A DNA stretch of 64,000 bases from Aurantibacter crassamenti (GTDB lineage Bacteria > Bacteroidota > Bacteroidia > Flavobacteriales > Flavobacteriaceae). How positions within the stretch are numbered: the stretch's first letter is position 1; each line of letters begins with the position of its first letter. This document shows, piece after piece, positions 1 through 64,000 of this stretch. Position numbers and translations under genes: made by a program. Below the pieces are notes generated by a model. It was given only the letters and a program-made list of their open reading frames with translations. It was not told the DNA's origin and searched no databases. The DNA is taken from contig NZ_JAFBGM010000001.1 in NCBI RefSeq assembly GCF_016811105.1, positions 2,881,714 through 2,945,713 of the forward strand. The letters run 5' to 3'.

Positions 1-1206
1 ATGTATGACCTTTATAGAGATAGTTACAACGCCTTAGGCAATATAAACCTAACCTTATCAAAGCTTGAGGAGGCAGACATAGATGCCGTTGCAAAGACAC
101 AGTTTGAAGGCGAATTGCGATTCTTTAGAGCATATTACTATTTTCTGCTAACCCAGTATTTTGGTGATGTGGTTCTAGTAACCGAACCTTTAAACGATCC
201 GTCAGCTGCGTTTGAGTTAGAGCGTTCTCCCATTTCAGCAGTGTATGATCAAATTGAGAGTGACCTTGCTATTGCAATAGCAGCTTTACCTCATCCAAAT
301 GCTGTTGATGCTTCAGATTTAGGCCGAGTAACTAAAGGAGCAGCACTTACCCTTTCAGGCAAAATATGGTTAACAAGAAAAGATTATGTTAGAGCCAAGG
401 CAGATTTAGATCAAGTAGCAGCCCTAGGTTACAGTATATTAGATAATTATGCTGATGTTTTTGATCCAACAAACAAAAACCATAACGAGTCTATTTTTGA
501 AGTTCAATTTCAAGGAGGAAATGATTTAGGTGAAGAAAGTGGATTCATATATGATTTTTACCCCAAGTTTTCTAATGGAGAGGTTACAGGATTCTCAGGA
601 ATAAGTGGCGGTGGATGGAATATTCCTACTTTGGATATTATTGCAGCTTATGAAGAAGGTGATGCGCGAAAGGTAATTTCGTTAAGTGAAGGGTATACAG
701 ATATAAATACTAGTGAATTTGTAGCCATTCCATTTATTGAAAAATACCATTACGAACATTCAATACAAGGTCGACCTGATAGTAATTGGCCAATATACAG
801 ATATGCTGATGTATTATTGATGCTTGCTGAGACAATCAATGAACAATCTGGACCAAACACAGAAGCTTATGGTTATCTTAACAAAATTAGGGATAGAGCA
901 GGTCTTGATCCACTTTCAGGGCTTTCACAAGATCAATTCAGAACCGCTTTACTACATGAAAGAAGAATTGAATTGGCCTTTGAAAATCATCGTTGGTTTG
1001 ACTTAAGAAGAACCATGAGTGCCACCGAACTTGTCGCCTTTTTAAATGCTCATGGAGCATCGGAAAAAGCTAACCAAACGACACCAAGAGGTTCAGTAGG
1101 GTTTTCGGCAGGAGATTATATATTTGATACCCATGAAATATTATTTCCTATTCCAAATAGAGAGCGGGTTGTAAATCCTAATTTAGGACAAAATGACGGC
1201 TATTAG
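1..1206 (+). CDS. SusD/RagB-family outer-membrane nutrient-binding lipoprotein, N-terminus cut by window
   Basis: This is the C-terminal 401 residues of a SusD/RagB protein, which sits on the outer face of the outer membrane and passes glycans or other oligomers to a SusC porin. Visible family marks are the helix-rich start containing FFRAYYYFLLTQYFGD, the TPR-like middle with YADVLLMLAETINE, the segment RRIELAFENHRWFDLRR, and the ending LFPIPNRE...NPNLGQNDGY. SusD proteins usually have about 450-600 residues and begin with a lipoprotein signal; none is seen here, so the true start lies upstream of base 1 and the ATG at base 1 is internal. The matching susC is presumably upstream. The downstream cytochrome/DUF1501 operon begins 136 bases later. 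Confidence 0.9.
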   Translation: MYDLYRDSYNALGNINLTLSKLEEADIDAVAKTQFEGELRFFRAYYYFLLTQYFGDVVLVTEPLNDPSAAFELERSPISAVYDQIESDLAIAIAALPHPNAVDASDLGRVTKGAALTLSGKIWLTRKDYVRAKADLDQVAALGYSILDNYADVFDPTNKNHNESIFEVQFQGGNDLGEESGFIYDFYPKFSNGEVTGFSGISGGGWNIPTLDIIAAYEEGDARKVISLSEGYTDINTSEFVAIPFIEKYHYEHSIQGRPDSNWPIYRYADVLLMLAETINEQSGPNTEAYGYLNKIRDRAGLDPLSGLSQDQFRTALLHERRIELAFENHRWFDLRRTMSATELVAFLNAHGASEKANQTTPRGSVGFSAGDYIFDTHEILFPIPNRERVVNPNLGQNDGY

Positions 1207-1342
1207 GCTTTAATTATACTTATAAATTAGTATTTTACTGTGTGTGATTGTTTCTAAACCTTTTAAGGTGTTGTGCATCATATTGAATTGTCATTTTTCA
1301 GGAATGAAAGATTGATGATGATAGAATAATATTTGTAAACAT

Positions 1343-4180
1343 ATGGAGAGTTTTAATTGGATATTACAGCTTTTGGGTCGTTTTCATTCCCTATTAGTGC
1401 ATTTTCCTATAGGTTTGTTAGTAGTTGCTTTGTTTTTTGAGCTGCTGACATTAAAAGGAAAACGGCAGTCGTTACGTGCAGGTATTCATCTTATGATTTT
1501 TGTAGGTGCTGTATCAGCGGTAGTTGCAGCTATGTTAGGCTGGTTGCTTCGTACCTATGATGATTATAGTGGAGAATTAGTGACTAATCACCAATATTTG
1601 GGTATTGCTACCGCGGTTTTAGCTGTAATTACTGCGGTATTGTTGCGAAGTACTTTAAAAGGAAAGTTCTCAAATTATCGCACCTATCGCGGTGGTCTAA
1701 TCGTTACGGTAATTTTACTTTCTATAACAGGGCATTTAGGTGCTAGTTTAACTCATGGTGAAGATTATTTGACCAGTGTATTTCCAGGTAATACTGATGT
1801 ATATGATGACGCTAAAGGTTTAGCCTTGTTAAATGAATTAAAGAATTCAGATTCAATTACTATTGCGCAACAAGACAAACTCAATCTAGAGGTAAGAGCA
1901 ATTTTTGCTCATAATTGTTACCAATGCCATAGTGAAAACAAACAAAAAGGCGAATTAATTCTTGAGAATAAAGAAGGGGTATTTAAGGGAGGAGAATCTG
2001 GCAAGGTAATCGTCGCGGGTAAACCAGATGAAAGCGAATTATATAAGCGTATCACCCTTTCACCCGATGATGATGAAGTGATGCCTAAAAAAGGGAAGGT
2101 ACTTAAGGATAATGAAATAGCCTTGATCAAACTATGGATTCAAAATGGAGCATATTGGTCAGATCAAGCCCTTAAAGTATTCCCTGAAGCGACTTTAGCG
2201 TTAGAAAAACCAGATTTGCCAAAGGCGGAAAATCAAAATCATCCAATTGATAAATTAATCGATGCTTATTTTGAAAAAAATGATGTTGACTGGTCATCAG
2301 TTGTTGATGATAGAACTTTTATCAGAAGAGCATATATGGATGTTATTGGCCTACTTCCAGAACCTGAAGCAATTGCCGAATTTTCAAGAGATTCAAATCC
2401 TAATAAAAGAACTGCGCTCATTGATAAGCTTTTAGAAGACACGCATAATTATACTCAAAATTGGTTGAGTTTTTGGAATGACTTGTTACGAAATGATTAT
2501 AGTGGAACAGGGTTTATTACCGGCGGAAGAAAACAAATAACAGATTGGTTGTACACTTCTTTGGAAGAAAATAAATCGTATGATAATATGGTTAAAGAAT
2601 TGGTCAATCCTACCGAGGTGTCAGAAGGCTTTATTAAAGGAATTGAATGGCGGGGCGTAGTAAATGCTAGTCAACGTACTGAGATGCAAGCTGCTCAAAA
2701 TATAGGTCAGTCATTATTAGGTGTAAATGTAAAGTGCGCATCATGTCACAATAGTTTTGTTAGTAATCTTACATTGGCAGAATCGTATGGTTTTGCATCC
2801 ATTTTTGCTGATTCGGTGTTAGAATTAAATCGTTGTGATAAGCCATTGGGAAAAATGGCAACCGTAAATTTTCTGTATCCTGAATTGGGTGAGGTTGAAG
2901 CGGAGACCATAAAAGAACGCTTATTAAAGCTTTCTGAAGTTATGGTTAAACCTGAAAATGGTAGATTATATCGTACAATTACCAATCGTTTGTGGAAACA
3001 AATGATGGGGCGTGGTATAGTTGAGCCTGTAGATGAAATGGATAATACCCCTTGGAATTCTGATTTGCTAGATTGGTTAGCATCAGATTTTATAGAATCC
3101 GGGTACGATTTAAAACATTTGATGAAGCAAATAATGACATCAAAAACATATCAACTACCAACGGCTCATTATGAAAAATTAGAAGACATAAAATCTGATT
3201 ATGTTTTTAAAGGTCCTATTCTTAGACGAATGAGTGCTGAGCAATTCTCAGATGCTGTGAGTCAAATTATAAAACCAATGTATGCTGCTGTTGCATTTAA
3301 TCCTAAAGGTGAGGGATTACCGTCTTCAAGAATATGGCATCGTGAAATAAAATTTGACCGAGATGTATTGCCAGAGCCAGGAAAACGATATTTCAGAAAA
3401 ACATTTGAAGTCAATCCAAAAACCATAACTGAGGCAAAAGTTTTAATTTCTGTAGATCATTCATACACACTTTATATCAATGATAATAGCGTGTCTGATG
3501 GTGCTGATTGGAAGAAAGTTGATCGCTTAGATGTTTCAGAGTTTCTAAAAAATGGTGAGAACATAATAGCAGTAGAGGGCTCAAATGAAGGTACTATTGC
3601 CAACCCTGCCGGAATATTATTTTCGATGAAAATAGTATATGCTGATGAAAGTGAACAGATTATTAGTTCTGATAAGACTTGGAAAAGTACTGATGAAAAA
3701 CCAAATGATAAATGGACAAACATTGACTTTGATGATAACGAGTGGAAAGAAGTGCGTAATTACGGTACGTCAAATTGGGGTAAACTAGTAGCCTTTTCAT
3801 TTGAAGATCAAAATGGTGAATTTGCTAGAGCAAGTCTTGTACAGCAACACCCATTTATGAAGGCATTGGGCAGGCCGAGTAGAGAAAACGTAGCGACATC
3901 AAGAGACGAACAGGCTACGCTTTTACAGGCATTAGAACTTACCAATGGTGAATTTTTTAATAACGTCTTAGAAGAAGGTGCGGGCTTATGGTTAAGAAGG
4001 TATGGCGAAGACAGTGAAAAGATTGTGAATGAACTTTATCGGCAAACATTAGGACGTCAGCCTACCAAAGAAGAAGAGAAAATATTACTGGCGGCATTGG
4101 GCGACCAACCCAAAAAAGAAGAGTTACAAGATATATTCTGGTCTACATTGATTTTACCTGAATTCCAATTTATAAACTAG
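1343..4180 (+). CDS. Membrane-anchored DUF1549/DUF1553 protein with c-type haem motif (PSCyt1/PSCyt2/PSD1 type)
   Basis: Large exported protein of 945 residues. Residues 1 to about 140 hold several hydrophobic helices resembling the DUF2231 membrane module. They are followed by a planctomycete-type cytochrome c domain with a haem motif C192-x-x-C195-H196. Next comes a DUF1549 (PSCyt2) region with the signature FIRRAYMDVIGLLPEP and a second CxxCH (C465-A-S-C-H). A beta-sandwich, carbohydrate-binding-like insertion lies at roughly residues 690-800 (RYFRKTF, TLYINDN). The C-terminal DUF1553 (PSD1) part contains GRPSRENVATSRDEQATLLQ. The biochemical role of this family is not established; the haem motifs and pairing with DUF1501 suggest periplasmic or surface redox work. 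It is the first gene of a four-gene operon and lies only 2 bases from the next start. Confidence 0.85.
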   Translation: MESFNWILQLLGRFHSLLVHFPIGLLVVALFFELLTLKGKRQSLRAGIHLMIFVGAVSAVVAAMLGWLLRTYDDYSGELVTNHQYLGIATAVLAVITAVLLRSTLKGKFSNYRTYRGGLIVTVILLSITGHLGASLTHGEDYLTSVFPGNTDVYDDAKGLALLNELKNSDSITIAQQDKLNLEVRAIFAHNCYQCHSENKQKGELILENKEGVFKGGESGKVIVAGKPDESELYKRITLSPDDDEVMPKKGKVLKDNEIALIKLWIQNGAYWSDQALKVFPEATLALEKPDLPKAENQNHPIDKLIDAYFEKNDVDWSSVVDDRTFIRRAYMDVIGLLPEPEAIAEFSRDSNPNKRTALIDKLLEDTHNYTQNWLSFWNDLLRNDYSGTGFITGGRKQITDWLYTSLEENKSYDNMVKELVNPTEVSEGFIKGIEWRGVVNASQRTEMQAAQNIGQSLLGVNVKCASCHNSFVSNLTLAESYGFASIFADSVLELNRCDKPLGKMATVNFLYPELGEVEAETIKERLLKLSEVMVKPENGRLYRTITNRLWKQMMGRGIVEPVDEMDNTPWNSDLLDWLASDFIESGYDLKHLMKQIMTSKTYQLPTAHYEKLEDIKSDYVFKGPILRRMSAEQFSDAVSQIIKPMYAAVAFNPKGEGLPSSRIWHREIKFDRDVLPEPGKRYFRKTFEVNPKTITEAKVLISVDHSYTLYINDNSVSDGADWKKVDRLDVSEFLKNGENIIAVEGSNEGTIANPAGILFSMKIVYADESEQIISSDKTWKSTDEKPNDKWTNIDFDDNEWKEVRNYGTSNWGKLVAFSFEDQNGEFARASLVQQHPFMKALGRPSRENVATSRDEQATLLQALELTNGEFFNNVLEEGAGLWLRRYGEDSEKIVNELYRQTLGRQPTKEEEKILLAALGDQPKKEELQDIFWSTLILPEFQFIN

Positions 4181-4182
4181 AG

Positions 4183-5667
4183 ATGGCGATGGATGAACAA
4201 AATACACGTAGAGATTTTATAAAGAAAATGGCATCAGCAAGTTTGGCTGCATCAGCAACCAGTATTCCGTTGGCTAGTTTTTTAAGTTCATGCAAGGGTA
4301 GTGTACCTAAAATTTCTTCCACAGCTGACACTGTAATTTTATTATGGATGGCAGGGGGTATGGCTCACACAGAAACCTTCGACCCTAAAGCATACGTTCC
4401 CTATGAAAAAGGAGTAGAAAGCAAAAGGGTTTTAAGTACTTTTCCAAAAGTACCAACAGCTGTTGATGGCCTCGATTTTTCTGAGGGATTAGAATCAATA
4501 GGAAGTGTAATGGACAAAGGGGCGATTATCCGTTCCTATAAATCAGCTGATTTAGGTCACATATTACATACTAGACATCAATACCATTGGCATACCTGTT
4601 ATGAGCCTCCACAATCAGTACAAGCACCTCATATTGGTGCGTGGATTGCAAAAGAACTCGGCCCATCTAATCCAGTAATACCACCATTTATTGCCATGGG
4701 ACAACGGTTTACAGTGGGTGAAGCAGAAGAGTTGAAAGCTTTTCATTCTGCTGGTTTTTTAGGAACTGAATATGGTCCGTTTTTAATTCCTGATCCATCG
4801 GGTGGACTTGACAGTGTACGTCCGCCACAAGGCATGTCAATCAAGAGGTTTGAAGCGCGATACAAGTTGTACAAAGAATTGGCCAATAAAAGTAAGGTCA
4901 TGGAAAACGGTAGCGACTATCAAAGAGAATCATTAATGCGTTCGATGGAACAATCATATCGCTTATTGAATTCACCTGAGGCTAAAGTTTTCGATTTATC
5001 AGAAGAACCAAAAGAAGTTTATGACACTTATAATACAGGGCGTTTTGGATTGGGTTGTCTTTTAGCAAAAAGATTAGCCATGAACGGAGGCAGGTTTATT
5101 AGTGTTTCTACAGAATATGAGCCATTTTTAGGATGGGATACTCATGAGAATGGCCATACACGTCTAGTAAAGATGAAAGAACTTATAGATCGACCAATTG
5201 CCCAATTGGTGAAAGATTTAGATGAGAGTGGTCATTTAGATCGTACATTGATTATATTGGCTAGTGAGTTCAGTCGTGATGCTATAATGGAAGGCCGACC
5301 TGGTGAACAAGTAAAAGATCAAGTGCCACAACCTGATGTTATAGAAGATGAGAAGTTTTATGGAATGCATCGACATTTTACGGATGGAAGTTCGATACTA
5401 TTGTGGGGTGGAGGCGTTGAAAAAGGTTTAGTGTATGGAAAAACAGCAGATGAAAGACCTTGCTCGTCCATAGAAAATCCGGTGGTAATTGATCAGGTGC
5501 ACCAAACCATTTATCATGCCCTTGGTATGCATCCTGAAACGCAGTATACTATCGAAGGGAGACCCTTTTACACCACACCAGATGGACATGGAAAACCCAT
5601 TATGGATTTGTTTGGTAAACCCATGACAAAAACAAAAGATCAAGATAAAGAGGTTTTGGCCTCATAG
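4183..5667 (+). CDS. DUF1501 protein (sulfatase-like fold), Tat-exported
   Basis: A 494-residue DUF1501 protein, a family distantly related to the alkaline phosphatase/sulfatase superfamily and of unknown substrate. The N-terminus carries a twin-arginine motif (NTRRDFIKK) followed by a hydrophobic stretch and a possible lipobox cysteine (FLSSC), so export by Tat and perhaps lipidation are likely. Family landmarks include ILLWMAGGMAHTETFDPK near residue 50, the His-rich HILHTRHQYHWHTC region, GWDTHENGH, and the late LASEFSRD motif. It is translationally tight with the cytochrome gene before it (2 bases) and the second DUF1549 gene after it (6 bases). The regular pairing of DUF1549/1553 and DUF1501 genes, well known in Planctomycetes, points to a joint exported complex or pathway; that is inference. 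Confidence 0.88.
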   Translation: MAMDEQNTRRDFIKKMASASLAASATSIPLASFLSSCKGSVPKISSTADTVILLWMAGGMAHTETFDPKAYVPYEKGVESKRVLSTFPKVPTAVDGLDFSEGLESIGSVMDKGAIIRSYKSADLGHILHTRHQYHWHTCYEPPQSVQAPHIGAWIAKELGPSNPVIPPFIAMGQRFTVGEAEELKAFHSAGFLGTEYGPFLIPDPSGGLDSVRPPQGMSIKRFEARYKLYKELANKSKVMENGSDYQRESLMRSMEQSYRLLNSPEAKVFDLSEEPKEVYDTYNTGRFGLGCLLAKRLAMNGGRFISVSTEYEPFLGWDTHENGHTRLVKMKELIDRPIAQLVKDLDESGHLDRTLIILASEFSRDAIMEGRPGEQVKDQVPQPDVIEDEKFYGMHRHFTDGSSILLWGGGVEKGLVYGKTADERPCSSIENPVVIDQVHQTIYHALGMHPETQYTIEGRPFYTTPDGHGKPIMDLFGKPMTKTKDQDKEVLAS

Positions 5668-5673
5668 TGCTAC

Positions 5674-8457
5674 ATGAAATTAAAATGCTTAATGACTAAA
5701 TACCTTTACCTACTACTAATCCCATTATTATGGTCTTGCCAAGATTCAAAGAACAATCAAATAAGTTTCAACCGTGATGTCAGGCCCATTTTAAATGATA
5801 AATGCCTTAGATGCCATGGTGGTGTCAAGGCTAGTGGTCAATTTAGTTTGCTTTTTGAAGAAGATGCATTTAATGAAACACAATCAGGTGCACCAGCAAT
5901 TGTTCGTGGTAATCATTCTAAAAGCCAATTGTACAAGCGCATTGTTCATGATGATCCAGAGTTGCGAATGCCTGTTGATGCCCCTCCGCTTAGCGAAAAA
6001 GAAGTAGAAATTCTCGTACAATGGATTGATCAAGGCGCTAAATGGGAAAAGCATTGGGCCTATATTCCACCTAAAACAGATATTGAACCACCTGAGATTG
6101 ACAGCTTGTCTTGGGCCAATAATAAAATCGACCAATTTGTTTATGCTAAAATGCAGGAAAAGGAATTGTCTCCTTCGCCTGAGGCTGACAAAGCAACTTT
6201 GTTGAGAAGATTGTATTTAGATCTAATTGGTATTCCTCCGACTATAAAAGAAGTTGAAGCATTTATGGCAAACAACTCTGCAGATGCTTATGAAAAAGAG
6301 GTTGATAAAATAATGGCTTCACCACATTTTGGTGAACGTTGGGCAGCGATGTGGATGGATATGGCTCGGTATGCTGATTCTAAAGGTTATGAAAAAGATT
6401 CGAATCGAGAAATATGGAAATTCAGAGACTATGTAATTAATGCTTTTAATGAAGACAAGCCATTTGATCAGTTTTCAATAGAACAATTGGCAGGGGATCT
6501 TTTGCCAAACCCCAGTGAAGAACAATTAATAGCAACGGCTTTTCATAGAAATACATTAGCAAATGATGAAGGCGGTACTGACAATGAAGAATTTAGAATA
6601 GCTGCGGTAGTTGAGCGCGTAGCAACAACCTATGAAGTTTGGCAAGGTACTACAATGTCATGTGTTCAATGTCATAGTCATCCGTATGATCCTTTTCGAC
6701 ATGAAGAGTTTTATGAGTCTATGGCCTTTTTTAATAATGCTCGCGATAATGATTCCTATTTTGAAGAGCCCAAACTTTTTACCTATTCCGAAGAAAACAA
6801 AAAAGAAGTAGCATCACTTTTAAATTTTATTGATACCGAGCTTTTACCGGAAGATGCCGCTCCGAAACTTCCGTATTTACATAGCGAGAAAGAAGCGGTT
6901 TTAACCAGATTAGGACATCGAATGCGTGAGGCAGAATCATTTTATGAATCGAGTCCTTTTATTGAATTGGATGAGAGCCTGAATTTACTTTGGCAAATAC
7001 AAGATAGTTCATGGGTTAAGTACGATAAAATTGATCTTAAAAATATTAATGAAATTGGCTTTTTCGCATCTGCAACAATTGGTTATGCTGGTGATATCTC
7101 AATCCATCTAGACTCACTAAATGGAAAAAAAATAGGAGGTGTTAAGATTACCAGAACAGGAGCAACAAAAAAAGGGTATGAAAACCGGAATAATACCCGT
7201 GAGTTTAAGGCATCAATTGATGCGGTTGAAGGAAAACGAGATGTTTACTTACGGTTTTTTAAAGGAGAACGATTTGATGGTCATCTCTTCTTTTTAGATA
7301 AAATGAGGTTTTATGAACGAGAACCTCGCATGCAACTATACAGTGCTGATTTTCAGAAAAAGCTAGAGAAACTTGCCGAAATGCCCACTACTTCAACACC
7401 TATAATTGAAGAGTTACCACAGGCAGAATCTCGTAAAACACATTTGTTTGAACGTGGTAGTTGGTTAAGTTTGGGGAACGAAGTAGAACGTGGTATTCCA
7501 AACATTTACGGTCAAGAAGAAGCAAAAGAACCCAAAGATCGTTTGGCATTTGCACAATGGATGATGAGCACAGAAAATCCATTAGCTGCACGTGTAGCGG
7601 TTAATCGTTTTTGGGAACAACTTTTCGGATTTGGATTGGTAGAATCAATGGAAGAATTCGGTACACAAGGCGAAAAACCAACACATCCTGAATTGTTAGA
7701 TTGGATGGCGGTTCGTTTTGAGACTAAGCATGAATGGCAAGTAAAACCATTTCTTCGTGAATTGGTACTTTCTGCAACGTATCGACAATCATCAGATGCC
7801 GATGTTGACAAAATTGAAAAAGACGCAAGAAATCAGTGGCTTTCTCGTGGATTTCGAACACGCTTATCTGCAGAACAAATTCGTGATCAAGTTTTAACTG
7901 TAAGTGATTTGTTAAATCCTGTTGTCGGCGGGCCTAGTGTTGTGAATAGTAGTGTAGATGGTGGTTGGACAGGAGTGCCTGATTGGGCCATTAAAGGTGA
8001 TTCAGCGGAGTATCGGCGATCACTTTATACCTTGTGGAAGCGTGTAACCCCACCGAATGAAATGCTAACTTTTGATAGTCCGGATCGATCTGTTTGCGCT
8101 TCTCGAAGAATTCGTACGAATACCCCTTTACAAGCGTTAAACTTATTGAACGATGAAACATTTTTTGAAGCATCGAATGCACTAGCGACACAAATGTATG
8201 AGTCAGATGATGACATTGAAAAACAGTTGACATTCGGATATTCAAAAGTAATGGGTCGGTCAATAAGCGATAAAAAATTAAAGCTTTTAAAAGAACTCTA
8301 TCTAGATGCGCAATTGCATTTCAAAGATGAAACAAAAAGCGTTAAGCTTCCGGAAGCAGCAGAAGGAAAATTTGGAAATGAAAAGAATAATTTAGCAGCG
8401 TTAGCGATTGTTGCCAATGCCATGTTGAATTTAGATGAATTTATAGTAAAAGGCTAG
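5674..8457 (+). CDS. DUF1549/DUF1553 c-type cytochrome lipoprotein (PSCyt1/PSCyt2/PSD1)
   Basis: A 927-residue protein starting with a lipoprotein signal (LLIPLLWSC, Cys about 22). It then has an N-terminal planctomycete-type cytochrome domain with C44-LR-C47-H48 and the typical RPILNDKCLRCHG context. DUF1549 follows (RRLYLDLIGIPPT near residue 190), with a second haem-like motif C330-VQ-C333-H334. DUF1553 forms the C-terminal half (NRFWEQLFGFGLVES, RRIRTNTPLQALNLLND). Unlike its paralogue at 1343 it has no multi-helix membrane domain, so it is probably anchored by lipid. A possible later start is the ATG seven codons in. Third gene of the operon; the two cytochrome/DUF1501 pairs look like an ancient duplication with divergence. 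Confidence 0.88.
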   Translation: MKLKCLMTKYLYLLLIPLLWSCQDSKNNQISFNRDVRPILNDKCLRCHGGVKASGQFSLLFEEDAFNETQSGAPAIVRGNHSKSQLYKRIVHDDPELRMPVDAPPLSEKEVEILVQWIDQGAKWEKHWAYIPPKTDIEPPEIDSLSWANNKIDQFVYAKMQEKELSPSPEADKATLLRRLYLDLIGIPPTIKEVEAFMANNSADAYEKEVDKIMASPHFGERWAAMWMDMARYADSKGYEKDSNREIWKFRDYVINAFNEDKPFDQFSIEQLAGDLLPNPSEEQLIATAFHRNTLANDEGGTDNEEFRIAAVVERVATTYEVWQGTTMSCVQCHSHPYDPFRHEEFYESMAFFNNARDNDSYFEEPKLFTYSEENKKEVASLLNFIDTELLPEDAAPKLPYLHSEKEAVLTRLGHRMREAESFYESSPFIELDESLNLLWQIQDSSWVKYDKIDLKNINEIGFFASATIGYAGDISIHLDSLNGKKIGGVKITRTGATKKGYENRNNTREFKASIDAVEGKRDVYLRFFKGERFDGHLFFLDKMRFYEREPRMQLYSADFQKKLEKLAEMPTTSTPIIEELPQAESRKTHLFERGSWLSLGNEVERGIPNIYGQEEAKEPKDRLAFAQWMMSTENPLAARVAVNRFWEQLFGFGLVESMEEFGTQGEKPTHPELLDWMAVRFETKHEWQVKPFLRELVLSATYRQSSDADVDKIEKDARNQWLSRGFRTRLSAEQIRDQVLTVSDLLNPVVGGPSVVNSSVDGGWTGVPDWAIKGDSAEYRRSLYTLWKRVTPPNEMLTFDSPDRSVCASRRIRTNTPLQALNLLNDETFFEASNALATQMYESDDDIEKQLTFGYSKVMGRSISDKKLKLLKELYLDAQLHFKDETKSVKLPEAAEGKFGNEKNNLAALAIVANAMLNLDEFIVKG

Positions 8458-8460
8458 TCC

Positions 8461-9918
8461 ATGGATATTTTAAACGAAGCACATTATAGACAAAGTGAAT
8501 ATAACACTCGTAGACATTTTTTAAAAAAATGTGCAACAGGCATGGGTGCCGTAACTTTAGGGTCATTAATGGGCGGAGCAAATCTTTTCGCCAATAATCT
8601 ATCGGCTCCTAGTGGCGGTGTAGGAGTGCCACATTTTGTACCTCGAGCAAAACATGTAATATATTTACACATGGCTGGGGCGCCTTCACAACTAGAACTT
8701 TTTGATTACAAACCTGAGCTTCAAAAGATGAATGGGCAGTCATGTCCACCTTCTTTACTTGAAGGGAAACGCTTCGCTTTTATACGAGGTGTACCTCAAA
8801 TGTTAGGTCCGCAAAGTACTTTTAAACAATATGGAGAATCACGCACTTGGGTTTCAGATTACTTGCCAAAATTTGCAGAAGTAGCCGATGAGGTTACGTT
8901 TCTAAAATCAGTACATACCGATGAATTTAATCATGCACCTGCGCAGTTTTTAATGCAGACGGGTTCGCCACGAACGGGTCGCCCCAGTATGGGTGGTTGG
9001 GTTACATATGGACTTGGTTCACCAAATGAAAATTTACCAGGTTTTGTGGTTTTACTTTCTGCAGGAGGACCAACAGGAGGGAAGCGGCTATGGGGTAGTG
9101 GATTCTTACCAACTGTACATCAAGGTGTGCAATGTAAATCTACAGGTACTCCGGTACAAAATCTAAAAAATCCGAAGGGTGTTGATAGTAAGATGCGAAG
9201 AAAATCTGTAGAAACTATTAATAAAATTAATGAGCTGGAATATCAAGAAGCCCAAGATCCAGAGATTTTAACCCGAATTTCGCAATATGAAATGGCGTAT
9301 AAGATGCAGACTTCGGTTCCGAAAGTGATGAACATTGATGATGAACCAGATTACATTCAAGAGATGTATGGAGTTACTCCAGGAGAAAATTCATTTGCAA
9401 ACAATTGTCTTTTAGCACGTCGTTTGGTAGAAAATGGTGTTCGCTTTGTGCAGTTATATGATAATGGATGGGATATGCATGGGGCCGGACCTGGTGGTGG
9501 CGTTGGTGATGGCTTAAGACGAAAATGTAAGCAAATTGACCAGCCAATAGCAGCACTTCTAAAAGACCTTAAACAAAGAGGAATGCTAGAAGACACATTG
9601 ATTGTTTGGGGTGGAGAATTTGGACGTACGCCAATGATGGAGGCCCGTACTGGGAAGAATTTTCTTGGGCGTGATCATCATAATGAGGCTTTTACGATGT
9701 GGATGACCGGCGGAGGAATCAAAAGAGGGCATACCCATGGTGAAACTGATGAAATAGGTTATTCTGCAATTAGCGGTAAAGTACATGTACATGATATTCA
9801 GGCAACCATTTTAAATCAATTGGGGCTAGATCACGAAAAGTTGACCTATCGTTTTCAAGGACGAGATTTTCGACTGACAGATGTTCACGGTCATGTTATT
9901 AAAGATATTTTGGCTTAG
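8461..9918 (+). CDS. DUF1501 protein, Tat-exported (second copy)
   Basis: A 485-residue DUF1501 protein paired with the preceding cytochrome gene, starting 3 bases after it. The twin-arginine signal reads NTRRHFLKKCATGMG. Landmarks are YLHMAGAPSQLELFDYKP near residue 70, HTDEFNHAPAQ, NGWDMHG, and WGGEFGRTPMME with a following GRDHH that would contribute metal ligands in an alkaline-phosphatase-type site. It resembles the classical planctomycete DUF1501 form more closely than the copy at 4183, which lacks some of these residues. Last gene of the operon. No clear hairpin terminator was seen after it; the sequence runs into the accessory island within about 55 bases. Confidence 0.88.
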   Translation: MDILNEAHYRQSEYNTRRHFLKKCATGMGAVTLGSLMGGANLFANNLSAPSGGVGVPHFVPRAKHVIYLHMAGAPSQLELFDYKPELQKMNGQSCPPSLLEGKRFAFIRGVPQMLGPQSTFKQYGESRTWVSDYLPKFAEVADEVTFLKSVHTDEFNHAPAQFLMQTGSPRTGRPSMGGWVTYGLGSPNENLPGFVVLLSAGGPTGGKRLWGSGFLPTVHQGVQCKSTGTPVQNLKNPKGVDSKMRRKSVETINKINELEYQEAQDPEILTRISQYEMAYKMQTSVPKVMNIDDEPDYIQEMYGVTPGENSFANNCLLARRLVENGVRFVQLYDNGWDMHGAGPGGGVGDGLRRKCKQIDQPIAALLKDLKQRGMLEDTLIVWGGEFGRTPMMEARTGKNFLGRDHHNEAFTMWMTGGGIKRGHTHGETDEIGYSAISGKVHVHDIQATILNQLGLDHEKLTYRFQGRDFRLTDVHGHVIKDILA

Positions 9919-9973
9919 AGAAGATAACAAGAACTGGAATAAAACTTTTCAAAGGATGTATTGTTAGCAACTG

Positions 9974-10335
9974 CTAATTTTTCTTACTTGACTTTGTCAA
10001 TGGGTTATAGCGCAAGCATAATTGAACCCAATATTCTAAATCTTCTTGCAAAACTATTTCATCGCTAGAAACAAACACAAAAACTTTCATTGCACGTCCT
10101 GTAATGTTAAATTCAATACAGCTATTCTATTGTAAAGTTTTTTGATATTCAACTTCTCCAATTCTTGCTATTATTCTAGTAGTTCCTTCGTTTTTATCAA
10201 TAACCAGTCCAATACACATTTTGCCATCAACTATAAAACACAAACCTCCCATCATTTTTTTTCTTCAAATGAAGTTTTCTTTTCGTTTAAGGCTTGTATA
10301 ATTCGGTCTGCTAAAAATTCATCATACGCAATTCT
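9974..10335 (-). pseudogene. Broken TfoX N-terminal-domain protein gene
   Basis: No open frame survives, but reading the minus strand across two lesions recovers a TfoX-N protein. It starts near AYDEFLADRI, continues as KKTSFEEKK, then MGGLCFIVDGKMCIG, and ends with ITGRAMKVFVFV and DLEYWVQLCLRYNP before a TAG at 9974-9976. A frame change lies in the A-run after SFEEKK, an in-frame TAG follows EYQKTLQ, and an in-frame TAG just upstream removes a usable start. TfoX-N proteins are small and linked to competence in some bacteria. The gene has the same orientation as the other island genes and would be the most distal cassette of the array. Plus-strand ORFs here are shadows of this remnant. Confidence 0.8.
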
Positions 10336-10447
10336 CTATGATTTTATCGCATTGTTTAGATAATCATTTAGTGGTTTAGCAGTATGCCAATAGCTCATAA
10401 TTTCATGTATTAAATTATCGCTTGTTATTAGTTTTGTTTCTTTTATT

Positions 10448-10582
10448 ACACACAACGTGTTTGTATAAGAATAGTTGCGGGTTTGTATGCGAGGATTTTC
10501 CGAAGGAAAATCAGACGTTACAAACTCGCAACGACCTTTGGTTAAGCACTAAACCGCAATTATTTTTATACAGTGTTGTGCA
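10448..10582. repeat. Cassette-boundary imperfect inverted repeat A (attC-like)
   Basis: The left arm begins ACACAACGTGTTTGTATAAG and the right arm ends TTATACAGTGTTGTGC. The arms pair as a long imperfect palindrome with extra unpaired bases in one strand, and the inner ends are TTGCGGG and ACCGCAA. The spacer contains a smaller hairpin (GATTTTCCGAAGGAAAATC) and the motif GTTAAGCAC that recurs in every site of this island. It lies upstream of the TfoX remnant and ends about 26 bases beyond the GNAT stop codon. Confidence 0.75.
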
Positions 10583-10608
10583 TCAGGCTTTTTTATATCT
10601 AAATTAAA

Positions 10609-11010
10609 TTATTCAGTTCGACGTATTATAAATCCATTTTCAACTTTATCAAATCCAATTTTAGGATAGTATTCCATTGCTAATGGTGCGGAAAGCAAAA
10701 TTAATGCAGTTTGTTTACCTATTTCTTTTTCTGTCAGTTTTATTAGTTGCCTTCCGATTCCTTCTTTTTGGTATTCGCTTTTCACAGCTAAATCCGACAA
10801 ATAGCAAGCATAACAAAAATCAGTTATTGAGCGTGATATTCCAATCAGTTCATTATTCAACCACGCGGTTATAATCAAATTAGAATTTTTATACATTTTA
10901 GTAATTCGGTCGCTATCTTTTGTCGGTCTTTTGATTCCCGAACTATCATAAACCTCAATTATTTAAGATGTTTTTGGAACTATTCCGATTTTAAATTCTA
11001 TATTTTTCAT
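10609..11010 (-). pseudogene. GNAT acetyltransferase gene interrupted by an in-frame stop
   Basis: The longest ATG frame (10609-10896, 95 residues) carries a GNAT core: LSDLAVKSEYQKEGIGRQLI is the acetyl-CoA-binding beta4-alpha3 segment, and the end reads YYPKIGFDKVENGF. In the same frame an ATG at 11010 opens with MKNIEFKIGIVPKTS, is halted by TAA at 10963-10965, and then resumes IIEVYDSSGIKRP without any frame change. The intact gene would therefore encode about 133 residues, the usual size of such small GNAT enzymes, and a single nonsense change truncates it. Restart at the internal ATG (10896) is conceivable but would lose the first beta strand. Its stop lies about 26 bases from repeat A and its original start about 25 bases from repeat B. 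Confidence 0.75.
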
Positions 11011-11035
11011 TTCGATTAGTCGTTTTTTTAGCTTG

Positions 11036-11168
11036 TGCACAACGGTTTTGTATATGAAAAGTAGCGGGTTTTTAAACACTAACTCTTCGGTTTATAACCG
11101 ACCTTTATTTTATTATTTATCTTTCGTTTAAGCACCAAAACCGCTATTTTTTATATACGTTGTTAGTG
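11036..11168. repeat. Cassette-boundary imperfect inverted repeat B (attC-like)
   Basis: The left arm GCACAACGGTTTTGTATATG and right arm TTTTTTATATACGTTGTTAG form an imperfect palindrome whose left strand carries extra bases. The inner ends are TAGCGGG and CCGCTA. The spacer holds a hairpin (CGGTTTATAACCG) and the recurrent motif GTTTAAGCACC. It ends 10 bases beyond the stop codon of the DinB-like gene and starts about 25 bases upstream of the original GNAT start. Confidence 0.75.
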
Positions 11169-11178
11169 GTAGCCTTTA

Positions 11179-11622
11179 TTAATCTATTAGCCGCCTATGA
11201 TAATTTATTTGTCCAAGATGATAAGTCAAATGTTTTATTAAATGAACTAGTAAGTATTCATTTGTTTCTACTTTGGAAAACTTCAAAATTGGATAATCGT
11301 TTTTCAATTCTTCGTTTGTAATAGATAACAGTGATTTTTTAACCATTTCTAAGGTGGTATTTATACTGTTAATCAATTCAATTCTTGGAACTTTTTTTTG
11401 AGTAAATTCAAGTTCTCTATTCCTAACATAGTTTGTTTTTCCAATTTCTTTTCCAATAAAAGTGTGTAAGTTCCCAATTAAATGCAAAGTTAAATTTCCT
11501 GCTGAATTAGAGATGCTTTTTTCTATTCGCCAAATATTCTCTTCATTCTTATAAAGTTCTATTTCAGTGATTAAGTTGTTCAGGTCACTTTCAAAAAAGG
11601 TTATTAACTCGTTTTTATTCAT
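11179..11622 (-). CDS. DinB-family (DUF1572-like) protein
   Basis: A 147-residue protein with the all-helical DinB/YfiT-type pattern. Candidate metal-ligand histidines are visible in NLTLHLIGNLHTFIG near residues 42-56 and in the C-terminal HLIKHLTYHLGQINYHRR. These three-histidine four-helix bundles bind a divalent metal; characterised members include thiol transferases and stress-induced proteins, so no exact reaction can be assigned. It is an intact minus-strand cargo gene of the cassette array, lying between repeats B and C. Its stop is 10 bases from repeat B. No convincing promoter of its own was seen, so expression may depend on upstream read-through. Confidence 0.8.
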   Translation of the reverse strand: MNKNELITFFESDLNNLITEIELYKNEENIWRIEKSISNSAGNLTLHLIGNLHTFIGKEIGKTNYVRNRELEFTQKKVPRIELINSINTTLEMVKKSLLSITNEELKNDYPILKFSKVETNEYLLVHLIKHLTYHLGQINYHRRLID

Positions 11623-11702
11623 TTGTAAAATCTATTAATTTTCATTAGTATTTAAGACTTATTTATCTCGAAGTGTAAATCAGATTCTGATGTTGTGTAA
11701 TT

Positions 11703-11856
11703 ACCACTAACGGTATTGTGTATGATTAGTGGCGTGTTTTAAGCACCTAATTTAGCAAATACAAACCGAACCTGCCAGCCGGCAGGCTGGTAGAAAATCC
11801 GCGTGAATTTTCGTAAGTAGGCTAGTACTAGCAATGAATTATACATGTTGTTGTGC
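11703..11856. repeat. Cassette-boundary imperfect inverted repeat C (attC-like, most divergent)
   Basis: The left arm CACTAACGGTATTGTGTATG pairs imperfectly with the right arm AATTATACATGTTGTTGTGC. The spacer contains TTTTAAGCACC, the motif shared with the other sites, and a G+C-rich palindrome (CCAGCCGGCAGGCTGG) unlike its surroundings. It lies between the DinB-like and DUF6090 genes, 19 bases beyond the DUF6090 stop codon. Pairing is weaker than in sites D and E. Confidence 0.65.
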
Positions 11857-11875
11857 TTTCGTTATTTTTGACAAT

Positions 11876-12589
11876 CTATTCTTCTAAGGACAATTCCTCT
11901 ATTAAGCTAGAGGCAGAATTTAATGCTCTATTTAATTCCCTAATTGTTCCCTTTAAATTAACACAATTGAATTTTGTAGCAGAAATTAAATTGCTATCTT
12001 CTAAAAGCTGATTGTAATCATAAGGAACAGCATATTCTCCAAATTCCCATTCTTCGAAATTCTCTCTAAGATAAGGTAACCAATAAGTCTCAAATTCCAT
12101 TTTGTCATCTTCGAATTCACGATAGACACTAGGTATATCCTGTTCGTAATATTTAGTTAAGCCAATACGAAGATTTTTGTCTAATGAGGATGAAAGGTTC
12201 ATTTCTTTTAATAATTCATATCCTTTTGAAATCGAATAAAAGGTACGAGCTAAGTAAATTCGTCCAAAGTCAGTGCGCAAATTTTCATTATAACTATCGT
12301 TCAAATCCAATGCCTTGATTACTCTAAGCTGAGCCTCTAAGTCTTTAGTATGAGCTTCGAGTGAAAATTCTAATTCTGCCTTATCCTGTAGCAAATCATC
12401 TTTAATTTCAAGAAGTACATTGTTAATTGCAATTGTTTCTTTTCTGTTCTCATTCTTGTTATTTATGGCTAATGCAATTAAAATTCCGATAACCACAAGT
12501 ACAATCTCACCAATTGCATAAATCAGATACTTACTAAATTTATTTTCAGAGAGTAAATTTTTTCTAATTTTTCTAAAGAATTTTATCAT
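11876..12589 (-). CDS. DUF6090-family single-pass membrane protein
   Basis: A 237-residue protein with the very recognisable flavobacterial DUF6090 start: a basic amphipathic segment (MIKFFRKIRKNLLSENK), then one transmembrane helix (IGEIVLVVIGILIALAINN, about residues 27-45). The remaining 190 residues are predicted helical with many charged residues, probably periplasmic. Function is unknown; many paralogues per genome are usual in Flavobacteriaceae. Here it is a cassette between repeats C and D, with 23 bases from its start to repeat D. The gene appears intact. Confidence 0.88.
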   Translation of the reverse strand: MIKFFRKIRKNLLSENKFSKYLIYAIGEIVLVVIGILIALAINNKNENRKETIAINNVLLEIKDDLLQDKAELEFSLEAHTKDLEAQLRVIKALDLNDSYNENLRTDFGRIYLARTFYSISKGYELLKEMNLSSSLDKNLRIGLTKYYEQDIPSVYREFEDDKMEFETYWLPYLRENFEEWEFGEYAVPYDYNQLLEDSNLISATKFNCVNLKGTIRELNRALNSASSLIEELSLEE

Positions 12590-12612
12590 TGGTTAGCGGT
12601 TTCTGATAATGA

Positions 12613-12750
12613 AGCACAACGGTCTCGTATAACCGTCAGTTACGGGTTTTAAGTTACTGTTTTTCGATTAAGCACTGGCGTTAGCAATTCCGAGTGGATT
12701 CGGACGTAGTCGAATCCGCCGTAATTGTGGTTATACATTGTTGTACAACG
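12613..12750. repeat. Cassette-boundary imperfect inverted repeat D (attC-like), near-twin of E
   Basis: The left arm GCACAACGGTCTCGTATAAC and right arm GGTTATACATTGTTGTACAA form a clear imperfect palindrome with inner ends AGTTACGGG and CCGTAATT. The spacer contains GATTAAGCACTGGCG and an inner hairpin built on GGATTCGGACG and CGAATCC. It is almost identical to repeat E over its length although the genes between them are unrelated. It ends 4 bases beyond the stop codon of the broken lipoprotein gene. Confidence 0.8.
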
Positions 12751-12754
12751 TACT

Positions 12755-13440
12755 TTATTTTTCATTATCGATAAACCAAGGTTGTTCAAATTCCGTTGTT
12801 TTTTTCAATTCCTTTTCTAATTTCTCTCGGTCTAATTCCAATTCCGAATATTCTGCTCGTTCGTAGAGTAGGTTATAAGCTGATTGATTAAGTCCGTATT
12901 TTTTTAATTTATAAAAATCAGATTCCGCTTTTTTAGAATTCAGATTTTCGTTTTGAAATTCAATTTTTAAAAGGTCAACCAATGTGTCATTTACAAACTG
13001 GTTTTCATAGTTCAGCTGTCTTTCATCTAATTTCATTGAGTTGAATTCTCGGATTATTTCATAAACGATTGAGTCGTTTTTCTCCGTTTTTCTGCGATTC
13101 CAAAATTCAGCGTAATATTTGGTTTGTATTCCTGGTTTATTATAAGTCAATTCCAGACTGTCAATTAAATTCTGGAAATTTAAATTCCTTGAATTAAAAA
13201 TTCGTTGTCGCTTTTAAAAATCAGGTTTTCGAGTTTGTCGTAACCAAATTTTTTAAATGATTCGTGAACCATTTTTAGATTTTCAGGTTTTTTAATCCAC
13301 GAGTTTTTTGTCCAGTCTCCATTTCTCAAATCGAAGAATGAAGTTTGGTTTTCTGCATAAAATTCCAATTCAGATTTCTTATCGTTTTTACAAGACAGAA
13401 ATAAGAAAATCAGAAGTGAAATTGTCAGCAGTTTGTTCAT
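12755..13440 (-). pseudogene. Small lipoprotein gene split by a frameshift
   Basis: Two minus-strand frames abut. The upstream one starts at 13440 with a lipoprotein signal (MNKLLTISLLIFLFLSCKND) and ends at 13180 after NEFLIQGI. The downstream one (12755-13150 from its first ATG) reads back in frame as NLIDSLELTYNKPG directly from the end of the first. Adding one base in the T-run near 13200 would join them into one protein of about 230 residues, so this is most simply one frameshifted gene. No known family was recognised; the second half is charged and helical (LELDREKLEKELKK). A sequencing error in the homopolymer is an alternative. The original start lies 9 bases from repeat E and the stop 4 bases from repeat D. 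Confidence 0.7.
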
Positions 13441-13449
13441 TTCGGGTAT

Positions 13450-13589
13450 GTTGTACAACGGTCTCGTATAACCGTCAGTTACGGGTTAATATGCGTTAAT
13501 TTTCGGTTTAGCACTGACGTTAGCAATTCCGAGTGGATTCTGACGTAGTCGAATCCGCCGTAATTGCGGTTATACATTGTTGTAGCACG
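13450..13589. repeat. Cassette-boundary imperfect inverted repeat E (attC-like), near-twin of D
   Basis: The left arm GTACAACGGTCTCGTATAAC and right arm GGTTATACATTGTTGTAGCA pair as an imperfect palindrome. The interior repeats that of site D (AGTTACGGG, TTTAGCACTGACG, TTAGCAATTCCGAGTGGATT, CCGTAATT) with a few substitutions and a short indel. It separates the lipoprotein remnant from the TIR gene and ends 4 bases beyond the TIR stop codon. Confidence 0.8.
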
Positions 13590-13593
13590 TTTT

Positions 13594-14538
13594 TTAAAAT
13601 GGTAAATCGTCATAATCCTCTTCTTTAGCTTTTTCAAATGATTTTAGACTTAATCCATCCAATTTATATTTCCACGCTATTTCATTAAAAGGATTTAGAA
13701 ATCTAGTTTCTTTCAGGTTTTCATTATCAGTTATTTTGTCCTGTAAGTATTCAACTTTTTCTTTCGGTAAATCTTTAATTTTCCTCAGCGCTTTTAGTCT
13801 TTCAATTCCTTGATTAGCCGTGTTTGAAAGTAAAATTAATTCTACAAGAGTATTCAAGTATTTAGTTTTTGTCTTCTCGTTTCTAGAAATAATTTCAAAT
13901 ATTCCTTCTGCTACTTGACCTACATTTTTTCCGATTGCTTGAAATCCTTGATATTTTCCAATAAATCCATAAGGGTCAAGTCCTCGGCGAATAGGTATAA
14001 TTAATACATTTCTACCAACAGCAACTCCAACTTCTTGGTCAGTCCAATTACTTTCTTTAAATCCTTCCATTAATACAGCACAAAAAGCGTCCATTGAAAA
14101 TAGTCCTTTTTCTATTTCGTCCTGCCATTGTTTTGTTGGTTCAATATCTTCGTGTGCTACAAATGATGAAATTCCATATTTTTCCAGTTCTGCTTTTAGA
14201 ATTCCAATTGTTTTTTTAAAACTTGCTAAATGACTAACAAAAAGTTTAAAATGTCCAGGTTTCCAAAATGTCGCTTCACTTTCTTTTACTTTAACAGGAA
14301 TTGAAGAAACAGCTTCGTGTTCAATTCCTAATTCAGATGCAATTTCTAATACAATTTCATCTTTTACTTTCGGTAAAACTTCCTTAACATAAACGTATTT
14401 ACTGTTGTAACTTGGTTGGTGGTCAGTTGGTATTCCGTAACTTTCAAAATAGCCATCAATTTCGTTGAACTTCATTCTTTCTTGAAGTTCTCTTCCGATT
14501 TTATCTATTAATTCTATTTTTTGCAGTTTCTTCATCAA
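13594..14538 (-). CDS. TIR-domain protein, candidate NAD-degrading defence effector
   Basis: A 314-residue protein. Residues 1-95 are an N-terminal region of unknown fold. Residues 97-215 match a bacterial TIR domain: FKLFVSH is strand A, YGISSFVAHEDIEPTKQWQ covers strand B and the BB-like loop, and SNWTDQEVGVAVGR contains E169 at the position of the catalytic glutamate of NADase TIRs. The C-terminal 100 residues are charged and of no recognised family. Bacterial TIR proteins often act in antiphage defence by hydrolysing or cyclising NAD; whether this one does is inference. It is the cassette at the right edge of the array, bounded by repeat E and a half-site. ATG occurs twice at the start (14538, 14535). 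Confidence 0.82.
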   Translation of the reverse strand: MMKKLQKIELIDKIGRELQERMKFNEIDGYFESYGIPTDHQPSYNSKYVYVKEVLPKVKDEIVLEIASELGIEHEAVSSIPVKVKESEATFWKPGHFKLFVSHLASFKKTIGILKAELEKYGISSFVAHEDIEPTKQWQDEIEKGLFSMDAFCAVLMEGFKESNWTDQEVGVAVGRNVLIIPIRRGLDPYGFIGKYQGFQAIGKNVGQVAEGIFEIISRNEKTKTKYLNTLVELILLSNTANQGIERLKALRKIKDLPKEKVEYLQDKITDNENLKETRFLNPFNEIAWKYKLDGLSLKSFEKAKEEDYDDLPF

Positions 14539-14540
14539 AT

Positions 14541-14553
14541 GTGCTACAACAAT
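14541..14553. repeat. Array-end half site (inverted copy of the repeat E terminus)
   Basis: The 13 bases GTGCTACAACAAT are the exact reverse complement of 13576-13588, the outer end of repeat E. The TIR gene is therefore framed by an inverted pair, with its start codon 2 bases away. The rest of a full site cannot be recognised to the right, so this marks the likely end of the array. Confidence 0.6.
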
Positions 14554-14557
14554 TGGC

Positions 14558-14579
14558 TAAACGTACCTAGGTACGTTTA
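14558..14579. repeat. Perfect 22-bp palindrome at the array edge
   Basis: The sequence from 14558 to 14579 equals its own reverse complement; the half-site is TAAACGTACCT and the centre is CCTAGG. It directly follows the half site and precedes about 340 bases without a gene. It may be an operator for the TIR gene, a recombination remnant or a terminator-like structure; the sequence does not decide. Confidence 0.6.
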
Positions 14580-14919
14580 TACCTTTTTTAGTATTACTAA
14601 TCTAAGGGATTTTTAATGTTTCTGAAAGTAATTAAGGGTACTTGCACATATTTTTTTATTGTGATCCCACCAAGTATGTAATTGTAAATAAGTCAGTTAT
14701 TCTACTTTTTATTGTGATATAGATTCTAGTTAATACTATTTTCTCAATTGATTAGCGTACTAATCACATGTGATTTGAGTCAAAATTAAATGTTATAAAG
14801 TTCATCACTTTTTACAATCATCTCTAATTTTAACGGTACTAAAAGAGCATTAATTAATTCGAATAAATTGTTCAAGTAAGAGACAAGAACTACTTGCCAA
14901 TTTTTATAAATAAAGATCT
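14580..14919. other. Gene-free A+T-rich spacer
   Basis: No ORF with coding character was found on either strand. A direct repeat of TTTTTATTGTGAT occurs near 14652 and 14709, and a 14-bp palindrome AATCACATGTGATT lies at 14762-14775. The stretch separates the minus-strand island from the plus-strand gene at 14920 and presumably holds that gene's promoter, though no consensus promoter was seen. Confidence 0.5.
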
Positions 14920-15270
14920 ATGGAAAATGAGTTTGCAAAGCATGAGACCGATTACATTCATCGTTATGAAGCAATTGGGTATACCAGTCAATATAGGGTA
15001 GTGGACAATCGTTTAGAAGAATTCACAACAAAAAAAGCATACACACCTGAAGAAGTAACTATACTTAAGGAACACCGATATGAAGGTATGAGCAACCCTT
15101 CAGATATGTCATTGCTTTATGTGATAGAAACAACAGATGGCGGAAAAGGAACTATTCTTTCTAGTTACGGAGCCAAGGCGGACACATGTGTTCATGAATT
15201 TATGACGTCAATTCCTGAAAAGAACATAAAAGATGAAAATGTACTACCACCAGATGCTGATAATAATTAG
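14920..15270 (+). CDS. Small conserved Bacteroidetes protein (short family misnamed PRPP synthetase)
   Basis: A 116-residue cytosolic protein. The core HRYEGMSNPSDMSLLYVIE followed by GTILSSYGAKAD matches a short Bacteroidetes family whose usual form reads like YRFEGMSNPDDSSILYAI...GVYAD. Database entries often call it phosphoribosylpyrophosphate synthetase, but it is far too short and lacks the PRPP-binding motif, so that name should not be used. Function is unknown. It stands alone between the cassette island and the tRNA-Met element and ends before a shared hairpin terminator. Confidence 0.75.
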   Translation: MENEFAKHETDYIHRYEAIGYTSQYRVVDNRLEEFTTKKAYTPEEVTILKEHRYEGMSNPSDMSLLYVIETTDGGKGTILSSYGAKADTCVHEFMTSIPEKNIKDENVLPPDADNN

Positions 15271-15328
15271 AGTAAAATCAGTGTTTTGAAGGTTTAGAAG
15301 TATATAATATTTAAGTTTTGACCATAAA

Positions 15329-15357
15329 AAAACGGCTTGTGTGTACACAAACCGTTT
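15329..15357. terminator. Bidirectional hairpin terminator
   Basis: AAACGG...CCGTTT and TTGTGT...ACACAA pair around a tight loop, with A-runs on the left and T-rich sequence on the right. It sits between the plus-strand gene ending at 15270 and the minus-strand tRNA-Met/GIY-YIG array, so it can end transcription from both sides. Confidence 0.7.
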
Positions 15358-15378
15358 GTTTTATTGCTTTAACAAATG

Positions 15379-15435
15379 TAGCGAGAGTGGGACTTGAACC
15401 CACGTCCGCCTATGGCGGATATGAATCCTCCACGC
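15379..15435 (-). pseudogene. tRNA-Met 3'-fragment, copy 1
   Basis: On the minus strand this reads from AGCGT at the end of the D-arm through an anticodon arm keeping CAT (GGATTCATATCC), an altered variable region with the hairpin TCCGCC-ATA-GGCGGA, and the complete T-arm and acceptor 3' strand (GTGGGTTCAAGTCCCAC, TCTCGCTA). The 5' acceptor strand and D-arm are absent, so it cannot form a tRNA. It begins directly after the GIY-YIG stop codon. Confidence 0.8.
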
Positions 15436-15684
15436 TTATAAATAGTTTTTACGAATCCATGCCCTTCCAGCACCAGTTTTAAAGAATTTTTCTCTTTTTA
15501 AAGCATCACTTTTATTATTGAAAAACTCAACATGTACAACCATCCAAGGTCTGTATTTAATGGTGTACCCTTTAGTAGCAAGTGAGTTGTGCGATTTAAA
15601 TCTATCAATTAAATTGGTAGTAAACCCTTTGTAAAATTTGTCATACTTTTTAGAATACAATATATAAACGACAAATTCATCCAT
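15436..15684 (-). CDS. Small GIY-YIG nuclease-family protein, copy 1
   Basis: An 82-residue single-domain GIY-YIG protein of the UPF0213/YhbQ-like group. The signature is VVYILYSKKYDKFYKGFT (the tyrosines of both half-motifs kept, YKG for YIG). It is followed by the arginine in LIDRFKSHN and the glutamate in DALKREKFFK, the usual catalytic set. The frame can be extended two codons to a TTG, but ATG at 15684 is preferred. It differs from copy 2 visibly at only one residue (Phe instead of Leu in EKFFKTG). It lies directly before a tRNA-Met fragment and after a terminator hairpin, an arrangement suggesting a tRNA-targeting or homing-like element; activity is inference. Confidence 0.85.
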   Translation of the reverse strand: MDEFVVYILYSKKYDKFYKGFTTNLIDRFKSHNSLATKGYTIKYRPWMVVHVEFFNNKSDALKREKFFKTGAGRAWIRKNYL

Positions 15685-15694
15685 AGACAAAAAT

Positions 15695-15722
15695 AAAAAA
15701 GCTCCCCGTAAAGGGAGCTTTT
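15695..15722 (-). terminator. Hairpin terminator of unit 1
   Basis: On the minus strand AAAAGCTCCC pairs with GGGGAGCTTTTTT, followed by T-rich sequence. It lies between the tRNA fragment of unit 2 and GIY-YIG copy 1, about 11 bases before that gene's ATG. It has one more base in the stem region than the equivalent hairpin next to the intact tRNA. Confidence 0.75.
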
Positions 15723-15724
15723 AG

Positions 15725-15781
15725 TAGCGAGAGTGGGACTTGAACCCACGTCCGCCTATGGCGGATATGAATCCTCCACGC
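15725..15781 (-). pseudogene. tRNA-Met 3'-fragment, copy 2
   Basis: Identical in visible sequence to the fragment at 15379-15435: anticodon arm with CAT, inserted TCCGCC/GGCGGA hairpin in the variable region, and intact T-arm and acceptor 3' strand. It starts directly after the stop codon of GIY-YIG copy 2 and lacks the tRNA 5' half. Confidence 0.8.
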
Positions 15782-16030
15782 TTATAAATAGTTTTTACGA
15801 ATCCATGCCCTTCCAGCACCAGTTTTTAAGAATTTTTCTCTTTTTAAAGCATCACTTTTATTATTGAAAAACTCAACATGAACAACCATCCAAGGTCTGT
15901 ATTTAATGGTGTACCCCTTAGTGGCAAGTGAGTTGTGCGATTTAAATCTATCAATTAAATTGGTAGTAAACCCTTTGTAGAATTTGTCATACTTTTTAGA
16001 ATACAATATATAAACGACAAATTCATCCAT
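15782..16030 (-). CDS. Small GIY-YIG nuclease-family protein, copy 2
   Basis: An 82-residue GIY-YIG protein with the same features as copy 1: VVYILYSKKYDKFYKGFT, LIDRF and DALKREKFLKTG. The nucleotide sequences of the two copies differ at a handful of mostly silent positions, so the duplication is recent or the copies are kept alike by recombination or selection. The ATG at 16030 lies about 12 bases beyond the terminator hairpin that follows tRNA-Met, so any transcript from the tRNA promoter must read through that hairpin. No separate promoter was recognised. Confidence 0.85.
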   Translation of the reverse strand: MDEFVVYILYSKKYDKFYKGFTTNLIDRFKSHNSLATKGYTIKYRPWMVVHVEFFNNKSDALKREKFLKTGAGRAWIRKNYL

Positions 16031-16040
16031 AGACAAAAAT

Positions 16041-16067
16041 AAAAAAGCTCCCGTAAAGGGAGCTTTT
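16041..16067 (-). terminator. Hairpin terminator after tRNA-Met
   Basis: On the minus strand AAAAGCTCCCTTTACGGGAGCTTTTTT forms a stem of about ten pairs with a short loop and a T-run, three bases after the tRNA 3' end. It would end tRNA-Met transcription just before GIY-YIG copy 2. Confidence 0.8.
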
Positions 16068-16069
16068 AG

Positions 16070-16143
16070 TAGCGAGAGTGGGACTTGAACCCACGGCCTC
16101 CGGGTTATGAATCCGACGCTCTAACCAGCTGAGCTACCTCGCC
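16070..16143 (-). tRNA. tRNA-Met (anticodon CAT)
   Basis: A 74-nt cloverleaf on the minus strand: acceptor 5' strand GGCGAGG, D-arm GCTCAGCTGGTTAGAGC, anticodon loop TTCATAA, T-arm GTGGGTTCAAGTCCCAC, acceptor 3' strand TCTCGCT and discriminator A. CCA is not encoded. G1-U72 and G7-U66 are wobble pairs and the top anticodon-stem pair is A-C. G1 with a paired 72 argues for elongator rather than initiator tRNA, but a CAT anticodon could also be the lysidine-modified tRNA-Ile2, which sequence alone does not exclude. A consensus promoter lies 20 bases upstream. Confidence 0.9.
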
Positions 16144-16163
16144 ATTGTTTTTAAAAACGGGTG

Positions 16164-16194
16164 CAAATATATAGTTTAATTTCATCTTCATCAA
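16164..16194 (-). promoter_or_regulatory. Bacteroidetes-type promoter of tRNA-Met
   Basis: On the minus strand a TTG (16192-16194) is followed after 20 bases by TATATTTG (16164-16171). This matches the flavobacterial consensus TTG, 17-23 bases, TAnnTTTG, and lies 20 bases before the tRNA 5' end. Confidence 0.75.
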
Positions 16195-16279
16195 AAAACA
16201 CCAATTAAAATATTCTTCATTAAATATTTTTTAATCATTCGGTTTTATATATATTGCCCATAGAAACACAACTGTTTAC

Positions 16280-16663
16280 ATGGACGATAAAATAAAGTTT
16301 GAAATTGAATTTGTAATACAATCATCTCCCCAATTGTTATACACCTATTTGTCAACGCCTTCAGGGCTTTCAGAGTGGTTTGCTGATAATGTTAATTCAC
16401 GTGGTGAGATATTTAGCTTTATTTGGGATGGCTCTGAAGAGGATGCAAAATTATTGAAACGAAAAAGCGATGATTTTGTAAAGTTTACTTGGGTAGAGAA
16501 TGAAGATGATTCGTTTTTTGAAATGAAAATCATTGTTGACGAGATTACCAAAGATGTATCATTATTCATTACTGATTTTGCAGAAGAAGATGAAGTTGAT
16601 GAGGCAAAAATGCTTTGGGAAAATCAAGTGTCTAGCCTAAAACAAGTATTAGGTTCAAAATAA
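16280..16663 (+). CDS. START-like/SRPBCC domain protein
   Basis: A 127-residue cytosolic protein with the Bet v1-like helix-grip pattern: an N-terminal strand (IKFEIEFVIQSSPQLLYTYL), then STPSGLSEWFADNV as the helix after the first strand, and a C-terminal helix ending WENQVSSLKQVLG. Flavobacterial homologues are annotated START-like domain proteins of the AHSA1 type; ligand and role are unknown. It is followed within 30 bases by a strong hairpin terminator. It is transcribed away from the tRNA-Met element. Confidence 0.85.
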   Translation: MDDKIKFEIEFVIQSSPQLLYTYLSTPSGLSEWFADNVNSRGEIFSFIWDGSEEDAKLLKRKSDDFVKFTWVENEDDSFFEMKIIVDEITKDVSLFITDFAEEDEVDEAKMLWENQVSSLKQVLGSK

Positions 16664-16689
16664 GAAGTTACATTATTGAAGTATATTTG

Positions 16690-16717
16690 GTCCCGATAAA
16701 AATTCGGGACTTTTTTT
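16690..16717 (+). terminator. Hairpin terminator abutting the next start codon
   Basis: GTCCCGA and TCGGGAC form the stem around TAAAAAT, followed by seven Ts. The ATG of the downstream gene begins at the base after the T-run, so this hairpin is either the terminator of the 16280 gene or a leader structure of the aminotransferase-like gene, or both. Confidence 0.8.
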
Positions 16718-17566
16718 ATGGTAAATTTTAACGGAAACATCGTAGCAACTACATCAGAATTATTCGGTACTCAGAATAGAGCACTGCGTTATGGAGACGC
16801 CCTAACAGAGACTTTAAGGGTGGTTAATGGTAAAGTTATATTCTGGGAAGACCATTATCTAAAACTCATGGCTGCTATGCGCGTTTTACGTATGGAGATA
16901 CCTATGAGTTTTACTATGGAGTTTCTTGAAGATGAAATTCTAAAAACCATTCGAGAGAATGAATTGGAAAATAATACAACGCTTGTAAATGTATTTGTTT
17001 TTAGAAATGTAACCACTAATAAAATTTTACCCGAGACCAGAGAAGTCGCCTATTTTATTGAAACAAAAGCTTCTAATATTTTAGAATATAGTTTTCAAGA
17101 TGATTTATATGAGGTTGAATTATTCAAAGATTTTTATGTTAGTGGTGATATGCTCTCTACAATCAATACCACCAATAAAATTCTAAATGTTGTAGGAAGT
17201 ATTTTTGCTGATGAAAATGATTACCATGATTGCTTAGTGCTAAATCATAATAAAATGGTAGTTGGCTCATTAGTGGGCAATTTGTTTTTGGTAAAAGCAA
17301 ACACCATTAAAACGGCTCCGTTAAATGATGGTTCATTAAATACCGTAATTAGAGATAAAATAATTAAGATTAGTGCTGATACAGAAGATTTTGTTTTTGA
17401 AGAAGCCTCTATTTCGCCATTTGAACTTCAAAAGGCAGATGAACTTTTTATTGCTACAATTAAAGACGGATTAATACCTATTACCAAATACCGAAAAAAA
17501 GAATACACTTTTTCAGGTACTACAAAGCTGTTGGGTAAATTGAATGAAATGGTAAAACTAGGATAG
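16718..17566 (+). CDS. Class IV aminotransferase homologue, probably catalytically altered
   Basis: A 282-residue fold-type IV PLP protein related to branched-chain/D-amino-acid aminotransferases and aminodeoxychorismate lyase. The family start is clear (FNGN, then RALRYGDALTETLRV, EDHYLKL). However, at the position where the family has the PLP-binding lysine (usual context STLKTTN) this protein has STINTTN, with Asn150. The conserved glutamate usually found in a VVEA...GNLF context is Gly183 (VVGSLVGNLF). The spacing between the two sites fits the D-amino-acid transaminase pattern. Lys154 lies nearby but four residues off. It may therefore be a pseudoenzyme or have a changed role. The start codon follows a terminator hairpin directly, which is odd. 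Confidence 0.8.
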   Translation: MVNFNGNIVATTSELFGTQNRALRYGDALTETLRVVNGKVIFWEDHYLKLMAAMRVLRMEIPMSFTMEFLEDEILKTIRENELENNTTLVNVFVFRNVTTNKILPETREVAYFIETKASNILEYSFQDDLYEVELFKDFYVSGDMLSTINTTNKILNVVGSIFADENDYHDCLVLNHNKMVVGSLVGNLFLVKANTIKTAPLNDGSLNTVIRDKIIKISADTEDFVFEEASISPFELQKADELFIATIKDGLIPITKYRKKEYTFSGTTKLLGKLNEMVKLG

Positions 17567-17578
17567 CAATAAAATTGG

Positions 17579-18139
17579 CTAGTTTAAATTTGGATTTTCC
17601 GGAGCATTGGACCAAATAAGATAGTTACCCCCTAATTGTTTCATTTTTTCTTTCCAGAAAGCATCTGTAGATTTTTGAATTATCTCGCTTTCATATTCGT
17701 TTTTGACAACAATCCAAGACTTTGAAGAAAGCTCTTCATTCAATTGAAAAGAAGACCAACCAGAATAACCCAAAAAGAAACGTATATCTTTCTCGGTAAT
17801 TACTTTAGTATTAATTAAGTTAATGGTAGTATCAAAATCACCGCCCCAATAAATACCATCTGAAATTTCAATACTATTGGTAATAAGGTGCGGTACTTTA
17901 TGAATAAAATAAAGGTTGTCTTGTTCAACTGGCCCACCATTATACACTTGAAACGGAATTTCAATTTCATTAACCAAATCTGTGATTTGATATTCTAATG
18001 GTTTGTTTAAGATAAACCCAACTGATCCATCTTCATTGTGCTCTGCTAAAAGAACAACAGAACGGTTAAAAGAAACATCACCTGTTAAGGCTGGTTCGGC
18101 AATTAATAGTTGTCCTTTTTTAGGCTTTATATCGACCAT
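17579..18139 (-). CDS. YqgE/AlgH family protein (UPF0301)
   Basis: A 186-residue cytosolic protein. The N-terminal signature KGQLLIAEPALTGDVSFNRSVVLL and GSVGFILNKPL, then VYNGGPVEQDNLYFIH and LGYSGWSSFQLNEEL, are diagnostic of YqgE/AlgH. The molecular function is not firmly known; AlgH affects alginate regulation in Pseudomonas. It is convergent with the aminotransferase-like gene (12 bases apart) and lies 111 bases downstream of the HU gene, behind HU's terminator. Confidence 0.92.
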   Translation of the reverse strand: MVDIKPKKGQLLIAEPALTGDVSFNRSVVLLAEHNEDGSVGFILNKPLEYQITDLVNEIEIPFQVYNGGPVEQDNLYFIHKVPHLITNSIEISDGIYWGGDFDTTINLINTKVITEKDIRFFLGYSGWSSFQLNEELSSKSWIVVKNEYESEIIQKSTDAFWKEKMKQLGGNYLIWSNAPENPNLN

Positions 18140-18201
18140 TTCGGTTTTGATTTCAATCTAAAATAAGATAATTCTTATTAATACCAAAGTAGTACAAAAA
18201 A

Positions 18202-18229
18202 AAAGCGTCCGCCAAAAAGGCGAACGCTT
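18202..18229 (-). terminator. Hairpin terminator of the HU gene
   Basis: On the minus strand AAGCGTTCGCC pairs with GGCGGACGCTT around a T-rich loop and is followed by a run of about ten Ts. It lies 22 bases beyond the HU stop codon, a textbook intrinsic terminator. Confidence 0.88.
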
Positions 18230-18250
18230 CAATACTATAACTGTAAAAGA

Positions 18251-18523
18251 CTAGTTTACTGAATTAGCCAAATCAGAACCTGCCTTAAACTTTACAACGT
18301 TTTTAGCAGCGATTTTGATAGTCTGCCCAGTAGAAGGGTTTCTACCTTCTCTTGCATTTCTTCTAGAAACTGCCCAAGATCCGAAACCTACTAGAGATAC
18401 ACGGTTACCACCTTTAAGAGATTTTTCAACATTTCCTAAGAAAGATTCCAATGATTTTTTTGCTGCTGCTTTCGTGATGCCAGCATCAGCTGCCATTGCA
18501 TCGATTAATTCTGTTTTGTTCAT
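18251..18523 (-). CDS. hup: HU-family DNA-binding protein
   Basis: A 90-residue histone-like protein: MNKTELIDAMAADAGITKAAAKKSLESF forms the dimerising helices (first 20 shown are diagnostic), GFGSWAVSRRNAREGRNPSTG is the DNA-binding arm with the conserved RxGRNPxTG and proline, and IKIAAKNVVKFKAGS closes the fold. It acts as a dimeric nucleoid protein that bends DNA. It is a single-gene unit with its own consensus promoter at 18566-18595 and a strong terminator, in keeping with high expression. Confidence 0.95.
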   Translation of the reverse strand: MNKTELIDAMAADAGITKAAAKKSLESFLGNVEKSLKGGNRVSLVGFGSWAVSRRNAREGRNPSTGQTIKIAAKNVVKFKAGSDLANSVN

Positions 18524-18565
18524 AACGTAATTAAATTAATTGTTGTTAAAATTATTTACTACTTA

Positions 18566-18595
18566 CAAATTTATAGCGATTTGCTTCGGACGCAA
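18566..18595 (-). promoter_or_regulatory. Bacteroidetes-type promoter of the HU gene
   Basis: Minus-strand TTG (18593-18595), exactly 19 bases, then TAAATTTG (18566-18573). This is a full match to the flavobacterial consensus TTG-N19-TAnnTTTG and predicts a 5' leader of roughly 35 bases before the HU ATG at 18523. Confidence 0.8.
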
Positions 18596-18694
18596 GTAAA
18601 ACGGGGGGAAATTGGCTTTTTTGTTAATAACTCAGGGCGTTTGTTGATAAAGTAGGCTTTTTTTTACACTCATAAGGCCAATAAAGACAGGGGT

Positions 18695-19642
18695 TTAGCC
18701 AACTTTGGCATTTTCTGACAACTTTAAACCGTTCAATAATGCCGCTACAGGCATCCTTTTTTTGCCTGGTAACTGTATTTCTTCAAGTAAGATGTAACCC
18801 AAATCAACAGCTATTTTAAGCTCCTTTTTTGTGGCAATTACCTTACCAATTTCATTAGAATGAGATTCCCTTAGCATAGAAGCTTTGTAAATCTTAAGAA
18901 AAATAGTCTCACCATTGGTTGTAAGATTTGTGTGCGCTGTTGGGTACGGACTCATACCTCTTATATGATTGTGAATTTCATCAATACTCTTATGCCAATC
19001 AATTTGACAGGTCTCTTTAAATATTTTATAAGCAGATTTTATTTCATCATCAACAACTTGTTTTGTAGTCGTAACTTTATCTTCAGCAATTAAATTAACG
19101 GTTTCTAAAGTAAGGTTTGCACCTAAATTCATGAGTTTATCATGTAGTTCACCCGCTGATTCATTTTTACCTATGCTAATTTCTTTTTGTAGGATGATTT
19201 CACCTGTATCAATTTTATCATCAATAAAGAAAGTTGTCACTCCTGTTTTAGATTCTCCATTTATGATTGCCCAATTAATAGGAGCAGCACCTCTATAATT
19301 TGGTAATAACGATGCATGAAGATTAAACGTACCATATTCTGGCATTTGCCAAACTACTTTTGGTAACATTCGAAATGCCACCACAATTTGAAGATTAGCA
19401 TTTAGCGTCTTCAATTCTTCTAAAAACGATTCGCTTTTCAGGTTTTTAGGTTGAAGAACTGTCAAATCATTTGCTAAGGCATATTGTTTTACGGCTGACT
19501 GTTGCAATTTTCTACCCCTACCAGCAGGGCGATCCGGAGCTGTAATTACGCCAACTACCTCATGATCACTTTTATTAATAGTGTCTAAGGTGGTTACCGC
19601 AAAATCTGGAGTTCCCATAAAAACAATTCTCAGTTTTCTCAT
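18695..19642 (-). CDS. fmt: Methionyl-tRNA formyltransferase
   Basis: A 315-residue cytosolic enzyme that formylates Met-tRNA(fMet) with 10-formyl-THF to start translation. The start RIVFMGTPDFAVTTLD, the APDRPAGRGRKLQ loop, the catalytic region LHASLLPNYRGAAPINWAI with Asn/His, and DDKIDTGEI are all present. The C-terminal OB-like tRNA-binding domain spans about residues 205-315. The length is normal. Its first codons overlap the recQ stop by 4 bases (19639-19642), indicating translational coupling in a recQ-fmt unit. Confidence 0.96.
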   Translation of the reverse strand: MRKLRIVFMGTPDFAVTTLDTINKSDHEVVGVITAPDRPAGRGRKLQQSAVKQYALANDLTVLQPKNLKSESFLEELKTLNANLQIVVAFRMLPKVVWQMPEYGTFNLHASLLPNYRGAAPINWAIINGESKTGVTTFFIDDKIDTGEIILQKEISIGKNESAGELHDKLMNLGANLTLETVNLIAEDKVTTTKQVVDDEIKSAYKIFKETCQIDWHKSIDEIHNHIRGMSPYPTAHTNLTTNGETIFLKIYKASMLRESHSNEIGKVIATKKELKIAVDLGYILLEEIQLPGKKRMPVAALLNGLKLSENAKVG

Positions 19643-21537
19643 TTATTTAATTGGTATTCGTTTATTGAATTAATTGTGATTTGCTCTTCTTCTAATAAGT
19701 ATTGTATACTATTAAGAATTATATTTTGTTGAAGACCCGTTATTTCTATTAATGTTCGTGATGATTTATTTCCAGTTTTTAATAGACCGATTATTATTTG
19801 GTTTATTTCAAGGTTAATATCCGCACTCACATTTGCAGTACAAATATCGCATTTTCCGCAGTCCTTTTTTTTATCCTCATTAAAATAAGAAAGTAACATT
19901 CTGTTTCTACATACTGAAGTATTCTGAACATACCGTAACATACTATACAGTTTCTCAGTTTTAATTTTATGCAATTCTTCTACCTTTCGGCTAAACATAT
20001 TTATAGTACTATCATCTTCACGAGGTACTAAAAAGTTTATTTCAAGATCATTGTCTTGAGCCTTGTATTCAATTAGAGCATCTTTCTCTAATTGCACCAA
20101 TACTTTAAGTATTAGGGCCTCTGGCTGGCTTGTTTTTTTAGAAATTAATTGTGTGTTTATTTTAGTTTCAAAATCAAAAAGGCCACCGTAAGTTCTTAGC
20201 AGCGTTTGAATTATGGTGACGGTGGTTTTAGAACTTCGATCTAAATAGTCAAAAAGCATATTTTTTGAACCTATAAATTTTACTTCTGATTGCTTTGAAA
20301 AAGATTCGGATAATGCTAATACAGAATACTGATCTAAAATTCGAAGTACATTAAATGTTTTTAGCGTATTAAACTTATAGGTATTACAGAAGTTGTATAG
20401 GCTAAATTGAAAGGCGGTTTCAACCCATTCACCATACGATATTTGAAAATAGTTGTTTAGTTTGTTGTAAACCTTTTTTATGAATTGCGTATCAGGTAAA
20501 ACACTTAAGAATTGAGAACTTACATAGGCTTCATCAGTTTTATTGGTTAACAAAACAGCTTTTGAGGCTTGACCATCTCTTCCAGCTCTTCCTGCTTCCT
20601 GAAAATAGTTTTCTAAACAATCTGGAATTTGAAAATGAACGACCAATGCAACATCAGGTTTGTCAATACCCATACCAAATGCATTGGTTGCTACCATAAC
20701 TTGCGAAGTGTTTTGTAACCAATTATTTAGCTTTTTCTTTTTTTCATTCTTGTTTAATCCGCCATGAAAAAAATCGGATTTAAAGCCATTTCCATTAAGA
20801 TAACGAGTAATGTCTACAGTAGACCTTCTCGTTCTAACATAAATGATGATACTTTTTTTTGTCGCTGCACATAATTGTTTTAGTTGATATCTTTTATCTT
20901 CAGTTCTAACAATTTGAAATGCAATATTATCTCTGGCAAAAGAATCTTTTACTGTTAAAGGGGTATCAAGGTTGAGTGTATCAATTATATCTTTAGACAC
21001 TTGTTCAGTAGCAGTAGCCGTTAGTGCTATTATAGGTGTATCAGGTAATACAGATCGCAACATACCACATTCAAGATATGCAGGTCTAAAATCATGCCCC
21101 CATTGCGAAATGCAATGCGCTTCATCTATAGCTATGAGATTAATATTCATAGCTTCGATTCTTTTAAGAACTAGTTCTTGTTTTAAACGCTCAGGTGATA
21201 GGTATAAGAATTTGTAATTTCCGTAAAGGCAATTGTCTAATAAATTGATGACTTCATCTTGTGAAATTCCACCTGTTAGCGCTAGGGCTTTAATACCTTT
21301 ATTTTTTAAGCTTTCAACTTGGTCATGAATGAGTGCAATTAATGGGGAAATAACAATGCACATACCATCATTCAAAAGTGTAGGTAATTGAAAACAGAGT
21401 GATTTACCACCCCCAGTTGGTAGTAATGCTAAAACATCACGTTTTTCTAAAACAGCAGAAACAACTTTTTCTTGCGATCCTTTGAAGTTATCGTAACCCC
21501 AATATTGTTTTAAAATGTCATGAGGGTTTTTTTGCAC
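19639..21537 (-). CDS. recQ: ATP-dependent DNA helicase RecQ
   Basis: A 632-residue superfamily-2 3'-5' DNA helicase. Walker A is in LLPTGGGKSLCFQLP (about residue 42), motif II is DEAHCISQWGHDFRP, motif VI is QEAGRAGRDGQ, and the RecQ zinc site is seen as CRNRMLL...CGKCDIC near residues 535-555. The region after the zinc site is short, so a classic HRDC domain is not evident; a winged-helix-like tail remains. It is involved in recombination and fork repair. The upstream P-loop gene ends 3 bases before it and fmt overlaps its end. Confidence 0.94.
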   Translation of the reverse strand: MQKNPHDILKQYWGYDNFKGSQEKVVSAVLEKRDVLALLPTGGGKSLCFQLPTLLNDGMCIVISPLIALIHDQVESLKNKGIKALALTGGISQDEVINLLDNCLYGNYKFLYLSPERLKQELVLKRIEAMNINLIAIDEAHCISQWGHDFRPAYLECGMLRSVLPDTPIIALTATATEQVSKDIIDTLNLDTPLTVKDSFARDNIAFQIVRTEDKRYQLKQLCAATKKSIIIYVRTRRSTVDITRYLNGNGFKSDFFHGGLNKNEKKKKLNNWLQNTSQVMVATNAFGMGIDKPDVALVVHFQIPDCLENYFQEAGRAGRDGQASKAVLLTNKTDEAYVSSQFLSVLPDTQFIKKVYNKLNNYFQISYGEWVETAFQFSLYNFCNTYKFNTLKTFNVLRILDQYSVLALSESFSKQSEVKFIGSKNMLFDYLDRSSKTTVTIIQTLLRTYGGLFDFETKINTQLISKKTSQPEALILKVLVQLEKDALIEYKAQDNDLEINFLVPREDDSTINMFSRKVEELHKIKTEKLYSMLRYVQNTSVCRNRMLLSYFNEDKKKDCGKCDICTANVSADINLEINQIIIGLLKTGNKSSRTLIEITGLQQNIILNSIQYLLEEEQITINSINEYQLNK

Positions 21538-21540
21538 CTT

Positions 21541-22101
21541 TTAGTTATTAGCTTTTTTAAGAATAAAGTCAATTCTATTTTCAATACTATCAAATGGAAC
21601 TTCAATAACGTTGTGCCCATAATCGGTATAACTTTTTCTAAGATAATCTTGAATTTTTAAACCAACCTCAAAACTTTCAAAACGTTCTTCATCAGTAGCA
21701 AAAATTTCTTTCCACATGGGCAGTAAAAAAACCAAATCATATTGATAGGCAGCAGCGGCATCAATAAATTCAGATTTTAATTCTTGCTGATAAAAATTCA
21801 TATAGGCCAATACATCTGGAACTCCACGATCAAAGAATATTAAATTTTCATTTATTTTTTTTGACTTTTTATATTGATCTGTTCGCCCGTCTAATAATTT
21901 TCTATTAAAGTCTAGCGGATCAGCAACTGAATTAATTGGGTTGGTTTCTAAAGAAGCCAAATCACCTAAATCTTTTGCTTCATTAGTTAGTTCTCTAATG
22001 TATTCATGAAAACATATATATCCTAAGGATTCTATACCTTGAATAACAGATGTTTTACCCGTTGCGGGCCCTCCGGTAATCACAATTTTTTTAGAATTCA
22101 A
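21541..22101 (-). CDS. P-loop ATPase/kinase of the AAA_28 type
   Basis: A 186-residue nucleotide-binding protein. Walker A is TGGPATGKTSVIQG at residues about 8-20, followed by FHEYIRELTNEA and a Walker B/DRG-like FFDRGVPDVLAYMNFY. These are marks of the AAA_28 group, related to nicotinamide riboside kinase-type NTPases. The substrate is unknown. It is the promoter-proximal gene of a likely AAA_28-recQ-fmt operon, with 3 bases to recQ. Divergent from the DUF493 gene across a 227-base gap. Confidence 0.85.
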   Translation of the reverse strand: MNSKKIVITGGPATGKTSVIQGIESLGYICFHEYIRELTNEAKDLGDLASLETNPINSVADPLDFNRKLLDGRTDQYKKSKKINENLIFFDRGVPDVLAYMNFYQQELKSEFIDAAAAYQYDLVFLLPMWKEIFATDEERFESFEVGLKIQDYLRKSYTDYGHNVIEVPFDSIENRIDFILKKANN

Positions 22102-22328
22102 TGAAATACTTTTTTACAAAGAAATGAAATAGAAAACGTAACCCCTTAGTAAAACAGTATTTTGAGTAAAAATCTATCGTATAATTAATCCATAGCCATA
22201 AATCAAAAACACTTTTTTATCGAAATGCTTACTCAGTACAATCATAAAATGAAGTAATCCTGTAAAAATGGGTTACCTGTATAGCTCAATAATAGCTGTC
22301 AAAATATTATATTTGTAAAAAATTTTGC

Positions 22329-22616
22329 ATGGATACTGGTAAATCTGAAGAATTCTATTCGAGATTAAAGACCCAACTTTCAGAAACTGCAACATGGCCA
22401 TCAATTTATCTGTATAAATTTATTGTACCATCGGATCCCGAAAAAATCGAACAGATTCAAAATGTTTTTGATAATATGGGGGCGGTAATTGAATCTAAAA
22501 AGTCTAAAAAGGGCAAGTATACTAGTGTTTCAGTGACCGTAAATCTTAGTAGTCCAGATCAAGTAATAGAAAAATATAAAGAAGTAGGTAAAGTAGAAGG
22601 AGTGATATCTTTATAA
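22329..22616 (+). CDS. DUF493 family protein
   Basis: A 95-residue ferredoxin-fold-like protein of the DUF493 (YbeD) family. The pattern TWPSIYLYKFIVPSDPEKI, a central KKSKKGKYTSVSVTVNLSS and the ending VIEKYKEVGKVEGVISL are typical of the Bacteroidetes form. YbeD resembles an ACT-like regulatory domain, but no role is established. It is transcribed away from the recQ cluster, with the DUF4290 and murA genes downstream. Confidence 0.88.
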   Translation: MDTGKSEEFYSRLKTQLSETATWPSIYLYKFIVPSDPEKIEQIQNVFDNMGAVIESKKSKKGKYTSVSVTVNLSSPDQVIEKYKEVGKVEGVISL

Positions 22617-22791
22617 CAAACGGAGAATTTATCTTGTAAATATTTGATTGAAAATTAATCAAAGGCCGTTTCTAATTGACGTATCAAGGTTTAGAAGAAA
22701 TTCATAAATCACTATAAAATAGTTTCACCCGCATAATTTTGTTATTTTGCCAACGTTATACTAATACGCTGAAAAGCTTAAACAATACAAT

Positions 22792-23463
22792 TTGAATTTA
22801 GTAGATAATATAGAATATAATACAGAAAGATCACATTTAATCATACCCGAGTATGGTCGTCATTTTCAAAAAATGGTAGAACATGCTATTTCTATTGAAG
22901 ATAGAGATGAACGTAATAAGGTAGCACAAGCTATTATAAGCGTTATGGGGAATTTACAACCGCATTTACGAGATGTGCCTGACTTTCAACACAAGCTTTG
23001 GGATCAATTGTTTATCATGTCTGATTTTAAATTAGATGTTGACTCACCATTTCCGATTACAACAAAGGAAATGTTACAAGAGAAACCAGAACCCTTAAGT
23101 TACCCTCAAAATTTTCCTAAATATCGATTTTACGGTAATAACATCAAACGTATGATTGATGTTGCAGTATCTTGGGAAAAAGGAGATATGCGTGATGGCT
23201 TAGAATATGCCATTGCCAACCACATGAAAAAATGTTATCTCAATTGGAACAAAGATACCGTTGAAGATAAAATTATATTTAAGCACCTTATTGAATTAAG
23301 TGATGGTGCTATTGACTTGGCTTCAAAGGAAGAGAACCTTACTGAAAGTCAACAATTTCTTAAAAACCGTTTGAGTAAGAGTAATAGTCGCAGTAGCAAT
23401 AGTCACTCAAACAAGAAAAATCAACGAAATAACAACAATAACCGCGGTAAAAAACGGTATTAA
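22792..23463 (+). CDS. DUF4290 family protein
   Basis: A 223-residue Bacteroidetes-specific protein. The conserved start NLVDNIEYNTERSHLIIPEY with YGRHFQKMVEHAISIEDR is diagnostic. The last 25 residues are a low-complexity Ser/Asn/Lys/Arg tail (SNSHSNKKNQRNNNNNRGKK), which may bind nucleic acid. The start codon is TTG at 22792, since no ATG fits the conserved beginning. It is regularly found just before murA, as here (15-base gap), implying co-transcription with cell-wall synthesis; function unknown. Confidence 0.9.
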   Translation: MNLVDNIEYNTERSHLIIPEYGRHFQKMVEHAISIEDRDERNKVAQAIISVMGNLQPHLRDVPDFQHKLWDQLFIMSDFKLDVDSPFPITTKEMLQEKPEPLSYPQNFPKYRFYGNNIKRMIDVAVSWEKGDMRDGLEYAIANHMKKCYLNWNKDTVEDKIIFKHLIELSDGAIDLASKEENLTESQQFLKNRLSKSNSRSSNSHSNKKNQRNNNNNRGKKRY

Positions 23464-23478
23464 TACCTCAAATCTTAG

Positions 23479-24789
23479 ATGGGAACGTTTAAAATTGAAG
23501 GAGGCCATCAGCTCTCCGGTGAAATAACGCCGCAAGGAGCCAAAAATGAAGCCTTGCAAATTCTTTGTGCTGTACTTCTTACAGCAGAAAAAGTAATCAT
23601 CAACAACATACCTGATATTGTAGATGTAAATAAACTAATACAATTACTTAAAGATCTTGGAGTTAAGGTTGAAAAGTTAAGTAAAGGTTCATATTCATTT
23701 CAAGCAGATGCTGTTAATTTAGATTATTTGCAATCTGCAGATTTCAAAAGAGATGGTAGTGGATTACGTGGTTCAATTATGATGGTTGGTCCGTTATTAG
23801 CAAGATTTGGACAAGGGTATATTCCGAAACCAGGTGGTGATAAAATTGGACGAAGACGTTTAGATACCCACTTTGAAGGTTTTATCAACCTTGGCGCAAA
23901 ATTCAGATATAATAAAGAAGAATATTTTTATGGTGTAGAAGCTGAAAAGCTAAAAGGCACCTATATGCTTTTAGATGAAGCGTCGGTGACAGGTACGGCT
24001 AATATTGTAATGGCTGCTGTTTTAGCAGAAGGTGAAACTACCATTTACAATGCAGCATGTGAGCCTTATTTACAGCAGCTTTGCAAAATGCTCAATAGAA
24101 TGGGTGCTAAAATTTCTGGCATCGGTTCAAACCTTTTGACCATTCAAGGTGTTGATTCATTAGGCGGTACCGAGCATAGAATGTTACCAGATATGATTGA
24201 GATTGGTAGTTGGGTTGGTCTTGCAGCAATGACAAGAAGTGAACTCACTATTAAAAATGTTAGCTGGGATGATTTGGGTCAAATACCAACTGTTTTTAGA
24301 AAGCTAGGCATTGAAATAGAGCGCAGAGGTGATGATATTTACATTCCGCAACAGAAAGATGGATACGAAATTCAAAACTACATTGACGGTTCTATACTAA
24401 CTATTTCTGACGCACCTTGGCCAGGACTAACACCTGATTTGTTAAGTATCATTTTAGTAATGGCTACTCAAGCAAAAGGCGAGGTACTTATACATCAGAA
24501 AATGTTTGAAAGTAGATTGTTCTTTGTCGATAAATTAATTGACATGGGGGCTAAGATTATTCTTTGTGATCCTCATAGAGCAGTAGTTATTGGCCATAAT
24601 TTTAAATCTACTTTAAAAGCAACAACAATGACTTCACCAGATATTAGAGCTGGTGTTTCATTATTAATTGCCGCCTTATCAGCAAAAGGAACTTCTACCA
24701 TTCACAACATCGAACAAATTGATCGTGGTTATGAAGATATTGATACAAGACTAAGAGCAATAGGAGCGAAGATTGAAAGAATAGCGTAA
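23479..24789 (+). CDS. murA: UDP-N-acetylglucosamine 1-carboxyvinyltransferase, Asp-type active site
   Basis: A 436-residue enzyme that transfers enolpyruvate from PEP to UDP-GlcNAc, the first committed step of peptidoglycan synthesis. Landmarks are GAKNEALQILCAVLL (with the Lys/Asn pair of the family), RGSIMMVGPLLARFG, and the active-site loop KPGGDKIGRRRLDTH. Asp121 stands where E. coli has Cys115, the residue alkylated by fosfomycin; Asp variants in other bacteria are known to be fosfomycin-insensitive. The end RAGVSLLIAAL...GYEDIDTRLRAIGA is normal. Its stop abuts the convergent pirin stop with no gap. Confidence 0.96.
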   Translation: MGTFKIEGGHQLSGEITPQGAKNEALQILCAVLLTAEKVIINNIPDIVDVNKLIQLLKDLGVKVEKLSKGSYSFQADAVNLDYLQSADFKRDGSGLRGSIMMVGPLLARFGQGYIPKPGGDKIGRRRLDTHFEGFINLGAKFRYNKEEYFYGVEAEKLKGTYMLLDEASVTGTANIVMAAVLAEGETTIYNAACEPYLQQLCKMLNRMGAKISGIGSNLLTIQGVDSLGGTEHRMLPDMIEIGSWVGLAAMTRSELTIKNVSWDDLGQIPTVFRKLGIEIERRGDDIYIPQQKDGYEIQNYIDGSILTISDAPWPGLTPDLLSIILVMATQAKGEVLIHQKMFESRLFFVDKLIDMGAKIILCDPHRAVVIGHNFKSTLKATTMTSPDIRAGVSLLIAALSAKGTSTIHNIEQIDRGYEDIDTRLRAIGAKIERIA

Positions 24790-25872
24790 CTATTTTTCAA
24801 TTAAAGTTCCGTCTGGATATAAAGCAAAACGGCCTTTGTCACGATCATGAACATGGTCAGGATAAGGCCAAGGCCAACCTCCAAATTGCGTTAGACCGTA
24901 TTCTTTCATAGTAGCGTGAATCTCTTCTTCGGTATTCATTACAAACGGACCGTGTTTAACCACAGGTTCATTGATAGGTTTACCTTGTAGTACAATAAAA
25001 TGAGCGCTGGTATCACCAGTTTTAATTTCTACATCTGAACTTGGGTTTAAAGATACACCATGATTTTGTGCAACCTTCTCATTAGAAATATGTACCTCAG
25101 AGCCTTCATAGAAATATAAATTTCGAGATACTTCAGTTAGCGCTTTAGGCAATACATAAGTACTATTTGCCTCAATATGAATATTCCAAATTGCTACTTC
25201 ATTCGCTTTTTCTATAGCCCAAGAATCCGGTGCTGGCTCGGGTGCAATCGTGTTTTTATAATCACCAGCAATAACTTTTATAGTAGCCTTGTTTTCTTCT
25301 ACTATTGGAATATCTTCATGCCACAACATTTTAAAATGTGGATCAACAAACTTACCTGAAGCTGGTAAATTCAACCATATTTGAAATAACTCTAAGTGAT
25401 TCTCTTTATCTTTATTTAGTAGTGGAAACATTTCAGAATGCTGCACGCCACGCCCAGCAGTCATCCATTGCACATCACCTTTTCCGAATCTTCCGGCGGC
25501 TCCTAACGAATCAGAATGATCACAAAAACCCTTATTCACAATGGTAATTGTTTCAAATCCACGATGTGGGTGATACGGGAATCCAGGAATAGTAGTGCCA
25601 TGATACATTCGCCATCCATCTTTAATGGTAAAATCGTTACCTAAATTTCGATTCTCTAAAGAAGTTGCTGGTCCCATTTCATCATTACCCTTCGGATAAG
25701 AATCTAAATGATACACTGAAAATAAAAATGGATCTTCAGTCTGCCACGGAAAAGCCAATGGATATATTTTAAGAATGGCATTACTCATAAAGTTTTGATT
25801 TTGTGATTCGCGGTATTCTGATCTTACCTCTTTGTTGTTTGCAAAACATAAATTTCCTTCATCTTCATCCAT
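24790..25872 (-). CDS. Pirin family protein
   Basis: A cupin-fold protein of 360 residues from the first ATG. Metal-binding residues appear in GFPYHPHRGFETITIV and GVQHSEMF, the pirin N-cupin signature; the C-terminal pirin-C domain holds VVKHGPFVMNTEEEI. Pirins bind iron, and some are quercetinases or transcription cofactors; the role here is open. The first 28 residues (MDEDEGNLCFANN...) are not part of the cupin; an internal ATG (MSNAILKIYPL, 25788) is a possible start, though the longer form has coding character. It stands alone, convergent with murA. Confidence 0.9.
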   Translation of the reverse strand: MDEDEGNLCFANNKEVRSEYRESQNQNFMSNAILKIYPLAFPWQTEDPFLFSVYHLDSYPKGNDEMGPATSLENRNLGNDFTIKDGWRMYHGTTIPGFPYHPHRGFETITIVNKGFCDHSDSLGAAGRFGKGDVQWMTAGRGVQHSEMFPLLNKDKENHLELFQIWLNLPASGKFVDPHFKMLWHEDIPIVEENKATIKVIAGDYKNTIAPEPAPDSWAIEKANEVAIWNIHIEANSTYVLPKALTEVSRNLYFYEGSEVHISNEKVAQNHGVSLNPSSDVEIKTGDTSAHFIVLQGKPINEPVVKHGPFVMNTEEEIHATMKEYGLTQFGGWPWPYPDHVHDRDKGRFALYPDGTLIEK

Positions 25873-25972
25873 CTAATTTTATATTTAAATAGTTGTAAAA
25901 CAAGTATAAAATTTTGGAAACTACCTAAGCAGATAAGTGTTTGTAAATCTAATTAAAGATAACAATTTTCTT

Positions 25973-27283
25973 TTATTTTAAGGCCTCTTTGTACACTTGA
26001 AGACAACGTTCACGAGCGGCTTTATGGTCTACCATTTTCGCAGGATATGTTAGATCTTGCAAGTCAGTAACCCATTTATTTATATACTCTTTTTGTTTGT
26101 CAAATTTATCAACTTGGGTAATAGGGTTGAAAATTCGAAAATAAGGAGCTGCGTCAACACCACTACCAGCTGCCCATTGCCAATTACCAACATTGGCACT
26201 TTGATCATAATCTAATAATTTTTCAGCAAAATAGGCCTCTCCCCATCGCCAATCGATTAAAAGATGTTTGCATAAAAAGCTAGCAACCAGCATACGAACT
26301 CTGTTGTGCATATAACCAGATATATTTAATTCACGCATGCCGGCATCTACCAATGCATAACCAGTTTCGCCATCACACCATTTTTTAAATTCCGCTTCAT
26401 TGTTACGCCATTCAATGCGATCATATTTTGGTCGAAATGCCTTTTTTGTAGTATGTGGAAAGTGCCATAGAATTTGCATGAAAAATTCCCTCCAGATCAG
26501 TTCATTAAAAAAAACTTCATTCTTTTGAGCAATAGCTTTTTTAACCATTTGTCGAATTGATACCGTACCAAAACGCAAATGCGGACCTAACCTAGAAGTG
26601 CCGTTTTCTATAGCCGGAAAATTACGTGTCTTTTCGTAATCTTCAATTAGGGTAGGGGTTACGGTATAATTTTCAACTTTAATAGTAGATTTTTTAAAGC
26701 CGATACGTTCAAGTGTAAGGTTAGCCGACTTCTTGTGATTAACTAAGTTGCTAAAAAGAGGTTTAGTAGCATATATTTTTAATGCTTTTTCTGCTTTGAA
26801 CTTTTCTTTCCACTTATTTTTATATGGGGTGTACACAACATAAGGGTCGCCATCTGCTTTAACAACCTCGTCTTTTTCAAAAATTACTTGGTCTTTGAAT
26901 GTTTTAAAATCGATATTGTTTTGAAGTAAAAAGTTCTTGATAACCTTATCCCGTTCAGTAGCATAAGGTTCATAATCAACATTGGCATAAACCTCTTGAA
27001 TAGTATAGTCATTCACTAATTTCTTAAAAACTTCTTCTGGTGTGTCATGAAATAAGGCAATTGTACTTTCATGTTTTTCTTGAAGTTCCGATTGCATTTT
27101 TTGCAAGGTTTCATGAATAAATGAAACTCGCGCATCGTTTTTATGTAATTTTTTTAATATCTCTTTGTCAAATATAAATATTGGCAAAACAGGATATTCG
27201 CCTTGCAGTGCTCTATAAAAACCTGCATTATCATTAAGACGTAAGTCCCTTCTGAACCAGAATATGGAAACTTTTTCAGTCAT
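25973..27283 (-). CDS. phrB: Deoxyribodipyrimidine photolyase (cryptochrome/photolyase class I)
   Basis: A 436-residue flavoprotein that uses blue light to split cyclobutane pyrimidine dimers. The N-terminal Rossmann part starts VSIFWFRRDLRLNDNAG. FAD-binding and catalytic motifs are LGPHLRFGTVSIRQ, ELIWREFFMQI, MRELNISGYMHNRVRM and WQWAAGSGVDAAPYFRIFNP, and the tryptophan-rich electron path is visible. Length and motifs fit a class I CPD photolyase, although a cryptochrome role cannot be ruled out. It is the last gene of an SRPBCC-SDR-photolyase operon, one base after the SDR gene. Confidence 0.93.
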   Translation of the reverse strand: MTEKVSIFWFRRDLRLNDNAGFYRALQGEYPVLPIFIFDKEILKKLHKNDARVSFIHETLQKMQSELQEKHESTIALFHDTPEEVFKKLVNDYTIQEVYANVDYEPYATERDKVIKNFLLQNNIDFKTFKDQVIFEKDEVVKADGDPYVVYTPYKNKWKEKFKAEKALKIYATKPLFSNLVNHKKSANLTLERIGFKKSTIKVENYTVTPTLIEDYEKTRNFPAIENGTSRLGPHLRFGTVSIRQMVKKAIAQKNEVFFNELIWREFFMQILWHFPHTTKKAFRPKYDRIEWRNNEAEFKKWCDGETGYALVDAGMRELNISGYMHNRVRMLVASFLCKHLLIDWRWGEAYFAEKLLDYDQSANVGNWQWAAGSGVDAAPYFRIFNPITQVDKFDKQKEYINKWVTDLQDLTYPAKMVDHKAARERCLQVYKEALK

Positions 27284-27284
27284 A

Positions 27285-27977
27285 TTAATTATTATTTAGA
27301 GTGCTAGCACCTCCATCTACACCAATGATTTGACCAGTCATCCAACTACTTTTTTCACTTAAAAGAAAAACAACCATATTCGCTATGTCATCAGCTTTGC
27401 CTATTCTTTTTAATGGATTTAGCAATGCGTTGGCTTCTTTTTTTCTATCATTATTCAATAGACGCTCGGCTAACTTTGTATCAGTAAGTGAAGGAGCAAT
27501 CATGTTTATTCTTATTTTAGGTGCATACTCAGCTGCCAAAGATTTTCCAAAACCTTCAATAGCTCCCTTAGCAGCAGCAATACTAGTGTGATATGGCATT
27601 CCTTTTTGTGCTGCAACAGAACTAAAGAACACCATACTTGATGCGTCAGCCATCTTCGGAATTATTGATTTAACTATTCTAACCATAGAGAAAAAGTTAA
27701 TCAGCATATCAGCTTCAAAAGTTTCTATTGCTAACATTTTAAATGGCTTCAAGTTAATACTACCGGGTAGATATACGAAGCCATCAATCTTGTCTGGTAA
27801 AACATTTACATCTAGTTCTTCAGAAATTGCGTCAAAAGTAATATGCGTTATATCTAAATCTCCCAAATCTTCTTTAGATCTAGAAGCTACAAATAAATTA
27901 TAATTTTTATGTAGCTGATTAACAACCGAACGACCGATTCCGTGGGAACCACCTATAAGGACTATATTTTTTTTCAT
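27285..27977 (-). CDS. Short-chain dehydrogenase/reductase
   Basis: A 230-residue classical-type SDR. The NAD(P)-binding motif is LIGGSHGIGRSV (TGxxxGxG variant), the catalytic Ser is in MVFFSSVAAQKG, and the Tyr/Lys region reads PYHTSIAAAKGAIEG, where the expected YxxxK appears as HTSIAAAK. The active-site tyrosine therefore seems replaced, although the lysine is kept. The C-terminal WMTGQIIGVDGG is typical. Its substrate is unknown. Immediately follows the SRPBCC gene and precedes the photolyase, a grouping that recurs in marine Flavobacteria and points to a light-response function. Confidence 0.88.
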   Translation of the reverse strand: MKKNIVLIGGSHGIGRSVVNQLHKNYNLFVASRSKEDLGDLDITHITFDAISEELDVNVLPDKIDGFVYLPGSINLKPFKMLAIETFEADMLINFFSMVRIVKSIIPKMADASSMVFFSSVAAQKGMPYHTSIAAAKGAIEGFGKSLAAEYAPKIRINMIAPSLTDTKLAERLLNNDRKKEANALLNPLKRIGKADDIANMVVFLLSEKSSWMTGQIIGVDGGASTLNNN

Positions 27978-28475
27978 TTATATGGATTTAAATTCGAGTA
28001 TTTTTTGATGCGTATCTAGTGAACCAAATAAACTTAGTAGCTTTTCTTCACGATAAGAAAATATTTGTTTCAATTGTTTTTTAACTAAAATAGGATGAGC
28101 CAATTGCCCAAGTATACCCAATGGTAATTTGTAGTCAATTATGTCTTCCATTTCAACTCCACCATCAACAACTTTAATAAAATGTTTATGATGCCATAAA
28201 GCATATGGGCCAAAACGTTGCTCGTCAACAAAATACTCACCCTCTTTTACATGAGTTATTTCAGTTACCCAACGTGTCGAATATCCACGAAAAGGTGAAA
28301 CTTCATACTGAATTATTTGTCCTGAATACATTGGCCTATCTAATCCAGAAAGAATTGTAAACCCCATATGATCAGGAGTTATAACTTTCAAATTATCAGG
28401 ATTAGAAAGAAAATCCCAAGCAGTTTTTTGTGTAATTGGAAAGGCTTGTTTTGAATATAGTTGATATAATTTCAT
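27978..28475 (-). CDS. SRPBCC-family protein
   Basis: A 165-residue Bet v1-like/polyketide-cyclase-type protein, taken from the ATG at 28475 (MKLYQLYSKQAFPITQ), because the 24 upstream residues in the longer frame are not family-like. Features are WDFLSNPDNLKVITPDHMGF, the strand segment FVDEQRFGPYALWHHKHF, and the final helix REEKLLSLFG. It probably binds a small hydrophobic ligand. First gene of the SRPBCC-SDR-photolyase operon; its stop directly abuts the SDR start codon. Confidence 0.87.
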   Translation of the reverse strand: MKLYQLYSKQAFPITQKTAWDFLSNPDNLKVITPDHMGFTILSGLDRPMYSGQIIQYEVSPFRGYSTRWVTEITHVKEGEYFVDEQRFGPYALWHHKHFIKVVDGGVEMEDIIDYKLPLGILGQLAHPILVKKQLKQIFSYREEKLLSLFGSLDTHQKILEFKSI

Positions 28476-28658
28476 ACGACTACTTTTTACAAAAATACAA
28501 TATTGTCTAATTATATTTATTAAAAGTTGGACAAAATATTGACTCATTTGATTTATAATTGAGCAGGAATAGATAAGTACGCACTTATTTAAGTTTTAAT
28601 TAACAATCGTCAGATGGCATTCTATGTAATTTCGCAAAAACTTAAAACACTATTAAAA

Positions 28659-29504
28659 ATGAAAAAGATCACACTATTATTATGTGTCGCTATGGTTTCT
28701 TTTACCATGAATGCACAAATTGAAGCTCCAGCTCCGAGCCCTTCATCAACTTTAATTCAAAATGTTGGTTTAACGGATGTTACCGTTGAGTATTCACGCC
28801 CATCTATGCGTGGTAGAACTATTTTTGGCGATTTAGTTCCATTTGATAAAATATGGAGAACAGGTGCCAATGCTAGAACAAAAATTACATTTAATAAAGA
28901 TGTAACTTTTGGAGGAACAGCTGTAAAAGCTGGTTCGTATGCAGTTTTCACAAAACCAAGTGCAACATCATGGGAAGTTTATTTATATGATGAGCCGAAT
29001 GCAGGTGGTACTCCAAAAGTATTGGACGAGTCTAAGGTTGCAGCAAAAGTAACCTCTGAGGTTGTTCAAATGCCAATGTCTATGGAAACCTTTACAATTA
29101 TTATAGATGATTTATCAGATAATGGAGCAACATTAGGATTTCTTTGGGAGTCTACGTATGTGCCAGTAAAGATTGGGGTTGCTACAGATGAAGCAGTCAT
29201 GAAAAGCATTGATAAAGTAATGGCGGGTCCGAATGCAACAGATTATTATTCGGCTGCTGTATACTACATGAACTCTGGAAAAGATATCAATAAAGCTAAA
29301 GAATGGATTGATAAATCTATGTCTATGACTGAAAAGCCAGCTTTTTGGCAACTACGTCAGCAGTCTTTAATTTATGCTAAATCTGGAGATAAAAAAGGTG
29401 CTATTGCTGCAGCTAAGAAATCTTTAGAAGCTGCTAAAGTAGCTGGTAATGATGATTATGTAAAAATGAATACTGATTCTTTGAAAGAATGGGGAGCTAA
29501 ATAA
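28659..29504 (+). CDS. DUF2911 domain protein, exported
   Basis: A 281-residue secreted or periplasmic protein, taken from the ATG at 28659, which gives a good signal peptide (KKITLLLCVAMVSFTMNAQ). The DUF2911 core has VTVEYSRPSMRGRTIFGDL and IWRTGANARTKITFNKDV, followed by GSYAVFTKP. After about residue 190 a TPR-like helical tail (DKSMSMTEKPAFWQLRQQSL) is present. The function of DUF2911 is unknown. It is monocistronic, ending in a bidirectional terminator. Confidence 0.88.
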   Translation: MKKITLLLCVAMVSFTMNAQIEAPAPSPSSTLIQNVGLTDVTVEYSRPSMRGRTIFGDLVPFDKIWRTGANARTKITFNKDVTFGGTAVKAGSYAVFTKPSATSWEVYLYDEPNAGGTPKVLDESKVAAKVTSEVVQMPMSMETFTIIIDDLSDNGATLGFLWESTYVPVKIGVATDEAVMKSIDKVMAGPNATDYYSAAVYYMNSGKDINKAKEWIDKSMSMTEKPAFWQLRQQSLIYAKSGDKKGAIAAAKKSLEAAKVAGNDDYVKMNTDSLKEWGAK

Positions 29505-29525
29505 GACTGACTTAGCTTAAAATAG

Positions 29526-29562
29526 AAAAAGCCCTATTTGCGACTTGCGAATAGGGCTTTTT
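29526..29562. terminator. Bidirectional hairpin terminator
   Basis: AAAAAGCCCTATT pairs with AATAGGGCTTTTT around an 11-base loop, with T-runs on both strands. It lies 22 bases after the DUF2911 stop and 5 bases before the DUF5107 stop on the other strand, so it serves both convergent genes. Confidence 0.88.
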
Positions 29563-29567
29563 TATTT

Positions 29568-32500
29568 TTAATATTTTATGGCTGATATAAGTACTTGCCA
29601 AATATCGTCTGTTAGATGATTTTCTTGCTTCAACTCTTGAGCAGCATCTAGCTCATTATTGAACAATGAAAGTGCTAATTGGTTTTTTGCACTTTCATTT
29701 TTTAGCTTAGAAACAGTTTCAGATAATGCATCGACTTTATTTAATTTCTTTAGAGCTAAAAGACCAAATAGATGATCGACATCTGAATTTGCAATATTGT
29801 CATTTGTATAATCAACGATGTTTTGTAAAAGTTCACTCTTTTTAGAATTCTCTTCTAGCGCCTCAAAACAAATTGCAAGTAAATAATCTTGTATTCGCTC
29901 ATCAGGTGTATGTGGTTTACCAACACCAATATTTTCAGGCCATTTTTTTGATTCATTTAAAATAGAAATAGCTGATTTATATTTTTTACCCGCAATTAAT
30001 TTTTGGGCAACACTCAAATGCGCACGCTCATATATTTTTCTACTTTCACTAGCATGCTCAAAAGGTAACACCTGAATGTTTTTCAAAACTTTAATTACTT
30101 CAGAAAAACGCCCTGTATTTAATAATGCCTTCGCATGTGCCAATTCTATATTATAATTTCCTTTAAACTTTTTGAACGCCTTTTTAGATAAAGCATAAGC
30201 TTCATCATATTTCTTATTATCTCCTTGAAAAATTATATTCTCTTCCCATACTTTCCAATCAGACGCGGCTAATTTTAATGCCTTTTCATAATCTTTTGCA
30301 CGACTTTCAAAACTAGAATCTTTTAAAAGGGTTGCTCTAAATCTGTATACTATATCAGAATCAGGAATGTCACCCAATTCCTTTAGAAGCGTTTCACCTT
30401 TATCTCTGAGGCCAACTGCCAGATAGTTTTGAGACAAATAATATTTTAGTTTCCATGAATCATAATTTGAAACAGCCCATTCTAAAACCGGAATAGTCTC
30501 TCTTCTATATGGAAAAACCAAATTAGGACGCGCAGAAATTGCTTCGTTCATTAAGCGAGCACTTTCATTTTTATTTGAATCTTTCTGAAGGTAAGCGGCC
30601 CAAATTGAGTTTTTTACATTGGTTTTGTTTGATAATAATGCAAGTAATGCCTCGGTGTCAAAACCAAGTTCATGATATCTAATTGCAGAACTAAGAATGG
30701 TTTCTTTTTCAAATTCATTTAGCACTTTTTTGGTCTTCAATGAATCCATCGGCTCATTAAAATTATCAAATCTAGCTTTCTCTAATTTAACAAATCGATT
30801 TAATGGATCTACTTGATTAAAAGCATCGGTATAACTTTTAAAAGTTTCAGAATCGTTATTAATTCGAGCTAATACTAAAAGTACCTCACGAGCATTTACA
30901 TTATATAAATTAAAGGTTAAGGCTTTTGCAGCATACATCTTTGCTCTATCATAATTCTTTTGTTTCAAATAAATTTCAGCCATTGTTGCATAGGCTACAG
31001 ATCTATATTTTATATCTCTAGCAGCCCAACCTAATGATTCAATAGCATTTAAAGAATCATCAGTTGCCTTGTAAGTAATACCGGCGATATAATTTGCACC
31101 AGAATTATAGGTGTCCATTTTAAGAACTGAATTGGCTAAATTAAGTGCAGCTTTATAATTTGTTTTTCGGTATTCAAGTTCAGCTAAAGCATTCAAACCA
31201 GCACGATGAGAAGGATCAATTTTTATTAACTCTGATAATTTTGATTCCGCTAGAACATATTCACGATATTCTAATGCTTCAACACCATCTTGAAATAGTT
31301 GCTCAGTTTCTGATACTTTTAAATCTGCATCAGGATAAAAAGGTCTTTTAATAGAATTTGCACCCAGTGTATTTGTATAATATAATTCAGTACCTAAGAC
31401 AGCCACCTCAAACTTATCGGTTGATTTTACAGGAAGTTTTTTTGTATAAACGTCCATAGTATTAAGATTTAGTCTTTCAGAAAAAACAATTTCGTTGTTC
31501 AGCTTTAACTGTAGTTCTTGCGTTGTTTTTTGCAATACATTTAAACCAATAGTAGCAGTCCCATCTTTGAATTCTACATTTAAAACACCTTGTTTTGATG
31601 CGTCTTCCATTCCGCCAATTTCTTTATATGGAAACCAAATCTCAGACCAAGTATCCATAACATAGGGGTCAAAACCAACCTGACTTATTGGGTTCACTTT
31701 TCCTGGGGTATATTGGTCAAAAAGTCTACCTGCTTGAAATTCTATGTATTGGCCATCATTATCTGTCAAAAGGTCTTCCCATATTCCACCACTTCTTGAT
31801 AAACTCCAAATCCATAATTTTTGACCTGGCATCTCTTCATAAGGCGCCCAGGTACCAAAACCAAAATTTTTATCATGGTAATATCCGCCAAAATAATCAT
31901 TGCTTTCTCCTACAATATGATATGATTTATCAGGGCCAAAGTCATTGTCTTTATACATTGCGAGATTTCTTCCTTCTTCATCAATAGGCCATGGGTGGGC
32001 ATCACCACTATGCCCAACGTATTTATTTCCGGGGATAAAAAATTCAAGGTCATTAGTACCTACCGCAGCACCAGTCATCCAATTATAATAATTTTCGGTG
32101 AGTGGAGAAGCATTATACCAAGAAGCATTAGTTTCAAAAAATGCTTTGTCTTTTTCTAAACGAATTTCAACGGTCCATCTTGTTTTTGAAGGAAGGTCAG
32201 TATTACCAACAATACAGCTAACACTACCATCTGCATTTGTTCTGGTCAGATAATCAACAGTAGTTGCAGTTGCAGGATGATGACCAATTATGCCAAAATT
32301 AAACTCTATACCGCCCGAGGTCCAAGGGCCACGCATGGCGATATTTCTGAATTTTACAACCTCATTTTTGTATAGAAACTCTTCACCAGTACTCTTTTCA
32401 ATGGCACCCCATATTTTTCCGCCAATTTCTGGTAAAATGTAGACTTTAATGTAATCATTTTCTAGTGTGATTACCTTCCAATCTTTCATTTTAGAGTCAT

Positions 32501-32699
32501 GTTCGTACTCTTCAAATTTGAAATAGGGAAAAATTTTCGGGTTTTCAGTTAAAATTGGTACGGGGTTAGGCTTATGAAAACCATAGGTTGGTAAAGAAAG
32601 TATTTCTTCTTTTATAGTTACCTCTTGGGCTAAGGCATTTGTTGTTATTAATAAAATACCAAATACAACTAACTTAAAAACATTACAATTCAACTTCAT
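29568..32699 (-). CDS. DUF5107 protein with TPR repeats, exported
   Basis: A 1043-residue secreted protein with a signal peptide (LVVFGILLITTNALAQ). Residues 25-330 form a beta-sandwich of the DUF5107 type, related to aldose-epimerase/galactose-mutarotase-like folds: YILPEIGGKIWGAIEKSTG, NIAMRGPWTSGGIEFNFG, GHHPATA. From about residue 470 onward TPR-like helical hairpins repeat (DPSHRAGLNALAELEYRKTN, AIESLGWAARDI). DUF5107/TPR proteins are common in Bacteroidetes glycan loci and are thought to bind or act on sugars; catalysis is unproven. It is the last gene in the susC-susD-FG-GAP-DUF5107 series, 14 bases after the FG-GAP gene. Confidence 0.88.
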   Translation of the reverse strand: MKLNCNVFKLVVFGILLITTNALAQEVTIKEEILSLPTYGFHKPNPVPILTENPKIFPYFKFEEYEHDSKMKDWKVITLENDYIKVYILPEIGGKIWGAIEKSTGEEFLYKNEVVKFRNIAMRGPWTSGGIEFNFGIIGHHPATATTVDYLTRTNADGSVSCIVGNTDLPSKTRWTVEIRLEKDKAFFETNASWYNASPLTENYYNWMTGAAVGTNDLEFFIPGNKYVGHSGDAHPWPIDEEGRNLAMYKDNDFGPDKSYHIVGESNDYFGGYYHDKNFGFGTWAPYEEMPGQKLWIWSLSRSGGIWEDLLTDNDGQYIEFQAGRLFDQYTPGKVNPISQVGFDPYVMDTWSEIWFPYKEIGGMEDASKQGVLNVEFKDGTATIGLNVLQKTTQELQLKLNNEIVFSERLNLNTMDVYTKKLPVKSTDKFEVAVLGTELYYTNTLGANSIKRPFYPDADLKVSETEQLFQDGVEALEYREYVLAESKLSELIKIDPSHRAGLNALAELEYRKTNYKAALNLANSVLKMDTYNSGANYIAGITYKATDDSLNAIESLGWAARDIKYRSVAYATMAEIYLKQKNYDRAKMYAAKALTFNLYNVNAREVLLVLARINNDSETFKSYTDAFNQVDPLNRFVKLEKARFDNFNEPMDSLKTKKVLNEFEKETILSSAIRYHELGFDTEALLALLSNKTNVKNSIWAAYLQKDSNKNESARLMNEAISARPNLVFPYRRETIPVLEWAVSNYDSWKLKYYLSQNYLAVGLRDKGETLLKELGDIPDSDIVYRFRATLLKDSSFESRAKDYEKALKLAASDWKVWEENIIFQGDNKKYDEAYALSKKAFKKFKGNYNIELAHAKALLNTGRFSEVIKVLKNIQVLPFEHASESRKIYERAHLSVAQKLIAGKKYKSAISILNESKKWPENIGVGKPHTPDERIQDYLLAICFEALEENSKKSELLQNIVDYTNDNIANSDVDHLFGLLALKKLNKVDALSETVSKLKNESAKNQLALSLFNNELDAAQELKQENHLTDDIWQVLISAIKY

Positions 32700-32713
32700 A
32701 TACTAATACTTAT

Positions 32714-35700
32714 TTAATTTTCTTTTTTATAAACTTTTACAGCCGCATTATTTCTAGCAAATAATACCATCTCAATACCGCTGTAATTTTTAACCGAAAT
32801 AATATCTCTCACTTCACCATTTAAATTCAATCCACTTTTCTCGTTTGTAATTGCTGAAAAATTTCCTTGTCCATCACCCAGTAAAATGTCTCCCTTGCTG
32901 GCATCATATCTACCATATTTTACTCGATTGCCAAAGAAATTTCCTGCTAATAAAATATCCAGGTTTCCATCATTATTAAAATCGTTTGGAAGGATACTAT
33001 AAATAGGAGCGAACTGGGCAACATTGGGTAACGGTTTCAAATCAAACTTGTAATCACCTAAGTTTTCTACATACGAACTTGAAAAGTTAACAGCTTTAAG
33101 CACCTGAGCATCTTTCAATTCTTCAGTTGAAAAAATATCAGTTATTTGAGCTTCTGCATAATCAGAATAATTAATGTACTTAGCTTTTAGTCCACTAAGC
33201 TGACCTACTAAATCATCTTTTGACCATTCTGGATATTCTTTCCCCATTTTATATGAACATAAAATTGGATCAATGGATCCATTGCCATCAAAATCTTTTG
33301 CATATACGCTAACGGGTTCTTCTGGTGAAGCTTTTAATTGGGAGTTTAAGCCAAAGTTACCTAGTACAAAATCTATATCACCATCATTATCAAAATCAGC
33401 AGCTTCAATAGTATTCCACCAGCCTTCAGAATTCAAAATGTTTGTATTTTCAAGTTCTTTTAATTCGCCTTTATTGTTTTTAAATATGCGAATTGGCATA
33501 AACTCACCAACTATAATTAGATCTTTCTGTTCGTCATTATCAATATCTGCCCAAACTGCATCCGTCACCATACCTGGGTTTACCAGTGCAATATTTACTT
33601 CTGCAGTAGCGTCAGTAAATTTTCCTGATCCATCATTAATTAGAACATAACTTCTAGGAGCGGTAGGGTATTGACCGGTAATAACTCTGCCACCAACAAA
33701 TAAATCTAAATCACCATCATTATCGATATCACTTGTTACAACACAAGATCCATTTGTAAGCATTGTTGGTAATGCTTTTTCTTTTTTTGTGAATTTTCCA
33801 TACCCATTATTAAAATAGATTCGGTCTTGTAATTCTGGAGAACCAGGTTCATATTCATTACCAGCACTTACAACATATAAATCAAGGTCGTTATCATTGT
33901 CAGCATCAAAAAACAGTGCTGCTGTATCTTCGTATTTTAAATCATCTTCAAATGAAAACTTAGAGTCAAGAAATTCTCCGTTTTTTGATTGAAGCATTAG
34001 TTTACCGAGACTACCTTTTGCTCCACATATGAATATATCTTCTAATCCGTCATTATTTACATCACCTTTTGCAATTTTGGGTCCCTGTGTAGAAAGCTTA
34101 TGTGGTAATAATTGTTGTCTTTTAAAATCGACATAGTTGTTTTCATTATGTTCAGCGATTAAAGGACTATCAGCGGAAACATCGGTAAATAGGGTAGTGT
34201 AGGGGCTGCTATTTTTTGAGGGAACATTAGTAGCATCAGCTTGATTAAGTTTTATTTCTTTATTGGCCTTAATTCTTTCTAAAACCTGAACTTTCGAATC
34301 AGGCCATATAATTTCAATTTTATCAATTTCTTTAGCTTCACCCAAACCAAAAACTAAATTAAAATCCACAGAAGATTGATAGCCTCTAGTTGGCATCATT
34401 TCTTGACTTATAATTTTGTCACCGATAGTTAATGAGATTTTGGCACCAATACCAAAGGTGTTTTCATTATCACCTTTAAGTTTTACTTTAAGAAAATTAG
34501 AATTTAAATCTAGTTCACTATTATTTCTATAAACAAATGGTTCTTCATCAATATTGTTTACCACAAGGTCTAGGTCACCATCATTATCTAAATCGGCATA
34601 TGCAGCACCGTTTGACAGTGATTTTTGATTGAGCCCCCAATCCGAATTCATTTTAGTGAACGTTAAATCACCATTGTTTTTATATGTATAATTTTCTTCA
34701 ATAGTAGGAGGAACTTTTTCTAAGAGTTCCATTATAGCAATTCTTTGTCCTGTTTTATTTTCTTTAATTTTTTCTTGAACCGCAAAGTTCATAAAATCCA
34801 TATTCGTATAATCACGTTTATACCCGTTTGTTATAAAAAGGTCTTTATAACCGTCGTTATTTAAATCTGGAAAAAGTGCACTCCAGCTCCAGTCTGTATT
34901 TGAAATCCCTGAAAACTGTCCAACTTCAGAAAAAGATTCTCCTTGGTTGTTAACCTGTAGCATGTTTCTCATGGTTTGGTTGTAGAAGCCAGATTTAGCT
35001 AATAGACTATACTTGTCGTAATTGTCTGGACCAGAAACCATTTTCTGTCTGTCATTACCTTCAGGTAACATGTCTAAGGTCATTATATCTGTGTACCCAT
35101 CATTGTTTATATCTGCAATATCGGAACCCATTGAAAAGAGAGAAGTATGTCCAATAAACTTTTCTAAACTTTCGGAAAATGTTCCATCTTGATTATTAAT
35201 ATATAAATAGTCTTGTTCGTTATAATCGTTAGAGACATATACATCTGGCCAGGTATCGTTATTAATGTCAGATATTGCAATGCCTAATCCGAAACCTAAG
35301 ACATTAGAAATTAATCCAGAAGCATCACTTACATCTGTGAAATTGCCATTTTCGTTTTTATATAGTTTATCTGAATAATCATTGTTTTTCTTATTTTTCA
35401 AAGATGCTGTAATTTGACCAAAACCAGCATATTCTTGAGTTGAATGATTTAATACATATAGGTCTAAATCACCATCTTTATCATAATCAAAAAAAGCGCC
35501 TTGTGTAGAATAACCAGAATCTGCAATGCCATATTCCGCAGCACTTTCGGTAAAAGTAAGATCCTTATTATTAATAAATAATAAATTTTTTCTTCTTTCT
35601 GGATCTTTTGCGGCCGATCTACAAACATAAATATCCAAGTAACCATCAGCATTTACATCTGCCATTGTTGTTCCCGTATTCCATAAACCATCTGCAAAAA

Positions 35701-36025
35701 CACCGGCTTTTTTCGCAACTTCTTTGAATTCGAAATCACCTTGGTTGATATAAAGTTGACTGCCAACCATATTGCCAGTAAAATAAATATCTGGAAGGCC
35801 ATCATTATTTAAGTCACCTATTGATACACCGCCGCCATTGTATAAATATCCATACTCCAAAACATTGAACTTTTCGGTTTCTTTTAATAAATTTTTGAAG
35901 TTAATTCCTGTTGTATTACGAGACAATAATGAAAACTGTTTGCTTTTATCATCTGTAGTACAAGAGCAGATAATTAATGCAATAAGTAAATAAAAAAATC
36001 TACTTTGATATATTAATGATTTCAT
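32714..36025 (-). CDS. FG-GAP/VCBS repeat lipoprotein with ASPIC/UnbV domain
   Basis: A 1103-residue surface lipoprotein (signal LLIALIICSC). Many FG-GAP/VCBS beta-propeller repeats carry calcium-type loops such as DLNNDGLPDIYFTGN, DYDKDGDLDLYVLN and DINNDTWPDVYVSN. An ASPIC/UnbV region (GIGAKISLTIGDK, RGYQSSVDFNLVFGLG, IDKIEIIWPD) lies near residues 520-590, followed by further propeller blades. Such proteins often sit beside SusCD in Flavobacteriia and probably bind polysaccharide or protein partners outside the cell. A terminator-like hairpin lies between this gene and susD, so its level may differ from that of the porin pair. Confidence 0.9.
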   Translation of the reverse strand: MKSLIYQSRFFYLLIALIICSCTTDDKSKQFSLLSRNTTGINFKNLLKETEKFNVLEYGYLYNGGGVSIGDLNNDGLPDIYFTGNMVGSQLYINQGDFEFKEVAKKAGVFADGLWNTGTTMADVNADGYLDIYVCRSAAKDPERRKNLLFINNKDLTFTESAAEYGIADSGYSTQGAFFDYDKDGDLDLYVLNHSTQEYAGFGQITASLKNKKNNDYSDKLYKNENGNFTDVSDASGLISNVLGFGLGIAISDINNDTWPDVYVSNDYNEQDYLYINNQDGTFSESLEKFIGHTSLFSMGSDIADINNDGYTDIMTLDMLPEGNDRQKMVSGPDNYDKYSLLAKSGFYNQTMRNMLQVNNQGESFSEVGQFSGISNTDWSWSALFPDLNNDGYKDLFITNGYKRDYTNMDFMNFAVQEKIKENKTGQRIAIMELLEKVPPTIEENYTYKNNGDLTFTKMNSDWGLNQKSLSNGAAYADLDNDGDLDLVVNNIDEEPFVYRNNSELDLNSNFLKVKLKGDNENTFGIGAKISLTIGDKIISQEMMPTRGYQSSVDFNLVFGLGEAKEIDKIEIIWPDSKVQVLERIKANKEIKLNQADATNVPSKNSSPYTTLFTDVSADSPLIAEHNENNYVDFKRQQLLPHKLSTQGPKIAKGDVNNDGLEDIFICGAKGSLGKLMLQSKNGEFLDSKFSFEDDLKYEDTAALFFDADNDNDLDLYVVSAGNEYEPGSPELQDRIYFNNGYGKFTKKEKALPTMLTNGSCVVTSDIDNDGDLDLFVGGRVITGQYPTAPRSYVLINDGSGKFTDATAEVNIALVNPGMVTDAVWADIDNDEQKDLIIVGEFMPIRIFKNNKGELKELENTNILNSEGWWNTIEAADFDNDGDIDFVLGNFGLNSQLKASPEEPVSVYAKDFDGNGSIDPILCSYKMGKEYPEWSKDDLVGQLSGLKAKYINYSDYAEAQITDIFSTEELKDAQVLKAVNFSSSYVENLGDYKFDLKPLPNVAQFAPIYSILPNDFNNDGNLDILLAGNFFGNRVKYGRYDASKGDILLGDGQGNFSAITNEKSGLNLNGEVRDIISVKNYSGIEMVLFARNNAAVKVYKKEN

Positions 36026-36074
36026 TGTTAAGATATTTTATAATACAATACTATTTTGGTGCATATAATAAACA

Positions 36075-36106
36075 AAAAACACCAATAAAAAGATATTGGT
36101 GTTTTT
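36075..36106 (-). terminator. Hairpin terminator after susD
   Basis: On the minus strand AAAACACCAATA pairs with TATTGGTGTTTT around a T-rich loop and runs into T-rich sequence. It lies between the susD stop (36128) and the FG-GAP start (36025), so it could lower transcription of the downstream genes relative to susCD. Confidence 0.78.
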
Positions 36107-36127
36107 CTATAAATTTAAATAATGGGA

Positions 36128-37690
36128 TTATTTTTTATCCCACCATAATTTAATATTGTTCTTGTCAGAACCCAATTCGGGGCTAGCAATAGCAGCATCA
36201 ACCCCTTCGCTACTTGGAGCAAATGAACTTGTAACATAAACCATTCTTCTTACAATTTCGTTAACAGCAACATCTGGGTTTTCAGATTGAATTCTAGCAT
36301 ACTGTTTTGGATAACCAGTTCTTCTCAATTCAGCCCAAGCTTCCCATCCGTTAGGATAGATAGCCAACCATTTTTGAGTGATTATTTGCTCAAGTTTCTC
36401 TTCATCACTACCGCCAAAAGCAACAGGAATCGTTGCAACTGGTGCTGCACCCACTTCAAATGGACTTGGAGTATTAGTACTAGCGATATAAGCATTTATG
36501 GCAGAATCATCAGCAGCAGATTGATCCATTAAAGAGGTGCGAATACCCATTTCATACAATTCTTGAGCAGAACCGCCCATTGCCCATCCTGCTAAAGCAC
36601 CTTCAGCTCTTAAGAAATATACTTCAGCGGCATTCATTACTTCTATGGGAGGGTTTATTCCACCTCTAGCAACATCTACAAATTTAGTACCAACATCTGA
36701 ATGACCTGCATTTTTACTGGTTTCTAAGCTAACTTTTGTTTGCCCATTTAAAAGACCTTCATAAGGGCTTCCATCACCATCTGAATCACCATCTACGGCT
36801 GGTTGAAAATATTCAGGTAAACGCGGATCTTCATATCCTTCTAAGATACTCTCCATAGTTGCACTCATTCTATATTCACCCCAATCAGTAATAGTTTCTA
36901 TAGGGTTACGGTTTGTATCATCTACTGATACATATGCATTATCAGAGTTAGCAGTAAATACACCAGCAGCAACCGCTTTTTCAGCTTCAGATTTTGCTAA
37001 AGCTGGATCAGCATATTTAACTCTTAGTGCTAAACGTAAGCGCAAGCTATTTGCAAACTTTAGCCATTTAGCTCCGTCTCCAGAATAAACTCTATCACTA
37101 CCACCGTAAGAATTTCCACCACCTGCTAATTGAGATACAGCTTCATCTAGGGTAACAAAGAAACTTCTGTAAATAGATTCTTGAGAATCATATGGTATTA
37201 CATCAAGTTCAGTATTCCCGAATTCAGAGTAAGGTACTGGTCCCCAATAATCAGTAATTCTTTGATACGAATGAACTCTCCATATCTTAGCCATTGCATT
37301 ACCGACTGCATTACCAGTTTCGGCAGAAAGATCTTCTACTAATTTCAATTGTGGAGCTGATTCTGCATAAAAAGAAGTCCAAGCTAAATCGGCCCAACGG
37401 CCTACTTGTACATATCTATCAGAATCAAATCCTGAGGCGGTGGTAGCATAGTATTGCGCCCAAATATCAGAAAATAAATTCTGAGATATTTGAAAACGCC
37501 AATGTAAGCCATTTACACCAGTATATTGCGCTTGTGCAAAAGCCTGGCCTTGTAAAACAGGACTCTCAGATATTTTACCAATATCTAACACATGCGGATC
37601 TGTATTTATTTCTTCGAAGTCTTCGGTACAGCCAACACTTAGGAAAGCTAAGGCTACACCCAGACTAATTTTTGTTATTATATTTTTCAT
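36128..37690 (-). CDS. SusD/RagB-family lipoprotein (SusD-like_2 type)
   Basis: A 520-residue outer-membrane lipoprotein (signal with LAFLSVGC). The start CTEDFEEINTDPHVLD, the segment WRVHSYQRITDYWGPVPYSE, FANSLRLRLALRVKYADP and the late QKWLAIYPNGWEAWAELRRTGYP are hallmarks of the SusD-like_2 group. Members cap the partner SusC porin and bind ligand at the cell surface. It follows susC by 26 bases and is followed by a hairpin terminator. The ligand cannot be read from the sequence. Confidence 0.94.
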   Translation of the reverse strand: MKNIITKISLGVALAFLSVGCTEDFEEINTDPHVLDIGKISESPVLQGQAFAQAQYTGVNGLHWRFQISQNLFSDIWAQYYATTASGFDSDRYVQVGRWADLAWTSFYAESAPQLKLVEDLSAETGNAVGNAMAKIWRVHSYQRITDYWGPVPYSEFGNTELDVIPYDSQESIYRSFFVTLDEAVSQLAGGGNSYGGSDRVYSGDGAKWLKFANSLRLRLALRVKYADPALAKSEAEKAVAAGVFTANSDNAYVSVDDTNRNPIETITDWGEYRMSATMESILEGYEDPRLPEYFQPAVDGDSDGDGSPYEGLLNGQTKVSLETSKNAGHSDVGTKFVDVARGGINPPIEVMNAAEVYFLRAEGALAGWAMGGSAQELYEMGIRTSLMDQSAADDSAINAYIASTNTPSPFEVGAAPVATIPVAFGGSDEEKLEQIITQKWLAIYPNGWEAWAELRRTGYPKQYARIQSENPDVAVNEIVRRMVYVTSSFAPSSEGVDAAIASPELGSDKNNIKLWWDKK

Positions 37691-37716
37691 GTTTTTTCTT
37701 TTAAAGTTACAATTTT

Positions 37717-40700
37717 TTAAAATGCGAATTTTACATTGACCCCTAAACTACTCGTAGAAGGTGGAGAAAATGATTCAAAACCATCAGCATTTGTATTCGT
37801 GTTAATTAAGACTTCTGGATCAAAAGAAGCATTGTTTTTGATAAAAAACAAGTTTCTTCCAACCAATGATACTTTTGCACTTTTAAAAGGGCCATTACCC
37901 AATAAGGATTGAGGTAAACTATAACCTAAGCTCATTTCACGCATTCTAATATTAGAGGCGTCCTCAACAAAAGCTTCACCTACAGGTGAGTTTCTACCAC
38001 CAATTTTTGCCCAAAACTGTTCTGAATTAACAGAAATATTATTGGCACTTCCATCAGCTTGTACCACATCTAACTCAGGGAAAACATTTGTTCCAAATAC
38101 CAAACTACCGTCACGACCGGCTACAGTACTTTGCAAAGCACCGTCAGATGCCAAAATAGCATTTGTTACTGAACCAACTTGACCACCTTGACGCATGTCA
38201 ATTAAGAAACTGAAGCTCAAGTTTTTATATCGGAAAGAATTAGTTATGCCACCTAGCCAATCAGGATTATAGTTAGCTACTAATACGTCTTGACCAGAAG
38301 TAACTTCAGGAGTACCATCAGAAGCTACTAAAACTTGACCGGCATCATTTCTTGCAAATCCTCTTGAATAAACGTTACCCCAAGGATCACCAACTACTAA
38401 TTTGAATTGTCTAAAGAAATCACCTCCATAAGATAACTCATCTAAACCATCAGATAGACTTAATACTTCACTTGTATTTTTGGAGTAGTTAACTGTAACA
38501 TCCCAATTAAAATCTGAAGTACGTACTGGTGTACCAGTTAAAATAAACTCAATACCTTTATTCTGTACATCACCACCATTAATAAATTTTGTAGAAATTC
38601 CACTTTCAACAAGTGCAGTTTGTCTAAATAATTGATCAATACTATTAGACTTATAATAAGTGAAATCAATTCCAAGTCTATTGTCTAAAAATCTAGCATC
38701 TACACCAAACTCGAATGATTTAGTACGTTCTGGTTTAAGATTCTCATTTGGTTGTGTTGTTTGTAATTGTACAAATCCGCCAGCAACAAGGTTTGCGTTT
38801 CTTGAAATATTATATGGATCAGTATCGTTACCTACTTCTGCATAAGAAGTTCTTAGTTTTAAATAAGAAATTGCTTCAGGTAAGGCAACTAAATCTGAAA
38901 TTACAGCACTAATACCAGCAGAATAATAATCAAATCTTCTATTTTCAGCAGGTAATGTAGAACTCCAGTCACTTCTATATGTAAGATCCAAAAATAAAGC
39001 ATCTTTAAATGCTGCCTGACCAAATCCATAAAGAGAATTTACTTCTTTAGTAGTAAATTCTTGAGTTGCTGTTAAATTCAATGCATTAGTTACTGCAAAG
39101 ATATTTGCAGCATTTAAACCACCATTATCAGTACGAACCCATTGATATTTAGTTTGTCTATTATTACCACCAAAATTAAGATTGAATCCGAAATTTTCAT
39201 TAATTTCTTTTGTATAGCCTAAAAGAAAATCTGTATTCCATTCATAATTTGTTTGATTTCTCGTACTGTAATTACCATTATCAGCGATTATGTAAGAATC
39301 ATTAGACAACTTATCTTCTCTAGCTTCTGATCTTTGATCTAATGAAGTTCTAATCATTAAATTTAAATTATCCGTAAAGTTGTACTTTAACGAGGTATAA
39401 CCTATAATTCTATTGGATATAATTTCTTTTAAGTTCTCGTTTATAGTCCAATATGGGTTAGCACCGCCATTATCACCTACTTTCCAGTAATTTTGCCTTA
39501 CATTACCAATTGCATCAATGTATTTATAATTTTCTGCATCTTCTGTTCTAATGTTTCTCGGTAATCGATATGCATGTCTCCATGGATTAGAGAATGATTC
39601 ACCTGTATCTAAAGAGTTAAATAAATCTGTACGTATATAATTAGCCTTAGCACTTAGAACTAATTTGTCTTTAATAAGATTGTTGTCAATTTTAAAAGTA
39701 AGATTGTGTCTTTTTAAATCATTATCAGCAACTATACCATTTCGAAGTTCATGTGTGTAGCCAAAAAAAGTTTTAATTTTTTCATTTCCAGATCGAATCG
39801 AAAGATTGTTTGCTAAATTAAATCCAGTTTGCATGAAATCTTTAACGTTATCTGCTTGTGGACTAAAACTGTAGGATGTTGCACCTAAAGGTTGCCATCC
39901 AGCGACTGTTGACCCATCTAATGCAGGGCCCCATGAACCTGTTGAGTTTGGATTATATATGCCAGCACTACCTTGGCCATATTCATTTTGATAATCGTAT
40001 TGAATATTTCCTTTTTGAGCGGTAATTGTAGAACTTACAATAATACTCATTCCTCCTTCATTACCAGACTTAGTAGTAATGATTATTGCACCGTTGTTTG
40101 CGCGTGCACCATACAATGCAGCTGCATTAGCACCTTTTAATACATTTATTGAGGCAACATCATCAGGACTAATATCTGAAATATCACCACCTAATGGCAC
40201 GCCATCAACTATATACAATACTTGACTACTTCCCGCAATAGATCTGTTACCACGAAGAACTACTTTAGACCCACCACTAACACCATTACCTGATGTTTGA
40301 ATAGAGAGACCTGCAACTTTACCTTGTAAACTATTTACTAAGTTTTGCTGTGGTCTTGCTTCATCGATACCTTCAGCATCGATACCTTGTGTGGCATAAG
40401 TAAGCGATTTTTTCTGTCTCTCGACACCCAATGCAGTAACAACAACTTCATCAAGTTGACTAGCATCTTCAATTAATGCTACATTCATTTCACTAGAAGA
40501 ACCCACAGTTACATTCTGGGTGCTCATACCTAAATAAGAAAAGACAAGTGTATTGCCTTCTTCAGCTTCAATAGAATAATTTCCATCGAAATCCGTTTGC
40601 GTGCCACTTGTAGTACCTTGTACAAGTACATTTACGCCTGGCAACGGTGATCCATCAGCAGCATCGGTAACCGTACCTGACACTGTATTACTTTGCGCCA

Positions 40701-40755
40701 GTAACGGGTATGACCCGAATACCAACACCAAAAACAATAATAATCTTTTAATCAT
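37717..40755 (-). CDS. SusC/RagA-family TonB-dependent outer-membrane porin
   Basis: A 1012-residue TonB-linked receptor. The signal peptide (LLLFLVLVFGSYPLLAQ) is followed by the carboxypeptidase-like N-terminal domain (GTVTDAADGSPLPGVNVLV, FDGNYSIEA). Next come the TonB box/plug region (LDEVVVTALG, QGKVAGLSIQTSGN, LYIVDGVPLGGD, GANAAALYGARANNGAIIIT) and a 22-strand barrel to the C-terminal aromatic residue (NVKFAF). It imports oligomers with energy from TonB. It is the first gene of the locus; a 20-bp palindrome lies in its upstream region, directly after the LacI-type regulator gene, suggesting direct control. Confidence 0.96.
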   Translation of the reverse strand: MIKRLLLFLVLVFGSYPLLAQSNTVSGTVTDAADGSPLPGVNVLVQGTTSGTQTDFDGNYSIEAEEGNTLVFSYLGMSTQNVTVGSSSEMNVALIEDASQLDEVVVTALGVERQKKSLTYATQGIDAEGIDEARPQQNLVNSLQGKVAGLSIQTSGNGVSGGSKVVLRGNRSIAGSSQVLYIVDGVPLGGDISDISPDDVASINVLKGANAAALYGARANNGAIIITTKSGNEGGMSIIVSSTITAQKGNIQYDYQNEYGQGSAGIYNPNSTGSWGPALDGSTVAGWQPLGATSYSFSPQADNVKDFMQTGFNLANNLSIRSGNEKIKTFFGYTHELRNGIVADNDLKRHNLTFKIDNNLIKDKLVLSAKANYIRTDLFNSLDTGESFSNPWRHAYRLPRNIRTEDAENYKYIDAIGNVRQNYWKVGDNGGANPYWTINENLKEIISNRIIGYTSLKYNFTDNLNLMIRTSLDQRSEAREDKLSNDSYIIADNGNYSTRNQTNYEWNTDFLLGYTKEINENFGFNLNFGGNNRQTKYQWVRTDNGGLNAANIFAVTNALNLTATQEFTTKEVNSLYGFGQAAFKDALFLDLTYRSDWSSTLPAENRRFDYYSAGISAVISDLVALPEAISYLKLRTSYAEVGNDTDPYNISRNANLVAGGFVQLQTTQPNENLKPERTKSFEFGVDARFLDNRLGIDFTYYKSNSIDQLFRQTALVESGISTKFINGGDVQNKGIEFILTGTPVRTSDFNWDVTVNYSKNTSEVLSLSDGLDELSYGGDFFRQFKLVVGDPWGNVYSRGFARNDAGQVLVASDGTPEVTSGQDVLVANYNPDWLGGITNSFRYKNLSFSFLIDMRQGGQVGSVTNAILASDGALQSTVAGRDGSLVFGTNVFPELDVVQADGSANNISVNSEQFWAKIGGRNSPVGEAFVEDASNIRMREMSLGYSLPQSLLGNGPFKSAKVSLVGRNLFFIKNNASFDPEVLINTNTNADGFESFSPPSTSSLGVNVKFAF

Positions 40756-40891
40756 AATAGGGTGTTTTGAGTTAATTAAAAATTAGTTCGTTTTTGCTAA
40801 AAATTAAAATTTCTGTTATATAATTTTAACCTTACCTTAACAAAGCGGTTAAATTAATAAAATTTTTGATAGAACAAAGCTTTTTGAGGTT

Positions 40892-40911
40892 AAATGTGTT
40901 CGAACACATTT
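40892..40911. promoter_or_regulatory. Perfect 20-bp palindrome upstream of susC, candidate LacI-family operator
   Basis: AAATGTGTTC followed by its exact reverse complement GAACACATTT, with a central CG as in many LacI-family operators. It lies 137 bases upstream of the susC start and 27 bases beyond the stop of the LacI-type regulator. The gap otherwise holds only A+T-rich sequence. Assignment to the neighbouring regulator is inference. Confidence 0.6.
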
Positions 40912-40937
40912 TTCTAAAAATTTAAGTGTTGAACTAT

Positions 40938-41978
40938 TTAGCTACTGTAGTATTTTACATTTTCAGCAGTAATTATATCAATTGGGAGTAGTTTTTTTTC
41001 AGGTATATTTTTTCCAAATAACAGGTTTTCAGCAAGATAACTAACTCCTAAATAGGCTTGTTGATATGGTTTTTGATGAATTAAAAATTCGATTTGACCA
41101 CGTTTTAAAAATCGAATATTGTCTTTTAATAGGTCATATCCCACAATTACAATTTTCTTATTTTCTTTTTTTAATATGTCAACAATGAGATAAGCCTTTG
41201 AATTTGTAACAAATACAGCAGATATCGCCTCATGACTTGCCATAAATAATGAAATCTCATCATTTAGATTAATACTCTTTTTATTATTAATACTATAGGA
41301 TACTATTTTCTTAGAGTCTTTATATTTTTCTTTAAAATAATCTCGAAATCCAATTTCTTTATGACGCATATGAGTTTCTTCATCAATATGAATAACAGCT
41401 ATTCTAGAATCTTTATCTGTAACTTTATCTATTAGACTGGCTGCAACACGACCACTTTGGTTTAGGTCTTGACCTATAAAATGTTCTAAGCTTAAATTAT
41501 CTATATGATTATTAAAAGATGCAACCTGAATTTTATTCTGTTTACAATATTGAAAAATCTTTAATGATTCCTTATGAAATACAGGAGCCAAAAGAATGGC
41601 ATCTGGTTTAGATTGTACTACTAATTCTACCTGTTCTTGAAATGATTTAACCTTCTTTGGATTGAAATAGTATTTGTCCAAAACAAGTCCGAAAGGTTTA
41701 AATTCTTGAACGGCTTCATCTACACCTTTTACTGTGGGAAGCCAATAACTATCTAGTGTAGCATCTGGTATTAAAGCAGAAATTCGATAGACCTTGTTAT
41801 TTTTAAGACTTCTTGCTATTAAATTGGGTTGGTAATCAATATCGGTGACTACTTTATTTACTCTTTCCTTGGCGTCTTTTGAAACTCTTCCTCTATTATG
41901 AAGTACTCTGTCTACCGTTCCTTTAGATACGCCAGCCAATTCAGCAATATCTTTAATAGTGTATTTTTTCTCAATCAT
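40938..41978 (-). CDS. LacI-family transcriptional regulator
   Basis: A 346-residue repressor-type regulator. The N-terminal helix-turn-helix reads YTIKDIAELAGVSKGTVDRV with the hinge NLIARSLKNNK, followed by a periplasmic-binding-protein-like sensor domain (YRISALIPDATLDSYW, PDAILLAPVFHKES, IGQDLNQSGRVAA, IVGYDLL). It likely senses a sugar and controls the adjacent susCD locus. It is encoded upstream of susC on the same strand, with the palindrome between them. The symporter/PIG-L operon lies on its other side, again on the same strand. Confidence 0.93.
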   Translation of the reverse strand: MIEKKYTIKDIAELAGVSKGTVDRVLHNRGRVSKDAKERVNKVVTDIDYQPNLIARSLKNNKVYRISALIPDATLDSYWLPTVKGVDEAVQEFKPFGLVLDKYYFNPKKVKSFQEQVELVVQSKPDAILLAPVFHKESLKIFQYCKQNKIQVASFNNHIDNLSLEHFIGQDLNQSGRVAASLIDKVTDKDSRIAVIHIDEETHMRHKEIGFRDYFKEKYKDSKKIVSYSINNKKSINLNDEISLFMASHEAISAVFVTNSKAYLIVDILKKENKKIVIVGYDLLKDNIRFLKRGQIEFLIHQKPYQQAYLGVSYLAENLLFGKNIPEKKLLPIDIITAENVKYYSS

Positions 41979-42095
41979 TTCTAAAACAATGACACAATTA
42001 ATTATAGTCTTATCGCACTAAATATAGCTAAAATTAAAAAACGAAAATTTGAGCGGACCAAATAACTAGCAATGCAACTGTAATAAGATATAAAT

Positions 42096-43832
42096 TTAAG
42101 TAGAAGTAATAGGTGGCTTTTTTAATAAGCGATCAAAGCATTCAAATAATAGAGCTAGACTTATAACTAAAGCTGAACCAATAAAATTAAGCCATAAATA
42201 GCCTAACTTCTCTTGACCTGATGGATATATATGTATAAGATTATAATACAGAACGATAATTAAAATTTGAGTAACCAAAGCCGCAAAGAATACGGCGTTA
42301 CCTTTCACAAATTTGAAAAAGAAAGCCAGTAAAAATATACCCAATACATTTCCATAAAATATTGAGCCAATGATATTGACCAATTGAATTAGGTTGTCAA
42401 ATAAGCTAGCAACACAAGCAATAAAAATTGCTATTACACCCCATAGAAGTGTAAAACCTTTTGAGGCTAAAACATAATGTTCATCAGACTTATCTTCTTT
42501 TTTATTACGTTTATATAAATCTAAGGCCGTAATAGTGCCCAAAGCATTAAGCTCTGATGCGGTTGAAGACATTGCAGCTGATAAAATCACTGCTAATAGT
42601 AATCCTATTAATCCCTTTGGTAAATTGTTTAGAATAAAATGAATAAAAACATAGTCTTTATCATTTGTTTCAGCCACACTATCAGCTTCTTTGATTAATG
42701 ATTTCGCAACAGCTCTATTAGTGCTATCTTTTGAGTTGATATTTATTATTTCAAGCTTAGCTTGCATAATAGCATCATATTCTTTTCTAGAGATTGCAGC
42801 TGAAAATTTATCTTGAGCCATTTTTTTATCAACTCCCAGTTCTTCATGTCGCTTATTGAGTTCAATATATCGCGGAGCTACATCAGAATTCATAACTGCT
42901 TGCGTAGCAGCTGGATTGAAATTTAAGGGAGCAGGATTATATTGATAAAATACAAATACCATGACACCAACTAGTAGAATAAAAAACTGCATTGGAATTT
43001 TAAGCATACCATTAAACACTAAACCCAATTGACTTTCACGAATTGACTTACCTGAAAGATAACGTTGAACCTGACTTTGATCAGTACCAAAATATGCCAA
43101 AGCAAGAAATAAACCTCCGGTAATACCACTCCAAAAAGTATAACGACTTTCAGTGTTAAAGCTAAAATCTAATATATTTAGTTTGTCACTTGCACCAGCA
43201 ATTTTTAAGGCCTTACTTAAATTAATATCGGCAGGTAAAGACCCAAGAATAAAAAAGAAAGTGACAAACATACCCAACATAATAATAAACATCTGTTGCT
43301 TTTGAGTAACACTTACCGCTCTTGTACCGCCAGAAACAGTATAAATTATTACTAATATACCTATGATAATATTTAGGGTACGAAGATCCCAGCCCAAAAC
43401 TGCGGAAAGAATTATGGAAGGAGCAAAGATTGTAATACCAGCAGCTAAGCCTCGTTGAACTAAAAATAAAATTGCAGCTAAAGAACGAGTTTTGAGATCA
43501 AAACGAGTTTCTAAAAACTCATATGCGGTATATACTTTAAGTCGATGATAAAGTGGAACAAAGACCAAGCAAATAATTATCATTGCTATCGGAAGTCCAA
43601 AATAAAATTGAACAAAACCCATACCGTCATGAAACGCTTGACCTGGGGTAGATAAAAAAGTTATGGCACTTGCTTGTGTTGCCATAACAGAAAGACCGAT
43701 AGTCCACCATTTTGCTTGGCGACCACCACGAACATAGTCATCAACATTTTTGCTGCCCTTTGTTTTCCACACGCCATAGCCTACTATAAAGAGTAGGGTA
43801 GCACAAAGTATTGTCCAATCAAGAATGCCCAT
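42096..43832 (-). CDS. Sodium:solute symporter (SSS family)
   Basis: A 578-residue inner-membrane transporter with about 13-14 hydrophobic helices. SSS marks include WTIGLSVMATQASAITFLS near residue 45, the GGTRAVSVTQKQQMFI segment and ILSAAMSSTASELNALGTI. An extended hydrophilic loop of about 90 residues (around 300-390) containing KRHEELGVDKKMAQDK interrupts the helices. It imports a sugar or similar solute with sodium. Its ATG directly follows the stop codon of a 33-residue membrane microprotein, forming a PIG-L/microprotein/SSS operon. Confidence 0.92.
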   Translation of the reverse strand: MGILDWTILCATLLFIVGYGVWKTKGSKNVDDYVRGGRQAKWWTIGLSVMATQASAITFLSTPGQAFHDGMGFVQFYFGLPIAMIIICLVFVPLYHRLKVYTAYEFLETRFDLKTRSLAAILFLVQRGLAAGITIFAPSIILSAVLGWDLRTLNIIIGILVIIYTVSGGTRAVSVTQKQQMFIIMLGMFVTFFFILGSLPADINLSKALKIAGASDKLNILDFSFNTESRYTFWSGITGGLFLALAYFGTDQSQVQRYLSGKSIRESQLGLVFNGMLKIPMQFFILLVGVMVFVFYQYNPAPLNFNPAATQAVMNSDVAPRYIELNKRHEELGVDKKMAQDKFSAAISRKEYDAIMQAKLEIININSKDSTNRAVAKSLIKEADSVAETNDKDYVFIHFILNNLPKGLIGLLLAVILSAAMSSTASELNALGTITALDLYKRNKKEDKSDEHYVLASKGFTLLWGVIAIFIACVASLFDNLIQLVNIIGSIFYGNVLGIFLLAFFFKFVKGNAVFFAALVTQILIIVLYYNLIHIYPSGQEKLGYLWLNFIGSALVISLALLFECFDRLLKKPPITST

Positions 43833-43934
43833 TTATATTGTTGATGTCATTATATAATAAAAAATAAGAATATAAAAGATATTCAAAATCAAAACCAAAG
43901 TGTACTCCTTTTTCCAAACAAATTTATCGTCCAT
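43833..43934 (-). CDS. 33-residue single-pass membrane microprotein
   Basis: A short minus-strand frame starts ATG at 43934 and ends TAA at 43833-43835. It has a charged start (MDDKFVWKKEYT) followed by a hydrophobic helix (LVLILNIFYILIFYYIM) and ends STI. It fills exactly the space between the PIG-L stop (43937) and the symporter start (43832), with 2 and 0 bases either side, so it is translated within the operon. The form FVWKKEYTLVL resembles short ORFs that I recall beside SSS symporters in other Flavobacteriia. A helper or stabilising subunit of the transporter is a reasonable guess; not shown by sequence. Confidence 0.72.
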   Translation of the reverse strand: MDDKFVWKKEYTLVLILNIFYILIFYYIMTSTI

Positions 43935-43936
43935 GG

Positions 43937-46471
43937 TTATCCTTTAACTTTTGGTTCTTTTTCTACTTTTTCTTTTCCGATGGAAAGCATATTTGCAAAG
44001 AGTTTGTAGGCGCCAGAAACACCTGCGGGTAATTCTCTAAAAAAGCTTAATCCTGTATAAATGTAATTTCCTTTGCCATAAGGTGCTACTAATAAACTTC
44101 CCTTTTTAGCACTCTCTCCTTGATCTTTCATTGAAAGAATCGGTGTAAATTCTTTTCCCCATTCATCGGGAAAATATAATCCACGTTCTTGAACCCATCC
44201 ATCGAAATCACTTTGATTAATCTTATTAGGAAAATTAACAAGCGCATTATTTTTGGCTATGATTTCTACTGCTGAGTTTTCATCAGTAACACGATCTCTA
44301 GATAATTTTAACTTGTATGGCGCAATATTTTCGTAGGCTTTATCCCATCTGCCTGCAGTATTGTATTGAATAATTAAGTTACCACCTTCTTTTACAAAAT
44401 CCAGCAAATATTTCTGTTTAAATTTTAAATCTGGTAACACATTATAGGCCCTAATGCCAACTACTACCGCATCGTATTTTTTCAATGTTCCGGTGCCTAT
44501 TGAATTTACATCAACTGTATGAACGGTATAGCCAATCTGTTCAAGGCTTTGCGGAACTTCATCTCCGGCACCAACTATGTATCCTATATGTTCACCAACC
44601 TTTTCAATATTTAAGCGAACTACTTTTGCCTCCGAAGGAAGTAAAACAGATTGCGTAGGTATATGATCATACGCAATGGTAACTAATTCTTTACTAATTA
44701 CATTATCGTCAATTCTAATAATCGGAGATATAAAACTTTCGTCTTCGTTTTCAGGAGGCGTTAATATGAAATTAATGGTTTGTACATCACCTTTTTTCTC
44801 AATAGTGAAAGGTTTTGTTTCTTGGTCTACTTTCCATCCTTCAGAAAAACAAAACTGTACTTCTCCTTTTAAGTTATTTGCATGTGCTTTAATGGTAACT
44901 GGAATTGTTTTTGGTTTGCCATCAGCAAAAATCAATACCTTATCATTAAAAGCGGCAGTGGCGACGGGCAGTATCTCAAAAGGCTGATATATTTCACCTT
45001 TATCTCGTTTCGCATATCTATGAATAACGGGCTTGATAAACGAAATTTCTTGACCATTAAAATCAAGAACAAATTCCATTTGAACCGTGCGAGGGGTTTC
45101 AGGTTTACCAATAAGGCTCTGATCATCCACTTTATACATGCCCAAGCTACCTTTTTCATTTAACCAATACGGACTAGTATAAGCAGCATCTGAAGGAATC
45201 TGAATTTCTAATTCATAATTATGTTTTTCATTTTCTTTTAGAAGGATATTTTTATTATCCGTCATATTTAGGTAAGGAATATTTAATGATTTTAAGGTAA
45301 TAGCTGCATTACTTCTATTTAAAACTTCTACAGCTAAACCGGCATTGCTTCCCGGATTCGCAATAGGATTATTTGCAGAAACTTCTAGAAATAAGCCCGT
45401 AATTTCTAGAATAATATTTTTAAGTTCTTCTGATTTTAAATCTTTCCAATGCTCATTTTTAATGTCTTGCAATAAGTTATATGCCTCAACTAATTGAGGA
45501 AGGTGTACTGAGGGATTCTTAAAATCGAAATTATTTTCAACTTTGGTTAAAATTTCTCCTATCGCTTTTCCTCCTTCAACTCTTAACCAGCTCGTATCAA
45601 TACCGTCAAAAATATTGGTTTTATCAAGTGGCATATCGCCTTTGAGTAATTCTACATATTCATTTTCAGAACCACGCGTATTTAATCTACCAAAACCTTG
45701 ACATAAATGTTGGCTACTAGCCATTGATGCAATTTCATTATTTGAAAGTCCTAATGAAGGATAAAACACACCTACATCCATACTAAGCATTTTAGACTTG
45801 TCAGCTTTTTCAAATTTTTCTTCACTACCATAAAACCACCAAGATGTGTTGAAGAAAAGGCGTTTTGGCTGCCAAGTTTCAACATGCTTTAATTGTTCTT
45901 TATATTGCTCGGAGTTATTAGTTAAATCAAAAGCTTCAACACTCAACATAGCGGAGGAAGTATGGTGCCCATGTGTGCTGCCAGGTGATCGGTGATCAAA
46001 TCTATTTATGATAACATCAGGCTGAAACTTACGAATTGCCCAAACCACATCACCTAAAACATCTTTCTTATTCCAGATTTTGAGCGTTTCATCTGGATGC
46101 TTAGAATAACCGAAATCATTAGCCCTAGAGAAAAATTGCTCTCCGCCATCAGTTCTTCTTGCAGCCAAAAGTTCTTGCGTACGTAAAACGCCTAATAGTT
46201 CTCGTAATTCAGATCCAATTAAATTTTGACCTCCATCACCTCTGGTTAACGAAAGATAACCCGTTCTTGCTTTTTCATTGTTAGATAAATATGAGATTAA
46301 CCGTGTATTTTCATCATCAGGGTGAGCAGCAATGTATAAAGCAGAACCCAAAAAATTAAGCTTTTGAATACTGTGATATATTTCTGAGGACGATGGTTTT
46401 GAAGGCGATTGTGCCTTCGTATTTTGGTTGGTCAGAAGTATTCCTAGAAAGAATACCAGAAATACGCGCAT
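43937..46471 (-). CDS. PIG-L family deacetylase, large exported form
   Basis: An 844-residue secreted protein with a signal peptide (VFLVFFLGILLTNQNTKAQ). The N-terminal PIG-L/LmbE zinc deacetylase domain has AHPDDE at residues 49-54, TRGDGGQNLIG, and the later H-rich SPGSTHGHHTSS. The middle (about 380-600) is beta-rich, like fibronectin/NEW3-type domains. The C-terminal 200 residues hold a glutamine-amidotransferase-like fold (KYDAVVVGIRAYN, FVKEGGNLIIQYNT). PIG-L enzymes remove N-acetyl groups from amino-sugar compounds, so an N-acetylated glycan may be the target of this locus. First gene of the operon with the microprotein and SSS transporter; TATCTTTG at 46495-46502 fits a -7 box, without a clear -33 TTG. 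Confidence 0.9.
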   Translation of the reverse strand: MRVFLVFFLGILLTNQNTKAQSPSKPSSSEIYHSIQKLNFLGSALYIAAHPDDENTRLISYLSNNEKARTGYLSLTRGDGGQNLIGSELRELLGVLRTQELLAARRTDGGEQFFSRANDFGYSKHPDETLKIWNKKDVLGDVVWAIRKFQPDVIINRFDHRSPGSTHGHHTSSAMLSVEAFDLTNNSEQYKEQLKHVETWQPKRLFFNTSWWFYGSEEKFEKADKSKMLSMDVGVFYPSLGLSNNEIASMASSQHLCQGFGRLNTRGSENEYVELLKGDMPLDKTNIFDGIDTSWLRVEGGKAIGEILTKVENNFDFKNPSVHLPQLVEAYNLLQDIKNEHWKDLKSEELKNIILEITGLFLEVSANNPIANPGSNAGLAVEVLNRSNAAITLKSLNIPYLNMTDNKNILLKENEKHNYELEIQIPSDAAYTSPYWLNEKGSLGMYKVDDQSLIGKPETPRTVQMEFVLDFNGQEISFIKPVIHRYAKRDKGEIYQPFEILPVATAAFNDKVLIFADGKPKTIPVTIKAHANNLKGEVQFCFSEGWKVDQETKPFTIEKKGDVQTINFILTPPENEDESFISPIIRIDDNVISKELVTIAYDHIPTQSVLLPSEAKVVRLNIEKVGEHIGYIVGAGDEVPQSLEQIGYTVHTVDVNSIGTGTLKKYDAVVVGIRAYNVLPDLKFKQKYLLDFVKEGGNLIIQYNTAGRWDKAYENIAPYKLKLSRDRVTDENSAVEIIAKNNALVNFPNKINQSDFDGWVQERGLYFPDEWGKEFTPILSMKDQGESAKKGSLLVAPYGKGNYIYTGLSFFRELPAGVSGAYKLFANMLSIGKEKVEKEPKVKG

Positions 46472-46571
46472 AGGTAAATCATTTTGTAGTTACCCAAAGA
46501 TAGCAAGTTTAACAGGCTTTAAATAATAATTAAAACTTCTTTAACAGGTTTTTATGGTTAGGCTTATGACA

Positions 46572-47618
46572 CTATTTACCAGACCATTTTTTCCTTTTAA
46601 TAAAATAAACGGTACCAAGTACTATTAGTAACATTACACCAAGAACTATGAAGTAGCCATTTTTCGATTTTAATTCTGGCATATTTTCAAAGTTCATACC
46701 GTATATGCCCGCCAAAAAAGTTAATGGAATAAAAATTACAGAGAAAATTGTTAAGGTGCGCATAACCTCATTAAGTCTATGGTTTTGTATGCTAAACATC
46801 AAATTTATTGAGCTTTCTAAATGTTGAAGTTTATGATCAATTTCATCAGTAAGCATTTTAACCTGTTCGCGGGATTCGTCAAAATATTTTTTATTGAATT
46901 TTTCAAACTCAAAAAGTTGCAAATGACTTAATGCTTCGTTTAAACTAGTAGAAGCTCGCTTTATTTGATACAGTTGTCGTTTTTGATTTTCAACCAATCT
47001 TGCAAATTCTGGTGTGGGCCGTACATCATCAGGATTATCTAACCCAATATTATCTTCGTTTAGTTTTTCAAAGGCAGAATAATAATTATCAATAATTGCC
47101 TCAATAAGTAAGAAAAATAGATAATCAGCACCCTTCTTTCGTACTACCCCTAAGTTATCTCGCAAACGTGATCGAATATGTTCAAAATGATCACCATAAA
47201 CCTCTTGTACTGACCAGACATAATTATCACCCACTATAAAAACTAATTGTTCAAACTTGACTTCTTCTTTATCTTCTGAGTAATATGGAGATTTTAGCGT
47301 TAGAAAAAAACATTGATTAAGTTCAATTACTTTATTTCTATGGTTATTGTCAAGAATTAAGTAGCTTAAAAATTCATCAATACCATTTTGGGCAACAATC
47401 TTTTTAATTTGGTGTGCATACTGAAATCCGTAAATATTTAGCCAACTTATTGTATCCGGACTTTCTTTAATGTTAATACTTTCAAGACCAGTTAAGTTTT
47501 TTAATTCTGAATGGTTGGCATCATACCGAATCAAACTAAAATCAGAAAGAAATTCTTCTAATTTTACTTCTTTATAATCGCCATATGGATTGGCTTTGCG
47601 CCGATTTTTTCTTCTCAT
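46572..47618 (-). CDS. corA: CorA-type magnesium/cobalt transporter
   Basis: A 348-residue inner-membrane channel. The long soluble N-terminal domain ends in the stalk helix (TDEIDHKLQHLESSINLMFS), then TM1 (LTIFSVIFIPLTFLAGI), the selectivity motif YGMNFENMPE with GMN intact, and TM2 (YFIVLGVMLLIVLGTVYFI) with a basic tail. It forms a pentamer for Mg2+ uptake. Last gene of a minus-strand run from DUF2520; 35 bases after the MscS gene. Confidence 0.95.
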   Translation of the reverse strand: MRRKNRRKANPYGDYKEVKLEEFLSDFSLIRYDANHSELKNLTGLESINIKESPDTISWLNIYGFQYAHQIKKIVAQNGIDEFLSYLILDNNHRNKVIELNQCFFLTLKSPYYSEDKEEVKFEQLVFIVGDNYVWSVQEVYGDHFEHIRSRLRDNLGVVRKKGADYLFFLLIEAIIDNYYSAFEKLNEDNIGLDNPDDVRPTPEFARLVENQKRQLYQIKRASTSLNEALSHLQLFEFEKFNKKYFDESREQVKMLTDEIDHKLQHLESSINLMFSIQNHRLNEVMRTLTIFSVIFIPLTFLAGIYGMNFENMPELKSKNGYFIVLGVMLLIVLGTVYFIKRKKWSGK

Positions 47619-47653
47619 TTGAAAGCTATTAATAGCAGTAATAAATAGAAACG

Positions 47654-48199
47654 CTAAATATCATAATCAATATCCTCATCAAAACCAGCATTCTTTTCAA
47701 TAAGCACCACACCTTTTTGTAGCAGTAAGTTGTTTGGATACGTTAGTAATTCTCCATTATCTTTTCTTAAATGTAAGTGGAAAGCAGCTATATCAAGAAT
47801 TAATGCTTCTTCAGAGAATTCTGAGTCGTGTACTTTAATACGATCTCCGATTTTAAAAGGGTACCAAAAAAACAAAATAATTCCGGCTGTTACATTACTG
47901 AGAATAGACCAACTAGCAAAAAGTGCCACACCAATTACCGCAAAAATTGACGACATAACAAGGCCTAGTTCTTTAAAATCAACACCCCATATAAAAATCA
48001 ATATAATAGCACCAATTGCAACAAGTGAAAATGAAATGTATTTATTCACCATTTTCGTGCGGATCAAATTCTTATCTCGTATTTGACCAATTCTGTTTAT
48101 TGCCTGGGTGACAATAAAGCGAAGTAGAAAAATAACAATAATACAAATAAGGGTTCCTAAAAGTTCAGATTGATTCTCTTCAAAAAATACTTTCATCAT
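47654..48199 (-). CDS. Small MscS-type mechanosensitive channel protein
   Basis: A 181-residue membrane protein. Transmembrane segments lie at about 15-35 (LLGTLICIIVIFLLRFIVTQ), 60-80 and 85-115; then the MscS beta domain (FWYPFKIGDRIKVHD, EALILDIAAFHLHLR, YPNNLLLQKGVVLIEK). It ends soon after, lacking the alpha/beta vestibule of E. coli MscS (286 residues), so it is a minimal form. Its start overlaps the stop of the upstream exported-protein gene by 4 bases, indicating coupled translation. Confidence 0.88.
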   Translation of the reverse strand: MMKVFFEENQSELLGTLICIIVIFLLRFIVTQAINRIGQIRDKNLIRTKMVNKYISFSLVAIGAIILIFIWGVDFKELGLVMSSIFAVIGVALFASWSILSNVTAGIILFFWYPFKIGDRIKVHDSEFSEEALILDIAAFHLHLRKDNGELLTYPNNLLLQKGVVLIEKNAGFDEDIDYDI

Positions 48200-49149
48200 A
48201 ATCCAAGGCTGTCTCTAAGTGGAAGAAATTCGTTTCGATTCTTTTGCCAATATGGGCTTTTAATTGTTTTGATTTTGGTGGCAGTTGAAGTCATTACTTT
48301 TTTACTATTTCCAAAGCCACTTTCAAAAGTTTCTGACCACCCGATAATTGCATATGGAAACCTAGAATCAAAATTTATCTTCACTTCTCTTTTCAGTTCT
48401 GGGTAATTAATTTCATAAGTTGAAACCAATCCATTATCAGTTAAAGCTAAATTTGCATTATAAGCTTTTAATTCGCTGTGAGACAGTCTGATATGTTCAA
48501 AAGAAGGAATAACTTTAAATTCACCAACCGGTAGTTCTTTAGGGTTGATTCTCAGCTTATTCCACAGTTCATTTTCAAGAATATTTTTTTCAAGATTTAT
48601 CGATTGATCCGCCTCATTTTCGAAATATGAATGTGACATTATTTCAAACTTATCTCTGTTATTTAATTGCGAATAAACTTGACCACACCATTCTTGAGAT
48701 GAAAACGAAAGCTTTATTGCATGACTATTATCATACACAGGATAAAAGCTACTACTCATTATTGAATAAGGGTAAATACCTGTCAAATAATTTTTAGTAG
48801 CATTCAATTTTAGAACAGGAATATTATCTGGATTATTACCATCAGCCTTTGTTTGCTTTTCTGCTAAAAAGGGTTCGGTAACATAAATAAGTACAGCTGT
48901 ACCTTCGCGCATTTCACCGTAACGTGCTTGTTCTAATTTATAGGAAGTAATCTCTGCTTCACCAGCATACCAATAATCTTTAAAGGCATCAGAAAGTTCT
49001 TTTTTAGGCAAAGTTGTTTTTGAAACAACTTCGCTATGTGCTAAATCTTTGGTATCCTCTTTTTTATTCGCATTACAAGACTCAAAAGTAGAGACGATTG
49101 CTGCTAAAAAAACCAACGATAATTCTAATGTAATCCACTTTTTAAACAT
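48196..49149 (-). CDS. Conserved exported protein, not Maf
   Basis: A 317-residue protein with an N-terminal export signal (LSLVFLAAIVSTFESC; the cysteine may be a lipobox). Homologues in Flavobacteriia are often named septum formation inhibitor Maf, apparently by transfer from the neighbouring true maf gene; no Maf motif is present. The body shows beta-rich segments such as YWYAGEAEITSYKLEQARYG, GTAVLIYVTEPF and SHSYFENEAD, and an ending SPYWQKNRNEFLPLRD. Function unknown. It sits between maf and the small MscS gene, overlapping the latter. Confidence 0.75.
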   Translation of the reverse strand: MFKKWITLELSLVFLAAIVSTFESCNANKKEDTKDLAHSEVVSKTTLPKKELSDAFKDYWYAGEAEITSYKLEQARYGEMREGTAVLIYVTEPFLAEKQTKADGNNPDNIPVLKLNATKNYLTGIYPYSIMSSSFYPVYDNSHAIKLSFSSQEWCGQVYSQLNNRDKFEIMSHSYFENEADQSINLEKNILENELWNKLRINPKELPVGEFKVIPSFEHIRLSHSELKAYNANLALTDNGLVSTYEINYPELKREVKINFDSRFPYAIIGWSETFESGFGNSKKVMTSTATKIKTIKSPYWQKNRNEFLPLRDSLGL

Positions 49150-49173
49150 AATATAAAGTTACTTAAAAATCGA

Positions 49174-49761
49174 TCATTCAATTAACTCATTAAACATTTT
49201 ATAAACTAAATGAGTGGGTAGGCCGACTACGTTAGCATACGAGCCTTGAACTTCCTCAATTGCAATCAAGCCAATCCATTCTTGAATACCATATGCTCCC
49301 GCTTTGTCATAGGGTTTATAATTTTCAATATAGTAATCTATTTCAGCAGTTGCTAATTCTTTGAATTTCACCTTAGTTGTACACGACTTTGTCAGTTGTG
49401 TAGTTGATAAATTAAAACATACAGAGGTTATTACGTCATGCCATTCACCTGACATAGCATTCAACATGTTAAATGCTTCTTGCTTGTCTTTTGGTTTTCC
49501 TAATGCTTGATTATTATACCAAACAATAGTATCTGAAGTAACTACAATTTGTATTGGTTTAATTTCAGATAAAAACGCCTTTCCTTTCAATTCAGCCAAA
49601 TAATCAGTTATTTCACTTGCTTTTAGGTTCGGCGGATAAATTTCTTCTATCTCCTTTAATTTTATTTTAAAATCAATATCGAGCTGTCTGAAATATTCTT
49701 GTCGTCTTGGGGAGCCTGATGCCAAGATAATTTCGTAATTTTTGAGCTTTTCTTTTAGCAT
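49174..49761 (-). CDS. maf: Maf-like nucleoside triphosphate pyrophosphatase
   Basis: A 195-residue cytosolic house-cleaning enzyme that hydrolyses non-canonical or pyrimidine nucleotides. The signature is IILASGSPRRQEYFRQLDID; SDTIVWYNNQALGKPKDK and YDKAGAYGIQEW complete the site. The ATG at 49761 (MLKEKLKNYE) is preferred: the longer frame from 49806 would overlap kdsC by 41 bases and adds non-family residues. It starts 4 bases after kdsC. Confidence 0.92.
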   Translation of the reverse strand: MLKEKLKNYEIILASGSPRRQEYFRQLDIDFKIKLKEIEEIYPPNLKASEITDYLAELKGKAFLSEIKPIQIVVTSDTIVWYNNQALGKPKDKQEAFNMLNAMSGEWHDVITSVCFNLSTTQLTKSCTTKVKFKELATAEIDYYIENYKPYDKAGAYGIQEWIGLIAIEEVQGSYANVVGLPTHLVYKMFNELIE

Positions 49762-49765
49762 TAAC

Positions 49766-50293
49766 TTAGTCGTTTTTTGCACTAAAATTTCCTTCCCAAT
49801 CACCACGTACTTTTAGTACCTGCTCTATTATGTCTCTCGCACAGCCATCACCGCCATTTTTATGCGAAACATAAGCTGAAACATCTTTTACTTGGGGCAC
49901 CGCGTTTTGAGGGCAGCAAGGTAGAGCAACCATTTGCATGGCAGGTATATCAGGCATATCATCACCCATAAAAAGTACATTTTCAGGCTCGATATTGTGG
50001 TTGTTGAGATACTCATCTAAATGTTCTGCCTTTAAATGTGCATTCATATAAAAATTAGTTATTCCAAGACCTTGCAAACGAATTTTAACACCATTATTAT
50101 TTCCGCCAGTAATAATGCAAACATTATATCCTTTCTTAACAGCAGTCTTTAAAGCGTAACCATCTTTAACATTCATAGAGCGCAATAATTCACCTTCATT
50201 TGTGATAAAAACAGAGCCATCGGTTAACACACCATCCACATCAAAAACAAATGTGGTAATATTATTTAAAGAAGCTTTATAACTTTTGTCCAT
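49766..50293 (-). CDS. kdsC: 3-deoxy-D-manno-octulosonate 8-phosphate phosphatase (HAD IIIA)
   Basis: A 175-residue HAD phosphatase that dephosphorylates KDO-8-P in lipopolysaccharide core synthesis. The HAD motif I is TTFVFDVDGVLTDGS, motif II is CIITGGNN, the KdsC-typical VKDGYALK is present, and motif III/IV reads VLFMGDDMPDIPAM. Length is typical of KdsC tetramers. It overlaps the end of the DUF2520 gene by 17 bases and is followed by maf at 4 bases, so the three genes are co-transcribed. Confidence 0.92.
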   Translation of the reverse strand: MDKSYKASLNNITTFVFDVDGVLTDGSVFITNEGELLRSMNVKDGYALKTAVKKGYNVCIITGGNNNGVKIRLQGLGITNFYMNAHLKAEHLDEYLNNHNIEPENVLFMGDDMPDIPAMQMVALPCCPQNAVPQVKDVSAYVSHKNGGDGCARDIIEQVLKVRGDWEGNFSAKND

Positions 50294-50996
50294 AGGTATT
50301 TAGAATTGATTCAGTTAGTTGTTCGTAAATCTTTAAGTGATTCGGATTTTCAATTAATTTTTTATGCTCCTTTATCGTGTTTAAATCATGTCGTCTTGCA
50401 GGGCCAGTTTGTGCATCAAAAGGGGAAACTGTTTTTATTTTATCAACCGTTTCAAGAATTAAAGGTTTCATTAGGTCAAAAGACAAATTATTTTCTTCAC
50501 AAATTTCTTTAGCGATATGAAACATATGATTACTAAAATTATTAGTGAACATCGCTGCTAGATGTAAAATTCGCCGTTGTTCAGATGAAACTTTTTGAAC
50601 AGAATTAGATATTGAATTTGCTAACTTTTCAAGTAAAATATATTCGTCATCATGCACAGCCTCAAGGCAAATGGGTACTAAGCTGAAATCAATTTTCTTG
50701 TCCTTTGAAAAGGTCTGTAATGGATAGAATACAGCTTTTCGTTTGTTTGGTAACTCATGAATTGAAGTGCAACCAGAGGTGTGTGCGATTAAAGTATCAA
50801 TACCAATCAATTTTTTTGCAACTTCAATTATAGCTGAATCACTAACTGCAATTATACAAATGTCTGGTTGATCTATTTTTGTTAATAAATCATCGCGACC
50901 GCTATATATAGTCAACTCAACATTTTCAACACTTTGAAAAGCATTTGCTAGATGATACGATACATTACCACCGCCGATAAGTGCTACTTTAATCAT
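50277..50996 (-). CDS. Rossmann-fold DUF2520 protein
   Basis: A 239-residue dehydrogenase-like protein. The N-terminal NAD(P)-binding motif is ALIGGGNVSYHLANAF, followed by ICIIAVSDSAI and IAHTSGCTSI; the C-terminal DUF2520 helical domain has AAMFTNNFSNHMFHIA and TGPARRHD. The family resembles ketopantoate reductase and 6-phosphogluconate dehydrogenase, but the substrate is unknown. First gene of the run to CorA; overlaps kdsC by 17 bases. Confidence 0.9.
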   Translation of the reverse strand: MIKVALIGGGNVSYHLANAFQSVENVELTIYSGRDDLLTKIDQPDICIIAVSDSAIIEVAKKLIGIDTLIAHTSGCTSIHELPNKRKAVFYPLQTFSKDKKIDFSLVPICLEAVHDDEYILLEKLANSISNSVQKVSSEQRRILHLAAMFTNNFSNHMFHIAKEICEENNLSFDLMKPLILETVDKIKTVSPFDAQTGPARRHDLNTIKEHKKLIENPNHLKIYEQLTESILNTYGQKL

Positions 50997-51103
50997 ACTA
51001 CAAAATTAGGTATATTTTTATGCTTGACAACTTACTATTTTCATAACTAATGTCTTTAAATTTCTTTTTCTATTTTTATAAAAAACAATTTAAACGCAGC
51101 AGT

Positions 51104-52411
51104 ATGAAAAAGGAGAATGACAATGAAATAAAATCACGAAGAGCATTTATTAAAAAATCAGCTTTTGCATGTGCAACATTTCCTTTTTTGACTAGAGTAG
51201 GAGGTATGACTTCTTTTAATAACAAACTAGAAAGTACTAGTAAGATGAATAGTATAAAAACAAAAAGTATTATTGGTGGTTATGGTGATTGGGCAGCCGG
51301 ATTAGTGAAAAACATTCCGGAATTATCCTTTAGAAATAATAAATGGAAAAATGCAGATTCATGGAGAACTTCTGCGCTTCAAAAAGCCAATGAGTTAGTT
51401 GCTGCGCCAAAATTAAATTTGGTTTCTGAGGTTACAGTTCGTAAAAAATATGTTTATGATGGGTTAGAAATTGAAGAGATTTCTTGGCAACTTTCCAACG
51501 GAAATAGTAGAACTGAAGCTATTTTGATGAAGCCTGCTGGCGTAAAAGAGAAATTACCGGCAATTTTAGGTTTACATGATCACGGTGGTAATAAATATTT
51601 TGGGAAACGAAAAATAACTCGTGTTGCTGATGAAGAACATCCGTTAATGGATGATCATAAAAAGCAATATTATGAAGATATTGCCTGGGCAAATGCAATA
51701 GCAAAAAGAGGATATGTAGTATTGGTTCATGATGTGTTTGCTTTCGGAAGCAGACGTGTGCTTTTAGATGATGTTGATGGAATAACTTGGGGAGATGCCG
51801 AAAATATGGGGCTTACAGATGAAAACCCGGAAGAAGAAAAGAATATTAAAATTTACAACAATTGGGCGGATAAGCATGAGCATGTTTTATCTAAATCACT
51901 TTTTTGTGCTGGTACAACTTGGCCTGGAGTCGTACTTGCAGAAGACCAAATGGCATTAAATATTCTTGCGAATAGATCAGATGTTGATGAAAATAATATG
52001 GGCTGCGCCGGATTATCAGGTGGCGGACTTCGTACCAATTATTTAGCAGGGTTAGACCATAGAATAAAATGTGCAGTCAGTGTTGGCTTTATGTCTACAT
52101 GGAAAGATTTTTTAATGAATAAAGCTTTCACACATACTTGGATGCTATATGCACCATTGCTTTCACAGTTTCTTGAATTTCCAGAAATTATAGGCATACG
52201 AGCCCCATTACCAACATTGGTATTGAATAACAATCAAGATCAGCTTTATACCTTACCTGAAATGAAAAAAGCAGATGAGATTTTAGGTGATGTCTATAAA
52301 AAAATGGGAGTCTCTGAAAAATACAAAGCCAATTTTTACGAAGGCCTTCATAAATTTGATAGTCAAATGCAAACAGATGCCTTTGATTGGTTTGATCAGT
52401 GGCTAAAGTAA
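51104..52411 (+). CDS. Exported alpha/beta hydrolase (acetyl-xylan-esterase/dienelactone-hydrolase-like)
   Basis: A 435-residue enzyme, using the ATG at 51104. The Tat-like signal is SRRAFIKKSAFACATFPFL. The hydrolase fold shows an oxyanion-type LPAILGLHDHGG near residue 165, the nucleophile elbow AGLSGGG, the acid region LPTLVLNNNQDQ and the late YEGLHKFD with the catalytic His. A long segment between the first strands and the nucleophile, as in carbohydrate esterase 7-like and DUF-type abhydrolases, is present. The substrate is not clear; it may act on ester groups of glycans. It stands between the kdsC run and the Crp/Fnr gene; stops are convergent with 26 bases between. Confidence 0.82.
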   Translation: MKKENDNEIKSRRAFIKKSAFACATFPFLTRVGGMTSFNNKLESTSKMNSIKTKSIIGGYGDWAAGLVKNIPELSFRNNKWKNADSWRTSALQKANELVAAPKLNLVSEVTVRKKYVYDGLEIEEISWQLSNGNSRTEAILMKPAGVKEKLPAILGLHDHGGNKYFGKRKITRVADEEHPLMDDHKKQYYEDIAWANAIAKRGYVVLVHDVFAFGSRRVLLDDVDGITWGDAENMGLTDENPEEEKNIKIYNNWADKHEHVLSKSLFCAGTTWPGVVLAEDQMALNILANRSDVDENNMGCAGLSGGGLRTNYLAGLDHRIKCAVSVGFMSTWKDFLMNKAFTHTWMLYAPLLSQFLEFPEIIGIRAPLPTLVLNNNQDQLYTLPEMKKADEILGDVYKKMGVSEKYKANFYEGLHKFDSQMQTDAFDWFDQWLK

Positions 52412-52437
52412 AAACAGTTTCTATTAGTACTATAGTT

Positions 52438-53025
52438 TTAAACTAGAATTTTTCGATTTACTATTTTTAGTTTGTCCTCAACTTCTAATTTTTTAATAGC
52501 CCTAATTACAGTTTCTACACGTAAACCGGTTAGTTCTGAAATCTGCTTTCTAGTTAAGTTAATTTCAAAATCTTCAGTAGTTTGATCTTGTTTTTTTAGG
52601 TAGTTTAATAATGTAAGTATTCTGTGTTCTGATGAATGAACAGATACCTCTTTCATAATCATTGATTTATAATGCAATCTATTACTTAACACCTGAGTTA
52701 ATTTCAAATGTATATCATGGTGTTCTTTTAAAATCTCAAAAAAAGAATCCTTTCTTAGTCGAAATAAAGTGCTTTCTACTGTGGCCGCAGCGTTTGCGGG
52801 AAATGGAAAATCACAAAAAATAGGTGGTTCACCAAAACTTTCGCCTTTACCAAACATACCTTGAATGAACTCTTTTCCATCTTCACCTAAATTATACATT
52901 TTTACTTTTCCTGTTTTTACCTGATAGAAATAATCAGCTCTAGACCCTTCTAGAAATACAATTTCATTCTTTTTATAAAACTTTTCTTCAGCTCCGTAAT
53001 TCAGTAATATTTGTTTAGATATCAT
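52438..53025 (-). CDS. Crp/Fnr-family transcriptional regulator
   Basis: A 195-residue regulator. Cyclic-nucleotide-type beta-roll: NEIVFLEGSRADYFYQVKTGKV, FGKGESFGEPPIFCDFPFP; long dimer helix; C-terminal winged helix with the recognition region ITRKQISELTGLRVETVIRAI (seen as LTRKQISELTGLRVET). No N-terminal cysteine cluster of FNR is present, so any oxygen or NO sensing would need haem or another ligand. A TGAT-N4-ATCA box lies 10 bases before its start, in the region shared with the divergent truncated haemoglobin gene, suggesting autoregulation and joint control. Confidence 0.9.
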   Translation of the reverse strand: MISKQILLNYGAEEKFYKKNEIVFLEGSRADYFYQVKTGKVKMYNLGEDGKEFIQGMFGKGESFGEPPIFCDFPFPANAAATVESTLFRLRKDSFFEILKEHHDIHLKLTQVLSNRLHYKSMIMKEVSVHSSEHRILTLLNYLKKQDQTTEDFEINLTRKQISELTGLRVETVIRAIKKLEVEDKLKIVNRKILV

Positions 53026-53034
53026 TCACGTGTA

Positions 53035-53050
53035 TATGATCCAAATCATA
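53035..53050. promoter_or_regulatory. FNR-like inverted repeat TATGAT-N4-ATCATA
   Basis: TATGAT CCAA ATCATA is a perfect inverted repeat with the TGAT-N4-ATCA core of Crp/Fnr-family sites. It is 10 bases upstream of the Crp/Fnr start and 74 bases upstream of the truncated haemoglobin start, in the divergent promoter region. Binding by the adjacent regulator is inferred. Confidence 0.6.
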
Positions 53051-53123
53051 ATTTAATTAATATAATCTACAGAAATTTGTCAATTAGTGTCTAAAATAGC
53101 AAGTTAAGTTTAAATTAGCCTAC

Positions 53124-53516
53124 ATGAGCAAAAGTGAAATAACGAATAAATCTGAAGTTTTTCAATTGGTAGATACTTTTTACAATAAAGTTCGTGCTGA
53201 CGAATTAATAGGTCCTATTTTCAATGGAATCATAAATGATTGGGATCATCACTTAGAACATCTAACAACATTTTGGAGTAATCAGCTATTTATTGAGCGT
53301 GGCACATATAAAGGTGACCCAATTTCAGCACATATAAAAGTCGATGATTTTGCTAAAAATCAAATTAACGAGCAACACTTTGGGCGTTGGTTAAATTTGT
53401 GGGTTCAAACCATTGATGAACTATTTGAAGGTGATAATGCATTCATCTTAAAAAATAGAGCTAGAAAAATGTCTACACATATACATCTGAGTATTTTTTC
53501 AGCCCGTGAAAATTAG
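53124..53516 (+). CDS. Group III truncated haemoglobin
   Basis: A 130-residue globin of the cytosolic group III trHb type. Seen are VFQLVDTFYNKVRADELIGP (helices B/C), GPIFNGIINDWDHHLEHLTTFW with the FW pair of helix E, the proximal-His region KNQINEQHFGRWLNLW, and a final IHLSIFS. Group III globins bind O2 or NO and are linked with NO detoxification or microaerobic redox work. Divergent from the Crp/Fnr gene and followed by ccsBA after 82 bases, a haem-centred neighbourhood. Confidence 0.92.
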   Translation: MSKSEITNKSEVFQLVDTFYNKVRADELIGPIFNGIINDWDHHLEHLTTFWSNQLFIERGTYKGDPISAHIKVDDFAKNQINEQHFGRWLNLWVQTIDELFEGDNAFILKNRARKMSTHIHLSIFSAREN

Positions 53517-53598
53517 GGAGATTTTAGCATAATCTCACCCTTTAAATTGATAAAAACCACCTATTTTTGCCGAGGCCAACTACAAAGCATTCAAATAG

Positions 53599-56500
53599 AT
53601 GATTTCGAAGCTCAAGAATATAATTTTCTCTACAAGATTAACAGCAGTTCTATTCATAGTTTTTGCCACAGCAATGGCGTTTGGCACATTTATAGAAAGT
53701 AAATACAGCACTTCTACCGCTAGAATTTGGATTTATAACACATGGTGGTTTGAGGCCATTATGGGAGTGTTTATGGTCAATTTTATCGGAAACATTAAAC
53801 GGTATAATCTTTTGCGCTGGAAAAAGTGGCCCGTATTATTACTTCATATTTCTTGGGTCTTAATTATTGCAGGTGCCTTTGTGACAAGATATATCAGTTA
53901 TGAAGGTCGTATGCCAATTAGAGAAGGTAAATCTGAAAAGATATTTTATTCTGATAAAACGTATTTAACAGCTTATGTAAGTAGTGCAAGCGGCGATGTT
54001 CAAAAAACCTTGCAAGATGATTTAATTGTTACCCCTGAAGGATTAAAATCTAGTTTACCATGGAGTTCTGATTTTAATGGTAAACCTTTTTCAATTTCGT
54101 ATGTTGATTTTATAAAAGGAGCTAAAAATGGCTTAATTCCGGATGAAAACGGACAATCTTTTTTGAAAATTGTAGAAGCCGGCGATGGTACTCGACATGA
54201 TCATTATTTAGAAAACGGAAAAGTTGCTAGTATTCATGGTGTACTTTTTTCATTAAATGAATATACTGATGGCGCTATCAATATCACTTCTTCAGATAGC
54301 ACTTATACCATACAATCACCATTTGAAGGTAATTTTATGCGAATGGCTGATCAGTTTAAAGGCGATGTGCAAAAAGATAGTTTGCAACAATTGCAATTGC
54401 GTTCATTGTATGCTATGGCGGGTATGCAATTTGTGATTCCTGAACCGGTTGTTAAAGGTGTTGAAGGAATTATTGAAATTCCTGAAGCAGAAAAAACGCA
54501 AATGGATTTAGATGCACTTGTAGTTGAAGTTACCGTGGGTGATAAAAAAGTGCAACAAAAATTATTAGGCACCGCAGGTACCGCAAATTTTTCTGATAAA
54601 ATTTTAGTTGATGATTTAGAATTCACAATAGGTTATGGTTCAAAAGTATATGAGTTGCCATTTCAAATAAAGTTAAATGATTTTATTGCTGAAAAATACC
54701 CAGGCACAGAAGCCGGCTACGCGTCTTTTATGAGTAAAGTAACAGTTGAAGATGATCGTACATTTGATTATGATATTTTCATGAATAACATTCTAGATCA
54801 TAAAGGGTATCGATTTTTTCAGTCTAGCTTTGATCAAGATGAAAAAGGCACAATATTATCTGTAAACCACGATCAATGGGGAACCGGAATAACTTATTTA
54901 GGTTATTTTTTACTGTACGCTGGTTTGATGGGTATAATGTTCTTCGGTAAAACTAGATTCAAAGATCTTGGTAAATCGCTTGAAAAATTGCAGTCTAAAA
55001 AGGCAAAATTAACAGGCATTTTAATCTTTGCAATGGCTCTGAATGTTACTGCACAAGAACATACCGCAGATGATGGGCATGACCATTCGGCAGCGCCAAC
55101 ACAATTACAAATAGATTCAGTTTTAAAAGCAAATATTGTACCGGTTGAACATGCTGAAAAATTTGGAGCTTTAGTTATACAAGATGAAGGTGGAAGAATG
55201 AAGCCTATCAATACTTTTTCATCTGAATTACTTCGTAAATTAAGTCGCAGTGAAAAATTTCATGGCATGAATGCCGATCAGGTATTTTTATCTATGATGA
55301 TTAATCCGCCACTTTGGTATAATACTGAATTTATTATTTTAGACAAGCACGCTAAGAATGATAGTATTCGTCATATACTAGGAGTTCCTGAGGGACAGGA
55401 ATATGTAAAAGCACTTGACTTTTTTGATGATAAAGGAAGTTATAAATTAGAACCTGTACTTCGCGAAGCAACGACAACAAATAATCCAGATGCTTTTGAG
55501 AAAGATGTTAAACAGGCGCATACGCGCGTAAGCCTATTAGATCAGGCATTAGGAGGACAAATCATTAAGATTTTTCCACTGTTAAATGATGATAATAACA
55601 AGTGGATTTCATCCGTAGAATTTAACACAGGTAAATATGTGGTAGGTGATTCGTTGTATTCAAATTTCATCAAAAATTCGCTGCCTTATTATTTAATGAC
55701 GCTAAAGCAGGCGAAAGAAACTGGTGATTATTCGCAAGCAGATAAATTACTAGCAGCTTTTCATCAAAACCAAAAGAATCATGGTAGTGAAGTATTACCG
55801 TCTGAGGAAAAAGTAAAAACTGAAATTATTTATAATAAATTAAATATTTTCAAACATTTATACCGTTTGTATGGGTTGGTTGGGTTTCTACTATTTGTTG
55901 TATTGGTACTACAAATTTTTAAGAATCGTTCAATATGGCGCATGGCAATTTTTGCTTTAAAAGGAACCATCGTCATTTTGTTTTTGTGGCATACAGCAGG
56001 TTTAATTCTTAGATGGTATATATCTGGCCATGCACCTTGGAGTAATGCTTACGAAAGTATAATTTATGTTGCGTGGGCAACCATGGGTATTAGTATGTTG
56101 TTTACCAGAAAAAGTAATTTCACCGTAGCAGCAGGTGCCTTTGTTACTTGCTTATTACTTATGATAGCAAATTGGAATTGGGTTGATCCTGCAATTTCTA
56201 ATCTTGTCCCCGTTTTAGATAGCTACTGGTTAATGATCCATGTTGCCGTTATAGTTGGTAGTTATGGGCCGTTAATTGTTGGTGGTATCATTGGCATGGT
56301 CTGTCTACTTCTTATGATTTTAACAACCAAGAAGAATAAAGAACGTATGGAAGTCAATTTGAAAGAATTGACTATTGTAAATGAATTATCACTTACAGTA
56401 GGCTTAATTATGTTGACTATTGGCAACTTTTTAGGTGGCCAATGGGCAAACGAAAGTTGGGGTCGTTATTGGGGTTGGGATCCCAAAGAAACATGGGCGC

Positions 56501-56775
56501 TTATATCAATAATGATTTATGCTTTTATAGTTCACATGCGCATAGTGCCAGGCTTGAGGAGTAAGTGGTTATTTAACTTTTTAAGTTTAGCTGCTATTGG
56601 AACTATAATGATGACCTACTTTGGAGTTAACTATTATTTAGTAGGCTTGCACAGTTATGGGCAAAGTGGGGGAGCTGCTATTACACCAGATTATGTTAAA
56701 TTTATAGTTCTAGGTATAACCATATTTGGTGCAATTAGTTACTGGCGTTATCGTGTGAATTACCAGAAAGCATAA
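53599..56775 (+). CDS. ccsBA: Fused cytochrome c biogenesis protein CcsBA (ResB-CcsA)
   Basis: A 1058-residue inner-membrane protein for export of haem and its ligation to apocytochromes c (System II). The N-terminal ResB/CcsB half has helices near residues 12-35, 45-65 and 75-95, then a large periplasmic part, with another helix near 435-455. The C-terminal CcsA half has 8 or so helices and the haem-binding WWD motif ESWGRYWGWDPKETWALIS near residue 955, flanked by conserved histidines (HVAVIVGSYG, GLHSYGQ). The middle has an Ala/His-rich linker (HTADDGHDHSAAP). It supports the cytochromes coded elsewhere, including the c-type proteins at 1343 and 5674. Confidence 0.95.
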   Translation: MISKLKNIIFSTRLTAVLFIVFATAMAFGTFIESKYSTSTARIWIYNTWWFEAIMGVFMVNFIGNIKRYNLLRWKKWPVLLLHISWVLIIAGAFVTRYISYEGRMPIREGKSEKIFYSDKTYLTAYVSSASGDVQKTLQDDLIVTPEGLKSSLPWSSDFNGKPFSISYVDFIKGAKNGLIPDENGQSFLKIVEAGDGTRHDHYLENGKVASIHGVLFSLNEYTDGAINITSSDSTYTIQSPFEGNFMRMADQFKGDVQKDSLQQLQLRSLYAMAGMQFVIPEPVVKGVEGIIEIPEAEKTQMDLDALVVEVTVGDKKVQQKLLGTAGTANFSDKILVDDLEFTIGYGSKVYELPFQIKLNDFIAEKYPGTEAGYASFMSKVTVEDDRTFDYDIFMNNILDHKGYRFFQSSFDQDEKGTILSVNHDQWGTGITYLGYFLLYAGLMGIMFFGKTRFKDLGKSLEKLQSKKAKLTGILIFAMALNVTAQEHTADDGHDHSAAPTQLQIDSVLKANIVPVEHAEKFGALVIQDEGGRMKPINTFSSELLRKLSRSEKFHGMNADQVFLSMMINPPLWYNTEFIILDKHAKNDSIRHILGVPEGQEYVKALDFFDDKGSYKLEPVLREATTTNNPDAFEKDVKQAHTRVSLLDQALGGQIIKIFPLLNDDNNKWISSVEFNTGKYVVGDSLYSNFIKNSLPYYLMTLKQAKETGDYSQADKLLAAFHQNQKNHGSEVLPSEEKVKTEIIYNKLNIFKHLYRLYGLVGFLLFVVLVLQIFKNRSIWRMAIFALKGTIVILFLWHTAGLILRWYISGHAPWSNAYESIIYVAWATMGISMLFTRKSNFTVAAGAFVTCLLLMIANWNWVDPAISNLVPVLDSYWLMIHVAVIVGSYGPLIVGGIIGMVCLLLMILTTKKNKERMEVNLKELTIVNELSLTVGLIMLTIGNFLGGQWANESWGRYWGWDPKETWALISIMIYAFIVHMRIVPGLRSKWLFNFLSLAAIGTIMMTYFGVNYYLVGLHSYGQSGGAAITPDYVKFIVLGITIFGAISYWRYRVNYQKA

Positions 56776-57573
56776 TTATTTACCGCCATTAGCTTTTAAA
56801 TCAGCCAAGCAAAAACTGTCAAAACTTGGTATAGTTCCACCGCTAATCATATTAACAAGTCCTTCACCGGTTTCAGCCGTCCAATACATCAGGCAATCTT
56901 CTGAAGTACAATGTCTGCCATGGGCTTCATCTTGATGCTCATTTTGCATTGGAGTACCAGCGTTAACCATTCCCATTATATGTCCGAATTCATGGTTGAG
57001 TACCGTGCTTTCAAGAACCGTAGCGGTTGGCGCAAAAGGTTGTCCGCTAAATTGTTGTACGGTTTCTTCAAAAATAATAAATGAAGTATTTCTGTATGCT
57101 ACGCCTAAAACAGATCCATTCTCAGTATTTTCAGAATACTCGCCATCTAAAAACAAACCAAAAACAGTCAATTCAGAACCGTTGTTATATTTGGTACGTA
57201 TTTGATCTTCAATATCCCTGATTTCAGTTATTGTATATACATCTTGGCCTGGTGATGCAATCATTTTAAGTTCAGTTTCAATGCCACCAGGTTTGTTGAG
57301 TCTTTCAGAAAGAAAAGTTTCAAAATTTGAAATTGTGTTAGTCGTAGGTTTAAAGCCTTCAACATAAAAGATATCTATCATTAAGCTTTGAAACTTTTGT
57401 GCTGATAGCAAATCATTAGCAGAATCACCAACATTTTTCTTATTTAAGCTTTTATCAATGGTTTGCGATTCTTCTTCACTAGCTTCTGTATCAGAATTGT
57501 TACTGTTATCATCAGAAGAGCATGAAACGAGTATAATTGATATAAATAGTATTGATAGTTTATAATATTTCAT
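56776..57573 (-). CDS. Zinc metalloprotease-like lipoprotein
   Basis: A 265-residue lipoprotein (signal IISIILVSCSSDD, then a Ser/Asn/Glu-rich linker). The C-terminal half has HEFGHIMGM near residue 197, a HExxH zinc site with an H/G-containing continuation (GTPMQNEHQDEAHGRH) that could provide the third ligand, and a CTSEDCLMYW segment typical of metzincin-like Met turns. It is similar to proteins called membrane metalloprotease in Flavobacteriia. Substrate unknown. Its stop abuts the ccsBA stop on the other strand. Confidence 0.8.
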   Translation of the reverse strand: MKYYKLSILFISIILVSCSSDDNSNNSDTEASEEESQTIDKSLNKKNVGDSANDLLSAQKFQSLMIDIFYVEGFKPTTNTISNFETFLSERLNKPGGIETELKMIASPGQDVYTITEIRDIEDQIRTKYNNGSELTVFGLFLDGEYSENTENGSVLGVAYRNTSFIIFEETVQQFSGQPFAPTATVLESTVLNHEFGHIMGMVNAGTPMQNEHQDEAHGRHCTSEDCLMYWTAETGEGLVNMISGGTIPSFDSFCLADLKANGGK

Positions 57574-57770
57574 AACGGGGGTGTCTAAAAGATAAGCCTT
57601 TACTATACAACGATTTATTTTGAAGTGTTATTGCAAGTTTTTTGCCATGAATGAGATATGTTATAATAAATATGCTGAATAAACATAATAAATACCGTTA
57701 ACACGACGCTGAGAAATATAATGGGTTAGGGGTGAAATTCGTAACTTTACTTTTTAAAAGTTTGTATCGC

Positions 57771-58928
57771 ATGAATAAGAAAACAAAAGGTGTTAATACC
57801 ATATGTACACATGTTGGCGAAATAAAGGATGAGCAATTTAAAGGGGCAGTTTCTCCACTCTTTATGAGCTCTTCGTATGCCTTTCAAGATGTTGATGTTA
57901 AAAGGTATCCAAGATATTTCAATACTCCGAACCAAGAAGGTTTGGCCAAAAAAATTGCAGCTTTAGAAAATTGTGAAGCCGGATTGATTTTCGGAAGCGG
58001 TATGGCTGCCATAAGCACCGCTGTAATGGCTTTTCTTGAGGCAGGTGACCATATTGTGCTACAAGGCGACATTTACGGTGGCACGTATAATTTAGTAGTT
58101 GAACAATTTAATAAATTCGGAATCGAGTATTCTTTTTCTAAAGGAATGCAATCAGATGATTTTGAGAAATTAATCAAGTCAAATACAAAGGTAATTTACA
58201 TTGAAACGCCTTCGAATCCGTTATTGAAAATTACAGATTTAAAAATGATATCCGCGCTAGCGAAAAAACACAATCTCATTTCAATGATTGATAATACATT
58301 TGCAAGCCCGATAAATCAAGTTCCTGCAAATTTCGGTATCGATATTATAATTCATAGTGCAACAAAGTATATGGGCGGGCATTCTGATATGTGCGCTGGT
58401 GCAGTAGTCTGTTCAGAAGAGCACATCAATAAAATATTTCACTTGGCTAAAAATTTAGGAGGTAGCTTAAGCGATTATACAGTTTGGCTTTTAGAACGAA
58501 GTATGAAAACCATGGGCATTCGTGTAAAAGCTCAAAATGAAAATGCACAAAAAATGGCAGAATACTTGGATGCTCATAATGATATTAATACGGTTTATTA
58601 TCCAGGGTTAAAAAAGCATGATGGTCATGAAATTGCAAAAACGCAAATGAGTGGTTTTGGTGGTATGATGTCTTTTGAATTAAATGATGGTTTAAATGCA
58701 GATTTATTTCAAAAAACGCTTCAATTAATTAAACCTTCCATGAGTCTAGCGGGAGTAGAAAGCACTGTGCTTTCGCCTTCTGAAACATCACATGCATTAT
58801 TAGGAGCAGAAGAACGAAAGAGTCGTGGTATTTCTGATGGATTAATTCGCTTTTCAGTAGGCATAGAAGAGACAGACGACTTAATTGAAGATATAGAACA
58901 AGCCTTAACTAAAATAAAAAACGCATAG
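57771..58928 (+). CDS. Trans-sulfuration PLP enzyme (cystathionine gamma-synthase/lyase type)
   Basis: A 385-residue fold-type I PLP enzyme, from the ATG at 57771; the 13 residues upstream in the longer frame are not family-like. It has ENCEAGLIFGSGMAAISTA (phosphate-binding region), YIETPSNPLLKITD, MIDNTFASPINQ, and the PLP lysine at about residue 199 in HSATKYMGGHSD. The end has the typical ESTVLSPSETSHA and GLIRFSVGIEETDDLI. Sequence does not separate cystathionine gamma-synthase, gamma-lyase or methionine gamma-lyase. bshB1 lies 66 bases downstream, so a link to thiol metabolism is plausible. Confidence 0.9.
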   Translation: MNKKTKGVNTICTHVGEIKDEQFKGAVSPLFMSSSYAFQDVDVKRYPRYFNTPNQEGLAKKIAALENCEAGLIFGSGMAAISTAVMAFLEAGDHIVLQGDIYGGTYNLVVEQFNKFGIEYSFSKGMQSDDFEKLIKSNTKVIYIETPSNPLLKITDLKMISALAKKHNLISMIDNTFASPINQVPANFGIDIIIHSATKYMGGHSDMCAGAVVCSEEHINKIFHLAKNLGGSLSDYTVWLLERSMKTMGIRVKAQNENAQKMAEYLDAHNDINTVYYPGLKKHDGHEIAKTQMSGFGGMMSFELNDGLNADLFQKTLQLIKPSMSLAGVESTVLSPSETSHALLGAEERKSRGISDGLIRFSVGIEETDDLIEDIEQALTKIKNA

Positions 58929-58994
58929 CATTAGTTTCATAATACGAACGAGTAATAGATTTGATACTTTTGTAACCTCACTAAGAAAATAATA

Positions 58995-59711
58995 ATGAAA
59001 TTAGATATTTTAGTTTTCGGTGCTCACCCTGATGATGCTGAATTAGGTGCAGGCGCCACCATTGCCAAAGAAGTTGCAAGCGGTAAAAAAGTTGGCGTTG
59101 TTGATTTGACAAGAGGAGAGTTGGGTACAAGGGGTTCAGCTGAAATACGAGACCAAGAAGCTGCTGTATCTGCTAAAATTTTAGGTCTTTCAGTACGTGA
59201 AAATATGAGGTTCGCCGATGGGTTTTTTGTAAATGATAAAAAGCATCAGATGGCGGTAATAAAAATGATTCGAAAATATCGCCCAGAAATAGTGTTATGT
59301 AATGCTATAGATGATCGTCATATAGACCATGGTAAGGGAAGTAGCTTGGTAAGCGATGCTTGTTTTTTAAGTGGATTACTGAAAATTGAAACATCTTTAG
59401 ACGGAGAAAAGCAGGAGCAATGGCGACCAAAAATGGTATATCATTATATTCAATGGAAGAATATAAAACCTGATTTTGTAATAGATGTTTCTGGTTTTAT
59501 AGATAAAAAAGTCGAATCAATAAAAGCATATGGTTCACAGTTTTATGATTCAAATAGTGATGAACCCAAAACACCAATTAGTAGTCAAAACTTTTTAGAT
59601 AGTGTTACGTATCGTGCTAGAGATTTAGGGCGACTAATAGGGGTTGAGCACGCAGAGGGTTTCACTGCTGAAAGACAAGTAGCAGTATCGAATTTAGACA
59701 ATCTTATTTAA
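58995..59711 (+). CDS. bshB1: Bacillithiol biosynthesis deacetylase BshB1
   Basis: A 238-residue LmbE/PIG-L-fold zinc enzyme that deacetylates GlcNAc-malate in bacillithiol synthesis. The zinc motif is GAHPDDAELG at residues 10-19. VVDLTRGELGTRGS and NAIDDRHIDHGKGS, with the third ligand histidine, are characteristic of the BshB1 branch. The ending LGRLIGVEHAEGFTAERQVA matches the family. The last 4 bases overlap the end of the histidine kinase gene on the opposite strand. Confidence 0.94.
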   Translation: MKLDILVFGAHPDDAELGAGATIAKEVASGKKVGVVDLTRGELGTRGSAEIRDQEAAVSAKILGLSVRENMRFADGFFVNDKKHQMAVIKMIRKYRPEIVLCNAIDDRHIDHGKGSSLVSDACFLSGLLKIETSLDGEKQEQWRPKMVYHYIQWKNIKPDFVIDVSGFIDKKVESIKAYGSQFYDSNSDEPKTPISSQNFLDSVTYRARDLGRLIGVEHAEGFTAERQVAVSNLDNLI

Positions 59712-61813
59712 CTAGCTTTGGAATACGTCTTTGGAACGGCTTTTTTAGATTTAGTAAGTGTAAAGTAAAAAGAGGTGCCTTTGTTGAGTATACTTTCTAC
59801 CCAAATTGTGCCATTATTCTTTTCAATCATCTCTTTACAAAGTGAAAGCCCCAGGCCAGTACCTTTTTCATTATTGGTACCGTATGTAGTGACTGTTGAG
59901 TTTTCTTCAAAAATTATTTTTTTGGTTTCATCATCAATGCCAATACCAGTATCTCGTATTGAAATCTCCCAGTAATCCGTTTTTTCAATTGCTTCAATAG
60001 TAATAATGCCACTTTCAGGTGTAAATTTCAATGCATTACTTATCAAATTACGAATTACAATATCAATTTGATCACCATCTGACCAAGCCATAGTATTTGG
60101 AGGTAGACGACTAATCATTTGAATCGATTTATTTTCAGCAATTTCAGATAAAAGCTTAATATTCTCATTTACCAAGGTATCAACTGAAATTACAGAAGGC
60201 TTTGTTATTAGGCCATTCATTTGACTTTGTCCCCATGAAAGAAGGTTATTTAAAGTGAAAGAAATATTATCAATGTCATTTCTTAGTTTAGGAATAAATT
60301 CTAAAAATTCTTCTTGGTTCATTTCACCATCTCTAAACAGTTTTAAAAGACCTTGAAAAGCTCCTATTGGGCCACGTAAATCGTGTCCAATGATAGAAAA
60401 CAATTTATCTTTTGTGGCATTTATTTCACTAAGCTCACTTTCACGTATCTCAAGGTGATTTTGTTTTATATTTAATTCAGTGTTCAGACCTCTTTGTATT
60501 TTTTCACTTCTTTTTATTAATATAGTAACAGCCAAAAAGATTAGCAGAATTACAACGGCTATATAAATATAATTTCTTTGTTTGGCCAATGACCGTTCAT
60601 TTGATAGATTCCACTCCGCTTTTTGTCTTTCGTAATCTACCTGAGTCTTTAACATGGTTAGACTTTTCTTGTTCTCACTTCTTGACAACATATCTGATAC
60701 ACCTTGATAAATTTCATGATATTTTAGTGCAGTAGTAAAGTCACCTTTATTCTTACTTAAGATGTATAAGGTTTCTGCGCATTGTTCAATACCTTCTTTG
60801 AAATTTATAGCAGTAGAATATTCATATGCTTTAAGCGCATAACTTTCTGATAAGCTGTCTTGCATTGAGCCAAGATAGGCTTGTGCCATTCCATTTAGCA
60901 AGCTTATTTCACCACGTGTGTCATCAAGTTTTTCATGTAACATTTCACTTTGGCTATACCAGTGCAATGCCCATTTATACTTTTTTTGCTTTAGATAGGT
61001 TTTTCCTTTTATTTCATATGCATAGGCTAACCAATCTATAATTTGAAGACGTTCAAAAACTGATATACTTGTGTTTATATTAAACATTGCATAATCGAGC
61101 TCACCCATATCAGCATATAATGAAGCCATATTACTTAAGGTTTCAGCTGAGGAAACCTCGTTTCGTAGGGATTCATTAATTTTTTTGACTTTTTTATAAA
61201 AATCTAAAGCATTATTATAATCTTTTTGTTTTACATATAAATCGGCAATGTTCTCATTCATTATAGACAACATTTTCAAGTCTTTTAGGTCTTCAGCCTT
61301 TTCAATTCCTTTTAGAAATATTTCTAATGCAAGTGCATAATCACCAGCATATGAATATTCAGAACCAAGATTGTTTTGTATTTGCAACTCTAAATTAAAA
61401 TTTGAAAGCTTATTCGCTAAAACTTGTGCTTCTCTAAAATTTTTAATTGCCAGTTCTGAATTGCCTTTATCAGAATAGAAATTTCCTATACCAATAATTG
61501 CCCTGCAATAACCATTTGAATAATTTATTTCATTACTATAAGTCTTTGCTTTAAGTGATAAATAATACAGACTATCAGTTTTATAGTATCGAAATTCATC
61601 ACCTAGTTTATTAAGAAGGTTTATATACACCGTATCCTTAACTGTAAAAGTTGAACTGCTTTTAAGGCTATTTATCTTACTTCTTAAACTGTCTATGTTG
61701 TGTTGTTGCGCAGAGAGTTCTGTCCATGACAAAATAGCGGTCATCACAAAAAATACAAACATGTATTTTAGGTGATTTCTACGCATTTTAATAACTACCT
61801 TGATTTGGGACAT
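59708..61813 (-). CDS. Sensor histidine kinase with periplasmic TPR repeats
   Basis: A 701-residue membrane kinase. Signal or first helix (YMFVFFVMTAILSW), TPR repeats from about 75 to 390 (e.g. NNALDFYKKVKKINESL, KYKWALHWYSQSEMLHEKLD), one transmembrane helix near 415-432 (IYIAVVILLIFLAVTILI), then a coiled stretch. The HisKA H-box follows (FSIIGHDLRGPIGAF, His about 478), and the ATPase has the N-box NLISNALKF, G1 DTGIGID and G2 GTGLGLSLC. No receiver or response-regulator gene adjoins, so it is an orphan kinase. Signal unknown. Its end overlaps the bshB1 stop by 4 bases. Confidence 0.93.
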   Translation of the reverse strand: MSQIKVVIKMRRNHLKYMFVFFVMTAILSWTELSAQQHNIDSLRSKINSLKSSSTFTVKDTVYINLLNKLGDEFRYYKTDSLYYLSLKAKTYSNEINYSNGYCRAIIGIGNFYSDKGNSELAIKNFREAQVLANKLSNFNLELQIQNNLGSEYSYAGDYALALEIFLKGIEKAEDLKDLKMLSIMNENIADLYVKQKDYNNALDFYKKVKKINESLRNEVSSAETLSNMASLYADMGELDYAMFNINTSISVFERLQIIDWLAYAYEIKGKTYLKQKKYKWALHWYSQSEMLHEKLDDTRGEISLLNGMAQAYLGSMQDSLSESYALKAYEYSTAINFKEGIEQCAETLYILSKNKGDFTTALKYHEIYQGVSDMLSRSENKKSLTMLKTQVDYERQKAEWNLSNERSLAKQRNYIYIAVVILLIFLAVTILIKRSEKIQRGLNTELNIKQNHLEIRESELSEINATKDKLFSIIGHDLRGPIGAFQGLLKLFRDGEMNQEEFLEFIPKLRNDIDNISFTLNNLLSWGQSQMNGLITKPSVISVDTLVNENIKLLSEIAENKSIQMISRLPPNTMAWSDGDQIDIVIRNLISNALKFTPESGIITIEAIEKTDYWEISIRDTGIGIDDETKKIIFEENSTVTTYGTNNEKGTGLGLSLCKEMIEKNNGTIWVESILNKGTSFYFTLTKSKKAVPKTYSKAS

Positions 61814-62015
61814 TTCAAGCTTTACTTAAGAAGTAAATTTAATCTGAGAGTAGAACGAATAATAATTTATGTTGTGAAATTGCGAAAAATGTTTGTTTGA
61901 GCGAGAAAATGATGCATTTTGTCGATGTTTTATATAATCTTGACCATGACTCGATCTTATAAATACCTTAAAAGGCTCAAAAGCTAAAAAATAGTAGAAA
62001 TATCGATTTTTTAAT

Positions 62016-62045
62016 TTGATAGATTAGTTAAAAAAATTACATTTG
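62016..62045 (+). promoter_or_regulatory. Bacteroidetes-type promoter of tRNA-His
   Basis: TTG at 62016-62018, then exactly 19 bases, then TACATTTG at 62038-62045, a full match to TTG-N19-TAnnTTTG. The tRNA starts 16 bases after it. Confidence 0.8.
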
Positions 62046-62060
62046 CACTCGCAATAAATG

Positions 62061-62134
62061 GTGGTTGTAGCTCAGTTGGTTAGAGCATCGGTTTGTGGTA
62101 CCGAGGGTCGTGGGTTCGAGCCCCATCTTCCACC
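62061..62134 (+). tRNA. tRNA-His (anticodon GTG)
   Basis: A 74-nt cloverleaf: acceptor 5' strand GTGGTTG, D-arm GCTCAGTTGGTTAGAGC, anticodon arm TCGGTTTGTGGTACCGA with GTG at 34-36, T-arm GTGGGTTCGAGCCCCAT, acceptor 3' strand CTTCCAC, discriminator C. The histidine-specific G-1 is encoded at 62060. Acceptor pairs 5-68 and 6-67 are T-T, which is unusual. CCA is not encoded. It has its own promoter and terminator. Confidence 0.93.
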
Positions 62135-62141
62135 CAAGAAT

Positions 62142-62171
62142 AAAGCTTCTTAGAAATAAGAAGCTTTTTTT
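62142..62171 (+). terminator. Hairpin terminator of tRNA-His
   Basis: AAAGCTTCTT pairs with AAGAAGCTTT around AGAAAT and runs into a T-run, eight bases after the tRNA 3' end. Confidence 0.88.
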
Positions 62172-62215
62172 GTGGGACTGTTCTAAGTCAGGGTATTACC
62201 GAAAACTTTATCAAA

Positions 62216-62250
62216 AAAAGTGCCTTAATCATTATGATTAAGGCACTTTT
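62216..62250. terminator. Hairpin terminator of the M28 peptidase gene (bidirectional)
   Basis: AAAAGTGCCTTAATCAT and its exact complement form a 17-bp stem with a one-base centre, with seven Ts following on the minus strand. It lies 23 bases beyond the minus-strand peptidase stop codon and can also stop plus-strand transcription from tRNA-His. Confidence 0.85.
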
Positions 62251-62272
62251 GGTATTAAAATCTTAAGTAAAA

Positions 62273-63832
62273 CTACTCGGTTGCCTTGTCAACAAGTAAT
62301 TTTTCGTCTCTATTTGCAATTTCCCAAGCTGTATGAAAAATTAAACGAGTTCTATTTTCTAGTAAATCATAATTTATTTTATCAGGTGTATCTCCTGGTT
62401 TGTGATAATCATCATGTGTACCGTTGAAATAGAATATTATTGGAATATTATTCTTAGCAAAGTTGTAATGATCACTTCTATAATAAAAACGGTTGGGGTC
62501 GTTTTCATCATTATAAGTGTAATCAAGTTCAATATTCATATATTTTTCATTGATTTCCTCTGAAAGGTCATGCAATTCGGTACTTAATTTGTCAGAACCA
62601 ATTAAGTAAATATAGTTGCGTTCACCAACACGTTTTGGATCAATTCTACCAATCATATCTATATTTAAGTTAGCTACGGTATTAGCTAAAGGAAATATTG
62701 GGTCAAAATCAGTGTAATATTTAGAACCTAAAAGTCCTTTTTCTTCACCAGTTACATGAAGAAACACAATAGAGCGTTTAGGGCTTTTTCCATTGTCTGC
62801 AGCGTCTTTAAAGGCTTCCGCAATTTCTAATAATGCAACTGTGCCTGAACCATCATCATCAGCGCCATTATTAATTTCCCCGTCTGCATTAACACCAATA
62901 TGGTCTAAATGCGATGAAATAACCACATATTCATCAGGCTTCTCAGATCCTTTTATAATCGCTACAACATTTTCAGTTTCAATTTTCTGATTAGCACCAG
63001 ATAGATTAAGGCTAATCTTGGCCGGTATACTTTTTGACTCCGTATTTGAGTCAATGTCACTAACTAAAGTTTGTGCTAATTGCTTGTTTAATACCAAATA
63101 GAAAAACTCACTTGAATCTTCAACCAATGTCATTTGACCACCATCATTATTCTTCATATAATCAAAATAACCTTTATATCTTGGGTAGTTCAATTCATCA
63201 AGAAAGAGCATTCCTTTTGCGCCTTTGGCTTTAGCCACAGCAGCTCTTTTACCAATAGCCTCTGATCTATTACTCCATTTAGTAGGTTCAAGGCTTCCAG
63301 ATAACTTGTAGGTACCATCTGAATTCATTGGCTCACCAAATTTAGCGAGTATAATTTTTCCGTCTATATCAAGCTGGTCATAATCAGAATAACCATCTTC
63401 TTCTATTCCATATCCAACATAAACAATTTCATCGAAATCTCCTGTGGCCTTTGTAAAAGTTAAAAAAGACTCACCAAGGTTATATACATTATCGTTAATA
63501 GTGATTGAACCGGACGGTAATTCTGTCATTTCAAGTGGAACATCTTGAAAATAGCCCTTTTCTGGTCTTGCCGCAGGTATCTTAAGGCGTTCATATTCAG
63601 CTTTTAAGTATTCAACAGCTTTCTTTTGGCCTGGCTCACCTGTTTCTCTTCCTTCATATTCATCTGAGGCATAAATGTATAAATGCTCTTTTAATTCTAC
63701 CTCTGTAATAGTTTCTGCGTAGCGAATAGAATAATCTACATTAGCGTCTTCATTATTTATATCAGAAGCCACTTTTTGCGAAGAGTTGCAAGACATTGCC
63801 AAACAAATCGCGAAAAACAATAATTGTTTCAT
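62273..63832 (-). CDS. M28-family zinc aminopeptidase lipoprotein
   Basis: A 519-residue exported peptidase (lipoprotein signal LFFAICLAMSC). An N-terminal region and an inserted PA-like domain (about residues 120-270) precede the M28 catalytic part: SSHLDHIGVNADGEINNGADDDGSG gives the first His and bridging Asp ligands (shown here in full only as positions ~308-332), VFLHVTGEEKGLLGS carries the catalytic Glu and next ligand, NLNIDMIGRID another Asp, and YRSDHYNFAKNNIPIIFY the final His. It probably cleaves N-terminal residues from peptides in the periplasm or at the surface. Single gene with a strong terminator. Confidence 0.93.
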   Translation of the reverse strand: MKQLLFFAICLAMSCNSSQKVASDINNEDANVDYSIRYAETITEVELKEHLYIYASDEYEGRETGEPGQKKAVEYLKAEYERLKIPAARPEKGYFQDVPLEMTELPSGSITINDNVYNLGESFLTFTKATGDFDEIVYVGYGIEEDGYSDYDQLDIDGKIILAKFGEPMNSDGTYKLSGSLEPTKWSNRSEAIGKRAAVAKAKGAKGMLFLDELNYPRYKGYFDYMKNNDGGQMTLVEDSSEFFYLVLNKQLAQTLVSDIDSNTESKSIPAKISLNLSGANQKIETENVVAIIKGSEKPDEYVVISSHLDHIGVNADGEINNGADDDGSGTVALLEIAEAFKDAADNGKSPKRSIVFLHVTGEEKGLLGSKYYTDFDPIFPLANTVANLNIDMIGRIDPKRVGERNYIYLIGSDKLSTELHDLSEEINEKYMNIELDYTYNDENDPNRFYYRSDHYNFAKNNIPIIFYFNGTHDDYHKPGDTPDKINYDLLENRTRLIFHTAWEIANRDEKLLVDKATE

Positions 63833-63914
63833 TTTCTTTATGTTGCGTTAAAAATCGCACAAAAATAATGAAACTGAATTTAAAAAACTGATAAAGGTTC
63901 ATTTTGACTACTTA

Positions 63915-64000
63915 CTATTGGAGTACTTTAAATTTTAAATTGTTTCTGAATTCTGTTGGTGTGACTCCTTTTAATCTTTTGAATTTTCGATTAAAGTTCG
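63915..64000 (-). CDS. AraC-family regulator, C-terminal end only
   Basis: The minus strand from the window edge reads NFNRKFKRLKGVTPTEFRNN and then LKFKVLQ, stopping at TAG (63915-63917). This is the second helix-turn-helix end of an AraC/XylS regulator, whose usual signature is FxRxFKxxxGxTPxxFR. The rest of the gene lies beyond the window, so sensor domain and targets are unknown. Confidence 0.85.
   Translation of the reverse strand, partial: NFNRKFKRLKGVTPTEFRNNLKFKVLQ

Follow-up and report, generated by a model that had tools for sequence, protein, structure and literature searches.

Small GIY-YIG nuclease genes recur beside tRNA genes and hairpin-bearing tRNA remnants in Bacteroidota: a candidate homing-like selfish element

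Why should two nearly identical genes for a minute GIY-YIG nuclease stand in tandem behind an intact tRNA-Met gene, each followed by a broken piece of that same tRNA? The question is raised by the window, by which we mean the whole 64,000-nt stretch of Aurantibacter crassamenti DNA analyzed in this study. An earlier note, made from the letters alone, had read there an intact tRNA-Met followed twice by a hairpin, a GIY-YIG gene and a tRNA-Met 3′ fragment, and this arrangement was borne out by ARAGORN, Rfam, PF01541 and an alignment of the two units (340 of 345 aligned positions identical). The features are as follows.

16069..16143, minus strand: intact tRNA-Met (CAU, elongator-like; ARAGORN; Rfam tRNA, 65.3 bits)
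16043..16067, minus strand: terminator-like hairpin in the interval between tRNA-Met and the first nuclease gene (from the sequence; a similar hairpin lies 3′ of tRNA-Met in the congener G002)
15782..16030, minus strand (ATG at 16030): GIY-YIG nuclease gene, copy 1, 82 aa (PF01541, E 1.2e-15; catalytic residues kept; Slx1/UPF0213-like fold)
about 15724..15781, minus strand: tRNA-Met 3′ remnant 1, about nt 24-38 plus about nt 48-75 (sequence comparison)
15751..15765, minus strand: palindrome TCCGCC-ATA-GGCGGA in remnant 1, that is TCCGCCATAGGCGGA (sequence)
15697..15722, minus strand: terminator-like hairpin of unit 2 (sequence)
15436..15684, minus strand (ATG at 15684): GIY-YIG nuclease gene, copy 2, 82 aa, one residue different from copy 1 (PF01541, E 2.2e-15)
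about 15378..15435, minus strand: tRNA-Met 3′ remnant 2 (sequence comparison)
15405..15419, minus strand: palindrome in remnant 2, again TCCGCCATAGGCGGA (sequence)

The two units, each of 346 bp, are arranged head to tail 3′ of the intact tRNA-Met, and each runs from a terminator-like hairpin through the 82-codon GIY-YIG gene to a tRNA-Met 3′ remnant that starts directly after the stop codon. The remnant follows the tRNA to about nt 38, continues as a perfect palindrome (TCCGCC-ATA-GGCGGA) and resumes as tRNA from about nt 48-49. It does not, as first supposed, keep the whole anticodon arm but the 5′ side of that arm, through about nt 38; nor does the nuclease gene take the place of a 5′ half, the functional tRNA being complete at 16143-16069. 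The palindrome within each remnant had been missed in the first reading. The hairpin 5′ of each nuclease gene looks like a tRNA terminator; a similar hairpin stands 3′ of tRNA-Met in G002, where the window protein has no match. The tRNA-Met locus of G002 is empty, and the genes downstream of it differ from those of the window, which makes it weak as an empty site for this particular locus. The resemblance between the terminator after the first tRNA of the window and that of the empty G002 locus is compatible with tandem duplication as well as with insertion.

The source genome holds six PF01541 matches, namely two long frames (605 and 462 aa), the two window copies and a second tandem pair. 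This second small pair lies directly 3′ of tRNA-Phe in the same layout, the frame of one copy being broken, and between the two copies lies a remnant of tRNA-Phe whose T loop holds CCCCGATGCTTCGGGG. The repetition of the layout after tRNA-Phe, together with its recurrence in many genera, indicates that the layout of the window is not due to chance.

Both window copies scored far above the PF01541 cut-off (57.2 and 57.9 bits vs. 22.6), over residues 6-72 of the 84-aa frame. Across 32 sequences Y9, Y20 and R30 were invariant and E67 was conserved in at least 90%; we take this set of Tyr, Tyr, Arg and Glu to be the catalytic residues of GIY-YIG. The predicted structure (mean pLDDT 92) is one compact domain with no extra DNA-binding domain. 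In Foldseek, the nearest structures were UPF0213 and Slx1 (for Slx1, TM 0.66-0.71 by query length and E 2e-3 to 8e-3), I-TevI was weaker, and no structure matched at E 0.001 or better; by sequence the nearest was the UPF0213 protein 1ywl (E 3.5e-5). No named NCBI family was found for the one window copy examined. PADLOC matched no defense family, and a defense system was dropped as a candidate on that account. The 82-aa protein is a catalytic core only, and the choice of one tRNA gene is unexplained by that core.

How regularly such genes stand beside tRNA genes depends on the sample. The broad one was drawn from PF01541 matches in 60 genomes of the family, for which the short-frame matches listed were fetched. 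A tRNA lay within 300 bp in 18 of 102 confirmed small GIY-YIG loci among these listed matches (24 of 108 with six own or congeneric loci included), the overlapping views L047/L066 and L050/L128 being counted twice in the sample of 102 and once in later counts. Three more of the 102 loci carried tRNA fragments only, and in L125 a tRNA-Pro remnant was recognized by eye; a good part of the remaining small GIY-YIG loci are of a separate hairpin-flanked type. The second sample follows the window protein itself, which had a match in 285 of 395 family genomes. The listed clusters, with the exception of one 690-aa match (G082), were fetched in order of similarity, so this is not a random sample; among the listed matches a tRNA stood within 300 bp in 83 of 98 family loci (repeat views L160, L161, L178, L167 and L168 excluded) and was on the strand of the nuclease in 83 of 83. 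The other 15 loci include two with a tRNA at 309 and 433 bp, and tRNA remnants were present in 10 of the 14 that were scanned.

The association extends through the phylum. A profile built from 32 tRNA-type proteins had matches in 260 of 392 phylum genomes, and outside the family a tRNA occurred within 300 bp in 39 of 41 loci (21 automatic and 20 picked among the matches listed), on the same strand in 39 of 39. These loci add tRNA-Cys and further Leu, Pro, Arg and Ser isoacceptors. Named genomes gave five relatives. Two of them, from a Sphingobacteriales MAG (tRNA-Asp) and a Cyclobacteriaceae MAG (tRNA-Pro), show the same layout; the three from outside Bacteroidota (Bacillus, Melainabacteria and Peptoniphilus) have no tRNA in the locus. 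By our own estimate, from about 45 tRNA genes per 3.5 Mb, so near a tRNA would be expected by chance at roughly 1% of places, and a chance neighborhood was rejected in view of the same-strand tRNAs in 83 of 98 family loci and 39 of 41 loci outside the family. We call the unit chromosomal because the window protein matched none of 50,697 phage records and one of 72,556 plasmid records, counts on which phage or plasmid cargo was also rejected; viral contigs gave one short match.

As a rule, a nuclease lineage stays with a single tRNA isotype and a single side. On a tree of 188 nucleases with 101 tRNA loci, the amino-acid identity of the tRNA combined with its side took 22 changes, compared with 68.6 after shuffling (the lowest of 500 shuffles gave 60), and side alone took 6 changes vs. 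33.7; the tree is weakly resolved, with 25 of 185 inner branches well supported, and it is the clustering that we rely on and not single forks. Ten tRNA-labelled loci are absent from the tree by the length cut (L023, L084, L172, L179, L185, L216, L229, L231, L236 and L250), and the labels of L051, L086 and L054 were assigned by hand. The lineage of the window occupies both elongator and initiator tRNA-Met, the latter judged by eye, and the anticodon-arm sequence is common to the two. Another lineage is found at a different CAU tRNA, in a mirror layout.

Empty sites in relatives, which the earlier note had proposed to compare, are present. The gene yqeY was searched in 60 family genomes (59 matches) and 30 loci were examined, of which 28 have tRNA-Arg behind yqeY with no nuclease; the other two are the occupied query locus and a locus without the tRNA. 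At least three of the 29 other yqeY loci are occupied (G037, G038 and G019, as L110, L124 and L254), and in occupied loci of the mirror type a 5′ remnant lies in the tRNA's place behind yqeY. L283, which belongs to these 28, lacks a nuclease and keeps a 5′ remnant with TCCGCCTTTGGCGGA; this hairpin-bearing remnant resembles a scar. The distribution at the tRNA-Arg/yqeY locus is patchy. Nuclease identity and yqeY identity were nearly uncorrelated (r 0.11; 171 pairs from 19 occupied loci of the mirror type), the nuclease being the higher in 10 pairs, and strict co-inheritance of the nuclease with the neighboring yqeY thus found no support among these 19 loci; the weak correlation could reflect fast, saturated change.

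Two layouts recur. In that of the window (layout A) the tRNA lies upstream of the nuclease and a 3′ remnant downstream, and in the mirror (layout B) a 5′ remnant lies upstream and the intact tRNA downstream. The mirror form bears a 5′ half, and the earlier idea that the element restores a 3′ half only has to be given up. A truncated copy of the locus's own tRNA was found across the nuclease in 87 of 108 loci with a tRNA within 320 bp, detection being judged against 100 shuffles, with a 3′ part sought only if the tRNA was upstream and a 5′ part only if it was downstream. The earlier proposal of a tRNA-gene-linked element that leaves an intact tRNA and a leftover tRNA part, in tandem units, is supported. 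Such units are frequent, with up to eight nuclease copies in L253. The companion expectation, that most homologues would have tRNA fragments, held in close relatives (the same 87 of 108) and failed for small GIY-YIG genes at large, where 18 of 102 have a tRNA within 300 bp. No remnant was detected at eight tRNA-Asn loci (L081, L214, L226, L232, L234, L238, L245 and L250), in which the nuclease lies 120-310 bp from the tRNA.

Hairpins are frequent in the remnants. A perfect hairpin with an arm of at least 6 was present in 61 of 99 distinct remnant segments vs. 56 of 1980 control segments from the same loci, and fold energy fell below -15 kcal/mol in 75 of the 99 vs. 28 of 600 controls, including 28 of the 38 remnants that lack such a hairpin. 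Most loci with tRNA-Met upstream carry TCCGCC-loop-GGCGGA at nt 37/38, and several Arg loci carry CCTGCC..GGCAGG at nt 22; in five loci the latter position shows a clean insertion, GGATA|hairpin|GAATA. Among window-type loci the stem hardly changes, apart from one paired substitution (TCCGTC/GACGGA), and it is the loop that varies. The enrichment of breakpoints at stem/loop junctions of the tRNA was no more than modest: 18 of 45 left edges and 13 of 37 right edges fell there, compared with 19% of positions, in rows that include related, non-independent cases and with 16 left and 24 right edges of the 61 hairpins not placeable.

On balance, we lean toward the explanation that the unit is a very small homing-like selfish element living in tRNA genes, whose autonomous form joins a GIY-YIG gene (about 80 codons) to a portion of a tRNA gene. 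A nuclease of Slx1-related fold would cut tRNA-gene DNA at a stem/loop edge, which would lie in the anticodon loop for the tRNA-Met lineage and in the D-arm for the tRNA-Arg/Ala lineages, and repair from an element-bearing copy would then insert the element. The carried tRNA half would complete the interrupted gene, leaving the host with a working tRNA, and the displaced native half would stay behind as the remnant, with its hairpin. The hairpin may mark or block the cut site, and may even be the recognition target of the nuclease. Renewed breaks, and recombination between tRNA copies, could give rise to the tandem units. What is observed is the layout, the lineage specificity, the empty sites and the common boundary described next; cleavage, copying with repeated insertion, mobility and the part played by the hairpin are inferred.

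The boundary at which the tRNA would be opened may be visible in loci that retain a 3′ half only. At six places in five genomes, a match to tRNA-fMet runs from nt 32 to the end and is preceded by AT-rich DNA. Among the loci collected, seven of 47 distinct CAT-tRNA 3′ halves lack a 5′ stem, and all seven start at nt 32, where the anticodon loop begins. These seven come from five genomes in four genera (two from G149 that look paralogous, two from G231 and two from one genus) and the number of independent events is below seven. A full-length tRNA-fMet is present elsewhere in all five genomes, for which reason a split or trans-spliced tRNA was set aside. A nuclease follows five of the seven, and L319 and L322 have none within about 1.5 kb on either side; both of these bear terminator-like hairpins. 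A 3′ half starting at nt 32 can therefore exist without a nuclease, whether as a relic or from a cause of its own. In terms of the element that we favor, the nuclease-free halves would be relics, with room also for a role of the tRNA half itself.

The hairpins reach beyond the tRNA loci. Among 83 GIY genes labelled as non-tRNA (a set that includes L081, with a tRNA-Asn nearby, and L125, with its tRNA-Pro remnant), a hairpin occurs upstream in 33, downstream in 34, on both sides in 22 and on at least one side in 45; units of the tRNA type have a hairpin at one end only. Hairpin family, defined by our own patterns, tracks the nuclease clade (8 changes vs. 17.2 shuffled) for the 30 of the 83 genes that could be assigned, the other 53 rows being unassignable. 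One family, ATTCCTGC-N4-GCAGGAAT, occurs in 12 of 20 chosen genomes with up to 36 copies per genome, and its reversed control gave zero. The stem of the window hairpin was found in 4, 4, 24, 8, 0, 12 and 1 copies in seven putative carriers of the Met lineage. It is conceivable, and we put it forward as a tentative extension, that all of this belongs to a structure-guided selfish system of Bacteroidota, in which a minimal Slx1-like nuclease would read stem-loop shape over sequence, cut structured-RNA genes at stem/loop edges and use its own hairpin as a terminus or mark. It would have two branches, the hairpin-flanked GIY-YIG elements and the tRNA units, and its non-autonomous offspring would be the nuclease-free tRNA halves together with the hairpins that stand alone in RNase P RNA, a riboswitch and intergenic loops. 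It would then be a GIY-YIG counterpart of REP/RAYT that has colonized tRNA genes.

The same hairpins could instead belong to a second parasite. On this account a mobile, tRNA-gene-associated GIY-YIG gene is independent of REP-like hairpins that another enzyme moves and that land in the useless remnants because intact tRNAs cannot tolerate them. The TCCGCC/GGCGGA stem is dispersed, occurring in 20 of 112 non-carrier genomes, one of them with 23 copies (reversed control in two genomes; 119 genomes in all), and it is also found in a separate tRNA-Arg lineage; both observations imply that the hairpins may be moved by something else. Within the source genome the window hairpin recurs exactly at only two further places, in RNase P RNA and in a SAM riboswitch, and the position of the hairpin within the tRNA differs between lineages, all as two parasites would predict. 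Against this, across many genera a given nuclease lineage tends to have its own type of hairpin at its own position, and the same coupling is seen in the hairpin-flanked relatives, where the excess of shuffled over observed changes was given above. We regard two independent parasites as rather unlikely.

A function for the host, or in defense, would have the nuclease amplify or edit tRNA gene dosage in the manner of phage SegB, with extra or altered tRNA, or an expressed tRNA half, being of help, for example, against a tRNA-cleaving defense. The tandem tRNA and nuclease units would suit this, as would the two tRNA-fMet 3′ halves that stand with terminator-like hairpins and no nuclease, and the GIY-YIG protein SegB does drive tandem amplification of tRNA and segB in phage T6, according to the portion of that account available (PMC13096335). 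The extra tRNA copies are truncated in 87 of 108 loci, however, such that tRNA dosage would not rise, and the lack of a PADLOC family and the patchy distribution also speak against a host function, which we hold to be highly improbable.

Harder still to credit is an action on RNA, in which the nuclease would cut tRNA or its own tRNA-linked transcript, the hairpin remnants would protect or regulate the message, and the 3′-half loci would be copies of cleaved tRNA. Remnants and nuclease lie on one strand and may share a transcript, the hairpins break the tRNA fold, and the anticodon loop, in which the 3′ halves begin, is a frequent target of tRNA-cutting enzymes. Yet a single role in RNA sits oddly with a hairpin that follows the nuclease in one layout and precedes it in the other, empty and occupied sites are DNA events, and DNA is the substrate of GIY-YIG enzymes such as Slx1 and UvrC. 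Finally, leftovers of ordinary integrative islands with the tRNA 3′ end as attachment site, although tRNA genes are common integration sites at which leftover 3′ parts are expected, can be dismissed as the least probable of all, since the 346-bp unit has no integrase and no frame (of at least 40 aa) long enough for one, its one recognized gene is the nuclease, the remnants hold a hairpin, the mirror form keeps a 5′ part and the 3′-half-only loci start inside the anticodon arm.

How, then, does a homing-like element in tRNA genes compare with what is known? In fold and catalytic core the nuclease resembles UPF0213 and Slx1; Slx1 works with a partner, Slx4, and we know of no linkage of UPF0213 or Slx1 proteins to tRNA. 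Free-standing homing endonucleases typically have a DNA-binding region besides the nuclease domain. Of their traits, location at or near a target with empty alleles is present here (tRNA-Arg behind yqeY; tRNA-Met in G002), and the separate DNA-binding region is absent from a protein of 82 aa. I-Ssp6803I, which we take to be a tRNA-fMet group I intron endonuclease, is reportedly treated as such in a 2001 paper by Bonocora and Shub. It differs in that there is no intron here, and the tRNA would be completed by the carried half and not by splicing; at the gathering threshold no intron family in Rfam was found over the window, and tRNA-Met is uninterrupted.

Two systems come closer. The T-even phages T4 and T6 have SegB, a homing endonuclease of the GIY-YIG type that is free-standing; it is found together with tRNA genes and causes tRNA and segB to be amplified in tandem, so far as the accessible text of that report goes (PMC13096335). 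Likeness lies in the GIY-YIG domain, the absence of an intron, the position beside tRNA genes of many isotypes and the tandem tRNA and nuclease repeats; SegB differs in residing in phage genomes, whereas the present unit is chromosomal, and in having, within that same text, no hairpin-bearing tRNA half and no mirror forms (PMC13096335). RAYT genes, in the part of the source available, are flanked by inverted REPs (PMC2817692), and CGTC-tagged REP repeats are recorded from Bacteroidetes among five phyla in an account whose available text does not mention GIY-YIG (PMC3733652). As in REP/RAYT, hairpin repeats go with a single lineage of enzyme, solitary hairpins are dispersed, and some of the non-tRNA relatives have a hairpin on each side of the gene; in contrast, RAYT as described in that text is a tyrosine transposase of the IS200/IS605 type where here there is a GIY-YIG nuclease, and in the tRNA type a tRNA takes the place of one end (PMC2817692). 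No tyrosine transposase of this type was found in the unit, in which GIY-YIG alone exceeded the Pfam cut-off.

The suspicion that the element belongs to no named class still stands after the literature search: no description of the tRNA-nuclease-remnant arrangement was found in a partial full-text collection, and in the text covered neither SegB nor RAYT has a tRNA-completing half with a hairpin. The findings point toward a form of selfish DNA that has not been described, one that resides in tRNA genes and leaves them intact. If that is true, a minute parasite in the form of a nuclease inhabits essential tRNA genes throughout a large bacterial phylum and spares its host by means of the half tRNA that it carries, which would explain the broken tRNA copies and tandem small GIY-YIG genes of many genomes. 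The isotype-linked nucleases of about 80 residues would then form a natural set whose target choice is directly testable, and the element would represent, besides introns and integrases, a third principle of living inside a tRNA gene.

Eight loci carry a tRNA-Asn gene followed, 120-310 bp downstream and on the same strand, by a GIY-YIG gene (L081, L214, L226, L232, L234, L238, L245, and L250). A tRNA remnant, that is, a truncated tRNA copy across the nuclease gene from the intact tRNA, was detected at none of the eight. On the weakly resolved tree of 188 small GIY-YIG nucleases, seven of these loci make up one clade, and L250 is absent from the tree.

Small GIY-YIG genes also occur without any tRNA and with flanking hairpins, as at L069, L078, L097, L111, and further loci. 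The sequence of the flanking hairpin at these loci tracks the nuclease clade, and one such hairpin reaches up to 36 copies per genome. As a separate observation, two GIY-YIG genes surrounded by other short palindromes are located 415 bp downstream of a tmRNA gene at L094.

The window's own palindrome, in its general form TCCGCC-N3-GGCGGA, has only two other exact matches in its genome, both on contig C2: one within RNase P RNA and one within a SAM riboswitch helix (L012 and L013, each at 1501-1515). It is clustered in G088, which is not among the genomes carrying the window's lineage of the nuclease; there, 21 copies lie in ~57 kb of one contig (G088:C1:73533-130901; 22 of the genome's 23 copies were listed).

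Three further frames were recorded in the window:

12649-12789, minus strand, frame with the peptide YGGFDYVRIHSELLT...
13479-13637, minus strand, frame with the same peptide
13594-14538, 314-aa frame

The common peptide suggests a DNA repeat flanking small gene modules. Judging its motif by eye, we take the 314-aa frame to look like a TIR-type protein.

Parts of tRNAs were found without a nuclease. At L319 and L322 (position 1501 in each), a tRNA-fMet 3′ half beginning at nt 32 stands alone; a terminator-like hairpin comes after it, and the ~1.5 kb to each side contain no nuclease. At L315, L321, and L023, an intact tRNA is adjoined by hairpin-bearing tRNA 5′ parts lacking a nuclease gene, in tandem arrays at L315 and L023, as if these parts were non-autonomous units.
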